Part shown: positions 1-64,000 of the stretch, in pieces | Layout of the letters: each line of letters starts with the position of its first letter | Numbering within the stretch: position 1 is the stretch's first letter | Source of the DNA: Thermoanaerobacteraceae bacterium | GTDB lineage: Bacteria > Bacillota > JADQBR01 | Assembly (NCBI GenBank): GCA_017656305.1 | Contig: JACDOG010000010.1 | Coordinates: 1 to 64,000, forward strand | Direction: 5' to 3' | Length of the DNA stretch: 64,000 bases | Position numbers and translations under genes: made by a program | The notes under the pieces: generated by a model | Seen by the model: only the letters and a program-made list of their open reading frames with translations | Told to the model about the DNA's origin: nothing | Databases searched by the model: none

Positions 1-403
1 AGCTGGCAAGCTTGTGATACAAAAAGGGATAAATTGACGCAATTTGTCGCAAAAAAAAAAAAAAAAAAAAAGAAAAGCCCATCAATTTTTTTGTTAATGG
101 GCGATATTACTGCGCAAGTCCCGAACTGGAAATTTTCGATACCACCCGGATGTCCATGGGCACCCGTCTGCCGCGGCTAACTGTACCGCCAAACGGGCTA
201 AATAAGAAAACACTTCCATTGCGGAGTGTTTTGATTTATTTACTTATTGATGATTAAAAAATAACAGTGCGAAAATCAGGAAATACAGCAGGATAGCGGA
301 ACTCTAGGGTGACGGCACGCTTTATATTGATAAATGTCAGGACCTGCTGCACTAGGCTCTAAAGAAAAAGCCGGGGTAAACCGGCTTGTGGCAAAAATTA
401 TCG
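1..403. other. Non-coding left edge with A-tract and hairpins
   Basis: No coding region is supported here. Positions 51-71 are an uninterrupted run of 21 A. A 6-bp hairpin follows (GCCCAT 77-82 with ATGGGC 97-102). Positions 120-200 are more GC-rich and contain short self-complementary pieces, which could be the 3' part of a structured RNA or leader entering from the left, but I recognise no family. Confidence 0.5.
207..236. terminator. Bidirectional intrinsic terminator
   Basis: AAAACAC plus TCC pairs with GGA plus GTGTTTT around a small loop (ATTGC), with one bulged T. T-rich sequence follows on both strands, so it can end the minus-strand ATP-grasp gene and any transcript entering from the left. 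Confidence 0.6.
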
Positions 404-2560
404 TTATACCGTGCTTTTTTCCAGGAGAAATAGCGTCAGGAGTAGTACTTTTTGCAACAGTTCGCCCCGGTGCACGGCTTCCTGGGGCGTGTGTAGTCCC
501 CGGGCCGTGGGGCCCATACCGCAAACCACGGGAATTTCGGGCGGCACTACACCGGCTGCAGAGGGAAGCAGGCTGGATTCAACGCCAAAAGGCAGTTTCC
601 ATTCCTCGCAGATTTTCTTCAAGTCACCAATCAGGCCTCTGCTGGCATGGGTCTTCAGCAACGGCGGCCGGTCTTCCAGTTTTTCCACGTAGGCCTGGAC
701 CCCCCTGATATCCGTGGTGAAAATTTGCTTCAACCGTGTTTCCGCTTCGCTGGTCATGGCTGCATCAAGATATGTTACATATACCGTGGCACGTACTCTG
801 TGCGGCAGCAGCATCCCGTACCTTTCCGAGTGGACATCTTGAACCGCCACGGAAAAGTACTTGTCTGCCTGACTGAGGCTGACAACCTTGTCTACTTTTT
901 GTAAAAACCAGGTCAGGGCATCCACCTGGCTGCTACGTTTACCGATGCGTAAAGCGCTTCCTTCAACGAGGATGCTGAATTTACGCGCACCGCGCCGCTG
1001 GTTGACCAGCTTACCGCCCCGGTATCCCGGCTGCAGTACAATTACTTGTTTTGCGGTTTTAGCGGCTTTGCGCAGCAGTTCACTGCTGTAGCGCATCCCG
1101 CGTCCCTCGTCGGAATAGATAAAGACACCAACCTTTGTGGCGTGCAGCTTTTGTACCGAACGGAGCGCTTCCAGCGCCTGCAGAATACATACGAGACCGG
1201 CACGGCTAGAAGCGATGCCTTCTCCGGACAGCCATTCTGGCTCGCGCCGGAAGGGGATGGGATAGTCTTCTTTATTTTTCGGTACGTCAATGGGAATTAC
1301 CAGCAGTGTGCCTCCTTTCAAACCGGCCTTTGTTTCCCAGGTCCAGGCAGAACGCAAATTTGTAAACTCTTCTACCATGCTAAGCCCCTTATTTTTAAAT
1401 TGATTGTGTAGTTTTCTCATTACGGTGCTCAAGGCTACCGGGTCATTGGTACGGCTGGTTGTATTGGTCCAGTATCTCAGCTGTTCTTCTATCCTATCCC
1501 GGTTTTGCGTCAGGAAGTTGAAAATAGCGGTTTTTTCTTCGCTGGTTTCCTTGCCCAAAGTGGTGAGTTTTTGGTCGCCAAAATAACGCTTGCTGGCAAT
1601 TTCAATTAATTTATTGACCAGAGCGTCATAATTAAGGCCGGCGCTTTTGGCGGCATAGACAAAAGAACCGTCGGGTGCGAGGCTGGGCATGGAATTTACT
1701 TCGAGAATGTAGGGATTTCCTTCTCGGTCTATGCGGAAGTCCACCCGCGCACAGTCGTAACAGTCCAGTGCCTTGAAGGCTGCCAGTGCCAGTGACTGGA
1801 AATACTCTATTTCTGCCAGGGGAAAGGAAGCCGGGCACACTTTTTCCACCCTGCGATTGCTGGCGTTTGTTTTGTCTTCATAGGTAAAGATTTTTTCTCC
1901 TTCCTTAAAGATAAGTTCTACCGGGGGCAGTGCTTCCACCGGGTCATTGCCCAGCAACGCGATGTTTATTTCCCGGCCTTCAATATATTCTTCTACCAAG
2001 GTGGGGGTACGGAACATTTCCCAGATTTTTTCTGCGCCCCTGCGCAGTTCACTTTCGTTGTAGACAATTTTCAGTCCGAATGAAACGGCCTCGTCTTTGG
2101 GCTTGATTATCAGGGGGAAAGCCAGGTCTTCGGTCAGGGGGGCGTCCGGTTTTTCCAGGACGGCGAACCTGGGTGTCGGCAGTCCTTTTTCTATTAAGAT
2201 CATTTTGGTAACCACCTTGTCCAGCGCGATAGCATGGGTCAGGGGACCGGAACCGACATAAGGTATTCCCAGCATTTCTAAAATTCCCGGAACGTGGGTG
2301 TACCGGGAACGTCCTTGAATGCCGTAGCTGAGGTTAAAAGCCAGCCCGGGGCGTTCGCCCGAGATGACGGACGGCATAAACTCTTCCAGCTTGTGAATGA
2401 TGTTCTTGTCTCCCTCGAAGGCTCTGACCTGGTGCCCCTGCGATTTGATTGCGTTTTTTATTTTATTTATTGTATGTATGCCGTATTTTTCTCGGCTAGG
2501 TACGCCAAATAAGTTGATTACAGCCTGACTTTCGCGATTGTATATTACGGCTATTTTCAT
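404..2560 (-). CDS. ATP-grasp (D-Ala-D-Ala ligase-like) / degenerate M20-peptidase-like fusion protein
   Basis: A 718-residue protein of two parts. Residues 1 to about 330 resemble D-alanine-D-alanine ligase: an N-terminal pre-ATP-grasp part, ATP-grasp core with IIKPKDEAVSFGLKIV, and the metal-binding end ARVDFRID..YILEVNSMPSL. Residues about 345-718 resemble M20 metallopeptidases (RREPEWLSGEGIASSRAGL, then DEGRG, then GLHTPQEAVH), but the usual first His, bridging Asp and the paired Glu appear replaced, so hydrolysis is doubtful. The start is ATG 2560, with AGAGGTGA six bases before it; a GTG three codons upstream lies inside that site. No signal peptide. Ligation of an amino acid or peptide is inferred; the substrate is unknown. 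It stands alone. Confidence 0.75.
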   Translation of the reverse strand: MKIAVIYNRESQAVINLFGVPSREKYGIHTINKIKNAIKSQGHQVRAFEGDKNIIHKLEEFMPSVISGERPGLAFNLSYGIQGRSRYTHVPGILEMLGIPYVGSGPLTHAIALDKVVTKMILIEKGLPTPRFAVLEKPDAPLTEDLAFPLIIKPKDEAVSFGLKIVYNESELRRGAEKIWEMFRTPTLVEEYIEGREINIALLGNDPVEALPPVELIFKEGEKIFTYEDKTNASNRRVEKVCPASFPLAEIEYFQSLALAAFKALDCYDCARVDFRIDREGNPYILEVNSMPSLAPDGSFVYAAKSAGLNYDALVNKLIEIASKRYFGDQKLTTLGKETSEEKTAIFNFLTQNRDRIEEQLRYWTNTTSRTNDPVALSTVMRKLHNQFKNKGLSMVEEFTNLRSAWTWETKAGLKGGTLLVIPIDVPKNKEDYPIPFRREPEWLSGEGIASSRAGLVCILQALEALRSVQKLHATKVGVFIYSDEGRGMRYSSELLRKAAKTAKQVIVLQPGYRGGKLVNQRRGARKFSILVEGSALRIGKRSSQVDALTWFLQKVDKVVSLSQADKYFSVAVQDVHSERYGMLLPHRVRATVYVTYLDAAMTSEAETRLKQIFTTDIRGVQAYVEKLEDRPPLLKTHASRGLIGDLKKICEEWKLPFGVESSLLPSAAGVVPPEIPVVCGMGPTARGLHTPQEAVHRGELLQKVLLLTLFLLEKSTV

Positions 2561-3050
2561 GTTGGTCACCTCTTCATATAGTAGGTTTATACTTGCAGGT
2601 TCAATTTACTCATACACGGACCAGTCATTATTTTCCAAAGAAAGACGAGGCTATTTTGTATTCGCCATTGCTCAACAGTATTCCTGTAATTTTTTATTAG
2701 CGGTAAAAAATAAATTATCAGGGAGGTCTTATTCGGGTTATTAAACGATAACAACTTACGGATATCACATAACCTCTTGCTGTTTTGGTAATTGCAAGTT
2801 TTATGGGCAGGAAAAAAGTGCTTTTGGGTTTTGCACAAAATAACCACTATCCGTAAGTTTGGCAGGGCCGATGCTGATCTCCGGTCGGCGATCTTTTGTG
2901 GGTGAACATGCCGTAAGGGTGATGAAAACTAATGTTAGCAGGAGGATGAATAACTGTTAAGGTTTGTTGCTTTTTTGTTTATGGTAGTCGGGTTTTCCTT
3001 GTAATATATAACATTTTGAACGGTTTCCGACTATTTTTTCTGAAAACATC
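2561..3050. other. Long intergenic region, mostly featureless
   Basis: AT-rich sequence upstream of the ATP-grasp gene (minus) and the GntR operon (plus). Apart from the inverted repeat at 2753-2859 I see nothing. A small open frame on the minus strand lacks a ribosome site and protein-like composition. Confidence 0.5.
2753..2859. repeat. 12-bp perfect inverted repeat with 83-nt spacer
   Basis: AACTTACGGATA at 2753-2764 is repeated in inverse orientation (TATCCGTAAGTT) at 2848-2859. Its function is unknown; it could be a regulator-binding pair or the ends of a small decayed element. Confidence 0.5.
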
Positions 3051-3080
3051 TTGACTGCGGCTGTATTGGCGAAATATAAT
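3051..3080 (+). promoter_or_regulatory. Sigma-A type promoter of the GntR-ABC operon
   Basis: TTGACT (3051-3056) and a perfect TATAAT (3075-3080) are separated by 18 bases. The expected start of transcription falls within the palindromes at 3083-3108. Confidence 0.8.
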
Positions 3081-3082
3081 AT

Positions 3083-3108
3083 TAGTGCACTATGTCACTA
3101 GTGCACTA
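3083..3108. promoter_or_regulatory. Twin palindromic operator for the GntR/YtrA regulator
   Basis: The palindrome TAGTGCACTA occurs at 3083-3092 and again at 3099-3108, centres 16 bp apart, directly after the -10 box. YtrA-type GntR regulators bind AGTG/CACT palindromes at their own promoters, so autorepression is inferred. Confidence 0.75.
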
Positions 3109-3135
3109 TGTTGCCCAGAAAGGAGGGGCAGGCGT

Positions 3136-3507
3136 GTGCAGTTAAATTTTGACTTGAGGAAGCCTATCTACCTGCAAATTGTAGATGAGTTCAAGCGGTC
3201 CATAGCCAGGGGCGAGCTGAAGCCGGGGGATAAAATTCCTTCACAAAGAGAACTGGCGCAAAAGGTCAAGGTTAACCCGAATACGGTACAAAAAGCATAC
3301 CAGGAAATGGAGAGGATAAAATTGGTAGAGACCTTGAGGGGGCAGGGTACTTTTATCAGAAAAGATGAATCGGTGTTAAAAAATATTCGTGACGAGATGG
3401 CCCGGGAAGCACTGCGAACTTTCCTGCAGGAAATGAAAGCCCTGGGTTTTGTGCCGCAGGACATTTTAGCGTTGGTAGAAACTGAAGTAGCCAGGCAGGA
3501 ATTATAA
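3136..3507 (+). CDS. GntR-family (YtrA-type) transcriptional regulator
   Basis: A 123-residue winged-helix repressor. The N-terminal GntR domain is clear (YLQIVDEFKRSIARGELKPG, then IPSQRELAQKVKVNPNTVQKA), and the C-terminal tail is short, without a FadR, HutC or aminotransferase-type ligand domain, which is typical of the YtrA subfamily that controls its own ABC-exporter operon. The start is GTG 3136, eight bases after AAGGAGGGG; an upstream in-frame ATG at 3085 would fall inside the operator. First gene of a four-gene operon with the ABC ATPase, permease and DUF4097 protein. Ligand unknown; cell-envelope stress is the usual trigger in relatives. Confidence 0.85.
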   Translation: MQLNFDLRKPIYLQIVDEFKRSIARGELKPGDKIPSQRELAQKVKVNPNTVQKAYQEMERIKLVETLRGQGTFIRKDESVLKNIRDEMAREALRTFLQEMKALGFVPQDILALVETEVARQEL

Positions 3508-3523
3508 GGAGGGGGTGAAGTTA

Positions 3524-4264
3524 ATGGTTGAGAGCAGATATATAGTGGAAATAGAGGATCTGAGAAAGAACTACGGAAGTACTCGCTGCTGGCGAGGTTC
3601 TCATAACAGTCACGGTTTGGCATTGGACGGGGTTACCCTGAACATGGCAAGGGGAAAGATAATCGGCCTTTTGGGGCCAAACGGCAGCGGCAAGTCCACT
3701 CTCTTAAAAAGCATTGCCGGGCTGGTGAAGCCTTCGGCGGGCAGAGTGCTTGTGGACGGTGAACCGCCTTCAGTACGCACCAAGGATAAGGTGGCCTACC
3801 TTCCGGAAATTGACCATTTATACTCGTGGATGACGGTAAAGGAGATTTTGGATTTTATGGCGTCCTTTTATTCCAGCTGGCAGCAGGAACGGGCCTGGGA
3901 ACTGCTGGAGTTCATGAACTTGCAGGGAGAGAAAAAAGTGAGGAATCTTTCCAAGGGTATGCGGGCCCGTCTCAAGCTGGTAATCAGTTTGGCGCGCAAT
4001 GTCCCGCTGGTACTTCTTGACGAACCTCTTTCGGGTATCGACCCGCCGTCCCGGGCCAGGATACTGGAGTCACTGGTGTTCCAGTACCGGGAAGGAGACC
4101 AGACCATAGTGCTGTCCACTCACGAGGTAACGGAAGCAGAGACTATTTTCGAGGATGTAATTTTCTTGCATGAAGGAAAGGTAAAGCTGTACGACTCGGC
4201 AGAAAATTTGCGTGCCCGGCATGGTTGCTCAATTCAAGACTTGTGGGAGGAGGTGTACGGGTAA
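3524..4264 (+). CDS. ABC transporter ATP-binding protein
   Basis: A 246-residue cytoplasmic ATPase of the ABC-2 exporter type. Walker A GPNGSGKST, signature LSKGMRARLKL, Walker B LVLLDEPLSGID and the H-loop STHEV are all intact. A short insertion after the first strand (around SRCWRGSHNSHG) is unusual for this family. The start is ATG 3524, ten bases after AAGGAGG; the GTG at 3515 abuts that site. It ends at 4264 and the permease starts at 4265, so the two are translationally coupled and probably form one exporter under the GntR regulator. Confidence 0.88.
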   Translation: MVESRYIVEIEDLRKNYGSTRCWRGSHNSHGLALDGVTLNMARGKIIGLLGPNGSGKSTLLKSIAGLVKPSAGRVLVDGEPPSVRTKDKVAYLPEIDHLYSWMTVKEILDFMASFYSSWQQERAWELLEFMNLQGEKKVRNLSKGMRARLKLVISLARNVPLVLLDEPLSGIDPPSRARILESLVFQYREGDQTIVLSTHEVTEAETIFEDVIFLHEGKVKLYDSAENLRARHGCSIQDLWEEVYG

Positions 4265-5023
4265 ATGAAATTTGGCAAACTGGTGTGGAAGGAACTCAAG
4301 GGGTCACGTTTAACGGTGGTAGTGTTTATAGTGCTGGTTGTGCTATGGCACGTTCTTCTCCTTACCCGTGTAGGAGTATGGCCCCAGTCCAGTATAACCG
4401 GTATGGCGACTTTGCCGTTTCTTTTATTACCGTTATGGGTAATCGGCAGCATGCTGTACATGTTTCATATGGAGTGGAGTACCAACTCAATATACTTACT
4501 TTTATCATTGCCGGTCAGGGGATGGAAAGTGCTGGCTGCGAAGTTGACGGCTGCCCTGGTTGATATGCTGCTTCTCGGAGTAGTAAGTTTCATGAGTTTT
4601 TGGTTGATGTTCGGCTATCAACTCTGGCAGGAAATTCAGCCGTTTCAAGAAGGGGTTCCAGTTCAGTGGGTCATTTCTTTGGGGCTGAAATTTCTCCTGG
4701 GATATTTATTTTTTGTAGTTGTAGCTTTGGTGACAGCACAGTTGTCTTATCTTACCAGCCGCCTTGTCAGCAGGTTTAATGGGTTACTGCTGGGGGCAAC
4801 CTTTTTCGTGCAGTTTTGGCTCTTTGTCCGCCTGGGAGGACTGCTGGCGCCGTTTTTCACCTGGCTGCCGGACATTACCCTGCGGGGGTGGTACACAAGT
4901 GGCGGTGTAGTTCATGTGAGTACGGAAATCCTAGAAACTGGACCGTTTATCATAGTACTGCTGCTGACTGCAGGGTTTTTTGCTTTCAGTGCCTGGCTGT
5001 ATGAAAAGGAAATCGAGGTATAA
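4265..5023 (+). CDS. ABC-2 type permease subunit
   Basis: A 252-residue membrane protein with about six hydrophobic segments (first at residues 15-35, last at about 225-245), the layout of an ABC-2 permease paired with the preceding ATPase. It starts directly after the ATPase stop, with GGGAGGAGG just upstream. Cargo cannot be told from sequence; antimicrobial peptide or lipid-related export is common for YtrA-linked systems. Confidence 0.82.
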   Translation: MKFGKLVWKELKGSRLTVVVFIVLVVLWHVLLLTRVGVWPQSSITGMATLPFLLLPLWVIGSMLYMFHMEWSTNSIYLLLSLPVRGWKVLAAKLTAALVDMLLLGVVSFMSFWLMFGYQLWQEIQPFQEGVPVQWVISLGLKFLLGYLFFVVVALVTAQLSYLTSRLVSRFNGLLLGATFFVQFWLFVRLGGLLAPFFTWLPDITLRGWYTSGGVVHVSTEILETGPFIIVLLLTAGFFAFSAWLYEKEIEV

Positions 5024-5035
5024 GGAGGTGAAACC

Positions 5036-6157
5036 ATGCGTGCGGGAAAAATACTGGTTATGGTAGTGGCTATCTTGGCGCTGGTTGGTATACAGGACTT
5101 TATGGCCCACGGGGAAAACGTGATCAGGCCTTTTTTTGACAATCTAAACGGGCGGCCGGACCATCATGGGACAAAAGATATTGGAGAGTTTGCCAAAAAG
5201 TCTCGTAGTGACAAAATTGTTTTGCCCGCAACGGACATCCAGGGCTTGAAGGTAGTTAATCCCCGAGGAGACATTGAAATCAGGGGAGCAGAAGGTGAAG
5301 AAATCGTAATTGACTATACCCTATCCGTCTTTGCTGATAAGGAAAAACAGGCCGGGGAATATTTGGCGCAGCTGTCCTTAAAACAGGAAACTGTTAATGG
5401 AATTTTATCCCTGCGCCTGGCTGAACCTAAAATCAGGGAGGAATTTATTTTCGGCGTGGGTGCTAGTTATACCATTGCCATTCCCCGGGGCATTGCCACA
5501 AAAATAGTAAACTTTAACGGCAAGGTAACGGGTGAAAATATTGTTGGTGATTTAGATATTAGTAATACCAACGGTGCTGTTAGCCTGACGGATATAACTG
5601 GGGACGTAGACGTTTACACGCGAAACTGTGATTTGGAACTTGGCGGCATTACGGGAGACGTGAAAGCAGAGACTGCTTACCGGGACGTGTTCATTACAGA
5701 TGTTCAGGGAAATTTAGATATTCAAAGTAACGACAATTACGTAGGTATTGAAGGTGTTAGGGGGCAGGTAGTAATTGGCGGCAGGGAAAGCCGCGTGGAT
5801 GTAAGAGATGTGGAGGGAAGTATAGAAGCTGCCCTGGAGGCTGGGAAACTGCAAGCGGAAAATATAGAAGGCTCCGTAACGGTCGAGGGCGGCTATGATG
5901 CGGAAGTGGAGTTGGAGAAAATAGCAGGAAATATGCGCGTAAACACAAGGTATGGTGACATTCATGTGGAGCTGTCCAAGGAAGCAGGTTACCAGATTTT
6001 CGCTGACGTGCAAAGAGGAAAAATACGCAGCCGCCTGCTGTTTGACTTACAAAACGAAGGTTTATCGCAAAGGGCTGTTGGTACACTGGGCGATGGTAAA
6101 TACCGTGTGGACCTGTCGGTAGAAACGGGCAACATCATCATTGGACAGGACCGGTAA
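5036..6157 (+). CDS. Membrane-anchored DUF4097-type beta-helix protein
   Basis: A 373-residue protein with an N-terminal hydrophobic segment (residues 6-22, no obvious cleavage site), then a long run of short beta repeats of the type GDIEIRGAEG, GDLDISNTNG, GDVDVYTRN, GDVKAETAYR and GDIHVELS. This is the repetitive beta-solenoid pattern of DUF4097 proteins, which are often found with stress-responsive regulators and ABC-2 exporters. The start is ATG 5036 after AAGGAGGTG. Last gene of the operon; a strong terminator follows at once. Probably extracytoplasmic, role unknown. Confidence 0.8.
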   Translation: MRAGKILVMVVAILALVGIQDFMAHGENVIRPFFDNLNGRPDHHGTKDIGEFAKKSRSDKIVLPATDIQGLKVVNPRGDIEIRGAEGEEIVIDYTLSVFADKEKQAGEYLAQLSLKQETVNGILSLRLAEPKIREEFIFGVGASYTIAIPRGIATKIVNFNGKVTGENIVGDLDISNTNGAVSLTDITGDVDVYTRNCDLELGGITGDVKAETAYRDVFITDVQGNLDIQSNDNYVGIEGVRGQVVIGGRESRVDVRDVEGSIEAALEAGKLQAENIEGSVTVEGGYDAEVELEKIAGNMRVNTRYGDIHVELSKEAGYQIFADVQRGKIRSRLLFDLQNEGLSQRAVGTLGDGKYRVDLSVETGNIIIGQDR

Positions 6158-6189
6158 AGCAGGCCGCTTTCAAAGTGGCCTGCTTTATT
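6156..6189. terminator. Bidirectional terminator between DUF4097 gene and bactofilin gene
   Basis: AAAGCAGGCCGCTTT (6156-6170) pairs over 15 positions with AAAGTGGCCTGCTTT (6172-6186) and has A/T ends on both sides. It serves the two convergent genes. Confidence 0.85.
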
Positions 6190-6619
6190 AAGAAACAGTG
6201 TTTTCTTTTCCTGACTTTTGCCCGTCCGTATGCTTTTTTAGTAATTTTCTGCTGCCATTATCTTCATCACTACCGGTCATTTGGCTTTGGCCTTTGAAAA
6301 TCGCACCTTCATTGATGATTAGTTTGGCCACGGTGACGTTGCCGTAAAGTCTTGCTGTACTGTGTAACTCCAGTTTTCCTTCCAGAAAAATGTTGCCGTG
6401 CACTTCACCGGCAATGGAGGCGTCTTTACCCCGAATATCTGCCTTTACACGACCGTTTTTGCCGATAATTAAGGCGCCGTTGGTGGTAATTTCTCCTTCA
6501 ACTGAACCGTCAATGCGTAATGTTCCTTCCGCATTTAAGTTGCCGTTGACATGGGTGCCGTTACCGATGATGGTATCCAGCTTCTTTTGTGCGGTGGCAG
6601 TTTCTTTTTTGCTGAACAA
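6188..6619 (-). CDS. Bactofilin (polymer-forming cytoskeletal protein)
   Basis: A 143-residue protein. Residues about 18-115 are a bactofilin beta-helix built of short turns such as GTLRIDGSVEGEI, GALIIGKNGRVKADI and GEVHGNIFLEGKLEL; the tail is charged. Bactofilins self-assemble into membrane-associated filaments without nucleotide. The start appears to be TTG 6619, five bases after GAGAGGT. The upstream gene on the same strand is an M23 peptidase, the classical pairing in which the filament places a wall hydrolase. Confidence 0.88.
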   Translation of the reverse strand: MFSKKETATAQKKLDTIIGNGTHVNGNLNAEGTLRIDGSVEGEITTNGALIIGKNGRVKADIRGKDASIAGEVHGNIFLEGKLELHSTARLYGNVTVAKLIINEGAIFKGQSQMTGSDEDNGSRKLLKKHTDGQKSGKENTVS

Positions 6620-6656
6620 GGGACCTCTCTCCTTTGGAATAAGATGTTATGTTATT

Positions 6657-7715
6657 TCACTGTAGATAATTTCTGGGATTTACTCTTACGCCGTTAACAT
6701 GTACTTCGTAGTGAGTATGTGGGCCGGTGGAACGGCCTGTGTTGCCGACTTTGGCAATTACGTCGCCTCTTTTGACCTTGTCGCCTTCCTTGACAAGAAT
6801 ACGTGAAGCGTGGGAGTAGACGGTTGTAAAACCGTATTTTTTGTTTTTTATAATTACCATTCTGCCGTAAATCCATTTATAACCCGTGTAAACAACTGTA
6901 CCGCTGTGTGTGGCTACAATGGGCGTACCGTAGGGAGCGGCAATATCCAAACCGTCATGGAATTCCCGGCGTCCCGTGAACGGAGAACGTCGGTAGCCGT
7001 AATTGGAGGTGATTCTCCCACTGGTGGGCCACCCGTAAGGCTTGGCCTGCAGGTATTCCAGGGTGGAAGTAAGTTCTGCTGTCAGTGCGCTCAAAGTCTC
7101 CCGGGTGTTGGTGAACTGCCATGAAAGCGTCTCCAGCTCGTTTTTTAATTTTGCATACCTGGTATTCCAGTCCTTTTCCCCAGTGTCTACGGCTGATTTT
7201 TCTTGGACCGCCGGTGCCGTTTCTATGTTATTGCCCACGTCTTCCACTTTAAGTGATAACTGTTGTGGTAAGGTTATGCTTTGTAGCGAACGGGGGGAAT
7301 TGCGGGACAGGAGGGACCCGGAACGGCTGGGTAGTTCCTCTCTGCCGCGGCGGTCATCCTGCTTTAACAAATTGCGCACGTTTTGTTCCAACTGGTTTAG
7401 TTCCAGCAGGTTTGCTTTTAATTTTTCCGTCTGTTCTTCCAGTTGTTTCAGCCTGGTTTCCTGCTCCTTGTTTACTACCCGCAATTGGCGCAATTCTGCC
7501 ATTCTTTCTTTCATTTGCTGGTAGTCGGTGAAAAAATAATATCCTGCCACACTTAAAGCAATAAACAATAGCAAGGTACTTTGAATCAAAAATAAAGGGA
7601 TACGTGCACGATAGATAGACTGCTCCGAATGCGGTATCAGCATCAAGGTAAACGATCTTGGAATTTTTGCCCGGAGAGATTTTACCTTATCCTTAAGCAA
7701 TGTTAACAACTCCAA
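6657..7715 (-). CDS. Membrane-anchored M23 peptidoglycan endopeptidase
   Basis: About 352 residues. Short cytoplasmic part, one membrane helix (about residues 40-60), coiled coil (about 65-115, EQETRLKQLEEQTEKL), linker, then an M23/LytM domain (about 230-345) with zinc-site motifs HDGLD and GPHTHYEV. Predicted to cut peptidoglycan cross-links outside the membrane. The start is uncertain: TTG 7715 has no clear ribosome site, and a second TTG five codons in follows GGAG at good spacing. Upstream neighbour of bactofilin in one operon. Confidence 0.85.
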   Translation of the reverse strand: MELLTLLKDKVKSLRAKIPRSFTLMLIPHSEQSIYRARIPLFLIQSTLLLFIALSVAGYYFFTDYQQMKERMAELRQLRVVNKEQETRLKQLEEQTEKLKANLLELNQLEQNVRNLLKQDDRRGREELPSRSGSLLSRNSPRSLQSITLPQQLSLKVEDVGNNIETAPAVQEKSAVDTGEKDWNTRYAKLKNELETLSWQFTNTRETLSALTAELTSTLEYLQAKPYGWPTSGRITSNYGYRRSPFTGRREFHDGLDIAAPYGTPIVATHSGTVVYTGYKWIYGRMVIIKNKKYGFTTVYSHASRILVKEGDKVKRGDVIAKVGNTGRSTGPHTHYEVHVNGVRVNPRNYLQ

Positions 7716-7825
7716 ATGCTGCTAAATTTCGACTCAGTATTTAATAATTGGCGGTTGGACGGCAAATTCCTTCTTTCACAAACAAGAAACGGAGAAATGT
7801 TACTTTTGGCACAGGCATTTTGGTC

Positions 7826-7859
7826 CGAAAAAGAAAGGCCGGCGTTTTTTACGCCGGCC
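7826..7859 (-). terminator. Intrinsic terminator of the LysR gene
   Basis: GGCCGGCGT (7837-7845) pairs with ACGCCGGCC (7851-7859); on the minus strand a T-rich stretch (7826-7836) follows the stem. Confidence 0.85.
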
Positions 7860-7864
7860 GGCAA

Positions 7865-8770
7865 CTAGTCTTTAAGTAATTTATGTTCTAGTACAAATTC
7901 CTTAAATGTTTGTGCCAGTGGAGATAATACCCTGGTTTTATGATAGACAAAATAAAACTGCCTGCGTATTTCTAGGCCTTCAATGTTTAATATCTTAAAC
8001 ACCTTGCCTGCCAGTTCTTCCGCCACTGCTTTTTCGGAGATAAAAGTAAGTCCCAGTCCTTTCCTGACGCATTCCTTAATAGTCTGAGTATTTTCGATAA
8101 ACGCAACCACGTTCAGTGAATCCAAGGGAATGTTATGTTTAGCCAGAGCTTTTTCCAGTACTTTCCTGGTTCCGGAACCTTTTTCCCGCATGATAAATTT
8201 TTCGCCTGCCAAGAAGCTTGCAGGGATTGTGTCCATGTTTGAATATTTACCTTGATCAGGGGCAATTAACACGATGCTGTCTTCCGTAATTTCAATATAA
8301 TCCAGCTGGTTCAATTCTTTTTTAAAACCGACAAAGCCAAAATCAATTTCACCGCTTAATATTTTATCAATTACTTCCTGGGAGTCGTACTTCATGAGGT
8401 TGTACTGCACGTCCGGGTATTTTTTATTAAACTTGCTCAGAATATCCGGTAAAAAGTACTGTTCGGGAATGGTGCTGGCGGAAATTTCTAGAATGCCTTC
8501 TATTTTTCCCTTGAATTTGCTCAGTGAAAACAGGGCGTTTTCCCGCTTGTTGAGGATGTCCACGGCATATTGAAACAAGATTTCTCCTGCCCTGGTAGGG
8601 GAAACCTGCTTGTTGCTGTTTCTATTTATTAAAACAGTTCCCAGTTCTTGTTCCAAAGCCTGAATGTGGCCGCTGATGGTCGGTTGGGTGAGATAAAGAC
8701 TTTCGGCAGCTTTGGAAAAACTTCTCAACTTGACAACCGCCACAAACGACTGTAGCTGTTTAAAATCCAT
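7865..8770 (-). CDS. LysR-family transcriptional regulator, possibly selenium-metabolism associated
   Basis: A 301-residue regulator: N-terminal winged helix (residues 1-60, FSKAAESLYLTQPTISGHI) and a C-terminal LysR effector-binding domain. The N-terminus closely resembles the LysR proteins annotated as selenium-metabolism associated in Firmicutes; this is recalled from family knowledge and fits two selenoprotein genes in the window, but no sel genes are adjacent. The start is ATG 8770 with AGGTGG upstream; the longer frame begins inside that site. Divergent from menG across about 270 bases, where its operator would be expected. Confidence 0.8.
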   Translation of the reverse strand: MDFKQLQSFVAVVKLRSFSKAAESLYLTQPTISGHIQALEQELGTVLINRNSNKQVSPTRAGEILFQYAVDILNKRENALFSLSKFKGKIEGILEISASTIPEQYFLPDILSKFNKKYPDVQYNLMKYDSQEVIDKILSGEIDFGFVGFKKELNQLDYIEITEDSIVLIAPDQGKYSNMDTIPASFLAGEKFIMREKGSGTRKVLEKALAKHNIPLDSLNVVAFIENTQTIKECVRKGLGLTFISEKAVAEELAGKVFKILNIEGLEIRRQFYFVYHKTRVLSPLAQTFKEFVLEHKLLKD

Positions 8771-9037
8771 TTTGCCACCTCGCAACCGATTGTTACCTTA
8801 AAAAATTATAGCACAAAAGAGTTTTGTGAGTATATTTTGTCAGCAATCTCATTGTATAGGTGAAATTGAGCCGTAGTCTAATTGAAATTTATTATAAAAG
8901 AATCTTACGTATAGAAATCTTCAATCTATCCTGGTGTGCAGGTAATCTGTAGTTATCTGCAATTACTTGCAGGAGATTTCTCGGTGGTCGCGAAAAAATA
9001 AAGGGTGACCAATGATGCCTGACTGGGGAGAAAAGAC

Positions 9038-9745
9038 ATGTATCAATCCAAGGAAGAACGCGTGCACCACGTGTTTGAAAGTATTTATGAAAAGTATGAC
9101 TTGATGAATTCCATCATTAGTTTCCAGCGTCATAAAGCCTGGCGCCGGGATACCATGAAGAGAATGAACGTGCAGAAAGGGGCAGTGGCGCTTGACGTAT
9201 GCTGCGGCACTGCTGACTGGACTGTTGCCCTTGCTGAGGCGGTTGGCCCCGCAGGCAAGGTCTATGGCCTGGATTTCAGCGAGAATATGCTGCGGGTGGG
9301 GCGTGAAAAGATAGTCCAGCGAGGGCTGAATCATGTGGAATTGGTTTACGGCAATGCAATGGAGCTGCCGTTTGCGGACAATACTTTCGATTACGTTACC
9401 ATTGGTTTTGGCCTGCGCAATGTTCCCGACTACATGACGGTGCTGAGGGAAATGCGGCGGGTGGCCAAACCCGGCGGCAAAGTAGTGTGCCTGGAAACCT
9501 CCCAGCCGACAATTCCTGTTTTTCGGCAGGTATATTTCTTGTACTTCCGCTTTCTTATGCCCCTGCTAGGAAAAATATTTGCTGATAGTTATGAACAGTA
9601 TTCATGGCTGCAGGAGTCTACCCGGGACTTTCCCGGAAGAGAGGAACTGGCGGAAATGTTCCGCCGCGCGGGACTGGTGGATGTAAAAGTAAAAGCCTAT
9701 ACGGGCGGTGTTGCGGCCATGCATATGGGGACAAAACCTGCTTAA
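9038..9745 (+). CDS. menG: Demethylmenaquinone methyltransferase (MenG/UbiE)
   Basis: A 235-residue SAM-dependent methyltransferase of the UbiE/COQ5 family: [23 protein letters not shown] motif [20 protein letters not shown], and the family stretch [11 protein letters not shown]. It performs the last methylation of menaquinone synthesis, supplying quinone for anaerobic respiration. The start is ATG 9038 after GGGGAGA. Single gene with its own terminator; no other men genes are nearby. Confidence 0.93.
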
Positions 9746-9765
9746 AAGATGTGGCTGAAGCGTTA

Positions 9766-9816
9766 TAAAACTCCGGTGGTTTACCGAAGCAAGGTCAACT
9801 GCCGGAGTTTTCTTTT
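9766..9816 (+). terminator. Terminator of menG
   Basis: AAAACTCCGG (9766-9775) pairs with CCGGAGTTTT (9801-9810), followed by CTTTTT. Confidence 0.85.
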
Positions 9817-9943
9817 TCGGCAGCTTGTTCATAAGCATACAATGTTCGCTTGAGCATAGATTCTTAGGGGGAACTTAATAAAAAATTTATTTTGGTGAAA
9901 CTGCGGTAACAGGATAAAGAACAAGCTAATTTCCAAGCGAAAG

Positions 9944-10048
9944 ACCCTCTATGTCAAGAGGTAAAAGCTAAGCCATCGTTGGCTTTCTTAATTTACTATG
10001 GTGGCTAGAAGGGGTTTTCCTTCTGCCTATAAACTACTTTAACAGATA
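9944..10048 (+). promoter_or_regulatory. Structured 5' leader of the decahaem cytochrome gene (copy 1 of 2)
   Basis: This leader is shared almost word for word with the region before the second multihaem cytochrome gene (21295-21493). Three hairpins are visible: CCTCT/AGAGG (9946-9961), AAGCCA-TCGT-TGGCTT, and AGAAGG-GGTTTT-CCTTCT, followed by a conserved stretch (CTATAAACTACTTTAACAG) up to the ribosome site. The first stem changes CC to TT in copy 2 while keeping wobble pairing. Two unlinked genes of one functional class sharing this suggest a cis-acting RNA element. I could not fit it to a known riboswitch; a c-di-GMP (GEMM) relative cannot be excluded. Confidence 0.6.
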
Positions 10049-10061
10049 AGGAGGTGAGGTG

Positions 10062-11153
10062 ATGCGGTTTAGGCTCAAAGGACGCAACAGTTTTTATCTG
10101 GTGGTTATTTTTCTAATTGTGCTGGCAGTATTCATGGCAGCGGGATGCGGTGTCCAGCCCATAAAAGACAAGTCCTCTGAAAGTACCGGGAAACTGGATA
10201 CCGCCCAGGAAACCGGCCGGGCCCTGAAATCCGGCAGTGCCACAGAAGATATCATTGCTGTTAAGGAAAATGCCGGTAAATGCGGGCAGTGTCATGCTAT
10301 GGCACCGGAGGTTGCTACCTGGCAGCTAACTTCGCACAGTAATTTTGCATGTACGACTTGTCATGATGTCTCGGCAGCCAGTTTCAGTGATACCACGCCG
10401 GCTTTACCCATCAAGATGAAAGAGGAAATCAGCAGTGATACCTGTAAGCAGTGTCACTCGCACAAGCGGGCTTATACCCTGTCTGGAGACCTGGTAGTGC
10501 CCCACAAGAAACATGACAAGGTCGGTATCTCTTGTGTGAAATGTCATAGTGGTGTTGTTCATGCCAATATTGCCGAGAGAGGTATTACCGCACAGAAAGA
10601 GTTCAGTGACCTGAGCAAGTGGGATTTGCAATTGGCGGAGAAGGTAGTCACCAAATACTATACTCAACCCAGTATGTGGACCTGTATTGATTGCCACAAG
10701 AGTATGGGCATTATCAGAGCATGTGACGCCTGTCACAGTGAGATAGACGGCCTGCTTTCCCACGAGGCTGAGGACTGGAAGGAAGTTCACGGTAAAAGCG
10801 GTCGGCAAAATATTGGCGAGTGTACTAAGTGTCACTCTATACCCGGTGAACAAAAGTTTGTTGAACCAAGTACCGGGGACAGGAGCGCAGACTTTGCCCG
10901 GGCAAATAAGTTCTGTTACAGTTGTCATACCGAGAAACCGGAAAGCCACATGGGCAACATACTGTCCGAACACCCCGCCCTGGCCAAGGACAGGGGACTG
11001 GCAAACTGTTATACCTGTCATAATAAGAACAAACCCAATCTGGAGGAAAATGTTACGGCAACTTACTGTAACCAGTGCCATTGGTTTGAAGAGGGGCAAA
11101 AAAATCAAATTGAAGATGAAAAACCGGAAACTGAAAAAACTGCTGAAACTTAA
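10062..11153 (+). CDS. Decahaem c-type cytochrome lipoprotein
   Basis: A 363-residue exported protein with a membrane segment and lipobox ending MAAGC (about residue 30) and ten CxxCH haem motifs (CGQCH, CTTCH, CKQCH, CVKCH, CIDCH, CDACH, CTKCH, CYSCH, CYTCH, CNQCH). Several extra His residues could be distal ligands. It should sit on the outer face of the membrane and carry electrons, perhaps from menaquinol to a respiratory or extracellular acceptor; the partner is unknown. The start is ATG 10062; the GTG before it is closer to AAGGAGGTG. Preceded by the structured leader shared with the hexahaem gene; own terminator. Confidence 0.88.
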   Translation: MRFRLKGRNSFYLVVIFLIVLAVFMAAGCGVQPIKDKSSESTGKLDTAQETGRALKSGSATEDIIAVKENAGKCGQCHAMAPEVATWQLTSHSNFACTTCHDVSAASFSDTTPALPIKMKEEISSDTCKQCHSHKRAYTLSGDLVVPHKKHDKVGISCVKCHSGVVHANIAERGITAQKEFSDLSKWDLQLAEKVVTKYYTQPSMWTCIDCHKSMGIIRACDACHSEIDGLLSHEAEDWKEVHGKSGRQNIGECTKCHSIPGEQKFVEPSTGDRSADFARANKFCYSCHTEKPESHMGNILSEHPALAKDRGLANCYTCHNKNKPNLEENVTATYCNQCHWFEEGQKNQIEDEKPETEKTAET

Positions 11154-11166
11154 TCCAGAGTGGAGA

Positions 11167-11193
11167 GAGGCACTGTACAGGTGCCTCTTTTTT
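11167..11193 (+). terminator. Terminator of the decahaem cytochrome gene
   Basis: GAGGCAC (11167-11173) pairs with GTGCCTC (11181-11187), followed by six T. Confidence 0.9.
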
Positions 11194-11245
11194 CCTGAAC
11201 AGAGTACGGGTTTTATGCTGGGGAGCAGCGGCTGGAGAAAAATGC

Positions 11246-11270
11246 AGGATTTAGAAATTTTATATCGAAA
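11246..11270 (+). promoter_or_regulatory. Possible sigma-H-type promoter before agrB
   Basis: AGGATTT (11246-11252), 11 bases, then ATCGAAA (11264-11270), close to the sigma-H pattern RnAGGAwWW-N11-RnnGAAT. The predicted transcript would start only a few bases before ATG 11282, which has no good ribosome site, so the message could be nearly leaderless. Confidence 0.4.
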
Positions 11271-11281
11271 TAAATCAAGGT

Positions 11282-11914
11282 ATGAAAAAGTTTGATGAGT
11301 TCCTTTGCAGGTCAGCAGAATATATGGCGCAGTTAAGCGGGCGCGATGCCGATGTACTGGTATTTGGCCTGCGCCTGCTAATTACAAGTATTACCGGTTA
11401 TTTAACTTTAATTGTTTTAGGCATAGTGCTGGGATTACTCAATTATGTATTAGCAGCAGCATTAACTGCTTCGCTGTTGAGAGTTGTGAGCGGTGGAGCT
11501 CATGCTTCATCACCCTTGCGGTGCAATCTGATTGGTGCTGGTATTTTTGTGTTGCTGGGATTGCTGGCAAAAGTATCTTCCCGGGAAACCGGTGCTTTGT
11601 TTACGGTTGTTCCCATTATAATTACCCTTGCTGGCAGTGGCATTCTTTATAGATTTGCCCCTGCCGGTACTCCGGGAAAACCAATTACGTCAACAGTGCA
11701 GCGAATGTATTTAAAATTCGCTTCGTTGGGACTGTTAATTGTTTGGGGTGTCTGCAGTGTCCTGCTCGTAACGTTTTCAGCAGGAGAAATATTGCCGGTA
11801 GTACTGGCTAGTTGCTTCGGTATGATCTGGCAGTTAATCAGCCTTACCCCTGTGGGATATAAATTGGTGGGCATGATGGACCATTTACTGAAACGAACCA
11901 TGACAGGGAGGTGA
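11282..11914 (+). CDS. agrB: AgrB-like peptide-processing membrane endopeptidase
   Basis: A 210-residue membrane protein with about five or six hydrophobic segments. The AgrB catalytic pair is visible: His74 and Cys81 in SGGAHASSPLRC, with the same seven-residue spacing as in staphylococcal AgrB. AgrB cleaves the C-terminal tail of AgrD and closes the thiolactone or lactone ring of the signal peptide. First gene of an agr-like operon with the agrD-like peptide directly downstream, a membrane protein and a GHKL kinase. The ribosome site is weak (AAGG immediately before ATG 11282). Role assigned from motif plus context. Confidence 0.88.
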   Translation: MKKFDEFLCRSAEYMAQLSGRDADVLVFGLRLLITSITGYLTLIVLGIVLGLLNYVLAAALTASLLRVVSGGAHASSPLRCNLIGAGIFVLLGLLAKVSSRETGALFTVVPIIITLAGSGILYRFAPAGTPGKPITSTVQRMYLKFASLGLLIVWGVCSVLLVTFSAGEILPVVLASCFGMIWQLISLTPVGYKLVGMMDHLLKRTMTGR

Positions 11915-12043
11915 ATGGACTTGAAACGCCTGGTGATTGTGTTGGTAGCCGGTTTCTTGACGCTCTTGGCTTATGCCAATGTAGCAGCGGCAAGCGGTCC
12001 TTTTAGCTACCAGCCTGAAGTTCCGGAAAAACTGCGCAGGTGA
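11915..12043 (+). CDS. agrD: AgrD-like autoinducing peptide precursor with Ser in place of Cys
   Basis: A 42-residue peptide that begins one base after the agrB stop (GGGAGG upstream). It has the AgrD plan: amphipathic N-terminal helix (MDLKRLVIVLVAGFLTLL), a short core, and the conserved acidic tail QPEVPEKLRR. Aligned on the QPEVP tail, the mature core would be around ASGPFS, giving a five-residue ring SGPFS closed through Ser27 as a lactone instead of the usual thiolactone through Cys; there is no Cys in the peptide. Precursor identity follows from position and tail; the exact ends of the signal are inferred. Confidence 0.8.
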   Translation: MDLKRLVIVLVAGFLTLLAYANVAAASGPFSYQPEVPEKLRR

Positions 12044-12069
12044 TTGAGGGTATGGGAGGCGGCACCATT

Positions 12070-12546
12070 ATGGAAGATATTCGTGTACTATTGTTTTTAC
12101 ACATTGTGGAATCATTGTTGCTGGCCGCAGTGGGGTTAAGATTGTTTGACCAGCGTGTGACTTATGGGAAACTGTTGTTAATTGGAGTCGTTCACGGGTT
12201 AATTGTATGGTTGGTAAGAGGTTTCTATAAGTATAACGGAATTGCCCTGGGAAGTCACACCGTTGTAGTTGCAATCTTTTTGTTTTTACTATTAAAATTG
12301 TTAGCAGAAGTGTCCTGGAGTATTGCCATGGGTGCCACACTCGTCAGTTTCTGTTTGGTCTCATTTGGCGGTATGATACCCGGGGTTATTATTAAATACT
12401 TTGACCTCAATATACAAGTAATTTTTAGCAATCCGTGGTGGCACGTTTTGGTGGGGTTAACCGAAACCAGCTTTTTAATTTTGGCCTTATTACTCAACAT
12501 TGTTTTCGGAATAAAGGTTACTGGAACTTCGGAAATACTGGAGTAA
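12070..12546 (+). CDS. Integral membrane protein of the agr-like operon, candidate detached sensor domain
   Basis: A 158-residue protein with about five membrane helices and almost no soluble part. The start is ATG 12070 with GGGAGGCGG upstream; a GTG at 12040 overlaps the agrD stop and is less likely. It lies between agrD and a GHKL kinase that has only two short membrane helices, so it resembles the multi-helix peptide-sensing half of AgrC encoded as a separate protein. That role is inference from position and topology; no catalytic motif is seen. Confidence 0.7.
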   Translation: MEDIRVLLFLHIVESLLLAAVGLRLFDQRVTYGKLLLIGVVHGLIVWLVRGFYKYNGIALGSHTVVVAIFLFLLLKLLAEVSWSIAMGATLVSFCLVSFGGMIPGVIIKYFDLNIQVIFSNPWWHVLVGLTETSFLILALLLNIVFGIKVTGTSEILE

Positions 12547-12555
12547 GACACAGAG

Positions 12556-13386
12556 ATGAGAAAGAAGAAGCTATTACTTTTGAATTTTTTTTTACTGCAG
12601 ACGTTCTTATTTTCCTTGATAATGTATAATGAATATTTCCGAAATTTTGGTGATGTATTCTACATGCATCCCGCAATCATTTTAATTTTTGTGGTTATAA
12701 TCGTTGTACTCAGTTTTTTCATTGTCCGGGAACTGGTTAAGGCAGTTGAAAAGGAAAAACAAGAAGAAATCATGCAGGTCAAATACCAGGAGGCAACCAA
12801 AACTATTGATGCCTTAAAGTCCAAGAAACACGACTTTGTCAATCACCTGCAGGTGATATCCGGGCTTATTCAAATGAATAAAAGTGACGATGCTCTGGAC
12901 TACATAAAAAAACTGTCGCAGGATTTAAAACAGGTAGATAAGATTGTAAAAATTGACCGGCCTGAGGTGGCGGCATTGTTGAGCACCAAGCTTGCCTCTG
13001 CCGAAGGAGTGCAGGTTGTTTTGGACATAAATTCCTCTCTATCCCATTTAAACATTGCTTCTGATAAGATTGTTAGTATTTTGAGCAATTTATTGGACAA
13101 TGCCATCTACCAGGCGGGACAGGAAGAGGAGCAGTGGGTGAGGGTTCGGATAGACGAAGAACGTGACTGGTATTTATTCAGGATAACCAATCCCGGGGTA
13201 ATACCATCCCAACTCAAAGAAAAAATTTTTAACCCGGGTGTTACCACCAAGGGAGAGCACGGTACGGGAATGGGGCTTTATATTGTTAACAAGCTGGTTG
13301 GCGAGTGTGGCGGTACTGTTTCCTTTACTTCCGAAGAGCGGGAAGGCACCACGTTTGTGATTAGATTGCCAAGATACAAACAATAG
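12556..13386 (+). CDS. GHKL-type sensor histidine kinase (AgrC/Spo0B-like)
   Basis: A 276-residue kinase. Two membrane helices (about residues 5-25 and 40-60), a short coiled coil, the phospho-acceptor box around His92 (SKKHDFVNHLQVI), N box NLLDNAIYQ and G boxes NPGV and GEHGTGMGLYIV. This is the family of AgrC and citrate-sensor kinases, but without their sensor domain, which may be supplied by the preceding membrane protein. No response regulator gene follows; the nearest LytTR regulator (27021-27770) has its own kinase. The frame starts nine bases after the previous stop. Confidence 0.85.
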   Translation: MRKKKLLLLNFFLLQTFLFSLIMYNEYFRNFGDVFYMHPAIILIFVVIIVVLSFFIVRELVKAVEKEKQEEIMQVKYQEATKTIDALKSKKHDFVNHLQVISGLIQMNKSDDALDYIKKLSQDLKQVDKIVKIDRPEVAALLSTKLASAEGVQVVLDINSSLSHLNIASDKIVSILSNLLDNAIYQAGQEEEQWVRVRIDEERDWYLFRITNPGVIPSQLKEKIFNPGVTTKGEHGTGMGLYIVNKLVGECGGTVSFTSEEREGTTFVIRLPRYKQ

Positions 13387-13569
13387 CTTAAAGTGTTTTT
13401 CTCACTGGTGTTTTTTTTGCTTGAAGTGGGGGTTTCTTTGTTTGATAAGGCATCGGGCTGTAATCGCTCTTTGCATAACTGTTAAATTTCGACAATAAAC
13501 AAATTTTTGCAGCAACATGAAGGAAAATCGGCTTTTAAAACAGAATTAAAGGAAAAGGAGGGATAGCAT

Positions 13570-13764
13570 ATGTTTAATATTGGCGCACCGGAACTGATTT
13601 TAATACTGGTACTGGCTGTAGTGATCTTTGGTCCCAAAAAATTACCGGAACTGGGAAAGGCGCTTGGTGGCGGTATCAAGGAATTTAAGATGGCGGCTGA
13701 AGGTATTACGGACGCTGTGGAAATTGAAGAAGAAAACAGGCCTGTAAAAAAAGAACAGGCGTAG
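13570..13764 (+). CDS. tatA: Twin-arginine translocase subunit TatA/E (first copy)
   Basis: A 64-residue protein: short extracytoplasmic N-terminus, one membrane helix (residues 8-24), the FGPKKLPELGKALG hinge, then an amphipathic helix and charged tail. TatA subunits polymerise to let folded proteins through the membrane. The start is ATG 13570 after AAGGAGGG. Followed 45 bases later by a second tatA; no tatC in the window. Confidence 0.93.
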   Translation: MFNIGAPELILILVLAVVIFGPKKLPELGKALGGGIKEFKMAAEGITDAVEIEEENRPVKKEQA

Positions 13765-13809
13765 TTAAATGGTAAATTACTTAAACTAATAGAGTTAAGG
13801 AGGCAAAAT

Positions 13810-14004
13810 ATGATTTTCGGTATCATGCCCATCGGCTTACCGGAGTTAGTAGTAATTTTGGTACTGGCACTGGTGATTTTTGGTGCGGGCAAACTTTCGG
13901 GTGTCGGTAAAGCGTTAGGTACAAGCATCCGCGAATTTAAGGCGGAGGTTAATGCGGAAGGAGACGGTGAGAAAAAGGAGCAGCAGGACCAGGTTGCCAA
14001 TTAA
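13810..14004 (+). CDS. tatA: Twin-arginine translocase subunit TatA/E (second copy)
   Basis: A 64-residue protein with the same plan (membrane helix about residues 8-26, FGAGKLSGVGKALG hinge, amphipathic helix IREFKAEV). Diverged from the first copy and lacking its PKKLPEL motif, so it may be a TatE/TatB-like partner. Ribosome site AAGGAGG. The two form a small operon that ends in front of the Moco riboswitch; Tat export would suit folded Mo enzymes. Confidence 0.9.
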   Translation: MIFGIMPIGLPELVVILVLALVIFGAGKLSGVGKALGTSIREFKAEVNAEGDGEKKEQQDQVAN

Positions 14005-14040
14005 GGCTAGTTGTTGTATGCCTTTCCTAAATTAATAAAA

Positions 14041-14153
14041 ATCTCTGAAGCCATGTCTGCCTAAGAACCGTCCGGTTTATGGAGCATGGCCTGGGCTGCG
14101 CGCCCACGGGGTATGGCGGGAAACTGTCATGCCTGCCCGTTAGGCAAGGAGAT
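14041..14153 (+). promoter_or_regulatory. Molybdenum cofactor (Moco) riboswitch aptamer, mobA operon
   Basis: An outer stem ATCTC/GAGAT (14041-14045 with 14149-14153) encloses TGCCTAA/TTAGGCA, a GGGC-TGCGC-GCCC hairpin and an ATGGC-GGGAAACT-GTCAT arm. The 3' half (GGAAAC, TGCC, GCCCGT, AAGGAG) lines up base for base with the element at 56868-56977 and with my recollection of the Moco RNA motif. A terminator follows, then mobA-moeA-mobB-modABC. Confidence 0.8.
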
Positions 14154-14177
14154 GTTATATGGTGAGTTGTGACGTTG

Positions 14178-14220
14178 AATCCTTGTCTTTGCGTGGGTGA
14201 GACAAGGATTTTTTATTTTT
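14178..14220 (+). terminator. Terminator of the first Moco riboswitch expression platform
   Basis: AATCCTTGTC (14178-14187) pairs with GACAAGGATT (14201-14210), followed by TTTTATTTTT. Placed between the aptamer and mobA, it suits transcriptional attenuation when cofactor is bound. Confidence 0.85.
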
Positions 14221-14260
14221 GTGCTTGACTGCGGTGGGTATGCCGCGAGGCAAGACGGGG

Positions 14261-14878
14261 GTGATATTTATACAGGCAACAGGTATCATTTTGGCGGGAG
14301 GTAAAAACTCCCGTATGGGAAAGAACAAGGCATTTTTGCGGGTCGGAAACCAAAGAATAATTGATAGAACTGTGGCGCAGCTGCAACAGTGCTGTAATCA
14401 GATTGTCATTGTCAGCAATGAACCTGACAAATACACCTACCTGGGTGTTGAAGTGGTGACGGATATAATTCCCGGCTTGGGTCCGTTAAGCGGTATGCAT
14501 GCTGGGTTGCAAGCTGCTGACAATGAATACAGCCTGGTAACTGCTTGTGACATGCCTTTTATGGACCCGCAGATAGGGAAAAAGCTGCTTGATGAGGCTG
14601 AGGGGTATGACGTGGTGGTGCCCCGGATTGGTGACCATCTGGAGCCGTTATTTGCGGTATATGCCAGAACCTGTGTTGAGCCTATTGAAGAGTGCCTGCG
14701 GAACTCGGTTTCCAAAATTATAGCCTTTTATCCCCGGGTAAAGGTGAAATACGTGGACGGGTCCGCCTATCAAGGTATCAAACTGAACCGGGTATTTATG
14801 AATGTTAATACACCGGAAGAGTTGGAACAAGCTCGCAGCATCATACAGCAACAAGAGAGTGGGAGGCAGAAAAAATGA
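14261..14878 (+). CDS. mobA: Molybdenum cofactor guanylyltransferase MobA
   Basis: A 205-residue nucleotidyltransferase that attaches GMP to Mo-molybdopterin to make the bis-MGD cofactor used by formate dehydrogenase. The GTP-binding signature TGIILAGGKNSRMGKNKAFL is at the N-terminus and the CDMPFMDP metal motif in the middle. GTG 14261 is chosen because six residues before the signature is the family norm; ATG 14240 is an alternative with a poorly spaced ribosome site. The stop overlaps the moeA start (ATGA). First gene after the Moco riboswitch. Confidence 0.9.
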   Translation: MIFIQATGIILAGGKNSRMGKNKAFLRVGNQRIIDRTVAQLQQCCNQIVIVSNEPDKYTYLGVEVVTDIIPGLGPLSGMHAGLQAADNEYSLVTACDMPFMDPQIGKKLLDEAEGYDVVVPRIGDHLEPLFAVYARTCVEPIEECLRNSVSKIIAFYPRVKVKYVDGSAYQGIKLNRVFMNVNTPEELEQARSIIQQQESGRQKK

Positions 14879-16095
14879 GGGAAATGTTGCCGCTTGCTGA
14901 TGCGCAGCAACTGATACTGTCTCGACTGTCGACTGTGGGGACGGAAGAAGTTGAATTGCTGGATGCTCAGGGGAGGGTTTTGGCCGAGGAAATTGTAGCC
15001 AGGGATTCTCTGCCGCCGTTTTGCAGGTCTGCCATGGACGGCTACGCGGTTCGTGCAGCTGATACGGAAAGCAAGCAGCAGGTAACCTTAACGGTTGTAG
15101 AAGAGCTGCCTGCAGGGAAGGTGGCAGCGCGAACGGTGGAACCGGGCACTTGTATCATGCTGATGACGGGAGCCCCATTGCCGGAAGGTGCGGATAGCGT
15201 TGTAAAGCGGGAAGATGTGAAAAGGAACGGAGACGAAGTGGTTGTTCCCGGCAATATAGCTCCGGGTACCAATGTGGACCAGGCAGGTAGTGACATGCGG
15301 CAAGGAGATTTGCTGCTGCACCCGGGCACGGTCTTGGGTCCTGGTGAAGTGGCGATACTGGCATCCCAGGGTTACGGTACGGTGAAAGTTTACCGGCGTC
15401 CTAAAGTAGCCGTGCTGACCACGGGGGATGAGCTGCTGGACATTAGCGAACCGTTGGTGCCGGGTAAAATTAGGAACAGCAACCGCTATATGCTTGCAGC
15501 TGCCGTGAAAGAGCTCGGTGGGGAACCGCTGATTTATCCTTCAATGCCCGACGAGTTGGAGGCAACCAGGGAAATGTTGCTCAGAGCGGGAAAGGAAGCT
15601 GACCTGGTATTGAGTACCGGCGGGGTTTCCATGGGGGATTATGACCTGGTAAGAGAAGCGTTATTAAAAATTGCTGATGAAGCCCTGTTTTGGAAGTTGC
15701 AGATTAAACCCGGCATGCCGGTTGTGTCAGTGATTGGCAATGGAACGTTATATCTTGGTTTATCCGGTAAACCCAACGGGGCATTATTAAATTTCAACCT
15801 GTTAGCCAGACCGGCAATTGCCAAACTCAGCGGCAAAAATACTTATTTTTCGTCCCGGATAAAAGCAGTGCTGGAAAATGACTTTCCCAAGGCGTCAAAG
15901 GGACGGAACCGTTACCTTTACGCCTGTGCCTGCTTTGACGGTGTCTGGAAAGTACGCCGTATTACGGGAGGGCACTTAAGCTCATTGAAAGGATTTAATG
16001 CCTTTATTGAAATTCCGGCAGGCAGTGGACCGCTGCAGGCCGGCGAGGAAGTTGATGTCATCCTGTTGGACAATTTGGAAAAGGAGAGTGAATAA
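14875..16095 (+). CDS. moeA: Molybdopterin molybdenumtransferase MoeA (first of three MoeA-type proteins)
   Basis: A 406-residue full-length MoeA: N-terminal domain with FCRSAMDGYAVRA, central MoCF-binding domain with STGGVSMGDYD and SGKPNGALL, and C-terminal beta domain (from about 330). Inserts molybdate into adenylylated molybdopterin. ATGA overlap with mobA; mobB starts directly after its stop. The usual GxPGNPVS-type motif reads LSGKPNGA, a mild deviation. Two more MoeA-type genes are at 57234 and 58484. Confidence 0.9.
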   Translation: MREMLPLADAQQLILSRLSTVGTEEVELLDAQGRVLAEEIVARDSLPPFCRSAMDGYAVRAADTESKQQVTLTVVEELPAGKVAARTVEPGTCIMLMTGAPLPEGADSVVKREDVKRNGDEVVVPGNIAPGTNVDQAGSDMRQGDLLLHPGTVLGPGEVAILASQGYGTVKVYRRPKVAVLTTGDELLDISEPLVPGKIRNSNRYMLAAAVKELGGEPLIYPSMPDELEATREMLLRAGKEADLVLSTGGVSMGDYDLVREALLKIADEALFWKLQIKPGMPVVSVIGNGTLYLGLSGKPNGALLNFNLLARPAIAKLSGKNTYFSSRIKAVLENDFPKASKGRNRYLYACACFDGVWKVRRITGGHLSSLKGFNAFIEIPAGSGPLQAGEEVDVILLDNLEKESE

Positions 16096-16599
16096 ATGAT
16101 ACCGGTAATCAGTGTTGTCGGAAAATCAGGGTCAGGTAAAACAACGCTGCTGGAAAAGTTGATTCCCGAGATAAAGAAGAGAGGTTATAAAGTTGCGACT
16201 ATTAAACATGATGCGCACCGGTTTGAAATGGACAAACCCGGTAAGGATACCTACCGCCATTTTCACGCGGGTGCCGATGCCATCATGATTTCTTCCAGGG
16301 AGAAAATGGCCATGATAGCAAGAACGTATGGTGAAGAAATGGCGCTGGATGACCTGGTAAAAAAACTGCCGCCCGTGGACATTGTCTTAACGGAGGGGTA
16401 CAAGTCCGGTGACAAACCCAAGATAGAAGTGCACCGCAAGGAACTCAACAGGGGGCTGTTATGTACTGCCGACGAATTGATCTGTGTTGCTACCGATGAA
16501 CCGCTGGATATCGATGCGCCGTGTATCGACATCAATGATGCGGTTAGTATTGTTGATCTCATTGAAGAAAAGTTTTTGAAAAAGGGAGAAGCCAGTTAA
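16096..16599 (+). CDS. mobB: MobB, molybdopterin-guanine dinucleotide biosynthesis GTP-binding protein
   Basis: A 167-residue P-loop protein: Walker A GKSGSGKTTLL at residues 7-17, VATIKHDAHRFEMDKPGKDT and DIVLTEGYKSGDKPKIEV. MobB binds GTP and assists MobA in a way not fully understood. The ATG abuts the moeA stop, with AAGGAG in the end of moeA, so translation is coupled. Confidence 0.92.
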   Translation: MIPVISVVGKSGSGKTTLLEKLIPEIKKRGYKVATIKHDAHRFEMDKPGKDTYRHFHAGADAIMISSREKMAMIARTYGEEMALDDLVKKLPPVDIVLTEGYKSGDKPKIEVHRKELNRGLLCTADELICVATDEPLDIDAPCIDINDAVSIVDLIEEKFLKKGEAS

Positions 16600-16640
16600 T
16601 AGTATAAAGCAGTTTATTTGGGGTATTTGGGGTGAAACCG

Positions 16641-17435
16641 ATGTCAAAGGCCGGCTTACTGAGAGGAATAAGAGTGCTAATAATAGTGCTGTTTGCATTC
16701 ACCATTTTGGTTTTTGGTTTTAAATATGGAGCCAGTGATAAGGACAATGAGCTGGTTATTCTGGCTGCTTCCTCGCTTACCGACAGTTTTGCGGAACTGG
16801 CTCAGGCATTTGAGGCTGATAACCCTGGCATCAGGGTGAAATTGCATTTTGCCGGCACGCAAAAGCTACGGACCCAGGTGGAACAGGGAGTGCAGGCAGA
16901 CATATTTGCCGCAGCAAATCAGCGGCATGTGCAGGCCCTGGTAGAACAAGGACTGGTTTCTCAACCGCAGGTTTTTGCACATAACTGGCTGGTGCTGGTT
17001 GTTCCTGAGGACAATCCGGCGGGTATCAAAACCCTGAAGGATTTGGTGAAGCAGCACCGGCTGGTGCTGGCGCTGCCGGAAGTGCCGGTAGGCAGTTACA
17101 GCCGCCAGGTACTGCAAAAAGTGGAAGAGGATTTGGGCAATAATTATGCCGCCAAAGTGTTGGAGAACTTGGTATCGGAAGAAACCAGCGTCAGGAACGT
17201 GCTGACCAAAGTAGCCCTGGGTGAAGCAGATGCCGGGTTTGTTTACGGGACGGATTTGCACAGTGATTTGCAAGACCGGGTCCTGGCCATCCCGGTGCCC
17301 CGTAAATACAACGTTCAAGCTGGGTATTACATTACCAAGCTTATTGGCAGTGACAGTGCTGCTGCGCAACTGTTTATAGACTATGTGCTGTCTCGTAAGG
17401 GACAGGCAATTTTATCAGGTTACGGCTTCCAGTAA
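16641..17435 (+). CDS. modA: Molybdate ABC transporter substrate-binding protein ModA
   Basis: A 264-residue exported binding protein: N-terminal hydrophobic segment (about residues 10-30, uncleaved anchor or signal peptide, no lipobox Cys), then LVILAASSLTDSFAELAQAFE and ADIFAAANQRHV, the typical ModA oxyanion-binding N-terminus. Captures molybdate or tungstate outside the membrane. The start is ATG 16641, six bases after GGGGTG; GTG 16632 lies in that site. Same operon as mobB, followed by modB. Confidence 0.9.
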   Translation: MSKAGLLRGIRVLIIVLFAFTILVFGFKYGASDKDNELVILAASSLTDSFAELAQAFEADNPGIRVKLHFAGTQKLRTQVEQGVQADIFAAANQRHVQALVEQGLVSQPQVFAHNWLVLVVPEDNPAGIKTLKDLVKQHRLVLALPEVPVGSYSRQVLQKVEEDLGNNYAAKVLENLVSEETSVRNVLTKVALGEADAGFVYGTDLHSDLQDRVLAIPVPRKYNVQAGYYITKLIGSDSAAAQLFIDYVLSRKGQAILSGYGFQ

Positions 17436-17455
17436 GGCTGCGGGAGAGATGAGTT

Positions 17456-18244
17456 ATGCGTAAACTACAGGCGGTTGTTATTGTGCCCAGCCTCATCATG
17501 TTGTTATTTTTCCTCGTTCCGTTGGGAGCAATTTTTGTCAACCTGGACTTGATGCTGTTTTTGGCCAAACTTGCGCAGCCTATTGTCTACGAGGCGTTGT
17601 GGCTCAGTATTGTGACCAGTCTAACCAGCATGATTTTGGCTGCCTTCCTGGGAACTCCTTTAGCTTACCTGCTGGCGCGCGGGGATTTTAAGGGGAAAGT
17701 TTACCTGGAATCCCTGGTGGATTTGCCAATGGTGCTGCCGCCGGCAGTGGCAGGGGTGGCCCTGCTGTTGACTTTTGGACGCAACGGTCTCTTGGGGCGT
17801 TATTTGCCGTGGAGCATACCGTTTTCAACAGCTGCCGTAATTATTGCACAAACTTTTGTGGCGGCGCCGTTTTTTGTGCGGTCTGCGGTTAATAGTTTTG
17901 CCATGGTGGATGCCAACCTGGAGAAGGCTTCCTTAACACTGGGAGTGGATTCCTGGCGCACTTTCTGGCGGGTAACCATGCCGTTAAGCTTTCCCGGCCT
18001 TCTGGGCGGGGCGGTAATGAGCTGGGCACGTGCTTTGGGGGAGTTCGGGGCAACAATTATGTTTGCCGGCAACCTTCAGGGTGTCACAAGAACATTGCCG
18101 CTTGCTATTTATACTGCCATGGAAAGTGACCTGCAGGCAGCCATGGTGATTGCCGGTCTCATGATTATGTTTTCACTGCTGGTGTTAATCTTTACTAGGC
18201 GCGTGTTAAGGCTTAGCAGGGGAGTGGCCAAATGCTTAAGGTAA
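17456..18244 (+). CDS. modB: Molybdate ABC transporter permease ModB
   Basis: A 262-residue membrane protein with about five or six helices and the permease EAA-like loop before LGEFGATIMFAGN, characteristic of ModB. Forms the channel of the molybdate importer with ModC. Starts 20 bases after modA and overlaps modC by 13 bases. Confidence 0.92.
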   Translation: MRKLQAVVIVPSLIMLLFFLVPLGAIFVNLDLMLFLAKLAQPIVYEALWLSIVTSLTSMILAAFLGTPLAYLLARGDFKGKVYLESLVDLPMVLPPAVAGVALLLTFGRNGLLGRYLPWSIPFSTAAVIIAQTFVAAPFFVRSAVNSFAMVDANLEKASLTLGVDSWRTFWRVTMPLSFPGLLGGAVMSWARALGEFGATIMFAGNLQGVTRTLPLAIYTAMESDLQAAMVIAGLMIMFSLLVLIFTRRVLRLSRGVAKCLR

Positions 18245-19311
18245 ACGTTGTCAAAAAGTTGGGGGATTTTTTCTTGCAGGTTGATATGGAAATTGGCCGA
18301 GGCTTGACCGTCCTGCTCGGTCCTTCCGGCTGTGGCAAGTCGTCATTATTAAACCTGATTGCAGGACTGCTGCACCCGGATAGTGGAGATATCACGGCTA
18401 ACGGTCAGGTGTTTTTCCGTTCCCGATCGGGGCGGCCACAGGTATTGCCCATACACAGGCGGCGGGTGGGGTACGTGTTTCAATACCCGACCTTATTTCC
18501 CCACCTGACAGTTAAAGAAAATATTCTCTACAGTACCCGGGCAAAAGATGTACCGCAGCAGGAATTGGAACAGCTGCTGGACATTCTGCGCATAAAGGAG
18601 TTGGTGGATCGACTGCCTGCCCAGATTTCCGGGGGACAGGCCCAGCGGGTTGCTCTTGCCCGGGCGCTGGTTAGCCGCCCGCAGGTACTGTTGCTGGATG
18701 AGCCTTTTTCCGCCCTGGATAACTTTGTCCGCCACAAATTACGCCGTGACTTGGTAAAGGTATTGAAACACTATAACATTCCGGCTGTGTTTGTTACCCA
18801 TGATTTAGTGGAAGCCATAACTCTGGGGGATAAAATTGCTGTCATGGATGAGGGGCGCATTTTGCAGTATGATTCAGCGCACAAGGTATTTTCACAACCG
18901 GCCGGTCGTAAGGTTGCCCGCTTTGTGGGAATGCGAAATATTTATACCGGCCGGGTGGTGGATGTAGTTCCCCGGCAAAGTGTAACGGTAAAGGGTGAAA
19001 AGTTTACGGTAGAAATGGACTACCGGCCGGTAAGGATAGGGCAGCGGGTGGTGTTTGGCATTCGTCCGGAAAACGTACTTTACCTGCGCCCGGAAAGAGA
19101 CCAGCGTCCCAAGGAAAATACGTTGGAAGTTACCATCGTATCGGTATTTCCCCAGGGGGCACAGTACCAGCTGCTGCTGCGGGCTACTGCGGATGTTTAT
19201 GATGTGGAAATGCTGCTGCCGCGTCATGTGGTGGAAAAACGCAATCTCAAGCCCGGGGACAGGTGTCGGATTTCCCTGCCGCGCGAGTCCCTGCATTTGA
19301 TAGAAAAATAG
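18232..19311 (+). CDS. modC: Molybdate ABC transporter ATP-binding protein ModC
   Basis: A 359-residue ATPase: Walker A GPSGCGKSSLLN, signature ISGGQAQRVALARAL, Walker B VLLLDEPFSALD, H-loop VTHD; residues about 235-355 are a C-terminal TOBE/regulatory domain. Energises ModB for molybdate import. Its start lies inside the modB end, so it is translationally coupled. Last gene of the riboswitch-controlled operon. Confidence 0.92.
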   Translation: MLKVNVVKKLGDFFLQVDMEIGRGLTVLLGPSGCGKSSLLNLIAGLLHPDSGDITANGQVFFRSRSGRPQVLPIHRRRVGYVFQYPTLFPHLTVKENILYSTRAKDVPQQELEQLLDILRIKELVDRLPAQISGGQAQRVALARALVSRPQVLLLDEPFSALDNFVRHKLRRDLVKVLKHYNIPAVFVTHDLVEAITLGDKIAVMDEGRILQYDSAHKVFSQPAGRKVARFVGMRNIYTGRVVDVVPRQSVTVKGEKFTVEMDYRPVRIGQRVVFGIRPENVLYLRPERDQRPKENTLEVTIVSVFPQGAQYQLLLRATADVYDVEMLLPRHVVEKRNLKPGDRCRISLPRESLHLIEK

Positions 19312-19326
19312 GTATCCGTTCTGTTT

Positions 19327-19356
19327 AGCTTATACCGCTGGTGTGAGCTTTTTTCT
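19327..19356 (+). terminator. Likely terminator of the mod operon
   Basis: AGCTTATAC pairs imperfectly with GTGTGAGCT (19327-19349), followed by TTTTTTCTTT. Confidence 0.6.
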
Positions 19357-19448
19357 TTGCATAAACCCGGTTACTGCCATGTCGCAAGGCGTTATTATAT
19401 AGAATAACCCTTTTTAAAAAATGGCTAAATTAATATGACATATTTAGC

Positions 19449-19473
19449 AGGAAAAATATAAATAGTATCGAAC
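19449..19473 (+). promoter_or_regulatory. Possible sigma-H-type promoter before pckA
   Basis: AGGAAAA (19449-19455), 11 bases, then ATCGAAC (19467-19473). It shares the AGGAwww-N11-RnnGAA pattern seen before spo0F and the Moco operon. The -10 element ends in C rather than T. Confidence 0.35.
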
Positions 19474-19535
19474 ATTTTAAAAACGCGTTTAATATGTATA
19501 CATTATACTAAAAAATTGGTTAGAAGGGGAGAACG

Positions 19536-21116
19536 ATGGATATCAGTCAGCAGTTTCAAGCACTGGGTATTAACAGCCGGAGGAAAGTATATCGCAATCT
19601 ATCGGTATCCAAGCTGGTAGAAATGAGTTTGAGCAGAGGGGAAGGTGTGTTAACCGAAAGTGGTGCTTTATCCGTGTTGACGGGTAAATACACTGGTAGA
19701 TCTCCTCATGACAAATTTATCGTCAACGGTCCCGAGGTTAAGGACCAGATTGACTGGGGTGAAGTCAACAAGCCCATCAGCCAGGAAAAGTTTGAGCGTC
19801 TGTACTGGCGGCTGGCAGCCTACCTGCAGCAGCGGGATTTGTTTGTCTTTGACGGCTTTGCCGGTGCTGATCCCAAATACCGCCTGCCTATTCGTTTTAT
19901 CAATGAATATGCCTGGCAAAACCTGTTTGTACACCAGTTGTTTATTCGCCCTACGGAAGAGGAACTTGCAGAACACAGACCGCAGTTTACGTTAATAAGT
20001 GCTCCCGGGTTCCAGGCTGATCCGGAAATTGACGGTACCCGGTCGGAAGCTTTTGTGATTATCAACTTTGAAAAATGCCTGGTGATCATTGGCGGAACGC
20101 ATTATGCTGGGGAAATGAAGAAATCCATTTTTAGCGTTATGAATTACCTGCTGCCCCAGCAGGGTGTGCTGCCCATGCACTGTTCGGCAAACGTTGGGCC
20201 CAATGGCGACGTGGCCCTGTTTTTCGGCCTGTCCGGAACGGGCAAAACTACATTATCCGCTGATCCCAACAGGCGGCTGATCGGTGACGATGAACACGGC
20301 TGGGCGGATACTGGCATTTTTAACTTTGAAGGTGGTTGTTATGCCAAGTGTATCCGGCTGTCCCGGGAAAACGAGCCGCAAATATGGGAAGCCATTCGTT
20401 TTGGCACTGTGGTAGAAAATGTTGTGGTGGATGAAAACACCCGGCAGGTAGACTTTGACAGCGACAAGTATACTGAAAATACACGAGCGGGATATCCGGT
20501 GGACTATATTCCCGGTGTGGTCATACCGGGTGTTGGCGGACATCCGGAAACGGTGGTGTTCCTGACAGCGGATGCTTTTGGCGTACTGCCGCCCATAGCC
20601 AAACTTGACCAGGAACAGGCCATGTATTATTTCCTATCCGGTTATACCAGTAAATTGGCGGGTACGGAACGAGGTATCAAGGAACCCCAGGCTACCTTCT
20701 CGGCCTGCTTTGGAGCTCCGTTCCTACCGTTGTCGCCCATGACTTATGCGGAAATGCTGGGTGAACGTATAGAGCGTCACAATTCCAGGGTATTTCTTAT
20801 CAACACGGGCTGGTCTGGGGGTCCTTACGGCGTGGGTAAAAGGATAAACCTGGGTTATACCCGGGCAATGGTGGCCGCTGCATTGGATGGGCAGTTGGAT
20901 GATGTCCCCTACGAAAAAGACAACGTGTTTGGATTGGCCATTCCCCAAACCTGTCCGGGAGTCCCCGACTATGTTTTAAACCCGCGTAATACCTGGGAAG
21001 ATAAGGAAGCTTATGACTTAAAGGCCAGGGAACTGGCCCGCAGATTTGCTGACAATTTCAAGCGGTTCTCCGGTGTACCGCAAAAAGTGAGGGAAGCAGG
21101 ACCGGTTGTCCGGTAG
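19536..21116 (+). CDS. pckA: Phosphoenolpyruvate carboxykinase (ATP)
   Basis: A 526-residue enzyme of the ATP-dependent family, normal length. The kinase loop [15 protein letters not shown] and the metal motif LIGDDEHGW are intact, as are [12 protein letters not shown] near the N-terminus and [13 protein letters not shown]. Interconverts oxaloacetate plus ATP and PEP plus CO2, linking acetate or lactate carbon to gluconeogenesis. The start is ATG 19536 with AAGGGGAGA upstream. Monocistronic, with a terminator after the stop. Confidence 0.95.
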
Positions 21117-21160
21117 AAAACAGCCTGTTGGTATGGCCACCTTTATCAAGTGGTGCAGGC

Positions 21161-21183
21161 CCGGCAGTAGTTGCCGTTTTTTT
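21161..21183 (+). terminator. Terminator of pckA
   Basis: CGGCA (21162-21166) pairs with TGCCG (21172-21176) and is followed by seven T; a second small hairpin (GCCAC/GTGGT) lies just upstream. Confidence 0.65.
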
Positions 21184-21294
21184 ACTTAACATGTGCGAAA
21201 ATTTCGCAAAGTATAATGGTACTGATTTAGTATTAAAATTTGCTTTTGGTTTAGGAGGATTTTCTGCAGTGGTGTCGAAATATATTATGGAAAG

Positions 21295-21493
21295 ATTTTC
21301 TATGCCAAGAGGTAAAAGCTAAGCCATGAAGCTAATTTAGTGATGATGCTTTGTTATAAGTAAGCAGCAAATATGTAACAACTTGGGAGATGGATTTTCT
21401 ATAACCCCTTATCTTAGCCAGAATCGTTGGCTTTTTTAATCACTATGGTGGCAAGAAGGGGTTTTCCTTCTGCCTATAAACTACTTTAACAGA
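21295..21493 (+). promoter_or_regulatory. Structured 5' leader of the hexahaem cytochrome gene (copy 2 of 2)
   Basis: Repeats the 9944-10048 leader: CAAGAGGTAAAAGCTAAGCC at the 5' side, then CGTTGGCTTT, ACTATGGTGGC, AGAAGGGGTTTTCCTTCT and CTATAAACTACTTTAACAG at the 3' side. The second hairpin is opened here by about 95 inserted bases (about 21328-21422) while its closing pairs AAGCCA/TGGCTT are kept. The remaining ends are nearly identical and run up to the ribosome site. Confidence 0.6.
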
Positions 21494-21508
21494 AAGGAGG
21501 TGAAAGGT

Positions 21509-22417
21509 TTGCGCAAAGGTAAAGTGCTTCTACTTCTTTTAGGTGTGCTTGTCATGACTGCTTTACTGGTAGCCGGTTGCGGTGGCCAAAATGCTGAAGA
21601 ACCAGAACAAGACCAGCAGCAGGCTGCCCAGGAACAGCAGCAAAATGATGAGCAGGCTCAACAAGAAGCCAAGGAAGAGCAGGGGGCAGAAAAAGAGCAG
21701 CCGGAAGAGGCAAAACAGGAAGAGCAGGCTTCTGGTGGAGAAGCTCAGGGTGAAAAAGAAGAAATCACTTACGTCTCTTCCGATGAAAAAGCCGAAGGCT
21801 GCGTAAGCTGTCACATAAAGGTGAGCGAGGAAAAAGATTACACGCTTACTGCGGAAATGGCAGCTATGAACAAGGAATTTAACCATCCACAACTGGAGGT
21901 TGAAGGGCCGCAGGATTGTCTCACCTGCCATCAGGATGGAGACAACTCCCTGGATAAGGTACTGCACAAGGCACACCTGACCGGGGAAGAAAACCATTTT
22001 GTCAGCAACTATGACGGAAGCTGCGTGCACTGCCACACTTTAACCGCTGACAACGAAATGGTTGTTAAAGGTTTGGCCCAGGATGTAGAACTGCAGGTGA
22101 TCAAATCTTCCAGCAAGGACTTTGGCAAGGAAAATTGTAACAGCTGTCACAGAAAAGTCAGCGAGGAAAAAGACTATACTCTCACTGCTGAACTGAAGGC
22201 TATGAAGGAAGAATTCAACCATCCAGCTATGGAAGTTAAAAACGGTGAAGACTGCCTCACCTGCCATAAGCCGGATGGAGATAATCCTCTGGATAAGGCG
22301 GTACATAAAGTACACCTGACTGGGGAAGACAACCACTTCGTTTCCAATTACGGTGGAAGCTGCCGCAACTGCCACGCAGTAGCAGAAACCGGGGAAATGA
22401 CTACCAAATTGAAATAA
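21509..22417 (+). CDS. Hexahaem c-type cytochrome lipoprotein with internal duplication
   Basis: A 302-residue exported protein: signal peptide with lipobox LVAGC, a Glu/Gln-rich flexible stretch (about residues 25-85), then two homologous units of about 100 residues, each with three CxxCH motifs (CVSCH, CLTCH, CVHCH; CNSCH, CLTCH, CRNCH) and the shared stretches VSEEKDYTLTAE and HLTGE-NHFVSNY-GSC. The first unit continues into a short spacer before the second. TTG 21509 is preferred because it is eight bases from AAGGAGG; GTG 21500 overlaps that site. Surface electron carrier by inference; the partner is unknown. Confidence 0.87.
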   Translation: MRKGKVLLLLLGVLVMTALLVAGCGGQNAEEPEQDQQQAAQEQQQNDEQAQQEAKEEQGAEKEQPEEAKQEEQASGGEAQGEKEEITYVSSDEKAEGCVSCHIKVSEEKDYTLTAEMAAMNKEFNHPQLEVEGPQDCLTCHQDGDNSLDKVLHKAHLTGEENHFVSNYDGSCVHCHTLTADNEMVVKGLAQDVELQVIKSSSKDFGKENCNSCHRKVSEEKDYTLTAELKAMKEEFNHPAMEVKNGEDCLTCHKPDGDNPLDKAVHKVHLTGEDNHFVSNYGGSCRNCHAVAETGEMTTKLK

Positions 22418-22426
22418 GCTAAGTTC

Positions 22427-22460
22427 AAGGGATGCCGCAAAGGCATCCCTTTAAAAATTT
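22427..22460 (+). terminator. Terminator of the hexahaem cytochrome gene
   Basis: AAGGGATGCC (22427-22436) pairs perfectly with GGCATCCCTT (22442-22451), followed by a T/A-rich tail. Confidence 0.85.
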
Positions 22461-22827
22461 CCCCCAAAAGGTATAGACATGAGAATAGTTATCATTTATA
22501 ATTAATTATGTAAAAGAAAAGTTGGCAGGATTTATTTTTTGCCAATCAAATAAGAATAAATATCAATTACCAATTGGAAAGGATGCGAATTAGTAAGGTT
22601 TTTGCCCTGTAAATACTGGTTTTTGAAATTCACAAATTCTTAATAATTTCATCAAAACTTTCTAATAAAAATATGCGATACTATCTCTAGCACCTCCTAA
22701 GTGCCCACCCCCAAAAAATTGAAGCACTTGTATGTCCCCCTATAATTGCCTGGCCGCCGGTCAGGCAATTATAATTTTTATATGGACGGCGTGAAGGAGG
22801 GGAAGGGTTTCTTATGTCCGGCTAATT
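22461..22827 (+). other. AT-rich non-coding region with a strong palindrome
   Basis: No coding frame is supported. TATAATTGCCTG (22741-22752) pairs perfectly with CAGGCAATTATA (22762-22773), with ATTTTTAT after it on the plus strand; it could be a terminator for an unannotated plus-strand transcript or for the convergent minus-strand gene. A second hairpin TTGGCA/TGCCAA lies at about 22523-22544. Confidence 0.5.
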
Positions 22828-23286
22828 TTATTTATCTGCGGGTACTCTATAACCGTATCTCACTGCGATGAAGGCTGCAGTAATGCCGTAAGCAAGGTGC
22901 CCGACCAGAAATGACAGAAGCGTACCCGTATCCGTTCTGACCAAGCTCAGGCACGGGGTAAAGTATGCAATAAGGCCGATATTGACCAGCCACACGGCGC
23001 CCCCGAAGCCCAGGCCTTTGCTAAAGTGGTAGTCCGGGCCTGTTATTTCCAGGGCATAAGAAAATGGTAGAAAAAAAAGAATGCTGCATAACAAGTGAGT
23101 TACCAGACCGACAACGGTTCCACCTGCGGTGGTTAAAAGACCTGCCGGGAGAAAAAGTGACGCGGCAAAAGAGGTTAGAGTTACCTTGGAGAAACCCAGA
23201 TAGAATGCTATTTGGATGATTACTGCCTTGATAATTCCTCCGGCCACACCGGCGGCACCGGCTAGTATCAATTTATCCCTTATCAT
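22828..23286 (-). CDS. Hypothetical four-helix membrane protein
   Basis: A 152-residue protein, strongly hydrophobic, with about four membrane helices and Gly/Ala-rich helix starts (GAAGVAGGIIKAV), no catalytic motif, and a short basic C-terminus. The layout recalls small uncharacterised Firmicutes membrane proteins (YqhR or DUF6789-like), but I do not assign a family. Good ribosome site (GGAGGTG) before ATG 23286. Single gene; its upstream region contains the long imperfect inverted repeat. Confidence 0.7.
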   Translation of the reverse strand: MIRDKLILAGAAGVAGGIIKAVIIQIAFYLGFSKVTLTSFAASLFLPAGLLTTAGGTVVGLVTHLLCSILFFLPFSYALEITGPDYHFSKGLGFGGAVWLVNIGLIAYFTPCLSLVRTDTGTLLSFLVGHLAYGITAAFIAVRYGYRVPADK

Positions 23287-23437
23287 TACTGCACCTCCGT
23301 AGCTATATGCCGTATGAAATCTTGCGGTGATAAATATATTCTAAGGATTATTTTTTGTTGCCGGCTGTTATTTATGCTTAAGTTAATCGGATTTTATCAA
23401 CTTAGGTAAAGACTGCAAACTTCCCAAGTTGAAAAAA

Positions 23438-23612
23438 GACTGATGCTAACACGGCGGAGGGCTTAGGCCGGCCCGGCACTCAGTCGTACAGGCAGCAGTG
23501 TATTTTACGCTTTGTTAACAAATACAAAAATAAAAATTTTATTCGACGTTTTGCCTGTGACTGGGTGCCGGGTTTGCGCAAGGCCTCATGACCACACGTG
23601 TTAACATCAGTC
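23438..23612. repeat. Long imperfect inverted repeat (about 60-nt arms)
   Basis: The left arm (23438-23494) and right arm (23552-23612) are inverse copies. Outer ends GACTGATGyTAACACG match 15 of 16, inner parts CCCGGCACyCAGTC and ACAGGCA match, and the middle of the arms has diverged. The 57-nt centre is AT-rich. It could fold into one large hairpin RNA or be a MITE-like element; no ORF inside. Confidence 0.65.
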
Positions 23613-23648
23613 GTAGGGTGTTTAACGAAATCCTATTTTAACATTGCG

Positions 23649-24644
23649 TTAATGAAACTTAAAAATAGCACCGACAAATACCAGGTAGAACAGTCCGCTG
23701 GTGACCAGGTTCAGCGGGTGCAGCCGGCCACGGGTTTTTAACAACAGGAATACCGAGCAGGTGGAGATTAGGGCCAATACTGCACTGAGTAACGCCAGCG
23801 GTGACAGTTGCCAGGGTGTGAAGCTGATGCCAAATGCCGGAATGATAGAGCTTTGAAAGACCATTGCGCCGGTAATATTCCCCAGCGCCAAAGTATCCTT
23901 GTGATTTTTTATCCAGATGACGCTGTTGAACTTTTCCGGTAACTCCGTAGCAATGGGTACAATAATTAGGGCCAGCACAAATGCCGGTAAATCTATCATG
24001 TGAGCCAGCTCTTCAATGGCGCTGACAAACAGGTGTGCACCTAAAATGATGCTTCCCAGCGCTACGGCAGCTTGCAAGATGACCCAGCTTAATTCCAGGT
24101 TGGTGCTTTTGCGCCTGAAATAAAGCGGTGCCAGTTCCTCGTCTCCCATGCTGGCATCGTCTCGTAAGATTTTGTATACGTAAAACATGTAGGTACTTAT
24201 CAGCAACAGGGAAATACCATATTTAATAACTATTACCGGTATAAACGCGGCCATGATTGCCAAAGAGTAAACGGGGAGAAAGAAGCTCAAATCTCTCAGT
24301 ATAATCCTTTTGTTAACCTGTATTTCCAGGCGTTCCTGGTCGCGGTGCCTGAAGATGATGGCTGCCGTACCGGCTAAAGCCATGGCAAGAGTTGACAGCA
24401 TAAAAGGTGCTCCCAGAATGGCACCGATACCAATCTCGTGTGATTCCGTACCGGTTCCAGATACAATGGCGATAACGGGGATTATCGATTCGGGCAGCGC
24501 TGTACCCACGGCGGCCAGAATGCTGCCCACTGCACCTTCGGACAAATTGAGTTTCTTGCCCAGCCACTCCACGCCGTTTGTGAAAAGCTCCGCACTTGCC
24601 AGAATGATTGTCAGAGAGCCTAGTAATGTAATTACTACCAACAC
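23649..24644 (-). CDS. CaCA-family cation exchanger (Na+/Ca2+ exchanger type), Mn-riboswitch controlled
   Basis: A 331-residue membrane protein with about ten helices in two repeats, each carrying an alpha-repeat signature of the calcium/cation antiporter superfamily (ALPESIIPVIAIVSGTG in the first, ATELPEKFNSVIW in the second), with a hydrophilic loop near residue 160. The start is GTG 24644, eight bases after AGGAGTGG. It is preceded on the same strand by a yybP-ykoY (manganese) riboswitch and terminator, so Mn2+ export or Mn/Ca exchange is a reasonable inference. Confidence 0.87.
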   Translation of the reverse strand: MLVVITLLGSLTIILASAELFTNGVEWLGKKLNLSEGAVGSILAAVGTALPESIIPVIAIVSGTGTESHEIGIGAILGAPFMLSTLAMALAGTAAIIFRHRDQERLEIQVNKRIILRDLSFFLPVYSLAIMAAFIPVIVIKYGISLLLISTYMFYVYKILRDDASMGDEELAPLYFRRKSTNLELSWVILQAAVALGSIILGAHLFVSAIEELAHMIDLPAFVLALIIVPIATELPEKFNSVIWIKNHKDTLALGNITGAMVFQSSIIPAFGISFTPWQLSPLALLSAVLALISTCSVFLLLKTRGRLHPLNLVTSGLFYLVFVGAIFKFH

Positions 24645-24703
24645 TGCTTACCACTCCTTTTGTGATTTTATTTACCAAAGTCTTGTCGGTTCCGTGCAGT
24701 AAC

Positions 24704-24750
24704 AAAAAAGACCTCCACTTTTTCCGCAAACAAAAGAAAAAGTGAAGGTC
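24704..24750 (-). terminator. Terminator of the manganese riboswitch expression platform
   Basis: On the minus strand GACCT-CACTTTTTC pairs with GAAAAAGTG-AGGTC and is followed by TTTTTT (24704-24709). The 5' side overlaps the conserved GCGAGACC end of the aptamer, so binding can free or block the hairpin. Confidence 0.85.
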
Positions 24751-24843
24751 TCGCTTACCACACGGGTAGATAAAGCCGGGCCGTCAGGGCCGCAATGACG
24801 ACTTTATCACCGGGAAAAATCCCGGCAGCTACTCCCCTTGGTA
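24747..24843 (-). promoter_or_regulatory. yybP-ykoY (Mn2+) riboswitch aptamer
   Basis: Read on the minus strand, the conserved blocks appear in order: AAGGGGAGTAGC, a CCGGG/CCCGG stem, AAAGTCGTCA, GACGGCCCGGCTTTATC, and GCGAGACC. These are the invariant parts of the yybP-ykoY class, known to sense Mn2+. It leads into the cation exchanger gene. Confidence 0.88.
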
Positions 24844-24908
24844 TTCAGTTCGTAGTTATTTTACTCAGTTCTATACACTTTGTCAACTGGTTGATAACAT
24901 TTAATTAG

Positions 24909-25724
24909 TTATTTTGCCGGTGCCAGGGTAAACTCCAGGCTATTTATTTTACTGCCGTCTTTGGCGCTGGTTGAGAATAAAACCAGTTTTTCGGCTGCTG
25001 GCGGGATATCTTTTATTCTTAACTGGAATGCTCCCCAATCGGGTGCGCCTGCCTCGGTAATGATTATACCTTCGTCAATGACGTTTCCTTGGGTGTCGCG
25101 AATAAAGTAAGCCAGACTGCCTTCAAATGCCCTGGCAATACCCCGTACGGTAACTTGGCCGGAACGGTACTGAAAATTCAATACGGCGATATTTTCGTTT
25201 CTGCTTTCAAAATCGTTAATGTCTCCTTCCAAACCAATAATTCTGGGGATAACCGTTTTGCCGTCGGCGGTTGTGAATACAACAGGTTCCTGTACAACTC
25301 CCTCAACCGCTTCTACCGCGTAGGGATAGGTCAGTGCCTCGGTAACCATTTCACCCGGCTTGGGCTCCGAAAATTCCACCCTGACAATTGTTTTATCTGC
25401 TTTTTGTTCAATATTCCTTATTTTAACGTGGTACCCTCCGGAAGGTTTTTCTCCCCAGCTCACCATGAAGAACGTTTTCCCATCCACAACTCTATAGTCT
25501 GCTGCAAACAGCGGTTTGAATGTGTTCAGCCAGGTAGAGACTTCTTCGGGGTAAGCCTGGTGTTGCGGTGCATTGTCCTGGTCCGGAGCCTGGATTGGTT
25601 TTTCCTGCAGCGGAGTACCGGAATTTTCGTTTGACGTGTTGTTTGCAGGTTTGTCATTGCAGCCGGAAACCAGCAGTGAAAGCATTACTAAAGCTAAGAG
25701 ACAAAACAGGGCAATTTTTTTCAT
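24909..25724 (-). CDS. Lipoprotein with PrcB-like and Gmad2 domains
   Basis: A 271-residue exported lipoprotein: signal peptide with lipobox LLVSGC (Cys22), a linker rich in Asn, Pro and Gln, a PrcB_C-like domain (about residues 75-150, GGYHVKIRNIEQKADKTIV), and a C-terminal Gmad2 immunoglobulin-like domain (about 175-270). Gmad domains are common in spore-forming Firmicutes in envelope and germination proteins. The start is ATG 25724 after AAGGAGATAT. Single gene with a CRP/FNR-type palindrome about 70 bases upstream. Confidence 0.8.
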   Translation of the reverse strand: MKKIALFCLLALVMLSLLVSGCNDKPANNTSNENSGTPLQEKPIQAPDQDNAPQHQAYPEEVSTWLNTFKPLFAADYRVVDGKTFFMVSWGEKPSGGYHVKIRNIEQKADKTIVRVEFSEPKPGEMVTEALTYPYAVEAVEGVVQEPVVFTTADGKTVIPRIIGLEGDINDFESRNENIAVLNFQYRSGQVTVRGIARAFEGSLAYFIRDTQGNVIDEGIIITEAGAPDWGAFQLRIKDIPPAAEKLVLFSTSAKDGSKINSLEFTLAPAK

Positions 25725-25791
25725 GATGATATCTCCTTCCCAAAGGTTTCAAGAAATTGTGTCCTTTTTGTAAAATATTAATAAAATCGAG

Positions 25792-25807
25792 TGTGACGGC
25801 TGTCACA
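25792..25807. promoter_or_regulatory. CRP/FNR-type palindromic site
   Basis: TGTGA-N6-TCACA is a perfect match to the Crp/Fnr-superfamily consensus, also the core of HcpR sites in sulfate reducers. It lies 68 bases upstream of the PrcB/Gmad2 lipoprotein start (minus) and about 110 bases before the small frame at 25919 (plus). The regulator is not in the window. Confidence 0.5.
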
Positions 25808-25918
25808 TCAGCCGGTGCCCTGGTCAGGTAAAATTTGGCTAACTTTAAAAATCCAGGGAGTGATGGCCTGCGAGATTAAATAACTTAAAAAGACAGTATC
25901 GGGAGATTTTGGAGCTAG

Positions 25919-26137
25919 TTGAATGGATGGAAGCAATGCTTAGATAAGTGCCCTTATCCCCGGTTATTAAATCATGCTGATGACCGGGTCAGGTTGCTGG
26001 CGAAACAATTTGCCGACGAGATGGGAGACATATCGCAGGTCTATCAAATTTATCTGAACCAGTATCGAAACAACCAGCGCATCAAGAAAATTGCTCCCTG
26101 TTTATTAAAGATACGAGAAGCTTGTTTGCGGCGTTGA
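25919..26137 (+). CDS. Hypothetical 72-residue protein, possibly the 3' part of a frameshifted gene
   Basis: Opens with TTG 25919 and reads through KCPYPRLLNHADDRVRLLAKQFADEMG and a basic C-terminus; no known domain recognised. In the frame one base over, 25880-25945 reads LKRQYREILELVEWMEAML, which looks like a natural N-terminal extension of this protein but ends in TAA and has no start codon. A decayed or frameshifted gene is plausible. No good ribosome site. Confidence 0.35.
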   Translation: MNGWKQCLDKCPYPRLLNHADDRVRLLAKQFADEMGDISQVYQIYLNQYRNNQRIKKIAPCLLKIREACLRR

Positions 26138-26190
26138 AAAGAAGAATTAAAAGTGAAGACCCAAAACTGTACCCGTTGCTTACATAGAAT

Positions 26191-26219
26191 AAGAAAAGGC
26201 CCTGGTGGATGCACCAGGG
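26191..26219 (-). terminator. Terminator of the tautomerase gene
   Basis: CCCTGGTG (26200-26207) pairs with CACCAGGG (26212-26219); on the minus strand CCTTTTCTT follows. Confidence 0.8.
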
Positions 26220-26231
26220 GGTGCTGTACCA

Positions 26232-26429
26232 TTATTTCTGTTCTGCAAATTTCTTGCTCAGCATCACACCGCCTGAACCGACATTATCGGGATCGTTTTC
26301 CTTGATTAATACCACAAATGCTTCTTCCGGAATCCCCAGGGTTTTGCTGGCCACTTTTGTGAAATCCTGGATTAACGTTTCTTTTTGACTTTTCTCCATT
26401 TTCCCCGCTTCAATCGTGATAATTGGCAT
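26232..26429 (-). CDS. 4-oxalocrotonate tautomerase-family protein
   Basis: A 65-residue protein of the small tautomerase family. Pro follows the initiator Met (MPIITIEAG), as required for the catalytic N-terminal Pro1 after Met removal, and the length is standard. Substrate unknown; many small tautomerases act promiscuously on 2-keto/enol acids. Good ribosome site (AAGGAGGG) before ATG 26429; own terminator. Confidence 0.85.
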   Translation of the reverse strand: MPIITIEAGKMEKSQKETLIQDFTKVASKTLGIPEEAFVVLIKENDPDNVGSGGVMLSKKFAEQK

Positions 26430-26661
26430 TTTTAGTCCCTCCTTAATATGTTATTTTAGTTTAAGAAAACTTAAAGGCGCTTGTTCTGGCCGCTGCTGTG
26501 TTGGCCGCAGTTTGGATATATTTAATTATATGTGGCTTATTTTAAAATTATCAGCACCGGAACCGCCTAACGACCTCAACGGGTTGTTAAATAATGCTTT
26601 CTGCATAAGAAGTAGTTTTTCCTGCATGCTTCAATCAAAGGTTTTATGTGAGGTATGAGAA

Positions 26662-26946
26662 ATGAAACGGGAGACGGGAAAGGAGAGGCTGCATAATATC
26701 CGTAAGCATTTAAAAACGAGAATTAATTTTTACCGGGCTCTTTACGCGGGTCCGCGCGCCCCGTTGCTGAGCAGGGTACTGCTGTGGGCGGCGCCGGGGT
26801 ACAATTTTTGCCTTTTAACGTTATTCCCGATTTTTATACCGGTTTTGGGACATATTGACGATGTAGTTATTATTTCCACGCTGATTTTAATAGCCTTGAA
26901 GTTTATGCCGCCGGAAGTTTGCCGGGAGGAGGCTGTTCAACAATAG
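26662..26946 (+). CDS. DUF1232-family small membrane protein
   Basis: A 94-residue protein. After a basic N-terminus, residues about 33-85 match the DUF1232 (YkvA-like) pattern: RAPLLSRVLLWAAPGYNF, FIPVLGHIDDVVII and a final hydrophobic stretch. Function unknown. Opens with ATG 26662 with a weak GTGAGG upstream, and ends before the convergent terminator at 27001. Confidence 0.72.
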   Translation: MKRETGKERLHNIRKHLKTRINFYRALYAGPRAPLLSRVLLWAAPGYNFCLLTLFPIFIPVLGHIDDVVIISTLILIALKFMPPEVCREEAVQQ

Positions 26947-27000
26947 GCTGTGAGGGATGAGGGAATTTAAGTAAAAATTGGATTGTATACTGCCTAAAGA

Positions 27001-27022
27001 AAAGCGCCTGAGGCGCTTTTTT
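27001..27022. terminator. Convergent bidirectional terminator
   Basis: AAAGCGCCT (27001-27009) pairs with AGGCGCTTT (27011-27019), with T-runs on either strand. It separates the DUF1232 gene and the LytTR operon. Confidence 0.85.
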
Positions 27023-27770
27023 ACATTCCCAGAAACTTTTTCAGTTTTCTGGCCTGATTTCTGCTTACCGGAACCTCGCTGCGTTCCTTATCGCCCACAA
27101 TTAGGTTATAGGTGCCGTTAAAGAAGGAGACAATCTCTTTCACCTTACTTAAATTTACAATGTACTGCCGATGAGTGCGGAAAAAAAATTGGTCATTCAG
27201 CCTGTTTTCCAGTTCTTTCAAGGTGTATTTGGAGATATATTTGTCAGTGGCAGTTTTTATATAGACGTTTTCATCCTGCGTGAAGGCATAAATGATATCG
27301 TCTTCGGGAATAAGCAGGGTCTTGCCGTTGCTTTCCACAGGCAGTCTGTTCAGGATAGCAGGTTCGGGTTTTTCGCTGGTTTTCTCTTCTTTTTCCTTAT
27401 TCTTTTCTGCAAGTCGAAACACTTTTTGCATGGCTTGATAAAAACGCTTTTCGTCAAAGGGTTTTAGCACGTAATCTACCGCGTTGACTTCAAATGCCTT
27501 GACGGCATATTCCTCATAAGCCGTGACGAATATGATGTAAGGTTTGTTAGGGATGTCCTGCAAGATGGTGCTTAATTCCAAACCGCTCATACCGGGCATT
27601 TCGATATCGAGAAACAGTATGGAATAGTCTAACGCGGAAATTAGCTTCAGGGCTTCCCGGGCGTTTGCCGCTTCACCCACTATTTCCACATTATCAAATT
27701 GTTCAAGCATGTATCTGAGTTCTTTTCTGGCCGGATACTCATCGTCGACGATGAGCGCTTTCAATTTCAT
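27021..27770 (-). CDS. LytTR-family response regulator
   Basis: A 249-residue regulator: receiver domain (residues 3-120, phospho-acceptor Asp in LFLDIEMPGMSG, then VTAYEEYAVKAFE and LKPFDEKRF), a charged linker, and a C-terminal LytTR DNA-binding domain (RLNDQFFFRTHRQYIVNLSKVKE, from about 145). The start is ATG 27770 with AGAGGAGG upstream, inside the end of the kinase gene. Pairs with the LytS-type kinase; by position it probably controls acetate or pyruvate uptake and activation genes next door. Confidence 0.9.
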   Translation of the reverse strand: MKLKALIVDDEYPARKELRYMLEQFDNVEIVGEAANAREALKLISALDYSILFLDIEMPGMSGLELSTILQDIPNKPYIIFVTAYEEYAVKAFEVNAVDYVLKPFDEKRFYQAMQKVFRLAEKNKEKEEKTSEKPEPAILNRLPVESNGKTLLIPEDDIIYAFTQDENVYIKTATDKYISKYTLKELENRLNDQFFFRTHRQYIVNLSKVKEIVSFFNGTYNLIVGDKERSEVPVSRNQARKLKKFLGM

Positions 27771-29097
27771 AGTAGTCGAGGCCTCCTCTGTAAGAGGTAA
27801 TAATCTCACTGTCGTCAGTAATCAGAGGAATACGGATCTTGATTGAGGTGCCTTCATTGACAGTGCTGACAATTTTTAACCCGTAATCCTCACCAAACAG
27901 ATTTTTAATCCGCTGGTGAACGTTGCTGAGACCGACACCGTTGCCGGAACCGACGCCGGGCTGCAGTACTTCTTCTATTTTATCGGTGGGAATGCCCACA
28001 CCGTCGTCGGTTACCTCCAGGATTAGTTCATTCCGTTCTTTGCGCGCCTGAACCTTGACAGTTCCATTGCCCACTTTGGGAGTGATGCCGTGTTTGACTG
28101 CATTTTCTACCAGCGGCTGGATGCTCAGCACGGGCACCTTGTAGTCCAGCAGGTATTCCGGTACTTCTTGGACAATCTGCAATTTGTTGCCAAACCGTGC
28201 CTTTTCCAATTCCAGGTAGGTGTTTACGCACTCCAGCTCTTCTTCAAGAGTGATAAAATGTCCATGTCTTTTCAGGGTCTGGCGGAAAAATTCCGCCAAC
28301 CGTATCAGCAAGTGCCGGGCTTTGTCAGGGTTGGTTCTGCTGTACATGATAATGGTATTCAGTGTATTGAAAAAGAAGTGCGGGTTGATCTGGGCATGCA
28401 ATGCATCCAATTTTGCCATGGTCAGCAGTTGAGTTTGCCGGTCCAGCTCCGCCAGCTCGATCTGCATGCTCAGCAGCTGGCCGATACCCTTTGCCAAACG
28501 AATGACATGGGGAGGAAGCTGCCCGTCTTCCGTTTGGTACAGTTTTAATGTACCCACCACTTCATTCTTGTTTTTCAGAGGGACGATAACTGCTGCGTCC
28601 AAAGGGCAATCGCAATTTTCAATAGGGCAGTTGAGCTGTTTGGACGTGTGTACTACCTTATGTTTACCGGTCCGGAGTACCTCCTTGGTAGCTTCCGTAA
28701 GAATCTTGTCTCCCGGCTGGTGCATTTCGCAGCCTACACCCAGGTAGGCCAGCACCTGCTCGCGGTTGGTCACGGCCACAGCCGGAACTTCGGTGATTTT
28801 TTGGATGATTTCCGCGATTTGCTGTGCGGAAAATTCAGTTAACCCCCCACGGAGAATGGGCAGGGTCTCGCTGGCTATTTTCAGTGTCGGGTCGTATGGT
28901 TTTAGAGTTTCCTCCACTGTTTCTCTCGTTTCGTGAGATTTTTCCAGCCACCATGCAGCTGCAGCCAGTGCGGAAATATTAATAATCAGGACGACACCTG
29001 CAAGCTGCCAGGACTTTAAAAAACCAAACCTGGTGAAAAACAGCATATCTAATCCGGTTGCTACTATTCCCATTAACAGCAAACTGTAATACACCAT
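27739..29097 (-). CDS. LytS-type sensor histidine kinase with GAF domain
   Basis: A 452-residue kinase: two membrane helices (residues about 3-50), a GAF domain (about 70-215) containing a Cys cluster (NCPIENCDCPLD), then the His_kinase domain with LHAQINPHFFFNTLNTI and a HATPase domain (PLVENAVKHG, GVGLSNVHQRI). It lacks the long 5TM LytS sensor; the Cys-rich GAF loop could bind metal or sense redox. The start is ATG 29097 after GGGGAGG. Overlaps the regulator gene by 32 bases. Confidence 0.9.
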   Translation of the reverse strand: MVYYSLLLMGIVATGLDMLFFTRFGFLKSWQLAGVVLIINISALAAAAWWLEKSHETRETVEETLKPYDPTLKIASETLPILRGGLTEFSAQQIAEIIQKITEVPAVAVTNREQVLAYLGVGCEMHQPGDKILTEATKEVLRTGKHKVVHTSKQLNCPIENCDCPLDAAVIVPLKNKNEVVGTLKLYQTEDGQLPPHVIRLAKGIGQLLSMQIELAELDRQTQLLTMAKLDALHAQINPHFFFNTLNTIIMYSRTNPDKARHLLIRLAEFFRQTLKRHGHFITLEEELECVNTYLELEKARFGNKLQIVQEVPEYLLDYKVPVLSIQPLVENAVKHGITPKVGNGTVKVQARKERNELILEVTDDGVGIPTDKIEEVLQPGVGSGNGVGLSNVHQRIKNLFGEDYGLKIVSTVNEGTSIKIRIPLITDDSEIITSYRGGLDYYEIESAHRRR

Positions 29098-29139
29098 AGC
29101 AGTTCGCCTCCCCAACCAGCGTTTAAAATTGTAATAATA

Positions 29140-29165
29140 TTTCGATAATATTTACTGCTTTTCCT
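29140..29165 (-). promoter_or_regulatory. Possible sigma-H-type promoter before the LytS gene
   Basis: On the minus strand AGGAAAA (29165-29159), 12 bases, then ATCGAAA (about 29146-29140). The spacing is one longer than in the other copies of this pattern. Confidence 0.3.
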
Positions 29166-29292
29166 GCAGTGGTAAATCATTTCTAATGTAGTGTATGCGG
29201 GAAAACTTTTGGTTTGCTATTTATCCTGCTTGCTGGGGAGAAAAAGCTTTTCTCAATGAAACGGGAGATTTTCGTGTGTAATTTTAAGTTAG

Positions 29293-29311
29293 GGGCCCCG
29301 TGACGGGGCCC
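29293..29311 (-). terminator. GC-rich hairpin after acsA
   Basis: GGGCCCCGT pairs with ACGGGGCCC around one base, directly after the acsA stop. The T-run is weak, so termination is likely but not certain. Confidence 0.55.
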
Positions 29312-29319
29312 GTACCGGT

Positions 29320-31266
29320 TTATGCCTTGCCCTGTTCCATTAATTTTTTCACCACCGAGGGGTCTGCCAGGGTTGTTGTATCCCCGAGAGCGCGTCCTTC
29401 GGCGATATCCCGCAACAGGCGGCGCATGATTTTACCGCTTCTGGTCTTTGGCAGTTCGGCCGTAAAGAAAATATCGTCCGGTCTGGCTATGGCACCAATT
29501 TTTTCAGCCACGTGCTGCCTTAACTCCTGGCGCAGTTCCTCGGTTCCCTCATATCCTTCTTTAAGCGTTACAAAGGCGGAAACTGCCTGCCCCTTGAGCT
29601 CGTGAGTCTTACCGATGACGGCGGCTTCTGCCACGCTGGGATGGTCCACCAGGGCGCTTTCCACTTCCATGGTTCCAATACGGTGACCGGAGACGTTGAT
29701 GACATCGTCTACTCTGCCCAGCACCCAGATGTAGCCGTTTTCATCTCTTTTGGCACCGTCACCGGCAAAGTACATCCCCTCAAAGCGGCTCCAGTAGGTG
29801 TTCTTGTACCGTTCCGGGTCGTGGAAAATGGTACGCAGCATACCGGGCCACGGTGATTTAATAACCAGGTAGCCAGAGTTGCTGCTGTTGCCCTGGTCAT
29901 CCACTACATCCACTTCAATTCCCGGGAAGGGAATGGTTGCCGTGCCGGGTGTGGTTTTGGTGACACCGGGCAATGGGGTGATCATGATGTGACCGGTTTC
30001 GGTCTGCCACCAGGTATCCACAATGGGACAGCGCTCGCCGCCGATATACTTGTAATACCACATCCAGGCTTCGGGGTTGATGGGTTCGCCAACAGTACCC
30101 AGGAGGCGCAGCGAAGACAGGTCGTGCTTCTGCGGCCACTGGGTGCCCCATTTCATAAAGGCCCGGATGGCAGTAGGTGCGGTATAGAAGATATTGACCC
30201 CGTATTTCTCTACAATTTCCCAAAAACGGTCCCGCTGCGGGTAGTCTGGTCCGCCTTCGTACATTACGGTAGTTGCGCCATTGGCTAAAGGACCGTAGAT
30301 GATGTAGCTGTGACCGGTAATCCAGCCGATGTCGGCAGTACACCAGTAGACGTCCGTATCCTTGATATCAAACACGTAATAGTGCGTGGTAGCTGCGCCT
30401 ACCAGGTACCCGCCGGTGGTGTGTACTACTCCCTTGGGCTTCCCGGTAGTGCCGCTGGTGTATAGGATAAACAGCATATCCTCGGAATCCATAACTTCCG
30501 GTTCGCACTGGCGGGAGGCGTTTTGCATCAGTTCGTGCCACAGTAGGTCGCGACCTTCCACCATATTGGCTCCTGATTTTTCCAGGCCGATGCGTTCCAC
30601 CACAACTACATTTTCTACTGTGGTACTGCCCTCTAAAGCCTTGTCCGCATTTTCCTTTAAGGGAACGATGTTGCCCCGGCGCCAACCACCGTCAGCGGTG
30701 ATTAACAACTTGGCTTCGGCGTCTTCAATACGGTCGCGGAGAGAGTCGGCACTAAATCCGCCAAAGACAATGCTGTGTGGTGCGCCGATACGGGCGCAGG
30801 CAAGCATAGCAATGGCCAGTTCCGGGATCATTGGCAGGTAAATGGTGACCCGGTCACCCTTTTTAACTCCCAGGTCTTTAAGCACGTTGGCAAATTTGCA
30901 CACTTCACGGTGCAGGTCCTGGTAGGTCAGAGTGACACTGTCACCGGGTTCGCCTTCCCAGATGATTGCTGCTTTGTTGCGGCGGTGGGTTTTTAAGTGA
31001 CGGTCGATACAGTTGTAGGCAACATTTAACTTACCGTTGACAAACCACTTGGCAAAGGGGGCCTCGTCCCAATCCAAAACCTTATCATAGGGCTCAAACC
31101 AGTCAATGCGTTCGGCTTGCTTGGCCCAAAACTTAAGCCTGTCTTTTGCTGCCTCTTCGTAAATACCGGCGTCACCGGCATTGGCTTGCTTGACAAAATC
31201 TTCCGGTGGCGTGAAGGTTCTGTTTTCCTTTAATAAAGCTTCCAGAGTTTTGGCTTTATCAGTCAA
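29320..31266 (-). CDS. acsA: Acetyl-CoA synthetase
   Basis: About 648 residues, full length for the AMP-forming enzyme. Clear motifs: [15 protein letters not shown] (AMP loop), [24 protein letters not shown] and the C-terminal acetylatable lysine region [11 protein letters not shown]. Converts acetate, CoA and ATP to acetyl-CoA. The start is uncertain: TTG 31266 is eight bases after GGAGG, a GTG at 31275 overlaps it. Flanked by the LytS/LytTR pair and by the DUF294-symporter group, consistent with regulated acetate use. Confidence 0.93.
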
Positions 31267-31454
31267 CAAAAACACCTCCGTATAAATATTTGATTATTTA
31301 GAATATTAAGATAATATAATGTGAACTTTGCCGCCACCCCCTTTTACCAGGAATTTTTAAAACTTCTTTGCTTACATAATAACAGCAATTGCACAAAAAT
31401 TGAAAGAATGTTCTGTGAAAAGGTGTTTTTTGTGGTTAAAGTTGTTAAAATGGT

Positions 31455-31503
31455 CGGTGAACGGTAATTCCACCATTGATTGGCATGTAAGTACCGTTCA
31501 CCG
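31455..31503. repeat. 12-bp perfect inverted repeat upstream of acsA
   Basis: CGGTGAACGGTA (31455-31466) is inverted as TACCGTTCACCG (31492-31503) with a 25-nt spacer that holds a smaller pair (CCA/TGG). It lies between the DUF294 gene and acsA. Could be a hairpin in the message or a regulator site; no T-run follows. Confidence 0.5.
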
Positions 31504-31552
31504 GTTGCTGTTGCCGGTTAAGTGACAGCCTGTACCGGGTAATCATTCATAA

Positions 31553-33484
31553 CTAGTAAAGAAGGTTGGCCTCTCTGGTAATATGCATCAACTTATCTAT
31601 GGCCTTCAGTGTGTCTTTTAATAATGATTTTTCGCGAACGCTGAGTGTTTTCAGGTCCAAATAATTGTCCGGCCTTTTACCGGCTTTCAGTTTTTTCAAG
31701 TTGGTGCGTAGCCGGAACAGCATAATGGTTTGAAAAGAGGTTTCCAGCAGCTCGATTAAATCTTCCGACAAAGTATTGGCGTTTTTTAAAAAGTGCAGGC
31801 GCTCCAGCGTGCTGGTAACCGGGCACTTGGCCTTCAGCGCTAGCAGCCTGACGCAGTCCACCAGGTAAACGGATACGGAACTTTTGAGGTTGATTTCGCT
31901 CCGGTGTTCCCGGGAACGTTCGCCCACCGGATTGCCCAGAAAACCCAGGGGAAGCCTGCCCTGGCAGGCATCCTCGGCAAGAAATGCCAGAGCCAGCTGC
32001 TGGCTGTTAAAACTACTGTTAACAAAGTGGCGCAATTCTTCCGCCAGCGGCATGTAACCGTAGACCGGCCGGAAGTCGAGAAAAATGGTCAGCAGCCTGG
32101 TGTGTACTGTTTCCGACTGCTGTACCCACCTGGTTACCTGTGACTGCCAGTACATGCTGTCACCGCGCCAGAGAGAATTGACAGCCATGACATTGCCCGG
32201 GCAGGGAGCAAAACCGCATGCAGTCAGTCCCTTGACAACCAGGTTGGACAGGTGCGCAAAGTACTGTTCTGCCTTTTTTGCCTGCTGCTTGTCGCCAACG
32301 TGCTGGTAAATCAAGGCATTGTCCTGGTCCGTTCGCAGAAATTGCTCCCTACGCCCGCCGCTGCCCATGGTGAGCCAGCAAAATTTGGCGGGAGGCGGTC
32401 CGAATTCGGGCAGCATTTTTTCGATGGAGATGTCAATAATCTGCCTGGTAAGCCTATCATAAAACTCGGTAATTATGTCAAGAATTTCCGGAATGGGCGC
32501 GTTTTCTGCCACCAGTCCGTTGAGTATCTGATCAATTTCCCGGCCTACTTGAGCCAGGTTCTCAAGGTCGGACTGCGACTCCAGCCTGTCAACTACACTG
32601 ATGACACCTGTATTGCGGGAACGAATCAGGTCACGGATGGTAATAATGCCGATGGGTCTGTTGTTTTCCGTAACAATGGCATGTTTGGCCTGGCCTTTAA
32701 TCATAGCCAGCAGTACCTGGTAGTAAAAACTGTCCGGACTGATACAGACGGGATTGTTATTGGCGATTTCCTCGGCACGGATATTATCCGGACTGCGACT
32801 GTTGGCGACTACTTTTTCCACCAGGTCTTTTTCCGTCACCAAACCGGAAACTTCCCCGTCTGCGGTGGTCAGGACCACGGCGCTGATGTGGTACAGGCTC
32901 ATGATGCGTGCTATCTGGTTGGTTTTTTCCCGGGGGGAACAGGTAATTACGGGTTTGCTCATGAGCTCGCTGGCACGTTTCCAGGCAGCATGGTTTTCAT
33001 ATGTTACCGCAGGTCCCAGCTCCAGGGCCACTTCCTGAAACAGGCTGCGGAAACGGTCCACCACTACCTGGCCAAAAAAACTGGCGAAAGTGGCATTGCT
33101 TTCAAGGAGAACTTCGAAATCCTGGCGGTGTACCAGAAGGCATTCCAGCTCAGTTAAGGCCTTGATGGAAGCAGGGTAACTCTTGTCGGAAAGTATTACC
33201 GTTTCTCCAAAAAATTCTCCCTGCCGCCTGTAGCCCGCAACTGATTCCTTTCCTGTTTCGTTGCGCACCCTGATTTCAGCCAGGCCGGAAACGATAATAA
33301 ACAAAACACGTTTGGAATCTTCCCCTTGCCTAAAAATAAAACTGTCAGCCGGGTATTTTTGGTACTCGATTTTCGGAACCAACTGTTCCAGTTCTTCCGC
33401 CTGCAGTGAAGAAAAAGGTTGCACTGTTTTCAGGACTTTACAAACAGTTTCCCGGACCAGCGGCCGGTTGCTTTCAGCGGTCAT
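31553..33484 (-). CDS. cNMP-binding / CBS / DUF294 nucleotidyltransferase-like protein
   Basis: A 643-residue signal protein: N-terminal cyclic-nucleotide-binding fold (about residues 15-140, GEFFGETVIL), a CBS pair (about 170-300), then a DUF294 nucleotidyltransferase-like domain (MGSGGRREQFLRTDQDNAL) and its C-terminal helical domain. Proteins of this build occur next to acetate-type symporters and DnaQ-like exonucleases, where they are thought to sense energy or second messengers. The surrounding genes match that pattern. Ligand not deducible. Confidence 0.88.
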   Translation of the reverse strand: MTAESNRPLVRETVCKVLKTVQPFSSLQAEELEQLVPKIEYQKYPADSFIFRQGEDSKRVLFIIVSGLAEIRVRNETGKESVAGYRRQGEFFGETVILSDKSYPASIKALTELECLLVHRQDFEVLLESNATFASFFGQVVVDRFRSLFQEVALELGPAVTYENHAAWKRASELMSKPVITCSPREKTNQIARIMSLYHISAVVLTTADGEVSGLVTEKDLVEKVVANSRSPDNIRAEEIANNNPVCISPDSFYYQVLLAMIKGQAKHAIVTENNRPIGIITIRDLIRSRNTGVISVVDRLESQSDLENLAQVGREIDQILNGLVAENAPIPEILDIITEFYDRLTRQIIDISIEKMLPEFGPPPAKFCWLTMGSGGRREQFLRTDQDNALIYQHVGDKQQAKKAEQYFAHLSNLVVKGLTACGFAPCPGNVMAVNSLWRGDSMYWQSQVTRWVQQSETVHTRLLTIFLDFRPVYGYMPLAEELRHFVNSSFNSQQLALAFLAEDACQGRLPLGFLGNPVGERSREHRSEINLKSSVSVYLVDCVRLLALKAKCPVTSTLERLHFLKNANTLSEDLIELLETSFQTIMLFRLRTNLKKLKAGKRPDNYLDLKTLSVREKSLLKDTLKAIDKLMHITREANLLY

Positions 33485-33506
33485 CTGCTTATCCTCCTAT
33501 TGTTAT

Positions 33507-33932
33507 TTATGCTCTGCGTATGAAATGTCCCGAGCCCAACCAGGCCGATAAGGCAAAGACCAGGTAAATGGCCTGTGTGGCCTGCCTGCCCTGCAGCAGT
33601 ATCTGAAGCCCGATACCCAGGCCCAGTGCGGGAGTAACGATGAGAAAAGTGCGGATGATACGTTCCAGTCCCGGGTTGGGGGCCAGGGGCCAAATCCGGG
33701 CAAAAATCACTCCCAGGGCTACTCCTAAGGCCACAACGAGGAAAATCTGCAGTATGACCAGTGGTGTGGGAAAGGGCCAGCCGGTCAGGTAATGGCCGAT
33801 GAGATAAAAGAACTGTAAGAAAAGAGCAATACCCAGCACCTTACGTACCACCAGAAGGTCGAGATAGGGATGCAGTAGATACAAAATAACCGTTAAAACA
33901 GCTAAACCTGCAAACATGAAAAGACCGGTCAT
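33507..33932 (-). CDS. Hypothetical membrane protein of the symporter operon
   Basis: A 141-residue protein with four or five membrane helices and no catalytic motif. ATG 33932 is chosen because AAAGGAGG precedes it at good distance; the longer frame has no ribosome site. Lies between the symporter and the DUF294 gene on the same strand, so probably part of that operon. Not recognised. Confidence 0.7.
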   Translation of the reverse strand: MTGLFMFAGLAVLTVILYLLHPYLDLLVVRKVLGIALFLQFFYLIGHYLTGWPFPTPLVILQIFLVVALGVALGVIFARIWPLAPNPGLERIIRTFLIVTPALGLGIGLQILLQGRQATQAIYLVFALSAWLGSGHFIRRA

Positions 33933-34033
33933 CGGAAACCTCCTTTGCAACACACCGGAAATGCTGGTGGCATCAAAATATGGCGCCGGGAAGAATGTCT
34001 TCTTCCCGGCAAATGGTTTCACTTGTGCTTAGC

Positions 34034-35725
34034 TTAATGGCTGGCAGCCTGCCCAACACCTTTCGGTATGCGGATGTCTTCGACCAGCTGCTGGATTTCT
34101 TCAGGCGGTGCTTCCGTAGCCCGGGAGACCACGTAAGAAACTATGAAGTTGAGGATAGCGCCGACTACACCGATACCCTGGGCGTTAATACCCAGGAAGC
34201 TGTCGATAACGGGTTTTGCGGTACCGAAAATCTGGGGCGAACGCATGAGCAGAATCATCACAAAGGTGAATATCAGCCCGGTAAGGATACCCCAGATTGC
34301 TCCCTGGCGGTTCATGCGCTGGTCAAAAATGCCCAGGAGGATAGCCGGGAAGAGACTGGCTGCAGCCAAGCCGAAGGCGAAAGCTACCACCTCGCCCACG
34401 AAGCCCGGCGGGTGGACGCCGAACCAGCCGGCGATTAACACGGCCAGGAATATCATGATACGCGCCGCCTTTAATCGCTGCTGTTCATTTGCTTCGGGCT
34501 TCAAGATGCGGTAATATATATCATGTGATACGGCGCTGGACATGGCCAGGAGTAGTCCTGCCGCCGTGGACAGGGCCGCTGCCAGACCACCGGCCGCCAC
34601 CAGGGCAACGACAAATGGTGACAGTTTAGCCACTTCGGGGGTGGAAAGCACGATAATGTCCCGGTCTATGGTCACCTCGTTGGTATCCTTGTCGGAGGTG
34701 AACTGCAGCTTTCCGTCCCCGTTTTTGTCTTCCAGTTTCAGCAGTCCGGTTTGTGTCCATTTGGATACCCAATCAACTTGCATCACTTCTTCAACAGGCT
34801 TGTTGTTGAGGCTTTGGATCAGATTATACTTGGCAAAGACACCCAGTGCGGGGGCGGTGGTGTAAAGCAGGGCAATGAATACCAGAGCCCATGCTCCGGA
34901 CCAGCGGGCAGCTCGAACGGTTTTTACTGTGTAAAAGCGGATGATTACGTGAGGTAGCCCGGCGGTGCCGAGCATCAGTGCCAGTGTTACGGCAAACACG
35001 TTAATAGCAGATAGATTTTGGAATGGTGCCAGGTATTCCTTTAATCCTAGCTCCACCTGGAGATTGCTCAGGCGTTGTGCAATGTCCGTAAAAGTCAGGG
35101 CGACTTGTGGTATGGGAATCCCCGTCAGCATAAAGGAAATGGCAATGGCTGTTATCAGGTATGCTACAATCAAGACTGTGTACTGTACCACCTGGGTCCA
35201 GGTAATTCCCTTCATACCGCCCAGGATGGCGAAAAAGGCCACGATGCCCATACCGATGAGCACCCCTACAACAATGTCCACCTGCAGGTACCGGCTGAAA
35301 ACAATGCCCACGCCGCGCATCTGCCCGGCAACGTAAGTCAGGGAAATAAATACGGTTGCTATTGCGGCGACGGCGCGAGCCCCGTTGGAGTAGTACCGGT
35401 CACCGATGAAATCGGGTACGGTGTACTTGCCGTACTTACGCAGGTACGGTGCCAGAAGCAGTGTTAGCAGCACATACCCTCCGGTCCAACCCATCAGGTA
35501 GATTGTACCGTCATACCCCAGAAAGGATATCAGCCCTGCCATGGAAATAAAGGAGGCGCCGGACATCCAGTCGGCTGCAATGGCCGCACCGTTGGCCACA
35601 GCGGGGATTTCGTTACCGGCCACGTAAAAGCTCTTGGTATCCTTAACCTTGGCCCACCAGCCGATGTAGATGTAGATGGCAAAGGTAATGAGGATTATTA
35701 CTAACGTTAGCGCCTCTAGACTCAT
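34034..35725 (-). CDS. Sodium:solute symporter large subunit (SSS family, acetate-type)
   Basis: A 563-residue transporter with about 13 helices. SSS signature regions near the N-terminus (FYVAGNEIPAVANGAAIAAD, GYDGTIYLMGW) and LGTAGLPHVIIRFYTVK. An extracytoplasmic insertion around residue 330 contains DKNGDGKL, an EF-hand-like calcium loop. With the DUF4212 partner this is the two-component symporter type (VC_2705-like). Acetate or another small carboxylate is likely given acsA nearby. Overlaps the small subunit gene by four bases. Confidence 0.9.
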   Translation of the reverse strand: MSLEALTLVIILITFAIYIYIGWWAKVKDTKSFYVAGNEIPAVANGAAIAADWMSGASFISMAGLISFLGYDGTIYLMGWTGGYVLLTLLLAPYLRKYGKYTVPDFIGDRYYSNGARAVAAIATVFISLTYVAGQMRGVGIVFSRYLQVDIVVGVLIGMGIVAFFAILGGMKGITWTQVVQYTVLIVAYLITAIAISFMLTGIPIPQVALTFTDIAQRLSNLQVELGLKEYLAPFQNLSAINVFAVTLALMLGTAGLPHVIIRFYTVKTVRAARWSGAWALVFIALLYTTAPALGVFAKYNLIQSLNNKPVEEVMQVDWVSKWTQTGLLKLEDKNGDGKLQFTSDKDTNEVTIDRDIIVLSTPEVAKLSPFVVALVAAGGLAAALSTAAGLLLAMSSAVSHDIYYRILKPEANEQQRLKAARIMIFLAVLIAGWFGVHPPGFVGEVVAFAFGLAAASLFPAILLGIFDQRMNRQGAIWGILTGLIFTFVMILLMRSPQIFGTAKPVIDSFLGINAQGIGVVGAILNFIVSYVVSRATEAPPEEIQQLVEDIRIPKGVGQAASH

Positions 35726-36033
35726 GTGGATACCCCCTTATTCCTGTCTTTCAGCCTTACTTCCTGAAAGTCGTATTTCTCGTCCAGTGTATCCATGCGC
35801 ACGGCGTAGATGAAGATGAGACAGATAAATACTAAGATGGAACCCTGTTGGGCAAACCAGAATGACAGCGGCAGCCCAAAGAACTGGACGGTGCTGAGCG
35901 GTTTGGCCAAAATAATTGCAGCCACATATGATACTAGTGCCCAGACGATTAGCAGGTTTCGGATTAAACCTATATTTTTCCGCCAGTAGGCTTTTTGCCT
36001 TTCGCTGAGTTGACTATGGCTATCGCCAGTCAT
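35722..36033 (-). CDS. DUF4212 symporter small subunit
   Basis: A 103-residue protein with two membrane helices (about residues 28-48 and 62-84), the conserved WRKNIGLIRNLLIVWALVSY stretch and FFGLPLSFWFAQQGSI. Always found beside this symporter type and probably part of the transporter. ATG 36033 follows GGAGGTG. Preceded by a 14-codon frame with its own ribosome site. Confidence 0.9.
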   Translation of the reverse strand: MTGDSHSQLSERQKAYWRKNIGLIRNLLIVWALVSYVAAIILAKPLSTVQFFGLPLSFWFAQQGSILVFICLIFIYAVRMDTLDEKYDFQEVRLKDRNKGVST

Positions 36034-36088
36034 GGTAACACCTCCGTAAATTAAATTTCTTAAACATTTGACGGTAATCTTCTTCCTA

Positions 36089-36133
36089 CTACCTGACTGC
36101 CATCTCAGGCGGGGGACGAATATCTTTTTTCAC
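36089..36133 (-). CDS. 14-residue leader peptide with Pro-Pro-Pro
   Basis: GTG 36133 follows a near-ideal GGAGGTG at five bases and reads KKDIRPPPEMAVR, then TAG. It sits between the exonuclease gene and the DUF4212 gene. Three consecutive prolines stall ribosomes unless EF-P acts, so this could be a regulatory leader for the symporter genes; that function is inference. It could also be a small protein in its own right. Confidence 0.5.
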   Translation of the reverse strand: MKKDIRPPPEMAVR

Positions 36134-36156
36134 GGCTTCACCTCCCTGTGATTGAT

Positions 36157-36891
36157 TTAACCACCGCTTGGGGTAGAAGAATGCTTCAGCAGACGGCGGT
36201 AACGAATAAAATTGTCCAGGTCGTCAAGTGTGCGGACTCCAAGTGAGGAAAGTCTTTGGATAAATGTTTCTAACAGTCGGGCGGCGGTAATGGCATCGCC
36301 CAGTGCATGGTGCCGCTGTTCGCACGGGATATCTAAATATGAGCAGAGTTCTTCAAGAGAAAAATTGGATAGATTGGGGAAGAGATAGCTTGCAAGATTT
36401 TTGGTATCAAGTGATTTATGACGCAGTTTCTTACCAAAGGTTCTCAGAAGGTGGTTATTAATAAAAGCAAAGTCGAAGTGTACCGCGTGTCCTACCAAAA
36501 TGCTGCTGCCGGCCCAGACCAGAAACCGTGCCAGCACATCGGTCAGAGGAGGTTTATCCTGCAGCATTTGGTCTGTTATACTGGTCAGTTTGGTGATTGT
36601 GTCCGGTACGTGGCGCCCGGGGTTGACCAGTTGGTAAAAAGTATCTTCTTCCTTAATAGAGCCATTCTCCAGGACTACGGCACCGAGGGAGATAATCTTA
36701 TCGCCCTTTTGCGGTTTCAGACCGGTGGTTTCGGTATCCAGTACCACAAAACGCAAAGTGGTAAGCGGTAGGTGACAATCGATTTCTGGTGGGTACCGCA
36801 GCAGTTCTTTCAGCAGTTCTTCTTCCGACGTCAGATTCTGGCTGCTCGCCAGTATACCGATAGTTTGCAGGAATATACTTAAAGTGCTCAT
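36157..36891 (-). CDS. DnaQ-family 3'-5' exonuclease
   Basis: A 244-residue protein with the DEDD exonuclease fold: FVVLDTETTGLKPQKGD (first Asp-Glu pair), GHAVHFDFAFINNHL and HHALGDAITAARLL. No polymerase domain, so a stand-alone proofreading-type nuclease of the PolC/DnaQ class. ATG 36891 follows GGCAGGTG. Same strand and probably same operon as the symporter and DUF294 genes; this association is seen in many bacteria but unexplained. Confidence 0.88.
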   Translation of the reverse strand: MSTLSIFLQTIGILASSQNLTSEEELLKELLRYPPEIDCHLPLTTLRFVVLDTETTGLKPQKGDKIISLGAVVLENGSIKEEDTFYQLVNPGRHVPDTITKLTSITDQMLQDKPPLTDVLARFLVWAGSSILVGHAVHFDFAFINNHLLRTFGKKLRHKSLDTKNLASYLFPNLSNFSLEELCSYLDIPCEQRHHALGDAITAARLLETFIQRLSSLGVRTLDDLDNFIRYRRLLKHSSTPSGG

Positions 36892-37312
36892 ACACCTGCC
36901 CCCTTTTGTTGGTGGCAAAAGGCAATTTTGCGGGGCGTAACATGTTTATTCATCACGGTTAGTCCATTATGTGTCAGAAGATTAAGAAAATTATTAATAA
37001 TAGTAGGCCGGTCGCTTACATGTTAGCTGTTTTTGTTTTGCCCCTGTTTTGCTATTATTATAAAACCGCTGACATAATGTTGAAAGAAAAATTCCGCCAG
37101 CAGTAAAAAAGTGAAACTTAAGTGACGAATTTGCGGCTTGAGTTGATAGAAAATTCAGAAAATATTTTCACCCTCTCACTGATCGGCAAAAGCCGGGTGC
37201 AATGCGGGTCAGTTGTGTTATACTGCCGCTTAGGTGTAAAATATTATCGAACGATTATGTTATTATAACTATTAAAGCGGGAACTATCCTATATTTTAAT
37301 TGGAGTGATTTT
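36892..37312. other. Divergent intergenic region
   Basis: AT-rich region between the exonuclease (minus) and acpS (plus) operons. No hairpin, promoter of high quality or coding frame could be supported. Confidence 0.4.
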
Positions 37313-37681
37313 ATGGCAGGTATTGGGGTGGACATTATTGAAATAAACCGCATAGAGAGGTTGTTGAGCAAGTGGCGGGGTAAGTTTACGGGACGTGTCT
37401 TTAGTGATCGAGAGCTGGAGTACTGCATGAAAAAAAAGCGACCTGCCCCGTCGCTGGCTGCCCGGTTTGCGGCCAAGGAGGCAGCCTTAAAAGCAATGGG
37501 TCGGGGTTTGGGCGCCTGCCCGTTAAAGGAGATTGAAGTGATAAACCAACCGGGCGGTAAACCCAAATTGGTTTTGACCGGAAAGGCTCGTGAACTGGCG
37601 GAGGATTTAGGAATTTCCTGCTGGCAGGTATCCTTATCCCATTCTAAAAGCCATGCCGTGGCTGTGGTCATGGCGGAGTAA
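37313..37681 (+). CDS. acpS: Holo-[acyl-carrier-protein] synthase AcpS
   Basis: A 122-residue phosphopantetheinyl transferase: GIGVDIIEINRIERLL with the metal Asp, FSDRELEYC, and AARFAAKEAALKAMG with the catalytic Glu-Lys. Activates acyl carrier protein with the phosphopantetheine of CoA. ATG 37313 follows GGAGTG. First gene of acpS-nnr-alr-mazEF, an order also known from Bacillus. Confidence 0.94.
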   Translation: MAGIGVDIIEINRIERLLSKWRGKFTGRVFSDRELEYCMKKKRPAPSLAARFAAKEAALKAMGRGLGACPLKEIEVINQPGGKPKLVLTGKARELAEDLGISCWQVSLSHSKSHAVAVVMAE

Positions 37682-37695
37682 CCGGAGGTGTCTTT

Positions 37696-39243
37696 ATGAA
37701 AGTAGTAACTGGAGCGCAAATGAGGGAGTTGGACAGGACAGCCATAGAGGATATGGGGATTCCCGGGATCGTGCTGATGGAAAATGCCGGTTTGCGCGTA
37801 GTGGAGGTAATCGAAAAATATTTTGACTACCAGGTTGCCGGGAAGCGAATTGCCGTTTTTGTCGGCAAAGGCAACAACGGTGGTGATGGCCTGGTTATTG
37901 CGCGGCATCTTGTTAACAAAAAGGCACGGGTTAAGGTATACCTCTTGGCGGACCCCGAGGCGTTTACGGGGGATGCCGCGACCAACATGGCAATTATCAG
38001 CAAGATGAATGTTCCGATTTACCGGCTGCAAGAGGAAAGCAGTCTTACCCGCATGCAGATTTCCCTGAAGTGTGCCGATATGGTGGTGGATGCCATATTC
38101 GGCACCGGTTTTCGCGGGTCCCCCAGGGGAATTGCCGGGCAGGTAATCAAGGAGATAAATGCTGCAGGTGTTCCGGTACTGTCTGTTGATATTCCGTCCG
38201 GTTTGGAGGCGGACACTGGGAAAGTCAAGGGCGAGTGTATCAAGGCGGACATCACTGTTACCTTTGGCCTGCCTAAACTGGGTTTGTTGGTGGAGCCGGG
38301 TGCCAGTGTAACCGGTAAGCTGGTAGTGGGGGACATTTCTATCCCGGAGAGTGTTATTGATAGAGCCGGTCTCAACATGGAAATGCTCACCTGCGACTGG
38401 TGCCGGAAGCAGCTGCCCAAACGCCAGGTCACCGGGCATAAAGGTACATACGGACACGTGCTGGTTATCGGCGGTAGTAACGGCATGACCGGGGCGCCGG
38501 TACTGGCCGCTCAGGCGGCTCTTAAAAGCGGTGCGGGCCTGGTAACTGTTGCTGTTCCCAGGTCATTGCAGCACCTGGTGGCTGCCCAGGTGCCCGAGGC
38601 TCTCACCAAAGGACTGCCGGAGACGGAGAACGAGGTATTTTCGCAAGAAGCCCTGGATGATTTGTTATCTTTGATATCCAAAGCTACGGCAGTGGTCATC
38701 GGGCCGGGTATTTCCAGGGAGGAGACGGTGAAATCCCTGTTGGCGGCCATGCTGCCTAAGGTTTACAAACCTGCCGTCATTGATGCTGATGCTCTGACGC
38801 TGATAGCTGAATTAAATGATGTGACGTTGCCCCGAAACGTAGTGCTGACGCCTCATCCCGGGGAAATGGCCCGGCTGCTGCACTGCAGCACTGGTCAGGT
38901 ACAGGGAGACCGACTGGCAGCTGTGCGGCAGGCGGCTGAGAAGTACCGGGCCACCACCGTTTTGAAAGGTGCCCGGTCGTTGATTGCGACTCCCGAGGGG
39001 GACCTTTACATCAATACCACCGGCAACCCGGGTATGGCCACGGGGGGTAGCGGTGATGTGCTGGCGGGGATGGTTGGTGCTCTGTTGGCTCAGGGTTTGA
39101 CACTGGGCAAAGCCAGTGCTGCAGCCGCTTTTATTCACGGCTGGGCTGGTGACGAGGCAGTTAAGGAAACCGGTGAAATGGGTCTTGTTGCCGGTGATTT
39201 GGTAAGATACATTCCAAAAGTGTTGCATACATTGGGTAGATAA
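37696..39243 (+). CDS. nnr: Bifunctional NAD(P)HX epimerase / ADP- or ATP-dependent dehydratase
   Basis: A 515-residue fusion: N-terminal YjeF_N epimerase (residues 1-215, [14 protein letters not shown]) and C-terminal carbohydrate kinase-type dehydratase (about 230-510, [27 protein letters not shown]). Repairs hydrated NADH and NADPH. RBS GGAGGTG. The stop overlaps an ATG, but alr more likely starts at 39267. Confidence 0.94.
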
Positions 39244-39266
39244 TGAAAGTAGTCAGAGGTGATATC

Positions 39267-40406
39267 ATGCTGCGTCCTGTGTGGGCGGAAATCGACTTAT
39301 CGGCTATTGCCAATAACATCTGCGAAATTCGCCGCATTACCAGTCCTTCTGCCAAACTGATGGCTGTGGTCAAGGCCAATGCCTACGGTCATGGTGCCGA
39401 GGAAGTCAGCAAGGTGGCCCTGGCTCACGGGGCTGACTGGCTGGCGGTTGCCCTGCTGCAGGAGGCGCTGCAGCTTCGTAATGCCGGGTTTTCTGTGCCT
39501 ATTTTGATTCTGGGTTATACACCCGTGGACCAAATGGATTTGGTAGTGGCCAATGATTTAAGACAGACTATCTATACTTGGGAACAGGCTGAAGCTCTTT
39601 CGGCGGCAGCGGCCAGGGCGAAAAGAAAGGCCAGAGTACACGTGAAAATTGACACGGGTATGGGGCGCATCGGTATGCTGCCCGGGGCAGATACTATCGG
39701 GCAAGTCTTGAGGATTGCCCGTTTGCCACATTTGGAGGTTGAAGGAATCTATACTCATTTTGCAGCTGCGGATGCTACGGACAAGACATACACCAGGCAG
39801 CAACTGGAGCGTTTCCACTGGGTACTGGAGGGATTGGAAAAAGAAGGTTTGCAGATACCCGTTCGCCATGCCGCCAACAGTGCCGCTGTGATAGACCTGC
39901 CGGAAGCGCATTTGGACATGGTAAGGCCGGGCTTGATTATTTACGGTATGTACCCGTCGGAAGAGGTGCAAAGGGAGAGGTTAAAGTTGCGGCAGGCCAT
40001 GTCCTTGAAGGCGGAAATATCTTACGTAAAAAAGGTGCCTCCGGGTACAGCAATCAGTTATGGCTGTACGTATGTAACCGAGAAGGAAGCGGTGATAGCG
40101 TCCCTGCCGCTGGGATATGCCGATGGTTATACCCGGCTGCTGTCCAATAAGGGGCAGGTGCTGGTTAACGGGCAGCGGGCACCCGTAGTGGGCAGGGTGT
40201 GCATGGACCAGTGCATGATAGATGTCACCAATGTAGAGGGAGAAGTAAGCATGGGTGACCACGTGGTGTTAATGGGAAGACAGCAGCAAGAATGCATTCC
40301 GGTAGAGGAAATTGCCTCCAGGATTGGGACCATCAACTATGAAGTCGTTTGCATGGTGAGCTACCGTGTGCCGCGGGTATATAAATATACTGGAAGTAAT
40401 TGTTAA
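39267..40406 (+). CDS. alr: Alanine racemase
   Basis: A 379-residue PLP enzyme making D-alanine for peptidoglycan. PLP lysine in VKANAYGHG, and the second catalytic Tyr region AISYGCTYV are present. ATG 39267 is chosen over ATG 39243 because AGAGGTGA lies six bases before it. Upstream of mazEF as in Bacillus. Confidence 0.94.
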
Positions 40407-40522
40407 CATTATGTGATGAATTTATCATGAGATTTGTTTGCATTCGGATTTACTAATCGATATAATATAGTATAGATTCTTGCGTCGACTTTATTAATAT
40501 TGTGGTTACTGGAGGTGCCGTT

Positions 40523-40798
40523 GTGCCAAGCGTAAAGCGGATCATGATTAGTCTCCCGGAAAAGTTGCTGGAGGAAGTCGATGATTTAGCATCCATGGAA
40601 AAACGCAATAGAAGCGAATTTATTCGTGAAGCTATGAAATTATATATATCAGAAAGAAAGAAAAAGACCTTAAGGGAGCAGATGAAAAAGGGCTACCAGG
40701 AAATGGCGGACATTAATCTCGCGCTGGCCATGGAAAACTATGAAGTGGAACGTGAAGTACAGGATTATTATGAAAACAAATTGGCGGAGTGTAAGTAA
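40523..40798 (+). CDS. Ribbon-helix-helix antitoxin (EndoAI/MazE type)
   Basis: A 91-residue protein: N-terminal CopG/RHH strand and helices ([32 protein letters not shown]) and a C-terminal toxin-binding tail. Represses its operon and neutralises the MazF-type toxin encoded two bases downstream. GTG 40523 has GGAGGTG at good distance, better than the upstream in-frame GTG. Confidence 0.9.
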
Positions 40799-40800
40799 GC

Positions 40801-41151
40801 ATGCAGGTAAAACGTGGGGACATTTTTTATGCTGAATTGAATCCGGTCGTAGGTTCGGAACAAGGGGGGACGCGTCCTGTTCTGGTGATTCAAAACGATA
40901 TTGGCAACCAGTATAGCCCCACAACTATTGTAGCTGCTATCACGTCACAGATTTCTAAGGCTAAGTTGCCCACCCATGTGGAAATGCCTGCACAGAAAAG
41001 CGGTTTGGAAAGAGATTCGGTGATTCTGACGGAACAGATCAGAACCATTGATAAAAGCCGTCTCCGGAAAAAAATTGCCGTGCTGGATGAAGAATATATG
41101 GAGAAAGTAAGTAGTGCCTTGGAAATCAGCCTGGGCCTGGTGAAAATTTAA
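40801..41151 (+). CDS. ndoA: MazF-type mRNA interferase (EndoA/NdoA)
   Basis: A 116-residue toxin with the PemK/MazF signature ([42 protein letters not shown]). Closely resembles Bacillus EndoA, which cuts mRNA at UACAU; cleavage site here is inferred. Preceded by its antitoxin with two bases between stop and start; terminator follows. Confidence 0.93.
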
Positions 41152-41161
41152 GATGCAAGAA

Positions 41162-41198
41162 AGTACCTGTTAGTTATCAGGTGCTTTTTTTTTTTTTT
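41162..41198 (+). terminator. Terminator of the acpS-nnr-alr-mazEF operon
   Basis: AGTACCTG (41162-41169) pairs with CAGGTGCT (41178-41185), followed by 14 T. Confidence 0.9.
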
Positions 41199-41317
41199 AA
41201 TGTCTTTTTGCAGAGATGAAACCTGAACTTAATTTGCTGACAGGTGAATATAGTTATTAATGTACAGTATTAATGGCCTTGTTGCCGGTGGTGACCGGGC
41301 AGAAAGGGGGAATGCCG

Positions 41318-42013
41318 GTGAAACCGGTGATTGGTATTACCTGCAGTGAGGATTATCACTCGGGCTGCTATTATCTGAGTAAGTATTATACCGGAGCGGT
41401 TGCCGCCTGCAATGGCGTACCGCTGTTGCTTCCTGCTGTAAAAGAGGCGGTGGCAGAGTACGTGCAGGCGATAGACGGGTTAATACTTTCCGGTGGGGTG
41501 GATGTGGACCCCGTGTATTTCAATGAGGAGCCTCACCCAAATATGGGGGAAATGACACCCGGGAGGGATGAATTTGAAATATTGCTGGTCAAAGAGTTGC
41601 TGCAAGCAGATAAACCGGTATTTGCCATCTGCAGGGGAGTGCAAGTGTTAAATATTGCCGCCGGTGGGAACATTTATCAGGATATCTACAGTCAATATAA
41701 CGGGGCCCTAAAACACCAGCAGCAGGCGGCAAGAGATTACGTCAGCCATTACGTCAGTGTCGGCATGGCAACTAAACTGCACGGGATATTGAAAGTAGAG
41801 CGGCTTCGCGTCAACAGCTTTCACCACCAGGCGGTAAGAGACGTTGCGCCGGGTTTTGTGGCCAACGCGCGGTCCGCTGATGGGCTTGTGGAAGGGATAG
41901 AATCCACGCGGCACCGGTTCGTCATAGGTGTGCAGTGGCATCCCGAGTGTACCCGGGCAAATGATGTTTACTCTCAAAGACTGTTTTCTGCTTTTGTGGC
42001 AGCTTGTCGGTAA
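41318..42013 (+). CDS. Class I glutamine amidotransferase (peptidase C26 family)
   Basis: A 231-residue enzyme of the gamma-glutamyl-GABA hydrolase/PuuD type: LSGGVDVDPVYF, nucleophile in FAICRGVQVLN, and QWHPE with catalytic His and Glu. Hydrolyses gamma-glutamyl amides; the real substrate is unknown. GTG 41318 is favoured since AAAGGGGG is seven bases upstream; ATG 41312 lies one base after it. Single gene. Confidence 0.87.
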   Translation: MKPVIGITCSEDYHSGCYYLSKYYTGAVAACNGVPLLLPAVKEAVAEYVQAIDGLILSGGVDVDPVYFNEEPHPNMGEMTPGRDEFEILLVKELLQADKPVFAICRGVQVLNIAAGGNIYQDIYSQYNGALKHQQQAARDYVSHYVSVGMATKLHGILKVERLRVNSFHHQAVRDVAPGFVANARSADGLVEGIESTRHRFVIGVQWHPECTRANDVYSQRLFSAFVAACR

Positions 42014-42080
42014 ATGTGCAGGATTTTTTTCAGTGGCAGGAAATAATATTAACAGCAAGCTGGCTTAGGGGGGGCTTTTC

Positions 42081-43265
42081 ATGTCGGGAGAAAATCAGGT
42101 GCGGGTGGCTGTGGTAAAGTGCCGCAACTACGAGCAGGATTTGGTGGACAGACAGGTAGACAGGTGTTTGCAGCTTATGGGAGGGCTGTCCAGGTATGTC
42201 AAAAAGGGTGACAGGGTGCTGCTGAAAGTCAACCTGTTGAGCCCGGAACCGCCGGAAAAGGCTATCACCACCCACCCTGCGGTGGTGGCGGCTTTGATCA
42301 AGCGGGTGCAGGCGCTTGGTGCTCATCCCGTGGTAGGAGACAGTTCCGGGGGGTTGATTGTGGGACGTTCGCGCACCCACCGGAGTTTTATTAAATCGGG
42401 AATTAAGGAAGTTGCGGATAGGCTGGGCGCGGAAACGGTAAACTTTGACACGGCAGGAGTTGTAGCCGTGGATAATCCCAGGGGTGTTAAACCCCGGCAG
42501 CTGCATATTGCCAAACCCGTGCTTGATGCTGATGTGGTCATAACGGTTCCCAAGCTGAAAACCCACAGTGCTGCGCTGTTTACCGGTGCTGTTAAGAACA
42601 TGTACGGCACGGTACCCGGGGCCTTAAAAATGGAATATCACCGGCTGGCGCCGCGTCCTGCTGACTTCACGCGGATATTGCTGGATATTTTTCAGGTTAC
42701 CAAGCCGCACCTGGCGGTTATGGACGGAATAATGACCATGGAAGGAAACGGCCCCGCTGCGGGCAGTCCGAAACACCTGGGACTGATACTGGCAAGCAGT
42801 GACAGTGTTGCCCTGGATGCTGTTGCCTGTCACATTATCGGCCTTAATCCGGAGCGCGTCTCTACCCTGCAGCAGGCAGCGGAGAGAAATCTTGGGCAGG
42901 CATGCTTGGCGAAAATTCAAGTGGTGGGGACGGATATTGCTGAGTTACCGGTAGGGGATTTTAAACTTCCTTCCAATGCCTTGCTGGAACGTGTTCCTTC
43001 CTTTATAGGCAGCTATTTACTGGGTATGCTCCGGGCCCGGCCGGTGATTCAAAAAGATAAATGCACCGGCTGTCGTATCTGTGTGGACAACTGCCCGGCC
43101 GGGGCAATCAGGTTTGCTGACCGCCCGCTGGTGGATTACCGGACGTGCATTGACTGCCTGTGCTGTCATGAGCTGTGTCCGCAGCGTGCTTTTATTTTGA
43201 CCCCAAGGAGTGCCGCAGCTCGCCGGCTGGTGAAACTGCTTGAGAAAAGAAAAAGGCACAGTTAG
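42081..43265 (+). CDS. DUF362 domain protein with two [4Fe-4S] ferredoxin motifs
   Basis: A 394-residue protein. Residues about 30-300 form a DUF362 domain (KKGDRVLLKVNLLSPEPPEK, GDSSGG, VPKLKTH), and the C-terminus holds two 4Fe-4S motifs: CTGCRICVDNCP and CIDCLCCHELCP. DUF362 proteins are widespread in anaerobes with unknown reactions, presumably cytoplasmic redox enzymes. RBS GGGGGGG before ATG 42081. Confidence 0.87.
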   Translation: MSGENQVRVAVVKCRNYEQDLVDRQVDRCLQLMGGLSRYVKKGDRVLLKVNLLSPEPPEKAITTHPAVVAALIKRVQALGAHPVVGDSSGGLIVGRSRTHRSFIKSGIKEVADRLGAETVNFDTAGVVAVDNPRGVKPRQLHIAKPVLDADVVITVPKLKTHSAALFTGAVKNMYGTVPGALKMEYHRLAPRPADFTRILLDIFQVTKPHLAVMDGIMTMEGNGPAAGSPKHLGLILASSDSVALDAVACHIIGLNPERVSTLQQAAERNLGQACLAKIQVVGTDIAELPVGDFKLPSNALLERVPSFIGSYLLGMLRARPVIQKDKCTGCRICVDNCPAGAIRFADRPLVDYRTCIDCLCCHELCPQRAFILTPRSAAARRLVKLLEKRKRHS

Positions 43266-43382
43266 CTTGTAGGTGGCAACAAATTTTTAGATAAATTAGC
43301 AGAAAAAGGGATACAAATTCCCCAATTAATGGTATTATTAATATAGCAATTATGAAAAAAGGGAAAAAGTAAAAAAACTGGC

Positions 43383-43407
43383 AGGAATTTGAAAAATGTT
43401 GTAGAAT
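43383..43407 (+). promoter_or_regulatory. Sigma-H-type promoter of spo0F
   Basis: AGGAATT (43383-43389), 11 bases, then GTAGAAT (43401-43407), an exact match to RnAGGAwWW-N11-RnnGAAT. In Bacillus spo0F is transcribed by sigma-H, so this agrees with the gene identity. Confidence 0.7.
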
Positions 43408-43437
43408 TGTTCTATCCCGGGAATGGAGGAAATTTAC

Positions 43438-43812
43438 ATGGCTAAAGAAACTATTCTGGTTGTTGATGACCAGGCGGGAGTCCGGACGCTGCTTAGCTTG
43501 CTTTGTCAGGAAGAAGGTTTAGCGGTGGAGGTGGCTAAACACGGTTTGGACGCCATAAATAAAATAAAAGAAAACTGCCCGGCAATGGTTTTGATGGATG
43601 TGCGCATGCCCGTTATGGATGGTGTTACGGCGCTGGGGTGGATAAAGGAGCATTACCCTGACTTGCCCGTAGTTATGATGACCGCTTATGCTGAAGAGGA
43701 AAGACTGGAAGAAGCGGAAAAAATAGGTGTGGTGGATGTGTGGTACAAGCCGTTTGATATTGATGAAGTGAGGGTAAAGGTGAAGGAACTCAGTCGTGTA
43801 TCTAATAGTTGA
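43438..43812 (+). CDS. spo0F: Spo0F-like single-domain response regulator
   Basis: A 124-residue receiver domain with no output domain. ILVVDDQAGVRTL (acidic pocket), Asp in LMDVRMPVMDG, Thr in MMTAYAE and Lys in KPFDIDEVR, closely resembling Spo0F of the sporulation phosphorelay. ATG 43438 follows GGAGG; an earlier in-frame ATG overlaps that site. A matching sigma-H promoter and a terminator bracket it. CheY-type function is the alternative. Confidence 0.85.
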   Translation: MAKETILVVDDQAGVRTLLSLLCQEEGLAVEVAKHGLDAINKIKENCPAMVLMDVRMPVMDGVTALGWIKEHYPDLPVVMMTAYAEEERLEEAEKIGVVDVWYKPFDIDEVRVKVKELSRVSNS

Positions 43813-43819
43813 AATGAAT

Positions 43820-43848
43820 TTCTCGAGTTTGCTCGAGAATTTTTTTTT
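43820..43848 (+). terminator. Terminator of spo0F
   Basis: TTCTCGAG (43820-43827) pairs with CTCGAGAA (43832-43839) and is followed by nine T. Confidence 0.92.
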
Positions 43849-43850
43849 GC

Positions 43851-43875
43851 AGGATTTTTGGTTAAAATCAAGAAC
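43851..43875 (+). promoter_or_regulatory. Possible sigma-H-type promoter before the uracil-DNA glycosylase gene
   Basis: AGGATTT (43851-43857), 11 bases, then CAAGAAC (43869-43875), right after the spo0F terminator. Weaker -10 than at spo0F. Confidence 0.3.
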
Positions 43876-43976
43876 AATTCAATGTTATTGAAACAAGTTT
43901 GGTGGCACCAGGTTCTGGAGCGAGTGCTGAACAGGAACGGGCAGGACAACTGTTTTTGCTGGAGGTGACTTGATTA

Positions 43977-44543
43977 ATGGAGTTTAAGACTTTGGAGGAA
44001 CTAAAGCAGCATTGCCTGCAGTGCTCGGCCTGTGATTTAAGAAAATCAGCTACCCAGGTGGTTTTTGGAGAAGGCAACCCCAATGCGACCATGATGCTTA
44101 TCGGGGAAGCTCCGGGAGCACAGGAGGATAAGTTGGGGCGTCCTTTTGTCGGGCCGGCGGGGCAGCTGCTGGACAAAATTCTGGCAGCAATTAACCTGCG
44201 GCGGGAAGAAGTATATATAGCCAATATTGCCAAGTGCCGCCCGCCGCGCAACAGGCTGCCCAGGCCGGCTGAGGTGGCTGCCTGCCGCAAGTACGTCGAA
44301 CAGCAGATAGAGTTGATTAAACCGCAGATTATTGTTCTGCTGGGTGCGCTGGCCACGAAGACGCTGGTACACCCTGATGCCCGGATTACTCGGATGCGAG
44401 GCAACTGGATAAAAAAGGAGGAATACTGGATGATGCCCACTTTTCACCCGGCTGCTCTGTTGCGAGATGCTTCCAAAAAACGTCCCGTTTGGGAGGATTT
44501 TAAACAGATAAGAGACAGGCTGCAGGCCATTGATTGCGGTTAA
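43977..44543 (+). CDS. Family 4 uracil-DNA glycosylase (iron-sulfur)
   Basis: A 188-residue enzyme: MLIGEAPGAQEDKLGRPFVG (motif 1), NIAKCRPPRNR, and THP-type motif 3 HPAALLR. Four Cys (two in CLQCSAC, one in CRPP, one in CRKY) fit the [4Fe-4S] cluster of family 4 UDG. Removes uracil from DNA. ATG 43977 follows GGAGGTG. Confidence 0.92.
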   Translation: MEFKTLEELKQHCLQCSACDLRKSATQVVFGEGNPNATMMLIGEAPGAQEDKLGRPFVGPAGQLLDKILAAINLRREEVYIANIAKCRPPRNRLPRPAEVAACRKYVEQQIELIKPQIIVLLGALATKTLVHPDARITRMRGNWIKKEEYWMMPTFHPAALLRDASKKRPVWEDFKQIRDRLQAIDCG

Positions 44544-44595
44544 ATGTGGCTGGTTATAATAGTAGTGAAGTGTGGTTTCTGAGGGGGATAACGGG

Positions 44596-45054
44596 ATGCA
44601 GTGCTATCTGGCGGATGAAAGGGAGACAATACTTTTTGGCAGGTGTTTGGGGGCATTGCTTGCGCCGCAGATGGTAGTTGCCCTGCGCGGGGAACTGGGT
44701 GCAGGCAAGACCACGCTGACAAAAGGCATTGCCGAGGCTTTGAGTATAGCAGAGCCTGTGACCAGTCCCACCTTTACACTCCTTAATATCTACCGGGGTA
44801 GGTTGGAGCTGGTGCACATCGATGCGTACCGTCTAAGTGACGCCGAGGAAGGATATTACGCGGGTCTGGAAGAATATTTACCCGGGTCGGGCGTAACTAT
44901 TATTGAGTGGCCGGAAAACATAGCGGCATTGCTGCCCAGGCAGTTTCTGGAGATTAAAATAAGTTACAAAGATCTGGGAAGAGAACTGGAAGTAATCCCT
45001 CACGGTGAGATATACGCGAAATTGGAAAAGGAATTGGAGGAGAATTGCTTGTGA
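44596..45054 (+). CDS. tsaE: tRNA threonylcarbamoyladenosine protein TsaE (ATPase)
   Basis: A 152-residue P-loop ATPase: Walker A GELGAGKTTLTKG, TSPTFTLLN and HIDAYRL. Partner of TsaB and TsaD in t6A formation on ANN-decoding tRNAs. ATG 44596 follows GAGGGGG at eight bases. GTGA overlap with tsaB; first gene of tsaE-tsaB-rimI-tsaD. Confidence 0.93.
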   Translation: MQCYLADERETILFGRCLGALLAPQMVVALRGELGAGKTTLTKGIAEALSIAEPVTSPTFTLLNIYRGRLELVHIDAYRLSDAEEGYYAGLEEYLPGSGVTIIEWPENIAALLPRQFLEIKISYKDLGRELEVIPHGEIYAKLEKELEENCL

Positions 45055-45755
45055 TTTTGGCATTGGAGACGGCAACTACTGTTGCCAGTGTGGCTGTGGT
45101 AGAAGAGGGCAAGTTAAGAGGGGAATTTTTTCTCAATACCACCAAAACCCACTCGCAGTTGCTAATGCCCCTGGTTGACCAGCTGCTGCGATTTATCGGC
45201 AGGGATATCACCGAGATGCAAGGTTTTGCGGTGGCCATCGGGCCGGGGTCCTTCACGGGCCTGCGTATTGGCCTGGCTACGGTCAAAGGTATGGCACAGG
45301 CTCTGGGTAAGCCGGTTCTCGGCGTACCGACACTGGACGGCCTGGCGCACAATGTAAGCGGCGTGTCCGGTCTAATTTGTCCGGTGCTGGATGCACGTAA
45401 AAATGAGGTTTACACCGCAGTTTATGAAAGTGTAGGCAATAAATTAAAGCGTTTAACCGATTACATGGCACTGTCGCCCCGGCAATTGCGGGAGAAATTA
45501 GGGTCCTTTGACCGGCCGGTAACGCTGCTGGGCGACGCAGTTGAGCGTTATCAGGAGTATTTTGCGGACTTGAATGTCCGGGTGGCCTTCCAGGCCAACC
45601 GCTGGCCGCGCGCTGCACAAATAGCCTGCCTAGCTGAAAAGCGCCTGCAAAAAGGCGATGTTGATGATCTTTACATGCTGGCGCCTCTGTACATACGCCG
45701 TTCCGAGGCAGAAATACGTTGGGAGGAAAAGTATGGTTCTCTCCAGCAAAAATGA
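45051..45755 (+). CDS. tsaB: tRNA threonylcarbamoyladenosine protein TsaB
   Basis: A 234-residue ASKHA-fold protein: ILALETATTVASVAV, GPGSFTGLRIGL and PVLDARKNEVYTA. Scaffold dimerising with TsaD. GTG 45051 overlaps the tsaE stop (GTGA) and is nine bases after GGAGGAG; the TTG two codons upstream is too close. Overlaps rimI by 23 bases. Confidence 0.92.
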   Translation: MILALETATTVASVAVVEEGKLRGEFFLNTTKTHSQLLMPLVDQLLRFIGRDITEMQGFAVAIGPGSFTGLRIGLATVKGMAQALGKPVLGVPTLDGLAHNVSGVSGLICPVLDARKNEVYTAVYESVGNKLKRLTDYMALSPRQLREKLGSFDRPVTLLGDAVERYQEYFADLNVRVAFQANRWPRAAQIACLAEKRLQKGDVDDLYMLAPLYIRRSEAEIRWEEKYGSLQQK

Positions 45756-46233
45756 CCTGTTTACCCTTTCCTTTGAACCCATGCAGCTCAAACACCTGCC
45801 GCAAGTGTTGGACATAGAAAGGCAGTCATTTCCCACTCCCTGGTCTAAAAAAACGTTTCTCGGAGAGCTGCGGCATAACCAATTTGCCTACTATTATGTC
45901 TGCCTGCTTGAGGAACAGGTGGTTGGTTACGGCGGCCTTTGGGTAGTGCTGGACGAGGCACATGTGACAACCATTGCCGTGTCGCCGCAGTACCGGCGGA
46001 GAAAAATCGGGGCCCGGCTGCTGCTTTTCCTGATGCAACAGGCATTGATGCACGGGGCCGACAAGATTACCTTGGAAGTCCGCCCTTCAAATTTGTCAGC
46101 CAAGCGATTGTATGAAAATATGGGCTTTACCGAGGCGGGAGTGCGGAAGGGGTACTACACTGACAACAATGAGGACGCCATTATCATGTGGAAACAGTTA
46201 CTGCCAAACCGGAAGGATGAAACAGATGGTTGA
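45733..46233 (+). CDS. rimI: Ribosomal protein S18-alanine N-acetyltransferase RimI
   Basis: A 166-residue GNAT acetyltransferase: FPTPWSKKTF near the N-terminus, acetyl-CoA loop QYRRRKIGARLL, and LEVRPSNLSAKRLYENMGF. Acetylates the N-terminus of S18 and perhaps other proteins. ATG 45733 follows GGGAGG inside tsaB. Within the t6A operon as in many bacteria. Confidence 0.92.
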   Translation: MVLSSKNDLFTLSFEPMQLKHLPQVLDIERQSFPTPWSKKTFLGELRHNQFAYYYVCLLEEQVVGYGGLWVVLDEAHVTTIAVSPQYRRRKIGARLLLFLMQQALMHGADKITLEVRPSNLSAKRLYENMGFTEAGVRKGYYTDNNEDAIIMWKQLLPNRKDETDG

Positions 46234-47248
46234 GAAACTGATCCTGGGAATTGAAACCAGTTGCGATGAGACGTCAGCGGCGGTTGTCGCTGACGGCCGG
46301 AAAATTCGCTCAAATATTATTTCTTCACAGATTGATACGCACAGGCGGTTTGGAGGAGTGGTTCCGGAAATTGCCTCGCGTAAACATGTGGAAAATATCG
46401 CTGCTGTTATCCAGCGTGCCCTGGAGGAGGCAAATGTGACCTGGCATGATTTGGATGCCATTGCGGTGACGCACGGCCCGGGGCTGGTAGGGGCGCTGCT
46501 GGTAGGTGTTTCGGCAGCCAAAGCTATGGCTTACAGTTTGAAAATACCGCTTCTCGGCATCCATCACCTGATGGGGCATATTTACGCAGTGTTTTTGGAG
46601 CACGATGCGGTGCAGCTTCCCCTGCTGTGCCTGGTGGTATCCGGCGGTCATACCAGCTTGATCCTGTTGGAAGGTTACGGCCAGATGCGGCTTCTGGGTC
46701 AGACTCGGGATGATGCTGCCGGGGAGGCTTTTGATAAAGTTGCCAGGGCTCTGGGACTTCCCTATCCCGGTGGACCGGAAATTGAAAAATTGGCCAAAGA
46801 AGGCGACAGCGCTGCCGTTGAATTTCCGCGGGCCTGGCTGGAGGAGGGGAGTCTGGACTTCAGCTTCAGTGGTTTGAAGTCTGCGGTGTTGAATTATTTG
46901 CACCGTGCCCGGCAGAAAGGAGAGGAAATAAACAAGCATGATGTTGCGGCTTCCTTCCAGCAGGCGGTTATTGACGTGCTGGTGGGAAAAACGTTTGCGG
47001 CGGTGGATAAATTGGGTGCCAGGCAGCTGGCAGTGGCGGGAGGTGTGGCTGCAAACGGGACTTTAAAAACAGCCCTGGTACGGGAAGCGGAAAGGAGAGG
47101 CGTGCGGGTTCTGACGCCGTCGCCTGTCTACTGTACGGATAACGGAGCCATGATTGCCTGTGCCGGTTATTACGCGCTGCAGGAAGGAAGAGTGGCCTCC
47201 CTCGACCTTAATGCCGTTCCCAATTTACCGCTGCATTTTTTGGACTAG
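46226..47248 (+). CDS. tsaD: tRNA threonylcarbamoyltransferase TsaD
   Basis: A 340-residue enzyme: ILGIETSCDETSAAVV, GGVVPEIASRKH, metal-binding HHLMGHI and GPGLVGALLVG. Transfers the threonylcarbamoyl group to A37 of tRNA. ATG 46226 is nine bases after GGAAGG and overlaps the rimI stop. Last gene of the operon. Confidence 0.95.
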   Translation: MVEKLILGIETSCDETSAAVVADGRKIRSNIISSQIDTHRRFGGVVPEIASRKHVENIAAVIQRALEEANVTWHDLDAIAVTHGPGLVGALLVGVSAAKAMAYSLKIPLLGIHHLMGHIYAVFLEHDAVQLPLLCLVVSGGHTSLILLEGYGQMRLLGQTRDDAAGEAFDKVARALGLPYPGGPEIEKLAKEGDSAAVEFPRAWLEEGSLDFSFSGLKSAVLNYLHRARQKGEEINKHDVAASFQQAVIDVLVGKTFAAVDKLGARQLAVAGGVAANGTLKTALVREAERRGVRVLTPSPVYCTDNGAMIACAGYYALQEGRVASLDLNAVPNLPLHFLD

Positions 47249-47280
47249 CTTGTGCGCTTGTGAAAAAGAACGTGTGTTTG

Positions 47281-47444
47281 TGTGGACTAGTGAGCTGTGG
47301 ATAATGTGGATAAGTCTGTTAATAACTGAAAAAATAAAGTTCTTTTTGTGGACATAATTATTAACAGGATTCTTCGGGTTGTGTGTGGAATGTGTGGAAA
47401 AATGACAGAAGCTTGCATTGCATGGGAATTGTCCTTGTGGATAT
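47281..47444 (+). promoter_or_regulatory. Cluster of DnaA-box-like sites
   Basis: Seven TGTGG motifs, all in one orientation, in 164 bases: two perfect DnaA boxes in tandem (TGTGGATAA at 47296 and 47305), near matches TGTGGACTA (47281), TGTGGACAT (47347), TGTGGATAT (47436), and two TGTGGAA sites (47384, 47393). AT-rich DNA lies between. No replication genes nearby, so a DnaA-titration or regulatory site is more likely than an origin. Confidence 0.6.
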
Positions 47445-47476
47445 ATTGTTAATAACATTAAGCGGAGGTTGAACAG

Positions 47477-47905
47477 ATGTCACAAAAAATCAAGATTGTT
47501 TTCATACTGGCTGTGGTACTCATAGCAGGTCTTATTATTTTCAAACCGGTGTTTGACCAGCAGCAGGTACCATTACATAAACAGATTTCCGATTACCAGG
47601 GAGTGTATAAAGCAGCCTTGGAACAGGGGAAACCGGTATTTTTAGAATTTTACAGTGAAACCTGACCTACCTGTGTGAAAATGGAGCCCGTGATTAAGGC
47701 TCTGTACGACCAGTATCACGAACAGGTTCAGTTTATTGTGGTGGATGTACAAACCCGCCAGGGGGCACAGATGGCAGCTCAATTTCAAATCAGTGGCGTC
47801 CCCACTATGTTTTTCATTGATAGTCAAGGCAATGTGCAGGACGCGATTTTGGGAGGCGCCTCAAAAGATTTTATCGAGGAGAAAATCAAGGCGTTAATTG
47901 ACTAG
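47477..47905 (+). CDS. Membrane-anchored thioredoxin-like selenoprotein (UPTC active site)
   Basis: A 142-residue protein if UGA 47663-47665 is read as selenocysteine. Membrane anchor at residues 5-25, then a thioredoxin fold: EFYSET-U-PTCVKMEP places Sec63 and Cys66 exactly at the CxxC redox site, and SGVPTMFF carries the cis-Pro. The frame is open on both sides of UGA, and the part after it has no ribosome site of its own. A hairpin GGAGCC/GGCTCT follows the UGA. The active site should face outside. RBS GGAGG. The radical SAM gene follows within ten bases. Confidence 0.85.
47663..47706 (+). promoter_or_regulatory. Candidate bacterial SECIS in the thioredoxin-like gene
   Basis: UGA at 47663-47665, then a stem GGAGCC (47682-47687) with GGCTCT (47697-47702) around a nine-base loop CGTGATTAA. 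Spacing and size suit a bacterial SECIS read by SelB, but the loop is less typical than the one in fdhA. Confidence 0.55.
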
Positions 47906-47914
47906 GTGGTTTCC

Positions 47915-49231
47915 ATGGAAGCTAAACTTTGGCAGCAACTGCTGCAGTCAATCAGGGAAAATGTACTGCCGATTACCTCGCGTTGTAACGTCAGCTGTAT
48001 TTTTTGCAGTCACCGGCAGAATCCACCGGGGGTAGAAACTTTTACCCTGCCTCCGCTTACCTGGGAACAGGTGCGGGAGGTAGGGCAGTTTTTAGATGCC
48101 AGCAAAAAGATTGTCATTGGCGAATCCGCCACCCGTATCAAGGAAGGGGAACCGTTGACGCATCCCCAGTGGGTGCGGATTCTTTCTTTTTTGCGGCAAT
48201 TATACCCGGAAACTCCTATCAGCATCACTACCAACGGAATTTTACTCACGGACAGCCATTGCCGGGCCCTGGCGGAACTGGCGCCCCTTGAAGTGAATCT
48301 GTCGCTAAATAGTGCCAGTTGCCGGGGGCGCCGGCGGCTGCTGGGCGGTGCCACCGAACAGGCTATTCGGGCAGTACGCCTGCTACGGGAGTATGGCATC
48401 TGCTTTCACGGCAGTGTGGTGGCACTGCCGTGGCTTACGGGGTGGGATGACCTGGAGTATACCATAATTTTCTTGGCCGAACACGGTGCGCGGACCGTTC
48501 GTGTCCTGGCGCCGGGCTTTACAAGATATGCGGCTTTGGAAATGCGTTTTGGTCCAAGTTTTTTAAATGACCTGCATACCTTTATACAAACAGTGCAGCG
48601 GAAGACAGCGGTGCCGGTGTTGGTGGAACCACCGCCGGTTGCGGATTTGCAAGCGGAGGTAGCCGGTATTTTACGGGATTCACCGGCGGAGAAAGCGGGG
48701 TTGAAACGAGGCGACAAAATTGTGGCCGTTGGCGGCAAAACCGTTTTCAGCCGGGTAGACGCTTACCGGAGATTAACGGACGTTGCCAACCCCGAGGTGA
48801 CATTTGAGCGTCAGCGGCGGCAGCTGCGGACCGTGCTGCGAAAAGAGGCCTATGTTGCCCCGGGGGCGGTTTTTTACTATGATCTGGCACCGGAGGTCTG
48901 GAAGCGGTTTCTGGACGTGCTGAATAACTGCCGGGCGGCAAGAGTCCTGGTGCTTACTTCACGCTTTGCTTATCCCATGATTCAAGTGGCGGCAGAAAAG
49001 GTCGCGACTGCTGAGGTAAAAGTGATGCCGGTTCAAAACCGCACGTTCGGCGGTTCCATCGGCTGTGCTGGTCTGCTAACAGTTGATGACCTGCTGCCGG
49101 TAATCAAGGAAAACCACCGTAGATTTGACTTGATTACCGTGCCCCGAATGGCTTTTGACCAACAGGGCCGGGACCTGCTGGGAAATACCATTTGGGACTT
49201 GGAAAAAGCTTTTCCCGTGGTGTCAGTTTAA
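47915..49231 (+). CDS. Radical SAM protein with internal PDZ and C-terminal DUF512-like domain
   Basis: A 438-residue protein. Radical SAM motif SRCNVSCIFC (Cx3Cx2C) near residue 30; a PDZ-like piece at about 245-300 (ILRDSPAEKAGLKRGDKIVAVGG); and a C-terminus with PVQNRTFGGSIGCAGLLTVDDLL and ending in ITVPRMAF, the DUF512 signature. Usual DUF512 proteins have PDZ first, then radical SAM-like, then DUF512; here the order is radical SAM-PDZ-DUF512. Reaction unknown. ATG 47915 is six bases after AGGTGG. Probably co-transcribed with the selenoprotein. Confidence 0.8.
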   Translation: MEAKLWQQLLQSIRENVLPITSRCNVSCIFCSHRQNPPGVETFTLPPLTWEQVREVGQFLDASKKIVIGESATRIKEGEPLTHPQWVRILSFLRQLYPETPISITTNGILLTDSHCRALAELAPLEVNLSLNSASCRGRRRLLGGATEQAIRAVRLLREYGICFHGSVVALPWLTGWDDLEYTIIFLAEHGARTVRVLAPGFTRYAALEMRFGPSFLNDLHTFIQTVQRKTAVPVLVEPPPVADLQAEVAGILRDSPAEKAGLKRGDKIVAVGGKTVFSRVDAYRRLTDVANPEVTFERQRRQLRTVLRKEAYVAPGAVFYYDLAPEVWKRFLDVLNNCRAARVLVLTSRFAYPMIQVAAEKVATAEVKVMPVQNRTFGGSIGCAGLLTVDDLLPVIKENHRRFDLITVPRMAFDQQGRDLLGNTIWDLEKAFPVVSV

Positions 49232-49341
49232 GCTAAGCAACAGTCGGTACATGTGGGGCAAGCTAAATCTGACAGTTGTCAAATTAGGAGGTTTATGGCA
49301 GGATTTTTAAATTTAAATGTCAAACTATTTTAACATATTGC

Positions 49342-49511
49342 ATTACTAGCGTTGCAAAAACAAAATTCTAATTGTCAAGTCCTAAAAGCACAAAAATTAC
49401 TAAAATCCTGCTGTGTAAGAAAAAATATAATTAGAGATTAGGAGTAGTCCTTGCCCAAATCTTTAACATAAGGGAGAGTTAGTTGGATAGTTTTTATGCA
49501 ACGCTAGTGAT
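49342..49511 (+). ncRNA. ssrS: Candidate 6S RNA
   Basis: A 170-nt region closed by a long stem (ATTACTAGCGTTGCA 49342-49356 with TGCAACGCTAGTGAT 49497-49511), continued by AAAAAC/GTTTTT and CTAATT-GTC/GAGAGTTAG, an open central part, and an ACTA-TCCT/AGGA-TAGT distal stem. Rod shape with central bubble, size, and position directly upstream of the 5-formyl-THF cyclo-ligase gene (as ssrS-ygfA) all fit 6S RNA, which binds RNA polymerase. No sequence match is claimed. Confidence 0.5.
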
Positions 49512-49544
49512 ATTGTATATTATTTTTGCCTAGGAAGTGTTAAC

Positions 49545-50114
49545 GTGCAAGAAGCAAAAAAACAACTGCGCAAAGAAATTATTGAAGCCAGGTTGGAATT
49601 GTCTCCAGAGGAAGTGACAGCAAAAAGTGAGAAAATTATCAGAAAACTCGTGTCTTTACCCGTCTACCGGCAGGCGGGTACTATCATGACTTACGTGGCC
49701 TTCAATAACGAAGTGGAAACCAGGGGACTGATTAAGCACAGCCTGGCAGAAGGCAAAAAGGTTTATGTTCCCGTCACCAGGACAAAAGAAAAACGGCTGG
49801 TGCCTGCGGAAATCTTCGGGTTGGAGGATTTAGTGCCGGGAACCTGGGGAATCTTGGAGCCAAAGCCGGAATGCCTGCGCCCGCGGGACCCGCGGGATAT
49901 TGACCTGGTGGTGGTCCCGGGAGTGGCTTTCGATAAGGAGGGAAACCGCCTGGGTTACGGGGGCGGTTATTATGACCGGTTTTTAAGTAAACTGCGCGGG
50001 GATTGCTGTTTTGTTGCCCTTTGTTACCAGTTGCAGATCAGGGACGATGTTTATACCGAAGTTCACGACCAGCCCGTCCATATGGTTATCACCGAGGAAC
50101 AGGTAATCGGTTAA
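49545..50114 (+). CDS. fthC: 5-formyltetrahydrofolate cyclo-ligase
   Basis: A 189-residue enzyme: RKEIIEARLELSPEEV at the N-terminus, VVPGVAFDKEGNRLGYGGGYYDRFL signature near residue 125-150. Converts 5-formyl-THF with ATP to 5,10-methenyl-THF, linking to the C1 pathway that a formate-using anaerobe needs. GTG start 49545, RBS AGGAAG. Downstream of the 6S RNA candidate and upstream of the formate dehydrogenase operon. Confidence 0.92.
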   Translation: MQEAKKQLRKEIIEARLELSPEEVTAKSEKIIRKLVSLPVYRQAGTIMTYVAFNNEVETRGLIKHSLAEGKKVYVPVTRTKEKRLVPAEIFGLEDLVPGTWGILEPKPECLRPRDPRDIDLVVVPGVAFDKEGNRLGYGGGYYDRFLSKLRGDCCFVALCYQLQIRDDVYTEVHDQPVHMVITEEQVIG

Positions 50115-50196
50115 AGGACGTTGCAAAGTTCGCCCGGAGACTGTTTGGCAGACCATTTTAGACCGGTGTTAACATCGGCCAGCTTTACTAGCAAAG

Positions 50197-50228
50197 TGTT
50201 CGAAAAGATGCCTGTTTCTTTTCGAACA
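50197..50228. repeat. 12-bp perfect hairpin before the formate dehydrogenase operon
   Basis: TGTTCGAAAAGA (50197-50208) and TCTTTTCGAACA (50217-50228) form a perfect stem with an eight-base loop. No T-run, so not a standard terminator; may be an operator or an mRNA hairpin 37 bases before the start of the NuoE-like gene. Confidence 0.55.
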
Positions 50229-50264
50229 TGCCATAGAAATATTTCAAAGGAAGGGGGAATCTAT

Positions 50265-50753
50265 GTGGCTTGCCAGTGTGGCCAGGGGCAAAAGCAAACG
50301 GATAAGGACAAAAAACTGCAAGCGGTATTTGCCAGGTATCGCGGGCAAAAAGGTGCTTTGATTCCTGTCTTGCAGGCATCACAGGACATTTACGGGTATT
50401 TGCCTCGGGAAGTTATGGAGCGGATAGCCAAGGAACTGAGGATTCCATTTAGTAAGGTTTTTGGCGTTGCTACCTTCTATGCTCAATTTCACCTGAAACC
50501 CAGGGGCGAAAATATTATTCGCGTGTGCCTGGGAACAGCCTGCCATGTTCGCGGCGGTGCCAAGGTATTTGCCAAGCTGAAAGAAGAGCTGCAGATTGAA
50601 GACGGTGAAACCACCGAAGATCTTAAGTTTACGTTGGAATCCGTGGCGTGTATTGGTGCCTGCGGGCTGGCACCGGTAATGGTCATCAATGAAGATACCC
50701 ACGGACGCTTGACACCGGAAAAAGTGCCGGAAATTTTGGACCGGTACAGGTAG
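50265..50753 (+). CDS. NuoE-like [2Fe-2S] subunit of the formate dehydrogenase complex
   Basis: A 162-residue thioredoxin-like ferredoxin: helical N-terminus (LIPVLQASQDIYGYLPREVME) and the cluster Cys in CLGTACHVRGG and CIGACGLAPVMVIN, typical of the 24-kDa subunit of NADH dehydrogenases and hydrogenases. GTG 50265, seven bases after GGGGG, is chosen over longer in-frame starts. Followed by NuoF-like and Sec-FDH genes; together they should couple formate oxidation to NAD(P) and perhaps ferredoxin. Confidence 0.9.
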   Translation: MACQCGQGQKQTDKDKKLQAVFARYRGQKGALIPVLQASQDIYGYLPREVMERIAKELRIPFSKVFGVATFYAQFHLKPRGENIIRVCLGTACHVRGGAKVFAKLKEELQIEDGETTEDLKFTLESVACIGACGLAPVMVINEDTHGRLTPEKVPEILDRYR

Positions 50754-50768
50754 AAGGAGGTGCGAGAT

Positions 50769-52718
50769 ATGGAAAACTTGATGACTGCGTGCTGTAGTGA
50801 GTGTACCCACTCCCCATCGCAGCCGTGTCCGGACTACATTAAATGCCGGACGGAGGGACCCATTTGTCATGATTCCGAAGCTTGCCGGCAGAAAAGACAG
50901 CAGTTAATGGATAAAGTGCAGGTGTCTCCTGACAAACCGCACCGGCGGGTGCTGGTCTGTGCCGGTACCGGATGTATTTCCTCGGGTTCAAGGGATGTTT
51001 ACAACAGAATGGAGGCAGCTGTTAAAGAGGCCGGTATCGATGACTGTGAGGTAAGCATTACCGGCTGTCACGGTTTTTGCGAGCAGGGCCCTATTGTCAT
51101 TATTGAGCCGGAAGGGATTTTCTACGGCGGTGTGGGTGCTGATGATGTCGAGGAAATTGTGGAGAAACAGTTGAAAAACGGTGAACCGGTGGAGAGACTG
51201 CTGTACACCGAACCCACTTCCGGTGAAAAGGATAAGTATTACCGGGACATTATGTTTTATAAGAAACAGGAACGTATGGTCCTGAAGAACTGCGGTCATA
51301 TTAACCCGGAAAAAATTGATGAGTACATTATTACTGGTGGTTATCGGGGCTTGGTAAAGGCACTAACTGAATACAAGCCGGAAGAAGTGATAGAGGAGGT
51401 AAAGACTTCCGGCCTGCGGGGACGTGGCGGCGGCGGGTTTCCCACCGGACTGAAGTGGCAGTTTACTGCGCAGGCTGAAGGGGACCAGAAGTATGTGGTC
51501 TGCAACGCCGACGAAGGTGACCCCGGTGCATTTATGGACAGGAGTATTCTGGAAGGCAACCCTCACTCGGTAATTGAGGGTATGATTATTGCCGGATATG
51601 CCGTCGGTGCTAATGAGGGTTACGTATATGTTCGTGCCGAGTACCCGCTGGCAATTAAGAGGCTGGAAATAGCCATTGCCCAGGCGGAACAATACGGAAT
51701 TTTAGGTGACAACATTTTTGACTCCGGGTTTTCCTTTAAGCTGAGGATTAAAGCCGGTGCCGGGGCTTTTGTCTGCGGTGAGGAAACTGCGCTTTTGAAC
51801 TCCATTCAGGGTGAGCGGGGTATGCCGCGAGTAAGGCCGCCCTTCCCGGCTAACAAGGGTCTTTGGGGCAAACCCACCCTCCTGAACAACGTGGAGACCT
51901 ATGCCAACGTTCCCATTATTATGGAGCACGGCGGCCGGTGGTATGCTTCCCGCGGCACGGAAAAAAGCAAGGGTACCAAGGTGTTTGCGCTTACCGGTAA
52001 GGTCAACAATACCGGGCTGGCAGAGGTACCCATGGGAATTACTTTAAGAGAGATTATTTTTGATATCGGCGGCGGTATCAAGGAGGGCAAACAGTTTAAG
52101 GCGGTGCAGATAGGCGGTCCCTCGGGCGGCTGCTTGCCTGCGGAAAAACTGGATCTACCCATAGATTACGATTCGCTGATTGATGCCGGTGCCATGATGG
52201 GTTCTGGCGGTCTGGTAGTTATGGATGAGACTACCTGTATGGTGGACCTGGCACGGTTTTTCCTTACCTTTACCCAGAACGAATCCTGCGGTAAATGTAC
52301 GCCCTGCCGTGAAGGTACCAAGCGCATGCTGGAGATTCTCACCAGGATCACCGAAGGTGAAGGTAAAGAGGGAGATATCGAGACACTGGAGCGGCTAGCC
52401 AAGTCGGTAAAAAATACTGCCCTCTGCGGTCTCGGACAGACGGCACCTAACCCGATTTTAAGTACACTGCGCTATTTTCGCGATGAATATAAGGCGCATA
52501 TTGAGAAGAAATGGTGCCCGGCTGGTGTCTGCAGTGCCCTGACGGTTTACAAGATAGACCCAGACAAATGTAAGGGCTGTACCAAGTGTGCCAAGGTCTG
52601 CCCGGTCAGTGCCATTAAGGGTGAGCCCAAGGAAGTACACGAAATTGACCCGGAGGTTTGCACCAAGTGTGGAACCTGTATGGAGAATTGCAAGTTTGAA
52701 GCCATATATAAAGGTTAG
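50769..52718 (+). CDS. NuoF-like flavin/NADH-binding subunit with extra ferredoxin domains
   Basis: A 649-residue protein: Cys-rich N-terminus (ACCSECTHSPSQPCPDY), a 2Fe-2S thioredoxin-like domain (about 55-145, CAGTGCISSGS and CHGFC), the 51-kDa NADH/FMN domain (GLRGRGGGGFPTGLKW, CNADEGDPGA), the SLBB part, 4Fe-4S site ESCGKCTPCREG, and two C-terminal 4Fe-4S motifs (CKGCTKCAKVCP, CTKCGTCMENC). Build matches HydB/HndC-type subunits known from electron-bifurcating hydrogenases and FDHs. ATG 50769 follows AGAAGGAGG. Confidence 0.92.
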   Translation: MENLMTACCSECTHSPSQPCPDYIKCRTEGPICHDSEACRQKRQQLMDKVQVSPDKPHRRVLVCAGTGCISSGSRDVYNRMEAAVKEAGIDDCEVSITGCHGFCEQGPIVIIEPEGIFYGGVGADDVEEIVEKQLKNGEPVERLLYTEPTSGEKDKYYRDIMFYKKQERMVLKNCGHINPEKIDEYIITGGYRGLVKALTEYKPEEVIEEVKTSGLRGRGGGGFPTGLKWQFTAQAEGDQKYVVCNADEGDPGAFMDRSILEGNPHSVIEGMIIAGYAVGANEGYVYVRAEYPLAIKRLEIAIAQAEQYGILGDNIFDSGFSFKLRIKAGAGAFVCGEETALLNSIQGERGMPRVRPPFPANKGLWGKPTLLNNVETYANVPIIMEHGGRWYASRGTEKSKGTKVFALTGKVNNTGLAEVPMGITLREIIFDIGGGIKEGKQFKAVQIGGPSGGCLPAEKLDLPIDYDSLIDAGAMMGSGGLVVMDETTCMVDLARFFLTFTQNESCGKCTPCREGTKRMLEILTRITEGEGKEGDIETLERLAKSVKNTALCGLGQTAPNPILSTLRYFRDEYKAHIEKKWCPAGVCSALTVYKIDPDKCKGCTKCAKVCPVSAIKGEPKEVHEIDPEVCTKCGTCMENCKFEAIYKG

Positions 52719-52735
52719 AGAAAGGAGGAACAGAT

Positions 52736-55426
52736 ATGTCAGATAAGGTTACGCTAACTATCGACGGGCAACAGGTAACAGTACCGGCAGGAACGACGGT
52801 GCTGCAGGCAGCCCGGATGGCAGGAATTGAAATTCCCACGCTGTGCCATGACCCGGAACTGACCAGTCCCGGTGCCTGCCGCCTCTGCGTGGTGGAGATA
52901 GAAGGCATGCGCAACCTGCCTGCATCCTGCGTTACCACTGCCGGTGACGGCATGGTTGTTCGGACCAATAGTCCCGATGTCATCGAGGCCCGGAAAACCA
53001 TTATCGAACTGCTGCTTGCCAATCACCCGGAGGATTGCCTGACCTGTGAGCGTACCGGACAGTGCCGCCTGCAGGAATACGCCTATCACTACGGAGTGAA
53101 GGGCGATACTTTCCACGGCGAACGCAAACAGTTTCCCATAGATGATAGCAATCCCTTTATTGTTCGGGATATGAACAAGTGTATCCGCTGCGGCAAGTGC
53201 GTGCGGGTTTGTGAGGAAGTGCAGGGACGGTCAATTTATTCCTTTGCCTACCGAGGATTTGACACCATACCGGCTACGGCCATGGATACCCCGCTGGCAG
53301 AGTCTGAATGTGTGTTCTGCGGCAGCTGCGTATCCGTCTGCCCTACGGGAGCGCTGACGGAAAAGATGATGCACGGTGTGGGCCGTTCCTGGGAACTGGA
53401 GAAAGTAAAGACCACCTGCCCGTACTGTGGCGTGGGCTGTAACTTTGACCTGAACGTTAAAGACGGGAAGGTAGTGGGAGTAACTTCCAACGCAGAAGCA
53501 GAGGTAAACGGCAGAGCATTATGTGTTAAGGGCAGGTTTGGCTATAACTTTATTCACCACCCTGACCGGTTGACCAAACCGTTAATCAAGAAAAACGGGG
53601 AATTTCAGGAGGCTACCTGGGAGGAGGCCATTAACCTGGTAGCGGAAAAATTCAAAGAAATAAAGCAAGAACACGGCCCCGACGCTTTAGCGGTGTTTAC
53701 CTCCGCCCGGTGCACTAATGAAGAAAATTACCTGGCAAACAAATTTGCCCGGGCCGTACTGGGTACCAATAATATAGACCACTGTGCCCGTCTCTGACAC
53801 TCCGCTACAGTCGCTGGTCTAGCGGCAGCATTTGGTAGTGGAGCTATGACCAACTCCATTCACGAAATAGCCGGGGCTGACTTTATCCTGGCAATTGGTA
53901 CCAACACCACGGAGACGCACCCGGTACTCAGCCTGCAGATTCGCAAGGCTGTGAAAGAAGGGGCAAAGCTGGTGGTAGCCGACCCGAGAAGGATTGAGCT
54001 GGCTGACATTGCAGACGTGCACATTCAGCACAAGGCCGGCTCAGATATGGCGCTTCTAAACGCCATGGCTCACGTGATTATTGAAGAGGATTTATACAAT
54101 AAGGAGTTTGTGAAAGAGAGGACGGAAGGTTTTGAAGAGGTTGTCGAGGCAGTAAAGGAATGTACGCCGGAATGGGCAGCCGGGATAACCGGTGTGGATG
54201 CGGATACCATTCGCGAGGTTGCCCGGGGATATGCTAGGGCCGAAAAGGGCACCATTCTCTATACTATGGGTATTACCCAGCATATCTGCGGTACGGACAA
54301 CGTGCTGGCAATTGCCAACCTGGCCATGCTTACCGGTCATATTGGCCGGGAAAATACCGGTGTTAACCCGCTGCGAGGGCAGAATAACGTTCAGGGCGCC
54401 TGTGATATGGGCGGCTTACCCAACGTTTATCCCGGATACCAGAGAGTGGATGATCCTGCGGTACGGGAGAAGTTTGAAAAAGCCTGGGGTGTTAAATTAT
54501 CACCCAAGGTCGGGTTGACGGTTGGCGAAATGATGGACAATGCGCTGGCCGGTAAGTTAAAAGGCCTGTTTGTCATCGGCGAAAACCCGCTGATCAGTGA
54601 CCCGGACAGCAACCATGTCATTGAAGGCATGAAGAAGCTGGACTTCCTGGTGGTGCAGGACCTGTTCCTGACGGAAACTGCGGAACTGGCGGATGTGGTA
54701 TTACCGGCTGCCAGCTTCGCGGAAAAGGACGGTACCTTTACCAATACTGAACGGCGTGTGCAGCGTGTGCGTAAGGCCATCGAGCCCATTGGCGATAGCA
54801 AGCCTGACTGGGAAATTATCCAGATGCTGGCCAACGCCATGGGTTATCCCATGAATTACAGTAGTCCTGAAGAAATTATGAAGGAAATTAACGAGGTGAC
54901 ACCGCAGTACGGCGGCATTACCTATGAAAGACTGGAGAAACAAGGGCTGCAATGGCCCTGTCCCGATACCGACCACCCGGGCACCAGGTTCCTGCACGAG
55001 GGCAAATTCGCCCGGGGTAAGGGCAAGTTCCATGCTGTCAGGTATGTGGATCCGGATGAAACACCTGACCAAGAATATCCTTTCATGCTCAGTACGGGAC
55101 GCCGGTTATTCCACTACCATACCGGTTCCATGTCCCGCAGGGCAGAAGGTTTAGAAACGGTTTACCCTGAGGAATACTTGGAAATGAACCCGCAGGATGC
55201 AGAAAAACTGGGTGTCCAATCCGGTGACAGGGTTAAGGTAACTTCCCGCCGGGGAGAAATCGAAATACCGGTGCGTGTCACCGAGCGCATTCAGCCCGGA
55301 CTGGTCTTTGCCTCCTTCCACTTCCGGGAAACCTGGGTCAATAAGTTGACCAACAGTGCCCGGGACCCAAAGGCAAAGATCCCCGAGTACAAGGTCTGTG
55401 CGGTGAAAATTGAGAAAGTAAGCTAA
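52736..55426 (+). CDS. fdhA: Selenocysteine formate dehydrogenase catalytic subunit (NuoG-like N-terminus)
   Basis: An 896-residue selenoprotein: the in-frame UGA 53795-53797 is Sec354 (HCARL-U-HSATVAGL), at the conserved catalytic place. N-terminal 2Fe-2S plant-type domain (CHDPELTSPGACRLC), NuoG-type His/Cys cluster (DCLTCERTGQC), two 4Fe-4S (CIRCGKC, CVFCGSC), then the molybdopterin domain (CPYCGVGC) through to the MGD-binding C-terminus. Oxidises formate with a Mo or W bis-MGD cofactor. RBS AAAGGAGG. Splitting it at UGA would give two false genes. Confidence 0.95.
53795..53830 (+). promoter_or_regulatory. Bacterial SECIS of fdhA
   Basis: Directly after the UGA comes CGCT (53812-53815), apical loop GGTCT (53816-53820), AGCG (53821-53824). 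The GGUCU loop is the same as in E. coli fdhF, the signal recognised by SelB. Confidence 0.88.
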
Positions 55427-55433
55427 AATTAAG

Positions 55434-55460
55434 GTCCGGTTTTTACCGGGCTTTTTTTTT
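55434..55460 (+). terminator. Terminator of the formate dehydrogenase operon
   Basis: GTCCGGT (55434-55440) pairs with ACCGGGC (55445-55451), then nine T. Confidence 0.88.
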
Positions 55461-55543
55461 ACCCGTAATTACGGCTTAAATTTGAGCCAGTTTTATTTGA
55501 CGTATATAATCCGGAAAATCTGGAGTTATCCACCTGGGATAAA

Positions 55544-55888
55544 GTGGCCCGGGTCGTCTTCCAGGAGGTGCGCGAGGGATGGGGGACGCCCCGGGACAGA
55601 GTCTGGTGCGATATGATCTACCAGCCTTCCGGATTAATTGTCAAAATGCATGGACCCTATTTGGAAAGAACTGCCAAACCCGAACAGGTGGACAGACACC
55701 TGATTGAGCCGCGGGATGCTTTGGACCGCAGGATGTTGCTGGAAACTGAGGGTGTTGCGAAATGCATCGGTTGCGACAGGTACAGTGCAGTGTGCCCGCA
55801 GGACATTGATCCGGGGACACAGCTGGCAAAAATGAAGCAGCTGCTTAAAGATAAGGCAGGCGAAAATAAGGGTACCGGGGGATGTTAA
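55544..55888 (+). pseudogene. Iron-sulfur protein remnant (degenerate 4Fe-4S motif)
   Basis: The frame is open from about 55469 without any start codon until GTG 55544, yet the text before GTG (PVLFDVYNPENLELSTWDK) looks protein-like, and no ribosome site precedes GTG. The only motif is CIGCDRYSAVCPQDIDPG, which resembles a ferredoxin/HdrC cluster site but has Tyr where the third Cys should be. It lies after the fdh terminator. Probably a decayed piece of a larger redox protein; a functional 114-residue protein cannot be excluded. Confidence 0.4.
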
Positions 55889-55892
55889 AGTC

Positions 55893-56762
55893 TTATTTAC
55901 CGGCAAACAACCTTTTAATGGCCGGGAGGTTATCTTCTGCCAGCCTCCGGCCCAGCTTATACAACCTGGGGATTTCCGCCAGGTCGATCAAGCTTACTTC
56001 GCCGGTATCCGGCCTTAATGTCAGGTCGGCATATTTTGCGGTAATGAGGTCGGAAACCCGCTGGCCCATGATTTCGGTTGATTGCAGCAATATTTCTACG
56101 GCATTGTCCGGGGGATGTTCTTCCTTGACACTAAATCCCAGATCCACGGCCACAACTTTTGTGGCTCCCAGGTAGCGAGCTATATCCGCAGGGCAGTTGT
56201 TTACGACACCGCCGTCAACCAGCAAGCGGTTACCTATTTTCTTGGGTGCGAACAGGCCGGGAATGCTGCTGCTGGCCCGTACGGCTTCCACTACGGTACC
56301 GCTGCTGGTAAAGATGATGTCCGCGGTATTTACCACAGGACGCAGGCTGGTAAAGACCACGGGCATACCGTTGGTGATGTCGCAGGTAACCACGGCAATA
56401 GGTACTTTCAGGTGCTGAAAATTCTCTATGCTGATAAACTGCCGGAGCGCCCACTCGAAGTGAGTTCCAGAAAACAGTCCCTTTGGGAGGCCGAAAAATT
56501 TTCCCAGTATGTGCCGCAGCAGGCTGCAGGGTACAAACAGTAAGCGCCAGTCCAGTTTAAATGGCGAAGGCAGGTCTTTGGTTTTTATTTCTTCCGCCTG
56601 AAAGATGGCGGCTACATCGGAAGCGTAGAGGGCCGCTGCTATACTACCGGCGCTGCTGCCCACAATTAGGTCCGGTTTTATCCCTGCGTTGTCAAGGACG
56701 GATAAGAAGCCAACGTGCACGGCACCCCGTAATCCCCCGCCGCTTAAGACTAAACCAAACAT
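55893..56762 (-). CDS. Patatin-like phospholipase (RssA-like)
   Basis: A 289-residue protein: oxyanion loop LSGGGLRGAVHVG, nucleophile elbow VGSSAGSIAA and the Asp of the dyad in VDGGVVNNCP. Hydrolyses acyl ester bonds of lipids; substrate unknown. ATG 56762 is chosen as it is six bases after GAGGAGG; the ATG two codons earlier abuts it. Convergent with the Fe-S remnant; divergent from the Moco operon. Confidence 0.9.
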   Translation of the reverse strand: MFGLVLSGGGLRGAVHVGFLSVLDNAGIKPDLIVGSSAGSIAAALYASDVAAIFQAEEIKTKDLPSPFKLDWRLLFVPCSLLRHILGKFFGLPKGLFSGTHFEWALRQFISIENFQHLKVPIAVVTCDITNGMPVVFTSLRPVVNTADIIFTSSGTVVEAVRASSSIPGLFAPKKIGNRLLVDGGVVNNCPADIARYLGATKVVAVDLGFSVKEEHPPDNAVEILLQSTEIMGQRVSDLITAKYADLTLRPDTGEVSLIDLAEIPRLYKLGRRLAEDNLPAIKRLFAGK

Positions 56763-56798
56763 TGTCATCCTCCTCTCCTAATAATTTATGCGGTTTGC

Positions 56799-56823
56799 AG
56801 GAAAAATGTTTCTGGTGTAGAAT
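56799..56823 (+). promoter_or_regulatory. Sigma-H-type promoter of the Moco operon
   Basis: AGGAAAA (56799-56805), 11 bases, then GTAGAAT (56817-56823), a full match to the sigma-H pattern and the same -10 as spo0F. Transcription would begin about 30 bases before the Moco aptamer. Confidence 0.55.
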
Positions 56824-56867
56824 AATATAGTAGGACATTAATTACTATTCTGAAACTTAATATCAAC

Positions 56868-56977
56868 GCTCCGAGCTGTTGTACCTACAGAGGTATCCAT
56901 GGTACTGCAGCCGTTCTGCGTTATGCAGAGAGGGCTTAAGTGGAAACACTTATGCCTCCCGTGGTTGGAAAGGAGCC
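56868..56977 (+). promoter_or_regulatory. Molybdenum cofactor (Moco) riboswitch aptamer, moeA-moaA operon
   Basis: Outer strands GCTCCGAGC and GGAAAGGAGCC, the pair CTGC...GCAG arms, and the conserved 3' block AAG-TGGAAACA-CTTATGCCTCCCG fit the Moco motif, including the stretch GCCTCCCGT-TGGAAAGG shared with E. coli moaA. A terminator follows, then seven Moco-type genes. Confidence 0.9.
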
Positions 56978-56983
56978 TACAAA

Positions 56984-57012
56984 ACCGGCCTTTTCCGCCG
57001 GTGTTTTTATTT
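56984..57012 (+). terminator. Terminator of the second Moco riboswitch expression platform
   Basis: ACCGGC (56984-56989) pairs with GCCGGT (56997-57002), followed by GTTTTTATTT. It starts seven bases after the aptamer ends. Confidence 0.88.
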
Positions 57013-57059
57013 ATACAGCAGGATTTCTGCAGTTAGTTTTCATATGGAGGTGAGTAATT

Positions 57060-57233
57060 ATGGTAAAAAAGGATGTCGAAAAAATTGTTGCTGAAGCTGC
57101 TGAGAACGGCAGGCTTTCCTGTGCCAGGGCTCATGAACTTGCCAAAGAGCATGGCATTTCTCTCAAGGAAATAGGTGAGGCAGCGGACAAGCTGCAGATA
57201 AAAATTTTTGCTTGCCAGTTAGGGTGCTTTTAA
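57060..57233 (+). CDS. 57-residue hypothetical protein with CQLGC C-terminus
   Basis: ATG 57060 with GGAGGTG six bases upstream. The helical text (VEKIVAEAAENGRLSCARA, LAKEHGISLKEIGEAADK) looks like a small helix-turn-helix, and it ends KIFACQLGCF, with Cys21, Cys52 and Cys56 as possible metal ligands. First gene under the Moco riboswitch; its stop touches the moeA ATG. Function unknown; a Moco- or Fe-S-related accessory or regulator is inferred from position only. Confidence 0.7.
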   Translation: MVKKDVEKIVAEAAENGRLSCARAHELAKEHGISLKEIGEAADKLQIKIFACQLGCF

Positions 57234-58481
57234 ATGGGTAGAGAGTTGATGTTTGAAGTTATTACAGTGGATGAAGCAAGAAAAATTATTGCCGAAAGCT
57301 GGCATCCGGGCGATACGGTGCAAACCGTACCGCTGCTGGATGCCTGGGGAACAGTGGCGGCAGAAGACATAAAAGCGGCGGAAAATGTTCCGGGATTTGC
57401 CCGGGCCACTATGGACGGGTATGCCGTTAATGCCGAGGACACTTTCGGTGCCAGCGAAGCCATGCCTGCTTATTTGACGCTGGTAGGTGAAGTTCCCATG
57501 GGTACTTCACCCGAACGGGCTTTGGGCATAGATGAAACCATGGCCGTGGCTACGGGCAGTGCGTTGCCCGAAGGGGCCAATGCCGTGGTCATGTTGGAAC
57601 AGACAACTAAGATAGATGACAGGACGGTTGCTGTCTACCGGCCGGTGGCTCCGGGAGAGAATGTTATGGGTAAGGGAGAGGATGTCCGTCAGGGACAGGT
57701 AGTAATCAGGCGCGGCACCGTCATCAGGGCTCAGGAAATGGGCGTGCTTGCCAGTCTGGGTATTACTACGGTAAAAACCTATGCTCCTTTGAGGGTGGGG
57801 ATTGTCTCTACCGGCAACGAACTAGTGCCTCCCGCACAAAAACCTGCACCTGGTCAGGTGAGGGACAGTAACTCTTACATGCTGTACGGCCTGGTCAGAG
57901 AAGCAGGCGCCCAGCCCCGGATTTACCAGCTGGTTCCCGATGAGGAGGCTGTTTATAAAGAGACGGTACGGCAGGCTGTGGCAGAAAATGACGTGGTGCT
58001 CGTTTCCGGGGGTTCTTCAGTAGGTACCAGGGACCTGACGTTAAAAGTGCTGCAGGACCTGGGCAAACTGCTGTTTCACGGTGTTGCCATAAAGCCCGGT
58101 AAACCCACTCTGGCTGCAGTGGTACAACATGGCCAAAAGGAGTCCTTGATTGTCGGTCTGCCGGGACACCCGGTGTCTGCTTTTGTGACTTTCCGGCAGA
58201 TAGTGGCACCGCTATTAAAACGGCGCGTTAAGGAGAAACTACCTGAAGCGGTTGTGTGGGGGGAATTGGTGAAGAATGTTCCCTCGCAGGCCGGGAGGGA
58301 GGAACACGTGCGGGTAAGGTTGGTGGAACAGGACGGGAAAGTACTGGTAGAACCCGTTTTTGGTAAATCCGGCATGCTCACTACCCTTACCGGTGCTCAC
58401 GGCATTGTAACCGTCCCACTGGAAGCACAGGGGATAGCAGCCGGAACAAGAGTTCCAGTAAAGCTGTTTAAGGAGATGTAA
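57234..58481 (+). CDS. moeA: Molybdopterin molybdenumtransferase MoeA (second copy)
   Basis: A 415-residue full-length MoeA: ARATMDGYAVNAED, VSGGSSVGTRD and GLPGHPVSAFVTF (canonical GxPGxPVS), C-terminal domain from about 335. ATG 57234 directly follows the small gene, with AGGGTG at eight bases. More canonical than the copy at 14875; the two may prefer different metals (Mo or W), which is speculation. Confidence 0.93.
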   Translation: MGRELMFEVITVDEARKIIAESWHPGDTVQTVPLLDAWGTVAAEDIKAAENVPGFARATMDGYAVNAEDTFGASEAMPAYLTLVGEVPMGTSPERALGIDETMAVATGSALPEGANAVVMLEQTTKIDDRTVAVYRPVAPGENVMGKGEDVRQGQVVIRRGTVIRAQEMGVLASLGITTVKTYAPLRVGIVSTGNELVPPAQKPAPGQVRDSNSYMLYGLVREAGAQPRIYQLVPDEEAVYKETVRQAVAENDVVLVSGGSSVGTRDLTLKVLQDLGKLLFHGVAIKPGKPTLAAVVQHGQKESLIVGLPGHPVSAFVTFRQIVAPLLKRRVKEKLPEAVVWGELVKNVPSQAGREEHVRVRLVEQDGKVLVEPVFGKSGMLTTLTGAHGIVTVPLEAQGIAAGTRVPVKLFKEM

Positions 58482-58483
58482 TT

Positions 58484-60415
58484 ATGGAAAGAAAAGTATA
58501 CCTGGAAAATAAGCCGTACCGGGAGGCCCTGCGGGAATATTTGGATGCCTTAAAAAACTTAAAAGGCTCACTGGTGATGGAAGCTGAAAAAGTGCCGGTA
58601 CACAAGGCGCTGGGTCGTGTTACGGCTGAGCCGGTTACGGCCCGAAACTCAGTACCCCATTATCATGCTGCCGCCATGGATGGCATTGCCGTTAAGGCGG
58701 AGGATACCTACCAGGCCCGGGAAACCAGCCCTGTGGTACTGACTTTAGGTGACAATGCTGTGGAAGTGGATACCGGGGACCCGTTACCGCCCTGGTGTAA
58801 TGCGGTTATTATGATAGAAGAAGTTCAGTTTCTGGATGACCGGAAAGTGGAAATTGCGGCGGCGGCTTCACCCTGGCAGCACGTCCGGGCCATTGGTGAG
58901 GACATGCTGAAAGGCCAGGTGATAGTGCCCGTTAACCACACTTTAACGCCTGCAGACCTGGGAGCGGTACTGGCCGGCGGTAATCTTGAAGTCCGTGTTC
59001 GGCGGAAGCCGAGAGTAGCGGTGATGCCTACGGGAACGGAACTGGTACTACCCGGAAACGACTTAAAACCGGGAGATATAGTTGAATTTAACGGCACTGT
59101 AATCAGCAGTTTCATTTACCAGTGGGGTGGTGAACCGGAAATTCAGCCGGTTACTGAGGACGATGAGCGGTTGCTGCGTGAAAGATTGGTAGCAGCTGTG
59201 GAAAAATATGATATTGTAGTTATCAATGCCGGTTCTTCTGCGGGCAGGGAGGATTATACGGCGAAAGTCATTGGCGAGCTGGGTCAGGTCCTCGCGCACG
59301 GTGTGGCCATTAAACCGGGGAAGCCGGTAATCTTAGGTATTATCAACAAAACCCCCGTTATTGGACTACCCGGTTACCCGGTATCTGCGGCTTTAACGGC
59401 GAAACTATTTTTACGCCCGTTGATTTACGCCATGCTGAGCCAGAGAGAACCGGAAGCCAAAGAAGTTGAGGCAGTTCTATCCCGTTCCGTCCACTCGCCG
59501 CTGGGAATGGAAGAGTTTGTGCGGGTACGCCTGGGGCAAGTGGAAGGCAAACTGGTGGCCACCCCACTGGGAAGGGGTGCCGGGGTGATTACCAGTTTGG
59601 TTAAAGCAGACGGCATGCTGGTGCTGGACCGGTTGAGTGAAGGCCGGTTGGCCGGTGAGAAGGTGAAGGTGCAACTCATGCGGGATCCGGGAGACATCAG
59701 GCGGACGTTAATGGTAACCGGGAGCCATGATATGAGCTTGGATCTGCTTGATAACCTGCTTCGCACTCGTTATCCCGGGTATTCGGTGGCCTCCTCACAT
59801 GTGGGTAGTTTGAGCGGACTGGTAGCACTGGCTAACCGGGAGTGTCATTGCGCCGGTACGCATCTACTGGATCCGGAAACGGGAGAATATAATGTATCCT
59901 ATGTCCGGCAATATCTGGGGGACCGCGCGGTGCTGGTCAATCTAGTGTACCGGGAGCAGGGCTTAATAGTGCCCCGGGGGAACCCGAAACAGGTAAGGAG
60001 CTTGGAAGACTTGACCGGGGAGGATATTGTATTTATCAACCGGCAGCGGGGTTCGGGTACGAGAGTGCTTTTGGATTACGAACTGCGCCAAAAAAATATC
60101 AATCCCAGAAATATCAGGGGTTATCGGCGGGAGGAATACTCGCACCTGGCTGCTGCTGCTGCCGTGAAGAACGGTACTGCCGATGTGACGCTGGGTATTA
60201 AAGCGGCAGCCCAGGCGCTGGGGTTAGAATTTATTCCAGTGGCAAAAGAACGTTATGACCTGTGCATTCCTGGGGATTACCTGGACAAGCCGCTGGTAAA
60301 AAAACTGCTTTCCGTAATCAGGTCGGAAGAGTTCCGCCGGCAGGTAGAGGCTTTGGGCGGGTATGATGCTTCTCAAAGCGGTACCATAATTTGGCGCCCC
60401 GGGGAGGAGGAATAA
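58484..60415 (+). CDS. MoeA fused to a periplasmic-binding-protein-like domain
   Basis: A 643-residue fusion. Residues 1 to about 405 are MoeA-like (HYHAAAMDGIAVKAED, NAGSSAGREDYT, GLPGYPVSA). Residues about 415-640 are a PBP_like/LysR-substrate-type domain (VTGSHDMSLDLLDNLL, NRQRGSGTRVLLDYEL, LGIKAAAQALGLEFIPV). Fusions like this occur in clostridia and archaea and may sense molybdate, tungstate or cofactor. Stop of moeA and start are two bases apart. Confidence 0.92.
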   Translation: MERKVYLENKPYREALREYLDALKNLKGSLVMEAEKVPVHKALGRVTAEPVTARNSVPHYHAAAMDGIAVKAEDTYQARETSPVVLTLGDNAVEVDTGDPLPPWCNAVIMIEEVQFLDDRKVEIAAAASPWQHVRAIGEDMLKGQVIVPVNHTLTPADLGAVLAGGNLEVRVRRKPRVAVMPTGTELVLPGNDLKPGDIVEFNGTVISSFIYQWGGEPEIQPVTEDDERLLRERLVAAVEKYDIVVINAGSSAGREDYTAKVIGELGQVLAHGVAIKPGKPVILGIINKTPVIGLPGYPVSAALTAKLFLRPLIYAMLSQREPEAKEVEAVLSRSVHSPLGMEEFVRVRLGQVEGKLVATPLGRGAGVITSLVKADGMLVLDRLSEGRLAGEKVKVQLMRDPGDIRRTLMVTGSHDMSLDLLDNLLRTRYPGYSVASSHVGSLSGLVALANRECHCAGTHLLDPETGEYNVSYVRQYLGDRAVLVNLVYREQGLIVPRGNPKQVRSLEDLTGEDIVFINRQRGSGTRVLLDYELRQKNINPRNIRGYRREEYSHLAAAAAVKNGTADVTLGIKAAAQALGLEFIPVAKERYDLCIPGDYLDKPLVKKLLSVIRSEEFRRQVEALGGYDASQSGTIIWRPGEEE

Positions 60416-60416
60416 G

Positions 60417-61382
60417 ATGCTTGATAAGTTCGGACGCAATATAGATTACCTGCGGGTCAGTGTAACCGACCGCTGTAACTTGCGCTGCAGGTACTGCATG
60501 CCTCCGGAAGGTGTGAAGCACCTGGCAAGAGAGCAGGTACTGTCTTTAGAAGAAATTGAAAAGCTGATCAGAGCGGCGGTAAAAGCGGGAGTGAAGCGGG
60601 TCAGGCTTACCGGAGGCGAGCCCTTGATCCGGCGGAACCTTGTACACCTGGTGCAGAAAGTCAGCAGGCTGCCGGGACTGGAAGACCTGTCCCTCACTAC
60701 CAACGGCATACTGTTGGCCCCGCTGGCCAAAGATTTAAAACGGGCGGGGTTGAACAGGGTAAATATCAGCCTGGATACCTTAATGGAGCACAAGTACCGT
60801 GAAATTACCCGGGGTGGTTCTTTAGCCCAGGTGCTGGTGGGATTGGAACAGGCCATCAAATACCAGCTGACGCCCGTGAAAATAAACGTTGTGGTACAGC
60901 GCAGTTTCAACCTGAATGAAATAAGGGACTTTATCTCACTGACGCGAAACTCGCCCATCCATGTCCGTTTTATTGAGCTGATGCCCATAGGCTGTGGCGG
61001 TAAGCTGGACAAGGAGTTTGTCTCGGCACAGGAAATTAAGGATATGATCGGTGCGGATTACGATTTGGTCCATGACACCCTGACAGGTGGCGGCCCGGCA
61101 GACTATTACCGGGTCAGGGGTTACAAGGGCACTATCGGGTTTATCGGTGCCATTAGCGACCACTTTTGTGCCAAATGCAACCGCCTGCGGTTAAGTGCGG
61201 ACGGCAAGCTGCGGTTTTGCCTGCAGCAGGATAGATACCTGGATATTAAGGAACCGTTACGCAGCGGTGCTTCGGAAGAGGAACTGGTGCGCATCTTTAC
61301 CCAGGCGGCAAGAAATAAGCCGGCCAGTTACCGTCAATCAGGCTGGAACGAAAACGAGAACATGAATGCCATAGGAGGGTAG
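60417..61382 (+). CDS. moaA: GTP 3',8-cyclase MoaA
   Basis: A 321-residue radical SAM enzyme: N-terminal CNLRCRYC cluster motif, RLTGGEPLIRRNL, and C-terminal second cluster CAKCNRLRLSADGKLRFCL. First committed step of molybdopterin synthesis. Lacks only the usual Gly-Gly end: it ends MNAIGG, which keeps the conserved GG. One base separates it from the moeA-PBP stop; RBS GGAGGAGG. Confidence 0.95.
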   Translation: MLDKFGRNIDYLRVSVTDRCNLRCRYCMPPEGVKHLAREQVLSLEEIEKLIRAAVKAGVKRVRLTGGEPLIRRNLVHLVQKVSRLPGLEDLSLTTNGILLAPLAKDLKRAGLNRVNISLDTLMEHKYREITRGGSLAQVLVGLEQAIKYQLTPVKINVVVQRSFNLNEIRDFISLTRNSPIHVRFIELMPIGCGGKLDKEFVSAQEIKDMIGADYDLVHDTLTGGGPADYYRVRGYKGTIGFIGAISDHFCAKCNRLRLSADGKLRFCLQQDRYLDIKEPLRSGASEEELVRIFTQAARNKPASYRQSGWNENENMNAIGG

Positions 61383-61385
61383 ACC

Positions 61386-61880
61386 ATGGAATTCACTCAC
61401 TTTGATGCTCGGGGCAACGCCCGCATGGTGGATGTCTCCGGGAAAGACAATACCCGCAGGGTAGCGGTGGCCAGAGGCGCCGTCACCATGAAGCCGGAAA
61501 CTCTTGCGAAGATTGCTCGGGGAAAAGTGGCCAAAGGAGATGTCCTGGGGGTTGCCAGGGTAGCGGGTATCATGGCAGCCAAGAAAACTGGAGAGCTGAT
61601 TCCCATGTGTCATCCCCTGCTGCTTGATTCCGTGGAGGTTGACTTTAACATTAACGAAGCGGAACAAAAAGTGGAGATTGAAGCGCGGGTGGTGACAACG
61701 GGAAAAACCGGCGTGGAAATGGAAGCGCTGACGGCGGTTTCCGTGGCCGGCCTGACCATTTACGACATGTGCAAGGCTGTTGACAAGGGCATGACCGTGG
61801 AGGCGGTGCGGTTGGTTGAAAAAAGCGGCGGGAAAAGTGGAACCTATCGTCGGGAGGGAGAAAAACCATGGCCAAAATAG
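61386..61880 (+). CDS. moaC: Cyclic pyranopterin monophosphate synthase MoaC
   Basis: A 164-residue enzyme: [16 protein letters not shown], the catalytic [14 protein letters not shown] and [27 protein letters not shown]. Works with MoaA to give cyclic pyranopterin. RBS GGAGGG just before ATG. Overlaps the MOSC gene by 13 bases. Confidence 0.95.
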
Positions 61881-62308
61881 TGGCGGTTTGTATCAGTAAA
61901 AATAAGGGAGAGCGCAAGAAGAACGTAGGGGAAGCGGTGTTGCAGGAAGGACACGGCATTGTAGGTGACGCTCATGCCGGGGACTGGCACCGCCAGGTGA
62001 GCCTGCTGGCAATTGAAAGCATCAACAAAATGCGTGAGCAGGGTCTTGATGTAGGGCCGGGAGATTTTGCCGAAAATATTACCACAGAAGGTATCGAGGT
62101 GGCGAAACTGCCTGTGGGAACCAGACTGCGGCTGGGAGAAGAAGCAGTTGGTGAAGTGACTCAAATTGGCAAGGTATGCCATGACCGGTGCGCCATCTAC
62201 TATCAGGCCGGAGACTGCGTTATGCCCAGGGAAGGAATTTTCATCAAAGTGTTAAAGGGCGGCAGAGTAAAAGTCGGTGACAGGGTGGAGGTTTTGGACA
62301 ATGATTAA
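61868..62308 (+). CDS. MOSC-domain protein
   Basis: A 146-residue single-domain MOSC protein: [34 protein letters not shown], and Cys in [16 protein letters not shown] domains occur in Moco sulfurases and are thought to handle sulfur or the cofactor. Reads through the moaC end, and its last bases overlap mogA. Confidence 0.9.
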
Positions 62309-62792
62309 GGTGGGCGTGGTTACTGCCAGTGACAAGGGCTCCCGGGGTCTGAGAGAAGATAAAAGTGCACCGGTAATCAAAGAGATGGTAGGTCAAATTG
62401 ACGGTAAGGTTGTCGAGTACGTTATTGTTCCCGATGAACAGGCGGAAATTGAAAAGACCCTGGTATCATTCAGTGACGATCTCCGGTTGGATTTGGTCTT
62501 TACAACCGGTGGTACGGGTATGAGTCCCAGGGATGTGACACCCGAAGCCACTTTAAATGTGGTGGACAGACTTGTCCCCGGGATACCCGAAGCCATGCGT
62601 GCCAGGAGTTTGGAGATTACCAGCAGGGCCATGCTGTCTCGGGCAGCGGCGGGGATTCGCGGGCAGACATTAATTATCAACCTTCCGGGCAGCCCCAAGG
62701 CGGTACGGGAATGCCTGGAGGTAATTCTGCCGGCTTTAAAGCACGGCATTGAAATCTTGCGCGGCGAGGCCGGTGAATGTGGCAGATCGTAA
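62301..62792 (+). CDS. mogA: Molybdopterin adenylyltransferase MogA/MoaB
   Basis: A 163-residue protein: VGVVTASDKGSRG, LVFTTGGTGMSPRDVTPEAT and INLPGSPKAVRECL, the full MogA/MoaB set. Adenylylates molybdopterin before MoeA. ATG 62301 is nine bases after GGAGG within the MOSC gene. End of the operon, with a terminator. moaD, moaE and moeB are not in the window. Confidence 0.93.
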   Translation: MIKVGVVTASDKGSRGLREDKSAPVIKEMVGQIDGKVVEYVIVPDEQAEIEKTLVSFSDDLRLDLVFTTGGTGMSPRDVTPEATLNVVDRLVPGIPEAMRARSLEITSRAMLSRAAAGIRGQTLIINLPGSPKAVRECLEVILPALKHGIEILRGEAGECGRS

Positions 62793-62799
62793 GTAACAG

Positions 62800-62836
62800 G
62801 GCCGGGAACGGTGGAAAGGTTCCCGGCCTTTATTAT
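62800..62836 (+). terminator. Terminator of the Moco operon
   Basis: GGCCGGGAAC (62800-62809) pairs with GTTCCCGGCC (62819-62828), then TTTATTATT. Confidence 0.9.
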
Positions 62837-63068
62837 TGGTGGTACGGGAAATTTTTATCAAGCGCTTTTCAGACATGGAACGGGAAAAGGAGAACCAGGT
62901 GCAGTTAAGAGCCTTACTGGTGCAAATTCTGGAGGAAGGAAAGGAAAAGGGTGAATTTGCCCGGAACTTTGATGCGTGTACGGTAGCTGATATTTTAAGC
63001 GGAATGTATTTCTACACGCTGTTTCAATGATGGAAGGCGGTTTAACCAATTTCCTAATGGAAGAATAG
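62836..63068 (+). pseudogene. TetR-type regulator remnant, frameshifted
   Basis: GTG 62836 opens a frame that reads as the C-terminal half of a TetR regulator (QVQLRALLVQILEEGKEKGE, ADILSGMYFYTLFQ) and then stops at TGA. The natural continuation MEGGLTNFLMEE is in the next frame and ends at TAG 63066. No DNA-binding N-terminus exists: the preceding DNA is the mogA terminator. Decayed gene. Confidence 0.6.
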
Positions 63069-63389
63069 CTGACCAGGGCGGGGATTATCCTGGCAAGCAT
63101 TGGTTCTGGCAGGAAAAATTAACAGCAGTACCGGCGGCGAAAGGAGAGAAGGGCAACAAGAGATGCTGATTTGGTAAAAAGATATTTGTAACGCTGTACG
63201 GTTACAACTTGGCCGGGAACATTCTTATTTGACGTTCCCGGTCTTTTTTTGTGGACTGACACCGCTGCCTGACTTACTTCATAACTAGATATGTAGAAGC
63301 CACTTTAATGTGAAGCAAGTGGTTAAGTACAGGCGTTATCTCAAAAACGCCGTTGTAGTAGCTGCAGATTAAATGAAGGGAGAGATATT
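63069..63389 (+). other. Intergenic region before sat
   Basis: Contains a small hairpin GTAAC/GTTAC at about 63188-63204 and the terminator at 63211-63250. No supported frame. Confidence 0.45.
63211..63250 (+). terminator. Orphan intrinsic terminator before sat
   Basis: GGCCGGGAAC (63211-63220) pairs with GTTCCCGGTC (63234-63243), then TTTTTTT. Nearly the same stem as the Moco operon terminator 400 bases earlier, so it may originally have ended the broken tetR gene. Confidence 0.85.
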
Positions 63390-64000
63390 GTGCTGATTAA
63401 GCCGCATGGAGGGACACTGATCAACCGGCTGCTGGAAGGAAAGAAGCGGGAAGAGACCCTGCTGCAGGCTGCCGAGCTGCCGGGTATCCAGCTGAGCGCC
63501 CGGGAACTGTCTGACCTGGAATTGATTGCGGTAGGCGCCCTGAGTCCGTTAACCGGTTTTATGGATAGGGAAGACTACCGGCGGGTGCTGGAGGAAATGA
63601 GATTGGCCGACGGTACGGTTTGGACCATGCCCATAACTTTGGCTGTAAGTACGGAACAAGCCAGGAAATTAAGTGTCGGCCAGAAAGTAGCTCTTAAAGC
63701 GGGTAATACTGTTTACGCGATGATGGAGATAAGCGATGTTTACGCTTACGACAAAAGGAAGGAAGCGGAAAAAGTATTCAAGACTGTGGATGCCGGCCAT
63801 CCCGGTGTGGCCAGGGTTTACCGGCAGGGAGACGTTTATGTAGGCGGAGATGTTTGGATTGTTAATTTGCCTGAGCCCGAGTTTTCGGACTATCACTTGA
63901 CCCCGGCCGAGACCCGGGCGGTATTCACCGAGCGTGGCTGGCGCACTGTGGTTGGGTTTCAGACGCGCAACCCGGTGCACCGTGCCCACGAGTACCTGCA
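63390..64000 (+). CDS. sat: Sulfate adenylyltransferase (partial, runs off the right edge)
   Basis: GTG 63390, after AGGGAGAG, opens a frame of 203 codons with no stop before the edge. It reads LIKPHGGTLINRLLEGKKR, ADLELIAVG-type text (LSDLELIAVGALSPLTGF) and the nucleotide-binding GFQTRNPVHRAHEYL, which are hallmarks of ATP sulfurylase. It activates sulfate to APS, the first step of dissimilatory sulfate reduction in this type of organism. Confidence 0.93.
   Translation, partial: MLIKPHGGTLINRLLEGKKREETLLQAAELPGIQLSARELSDLELIAVGALSPLTGFMDREDYRRVLEEMRLADGTVWTMPITLAVSTEQARKLSVGQKVALKAGNTVYAMMEISDVYAYDKRKEAEKVFKTVDAGHPGVARVYRQGDVYVGGDVWIVNLPEPEFSDYHLTPAETRAVFTERGWRTVVGFQTRNPVHRAHEYL

Follow-up and report, generated by a model that had tools for sequence, protein, structure and literature searches.

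An agr-Type Operon with a Predicted Serine-Lactone Peptide and a Putative Two-Protein AgrC Receptor in a Thermoanaerobacteraceae Bacterium

The Operon and Its Conservation

The window, a stretch of 64,000 nucleotides from a Thermoanaerobacteraceae bacterium, carries on its forward strand (11282-13386) an agr-type quorum-sensing operon of four closely spaced genes, agrB, agrD, a membrane protein gene (the product is called MEM here) and a histidine kinase gene, which is agr-like in its working; its synthesis half belongs to agr, whereas its sensing half departs from agr by being split. Taken as a whole, the locus is best explained, with a probability of roughly 0.7, by an AIP closed as a hydroxyl lactone, a receptor made of two proteins and an outlet into the Spo0 system. 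An earlier note on this DNA had read the region as an agr-like operon with AgrB, a Cys-free AgrD, a membrane protein and a kinase, and all four genes were found where it had placed them (Table 1).

In the proposed mechanism, AgrB would cut the 40-aa AgrD before Tyr-Gln-Pro and, as the strict Ser/Thr/Cys conservation described below suggests, would close a five-residue Ser-Gly-Pro-Phe-Ser lactone through the Ser hydroxyl. The mature peptide would be read outside the cell by a two-protein receptor in which MEM, a detached N-terminal AgrC sensor, would set peptide specificity and the kinase would contribute the two final membrane helices, the ATPase domain and His92 as the phosphate acceptor. This kinase would operate without a dedicated AgrA and would phosphorylate Spo0F, or Spo0A directly, much as Spo0B contacts both.

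Table 1. Features of the operon and of a related receiver gene in the window.
Feature	Position	Strand	Basis or remark
Terminator-like hairpin	11162..11195	+	AGAGGCAC...GTGCCTCT then TTTTTT; -18.9 kcal/mol fold
agrB, membrane cysteine endopeptidase, catalytic His74/Cys81	11282..11914	+	Pfam AgrB PF04647, 118.6 bits (cut-off 23)
Shine-Dalgarno AGGGAGGTGA for agrD	11905..11914	+	Sequence
agrD, 40-aa AIP precursor	11921..12043	+	TTG start preferred; TIGR04223 match; length and start of relatives
Predicted lactone ring S-G-P-F-S, first Ser as hydroxyl nucleophile	11993..12007	+	Ser/Thr/Cys in 70/70 AgrDs
C-terminal recognition tail YQPEVPEKLRR, predicted removal by AgrB	12008..12040	+	Conserved [YH]QPxxP tail
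MEM (158 aa), putative detached peptide-sensing membrane half of AgrC	12070..12546	+	hhalign to fused kinases; structure model
Putative histidine kinase half: two membrane helices, SPOB_a DHp (His92), HATPase_c	12556..13386	+	Pfam; alignment with fused kinase L053
Kinase partner-choice stretch H+7..H+15 (Q,V,G,L,Q,M)	12850..12876	+	Compared with QVGLQL of the genome's own Spo0B
Spo0F-like single-domain receiver	43423..43812	+	Paralogue; canonical Spo0F is L153 3718-4110 (G000:C4), beside fba

The hairpin, which was identified by reading the sequence and is absent from the list of the consensus scan, divides the operon from the multihaem cytochrome gene upstream. Two TatA-like genes lie 3' of the operon (13570-14004).

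The agrB-agrD-MEM-kinase order, whose conservation in relatives the earlier note had proposed as a check, is kept in other loci with frames of matching length (L033, L034/L058, L035, L038, L039, L057, L059/L077, L060/L076, L061/L078 and L062/L079), in the genomes G004, G076 (UBA2598), G015, G036, G059 (with two kinases), G145 (DTU086), G110, G210 and G124, and also in the distant Moorella stamsii and a Thermincola ferriacetica MAG. Chance is ruled out, since both the four frames and their order are conserved in other genomes. A genome-wide scan with an AgrB alignment yielded only seven named loci. No response regulator was detected beside the conserved-order operons in the set from G004 to G124, in M. 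stamsii or in the T. ferriacetica MAG. A carboxylesterase-like alpha/beta hydrolase encoded 3' of the kinase in G004 (L033 3772-4533) might, in principle, cleave the ring of a lactone signal.

AgrB and the AgrD Precursor

The AgrB of the window belongs to its family both by profile match and by its conserved His/Cys pair, since His74 and Cys81, the residues that the earlier note had listed for an AgrB-type protease, are invariant among six homologues. The agrB stop adjoins the start of agrD, whose frame (11915-12043) matches the AgrD family TIGR04223 with 29.7 bits (cut-off 19). The frame contains no Cys anywhere, and Ser occupies the position of the ring-forming Cys of classical thiolactone AIPs; in the wider family, peptides closed as Ser lactones count as accepted members. 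The frame and its lack of Cys agree with the 42-residue peptide first described, and only the ATG start at 11915 is given up: TTG 11921 (MKRLVIV..., 40 aa) is the more probable start, since a length of 40 aa and a beginning with MKR or MRR are shared by most close relatives and since the Shine-Dalgarno sequence lies too near to the ATG. From the TTG start, the residue formerly numbered Ser27 becomes Ser25.

The ring assignment is based on 70 distinct AgrD loci collected by a tail motif that is blind to the ring position. Five positions before the Tyr/His-Gln-Pro tail, 39 of these loci have Ser, 27 have Cys and 4 have Thr, and the remaining ring positions vary widely. Such strict conservation amid free variation marks Ser25 as the likely ring nucleophile, and a Ser lactone, SGPFS, is expected; production of an AIP with a hydroxyl lactone is thus predicted with high confidence from the sequences, in line with the five-residue ring of the earlier note. 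The same note had restricted Ser lactones to a few staphylococci; Ser does occur, but in this sample it is the commonest state, and Thr is found too. These states change 11 times on the AgrB tree, the AgrB clade of the window reading Ser, Thr, Ser, Thr, Thr and the loci just outside it Cys, Cys, Ser. Cys at this position together with an adjacent regulator had been named as a possible objection; some relatives (L038, L039 and L077) do have Cys there, but they lack an adjacent regulator as well and so confirm the ring position rather than refute the assignment. Lactone AIPs are known from Staphylococcus intermedius/pseudintermedius and Enterococcus faecalis (PMC3673130). A limited literature search, which is no proof of novelty, returned no account of a Thr-closed AgrD.

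The genome harbours two further agr loci, G000:C6 (L053) and C9 (L052), whose AgrDs have the Ser rings SFFLW and SMFFY and whose kinases are fused, one of the two loci having an adjacent LytTR regulator; with the window operon this makes three agr loci, each with Ser as the ring residue. The Thr-ring AgrDs of L057 and L061 belong to Moorella and Thermincola, and it is only an idea that, in the heat, an oxo-ester might be longer-lived than a thioester.

A Receptor Probably Divided between Two Proteins

The kinase begins with two hydrophobic helices, as the earlier description of a two-helix GHKL kinase held, followed by the SPOB_a dimerisation domain and by HATPase_c (Pfam), which is matched over its full length with the N and G boxes kept. 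Its profile (A3) matches the Staphylococcus aureus AgrC kinase structure 6e52 with 68.6 bits, which assigns it to the AgrC-related kinase modules, and a Spo0B structure with 51 bits. The NCBIfam AgrC model matches only from AgrC position 141 onward, as a kinase without the first helices would. MEM has no Pfam or NCBIfam match and no sequence match in the PDB; its structure is predicted with confidence as all-helical (pLDDT 91.6), roughly five helices crossing the membrane and some further short ones being present, consistent with the five-helix protein noted before, and the best Foldseek match of this model to the PDB has an E value of only 2.6. A search with the 158-aa protein gave matches in 24 of 101 genomes, and the MEM profile has matches in 123 of the 398 genomes of the phylum sample.

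The relation between the two proteins comes from fused MEM-kinase chains of about 440-480 aa, present in some genomes and also in this one (L053). MEM corresponds to residues 1-155 of the fused kinases (hhalign probability 99.2, E 1.1e-19), and the kinase of the window aligns with residues 173-444 of L053 at 32% identity. Instead of one chain with a multi-helix sensor and a kinase, as in AgrC, two proteins are thus found that each match one half; among 84 annotated MEM loci, 74 are split and 10 are fused. Because MEM and the kinase map to the two halves of fused homologues, the receptor is very probably an AgrC split into two proteins, as had been proposed, the split itself being evident from homology and the physical association of the halves being presumed. 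The literature search, limited as stated, found no account of a split AgrC.

The Output of the Kinase

No response regulator of the AgrA/LytTR type adjoins the operon in the window, and the nearest LytTR regulator there (27021-27809) overlaps its own kinase; the claim that the operon has no regulator thus holds for the window and for its clade. The favoured reading, drawn from sequence comparison, is that the kinase may well signal to the Spo0 sporulation phosphorelay. Davidson et al. tabulated six kinase residues involved in partner choice (PMC6136694). At such residues the window kinase is closer to Spo0B than to a KinA-type kinase. We take the six entries of Table 1 of that study to be H+7, 8, 11, 12, 14 and 15, a mapping deduced from that table and the KinA and Spo0B sequences. 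At these positions the kinase reads QVGLQM, its own canonical Spo0B (L151, between rpmA and obgE) reads QVGLQL, as does the Spo0B of Desulfotomaculum acetoxidans, and 21/39 residues (54%) around the His are identical between the kinase and its own Spo0B. Three near relatives deviate from this pattern (L037 QVGLER, L076 QVGLYS, L077 QVGLYL).

Gln at H+14 occurs in 34 of 39 split kinases without a regulator and in 1 of 18 regulator-linked agr kinases, the other 17 having Glu, Ala, Lys or Tyr. The corresponding Fisher test (p 3e-9) was discounted as a proof of repeated co-evolution, since the tree shows one deep split (3 changes, with no independent replication) and since DcuS-type control kinases share Gln14-Leu15. 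In fact, DcuS-type SPOB_a kinases of the same genomes, which have their own regulators, read HTGLQL, so that Q14/L15 is common in SPOB_a kinases and unspecific for Spo0, and only H+7 and H+8 set the window kinase apart.

What speaks most for a Spo0 output is that two unrelated kinase families with sporulation-type residues join one sensor. HisKA orphan kinases share a locus with MEM in L092, L098, L100, L110, L121 and L124, with no regulator detected nearby, and read STGFQL, TVGYQL (three), TTGFQL and TTGFQM. These readings come close to the signatures TAGFQL, TTGFQL and TTGFQM of sporulation kinases (PMC6136694). The HisKA kinases beside MEM in L129, L134 and L050 are without a Kin signature. 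Spo0A was found in 16/17 genomes, among them G036 and G142, the exception being G076, which bears the operon and is only 84% complete; the Spo0A of the present genome is on G000:C3. In the larger sample Spo0A is present in 119/123 MEM-bearing genomes versus 225/273 others, a difference (p 4e-5) in which shared ancestry is not controlled. In G142 and G172, both with Spo0A, the agr kinase is the only SPOB_a protein found and might replace Spo0B.

A different target for the same kinase, namely another orphan regulator of the OmpR, NarL or CheY type, is unlikely, though it draws on the 30 receiver-domain matches of this genome. It would include the Spo0F-like receiver of the window (Table 1), for which the earlier note, placing it at 43438, had suggested a role as phosphorelay target: such a target is plausible, but the gene was rejected as the canonical Spo0F, the canonical copy being near fba (L153). 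The receiver gene adjoins tsaE/tsaB and is syntenic with L168 2985-3380 of G036, which favours this alternative; against it, the interface residues of the paralogue as read (QGVLLLD) differ at two positions from those of canonical Spo0F (QGVLEVD), and no regulator is consistently linked to the operon.

Rather improbable is that the same AIP and split receptor act on an AgrA-type LytTR regulator encoded elsewhere, such as the C31 orphan or the regulator belonging to the agr locus on C6. Of the five LytTR proteins of the genome, one belongs to an agr locus and two (on C31 and at the start of C6) stand without an obvious adjacent kinase, and a LytTR regulator adjoins the kinase, be it split or fused, in many related agr loci. 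However, the census of LytTR proteins was negative for G036 (100% complete, with the full operon), for G142 (94%, with MEM-kinase) and for G060 (99%, kinase not beside MEM), and the residue at H+14 of the regulator-linked kinases speaks against such a partner as well. The G036 contig stops shortly 3' of the kinase and a regulator could lie past this edge, for which reason the whole-genome census is there the stronger evidence.

MEM as the Probable Peptide Sensor

In the agr groups (pherotypes) of S. aureus, the peptide, the processing enzyme and the sensor change fast beside a conserved kinase. The Moorella-type loci L035 and L057 follow this pattern: the kinases are 92% identical (94% in the catalytic part), AgrB 70% and MEM 62%, and the ring shifts from SGPWG to TGPWS. 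The trend recurs in L091/L118 and is less marked in other pairs. Since MEM, AgrB and the ring diverge fast beside a conserved kinase as in the pherotypes, MEM is likely to read the peptide and to determine specificity. That MEM would instead be an accessory of AgrB for export or processing, standing only by chance beside the kinase, is improbable: it accompanies AgrB and AgrD with no recognised kinase nearby in loci such as L106, L117, L119 and L126, but it is covalently joined to the kinase in the fused loci counted above, and MEM-kinase pairs exist without AgrB (L037, L048). As for a decaying operon with an inactive Cys-free AgrD and a vestigial kinase, the broken look of the kinase frame in a fourth MEM-kinase pair of this genome (C41, L048, with no agrBD) and the lack of a kinase next to MEM in L036 count little against Ser/Thr/Cys strictly kept at the first ring position, intact AgrB catalytic residues and kinase boxes, and frames that survive across families, so that decay is very improbable.

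MEM occurs in two or three copies at L100, L036, L043, L044, L080, L081 and L091, with one copy on either side of the kinase at L044, and the multiple copies suggest heteromeric sensors. In an agr locus of Clostridium type, agrB is preceded by a weak MEM-like protein (11 bits; L063 3863-4348), which recalls CPE1562/CPE1563, hypothetical genes co-transcribed upstream of agrBD in Clostridium perfringens, where complementation required a four-gene fragment (PMC2706048). A GGDEF plus HD_5 protein adjoins two agr loci (L049 2484-4178; L063 5189-6853) and hints at a c-di-GMP output.

Significance and Comparison with Known Systems

Beyond the window, these loci tentatively outline a widespread, unannotated agr family of spore-forming Bacillota with a receptor of MEM and kinase and hydroxyl lactones, threonine ones included, in which density signals would pass straight into the Spo0 phosphorelay and MEM would be exchangeable across unrelated kinase families. 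The MEM sensors, often separate from the kinase, are easily missed by annotation, and the sequence family gives a template for searches. If the Spo0 link is true, an agr peptide would feed directly into the decision to sporulate, and Thr-closed AIPs, if true, would extend the chemistry known for AgrB. In Clostridioides difficile the AgrD1 peptide promotes sporulation via an unidentified membrane receptor, and agrBD affects sporulation also in Clostridium botulinum, C. sporogenes and C. perfringens (PMC10602386).

With the staphylococcal agr (AgrBDCA) the operon has in common the AgrB endopeptidase, an AgrD with hydrophobic leader, ring and tail and a kinase that aligns with 6e52; it differs in the AgrC that appears as two proteins, the operon without AgrA, the DHp of SPOB_a type and the predicted Ser nucleophile. 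The Ser-lactone AIP of S. intermedius/pseudintermedius and the GBAP of E. faecalis (FsrBDC) share the lactone closure (PMC3673130), which is predicted here, whereas the five-residue ring, the clostridial AgrD with its QPxVP tail, the Thr variants nearby and the split receptor distinguish the present system. The window AgrD scores above the curated cut-off of the clostridial AgrD family TIGR04223, yet it is devoid of Cys. As regards Spo0B and the membrane-bound Spo0B-TM of Paenibacillus (PMC12826061), the kinase resembles them in the SPOB_a DHp helix near the His and, as Spo0B-TM, in two N-terminal membrane helices; in contrast to Spo0B, whose gene lies between rpmA and obgE and whose ATPase domain is degenerate, it has a full HATPase_c match, belongs to an agr operon and coexists with a separate canonical Spo0B. 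Finally, it shares orphan status with KinA-E and the orphan kinases of D. acetoxidans (PMC6136694), and some MEM-linked kinases elsewhere carry residues of the TTGFQL type; the window kinase, however, is of the SPOB_a and not of the HisKA type.
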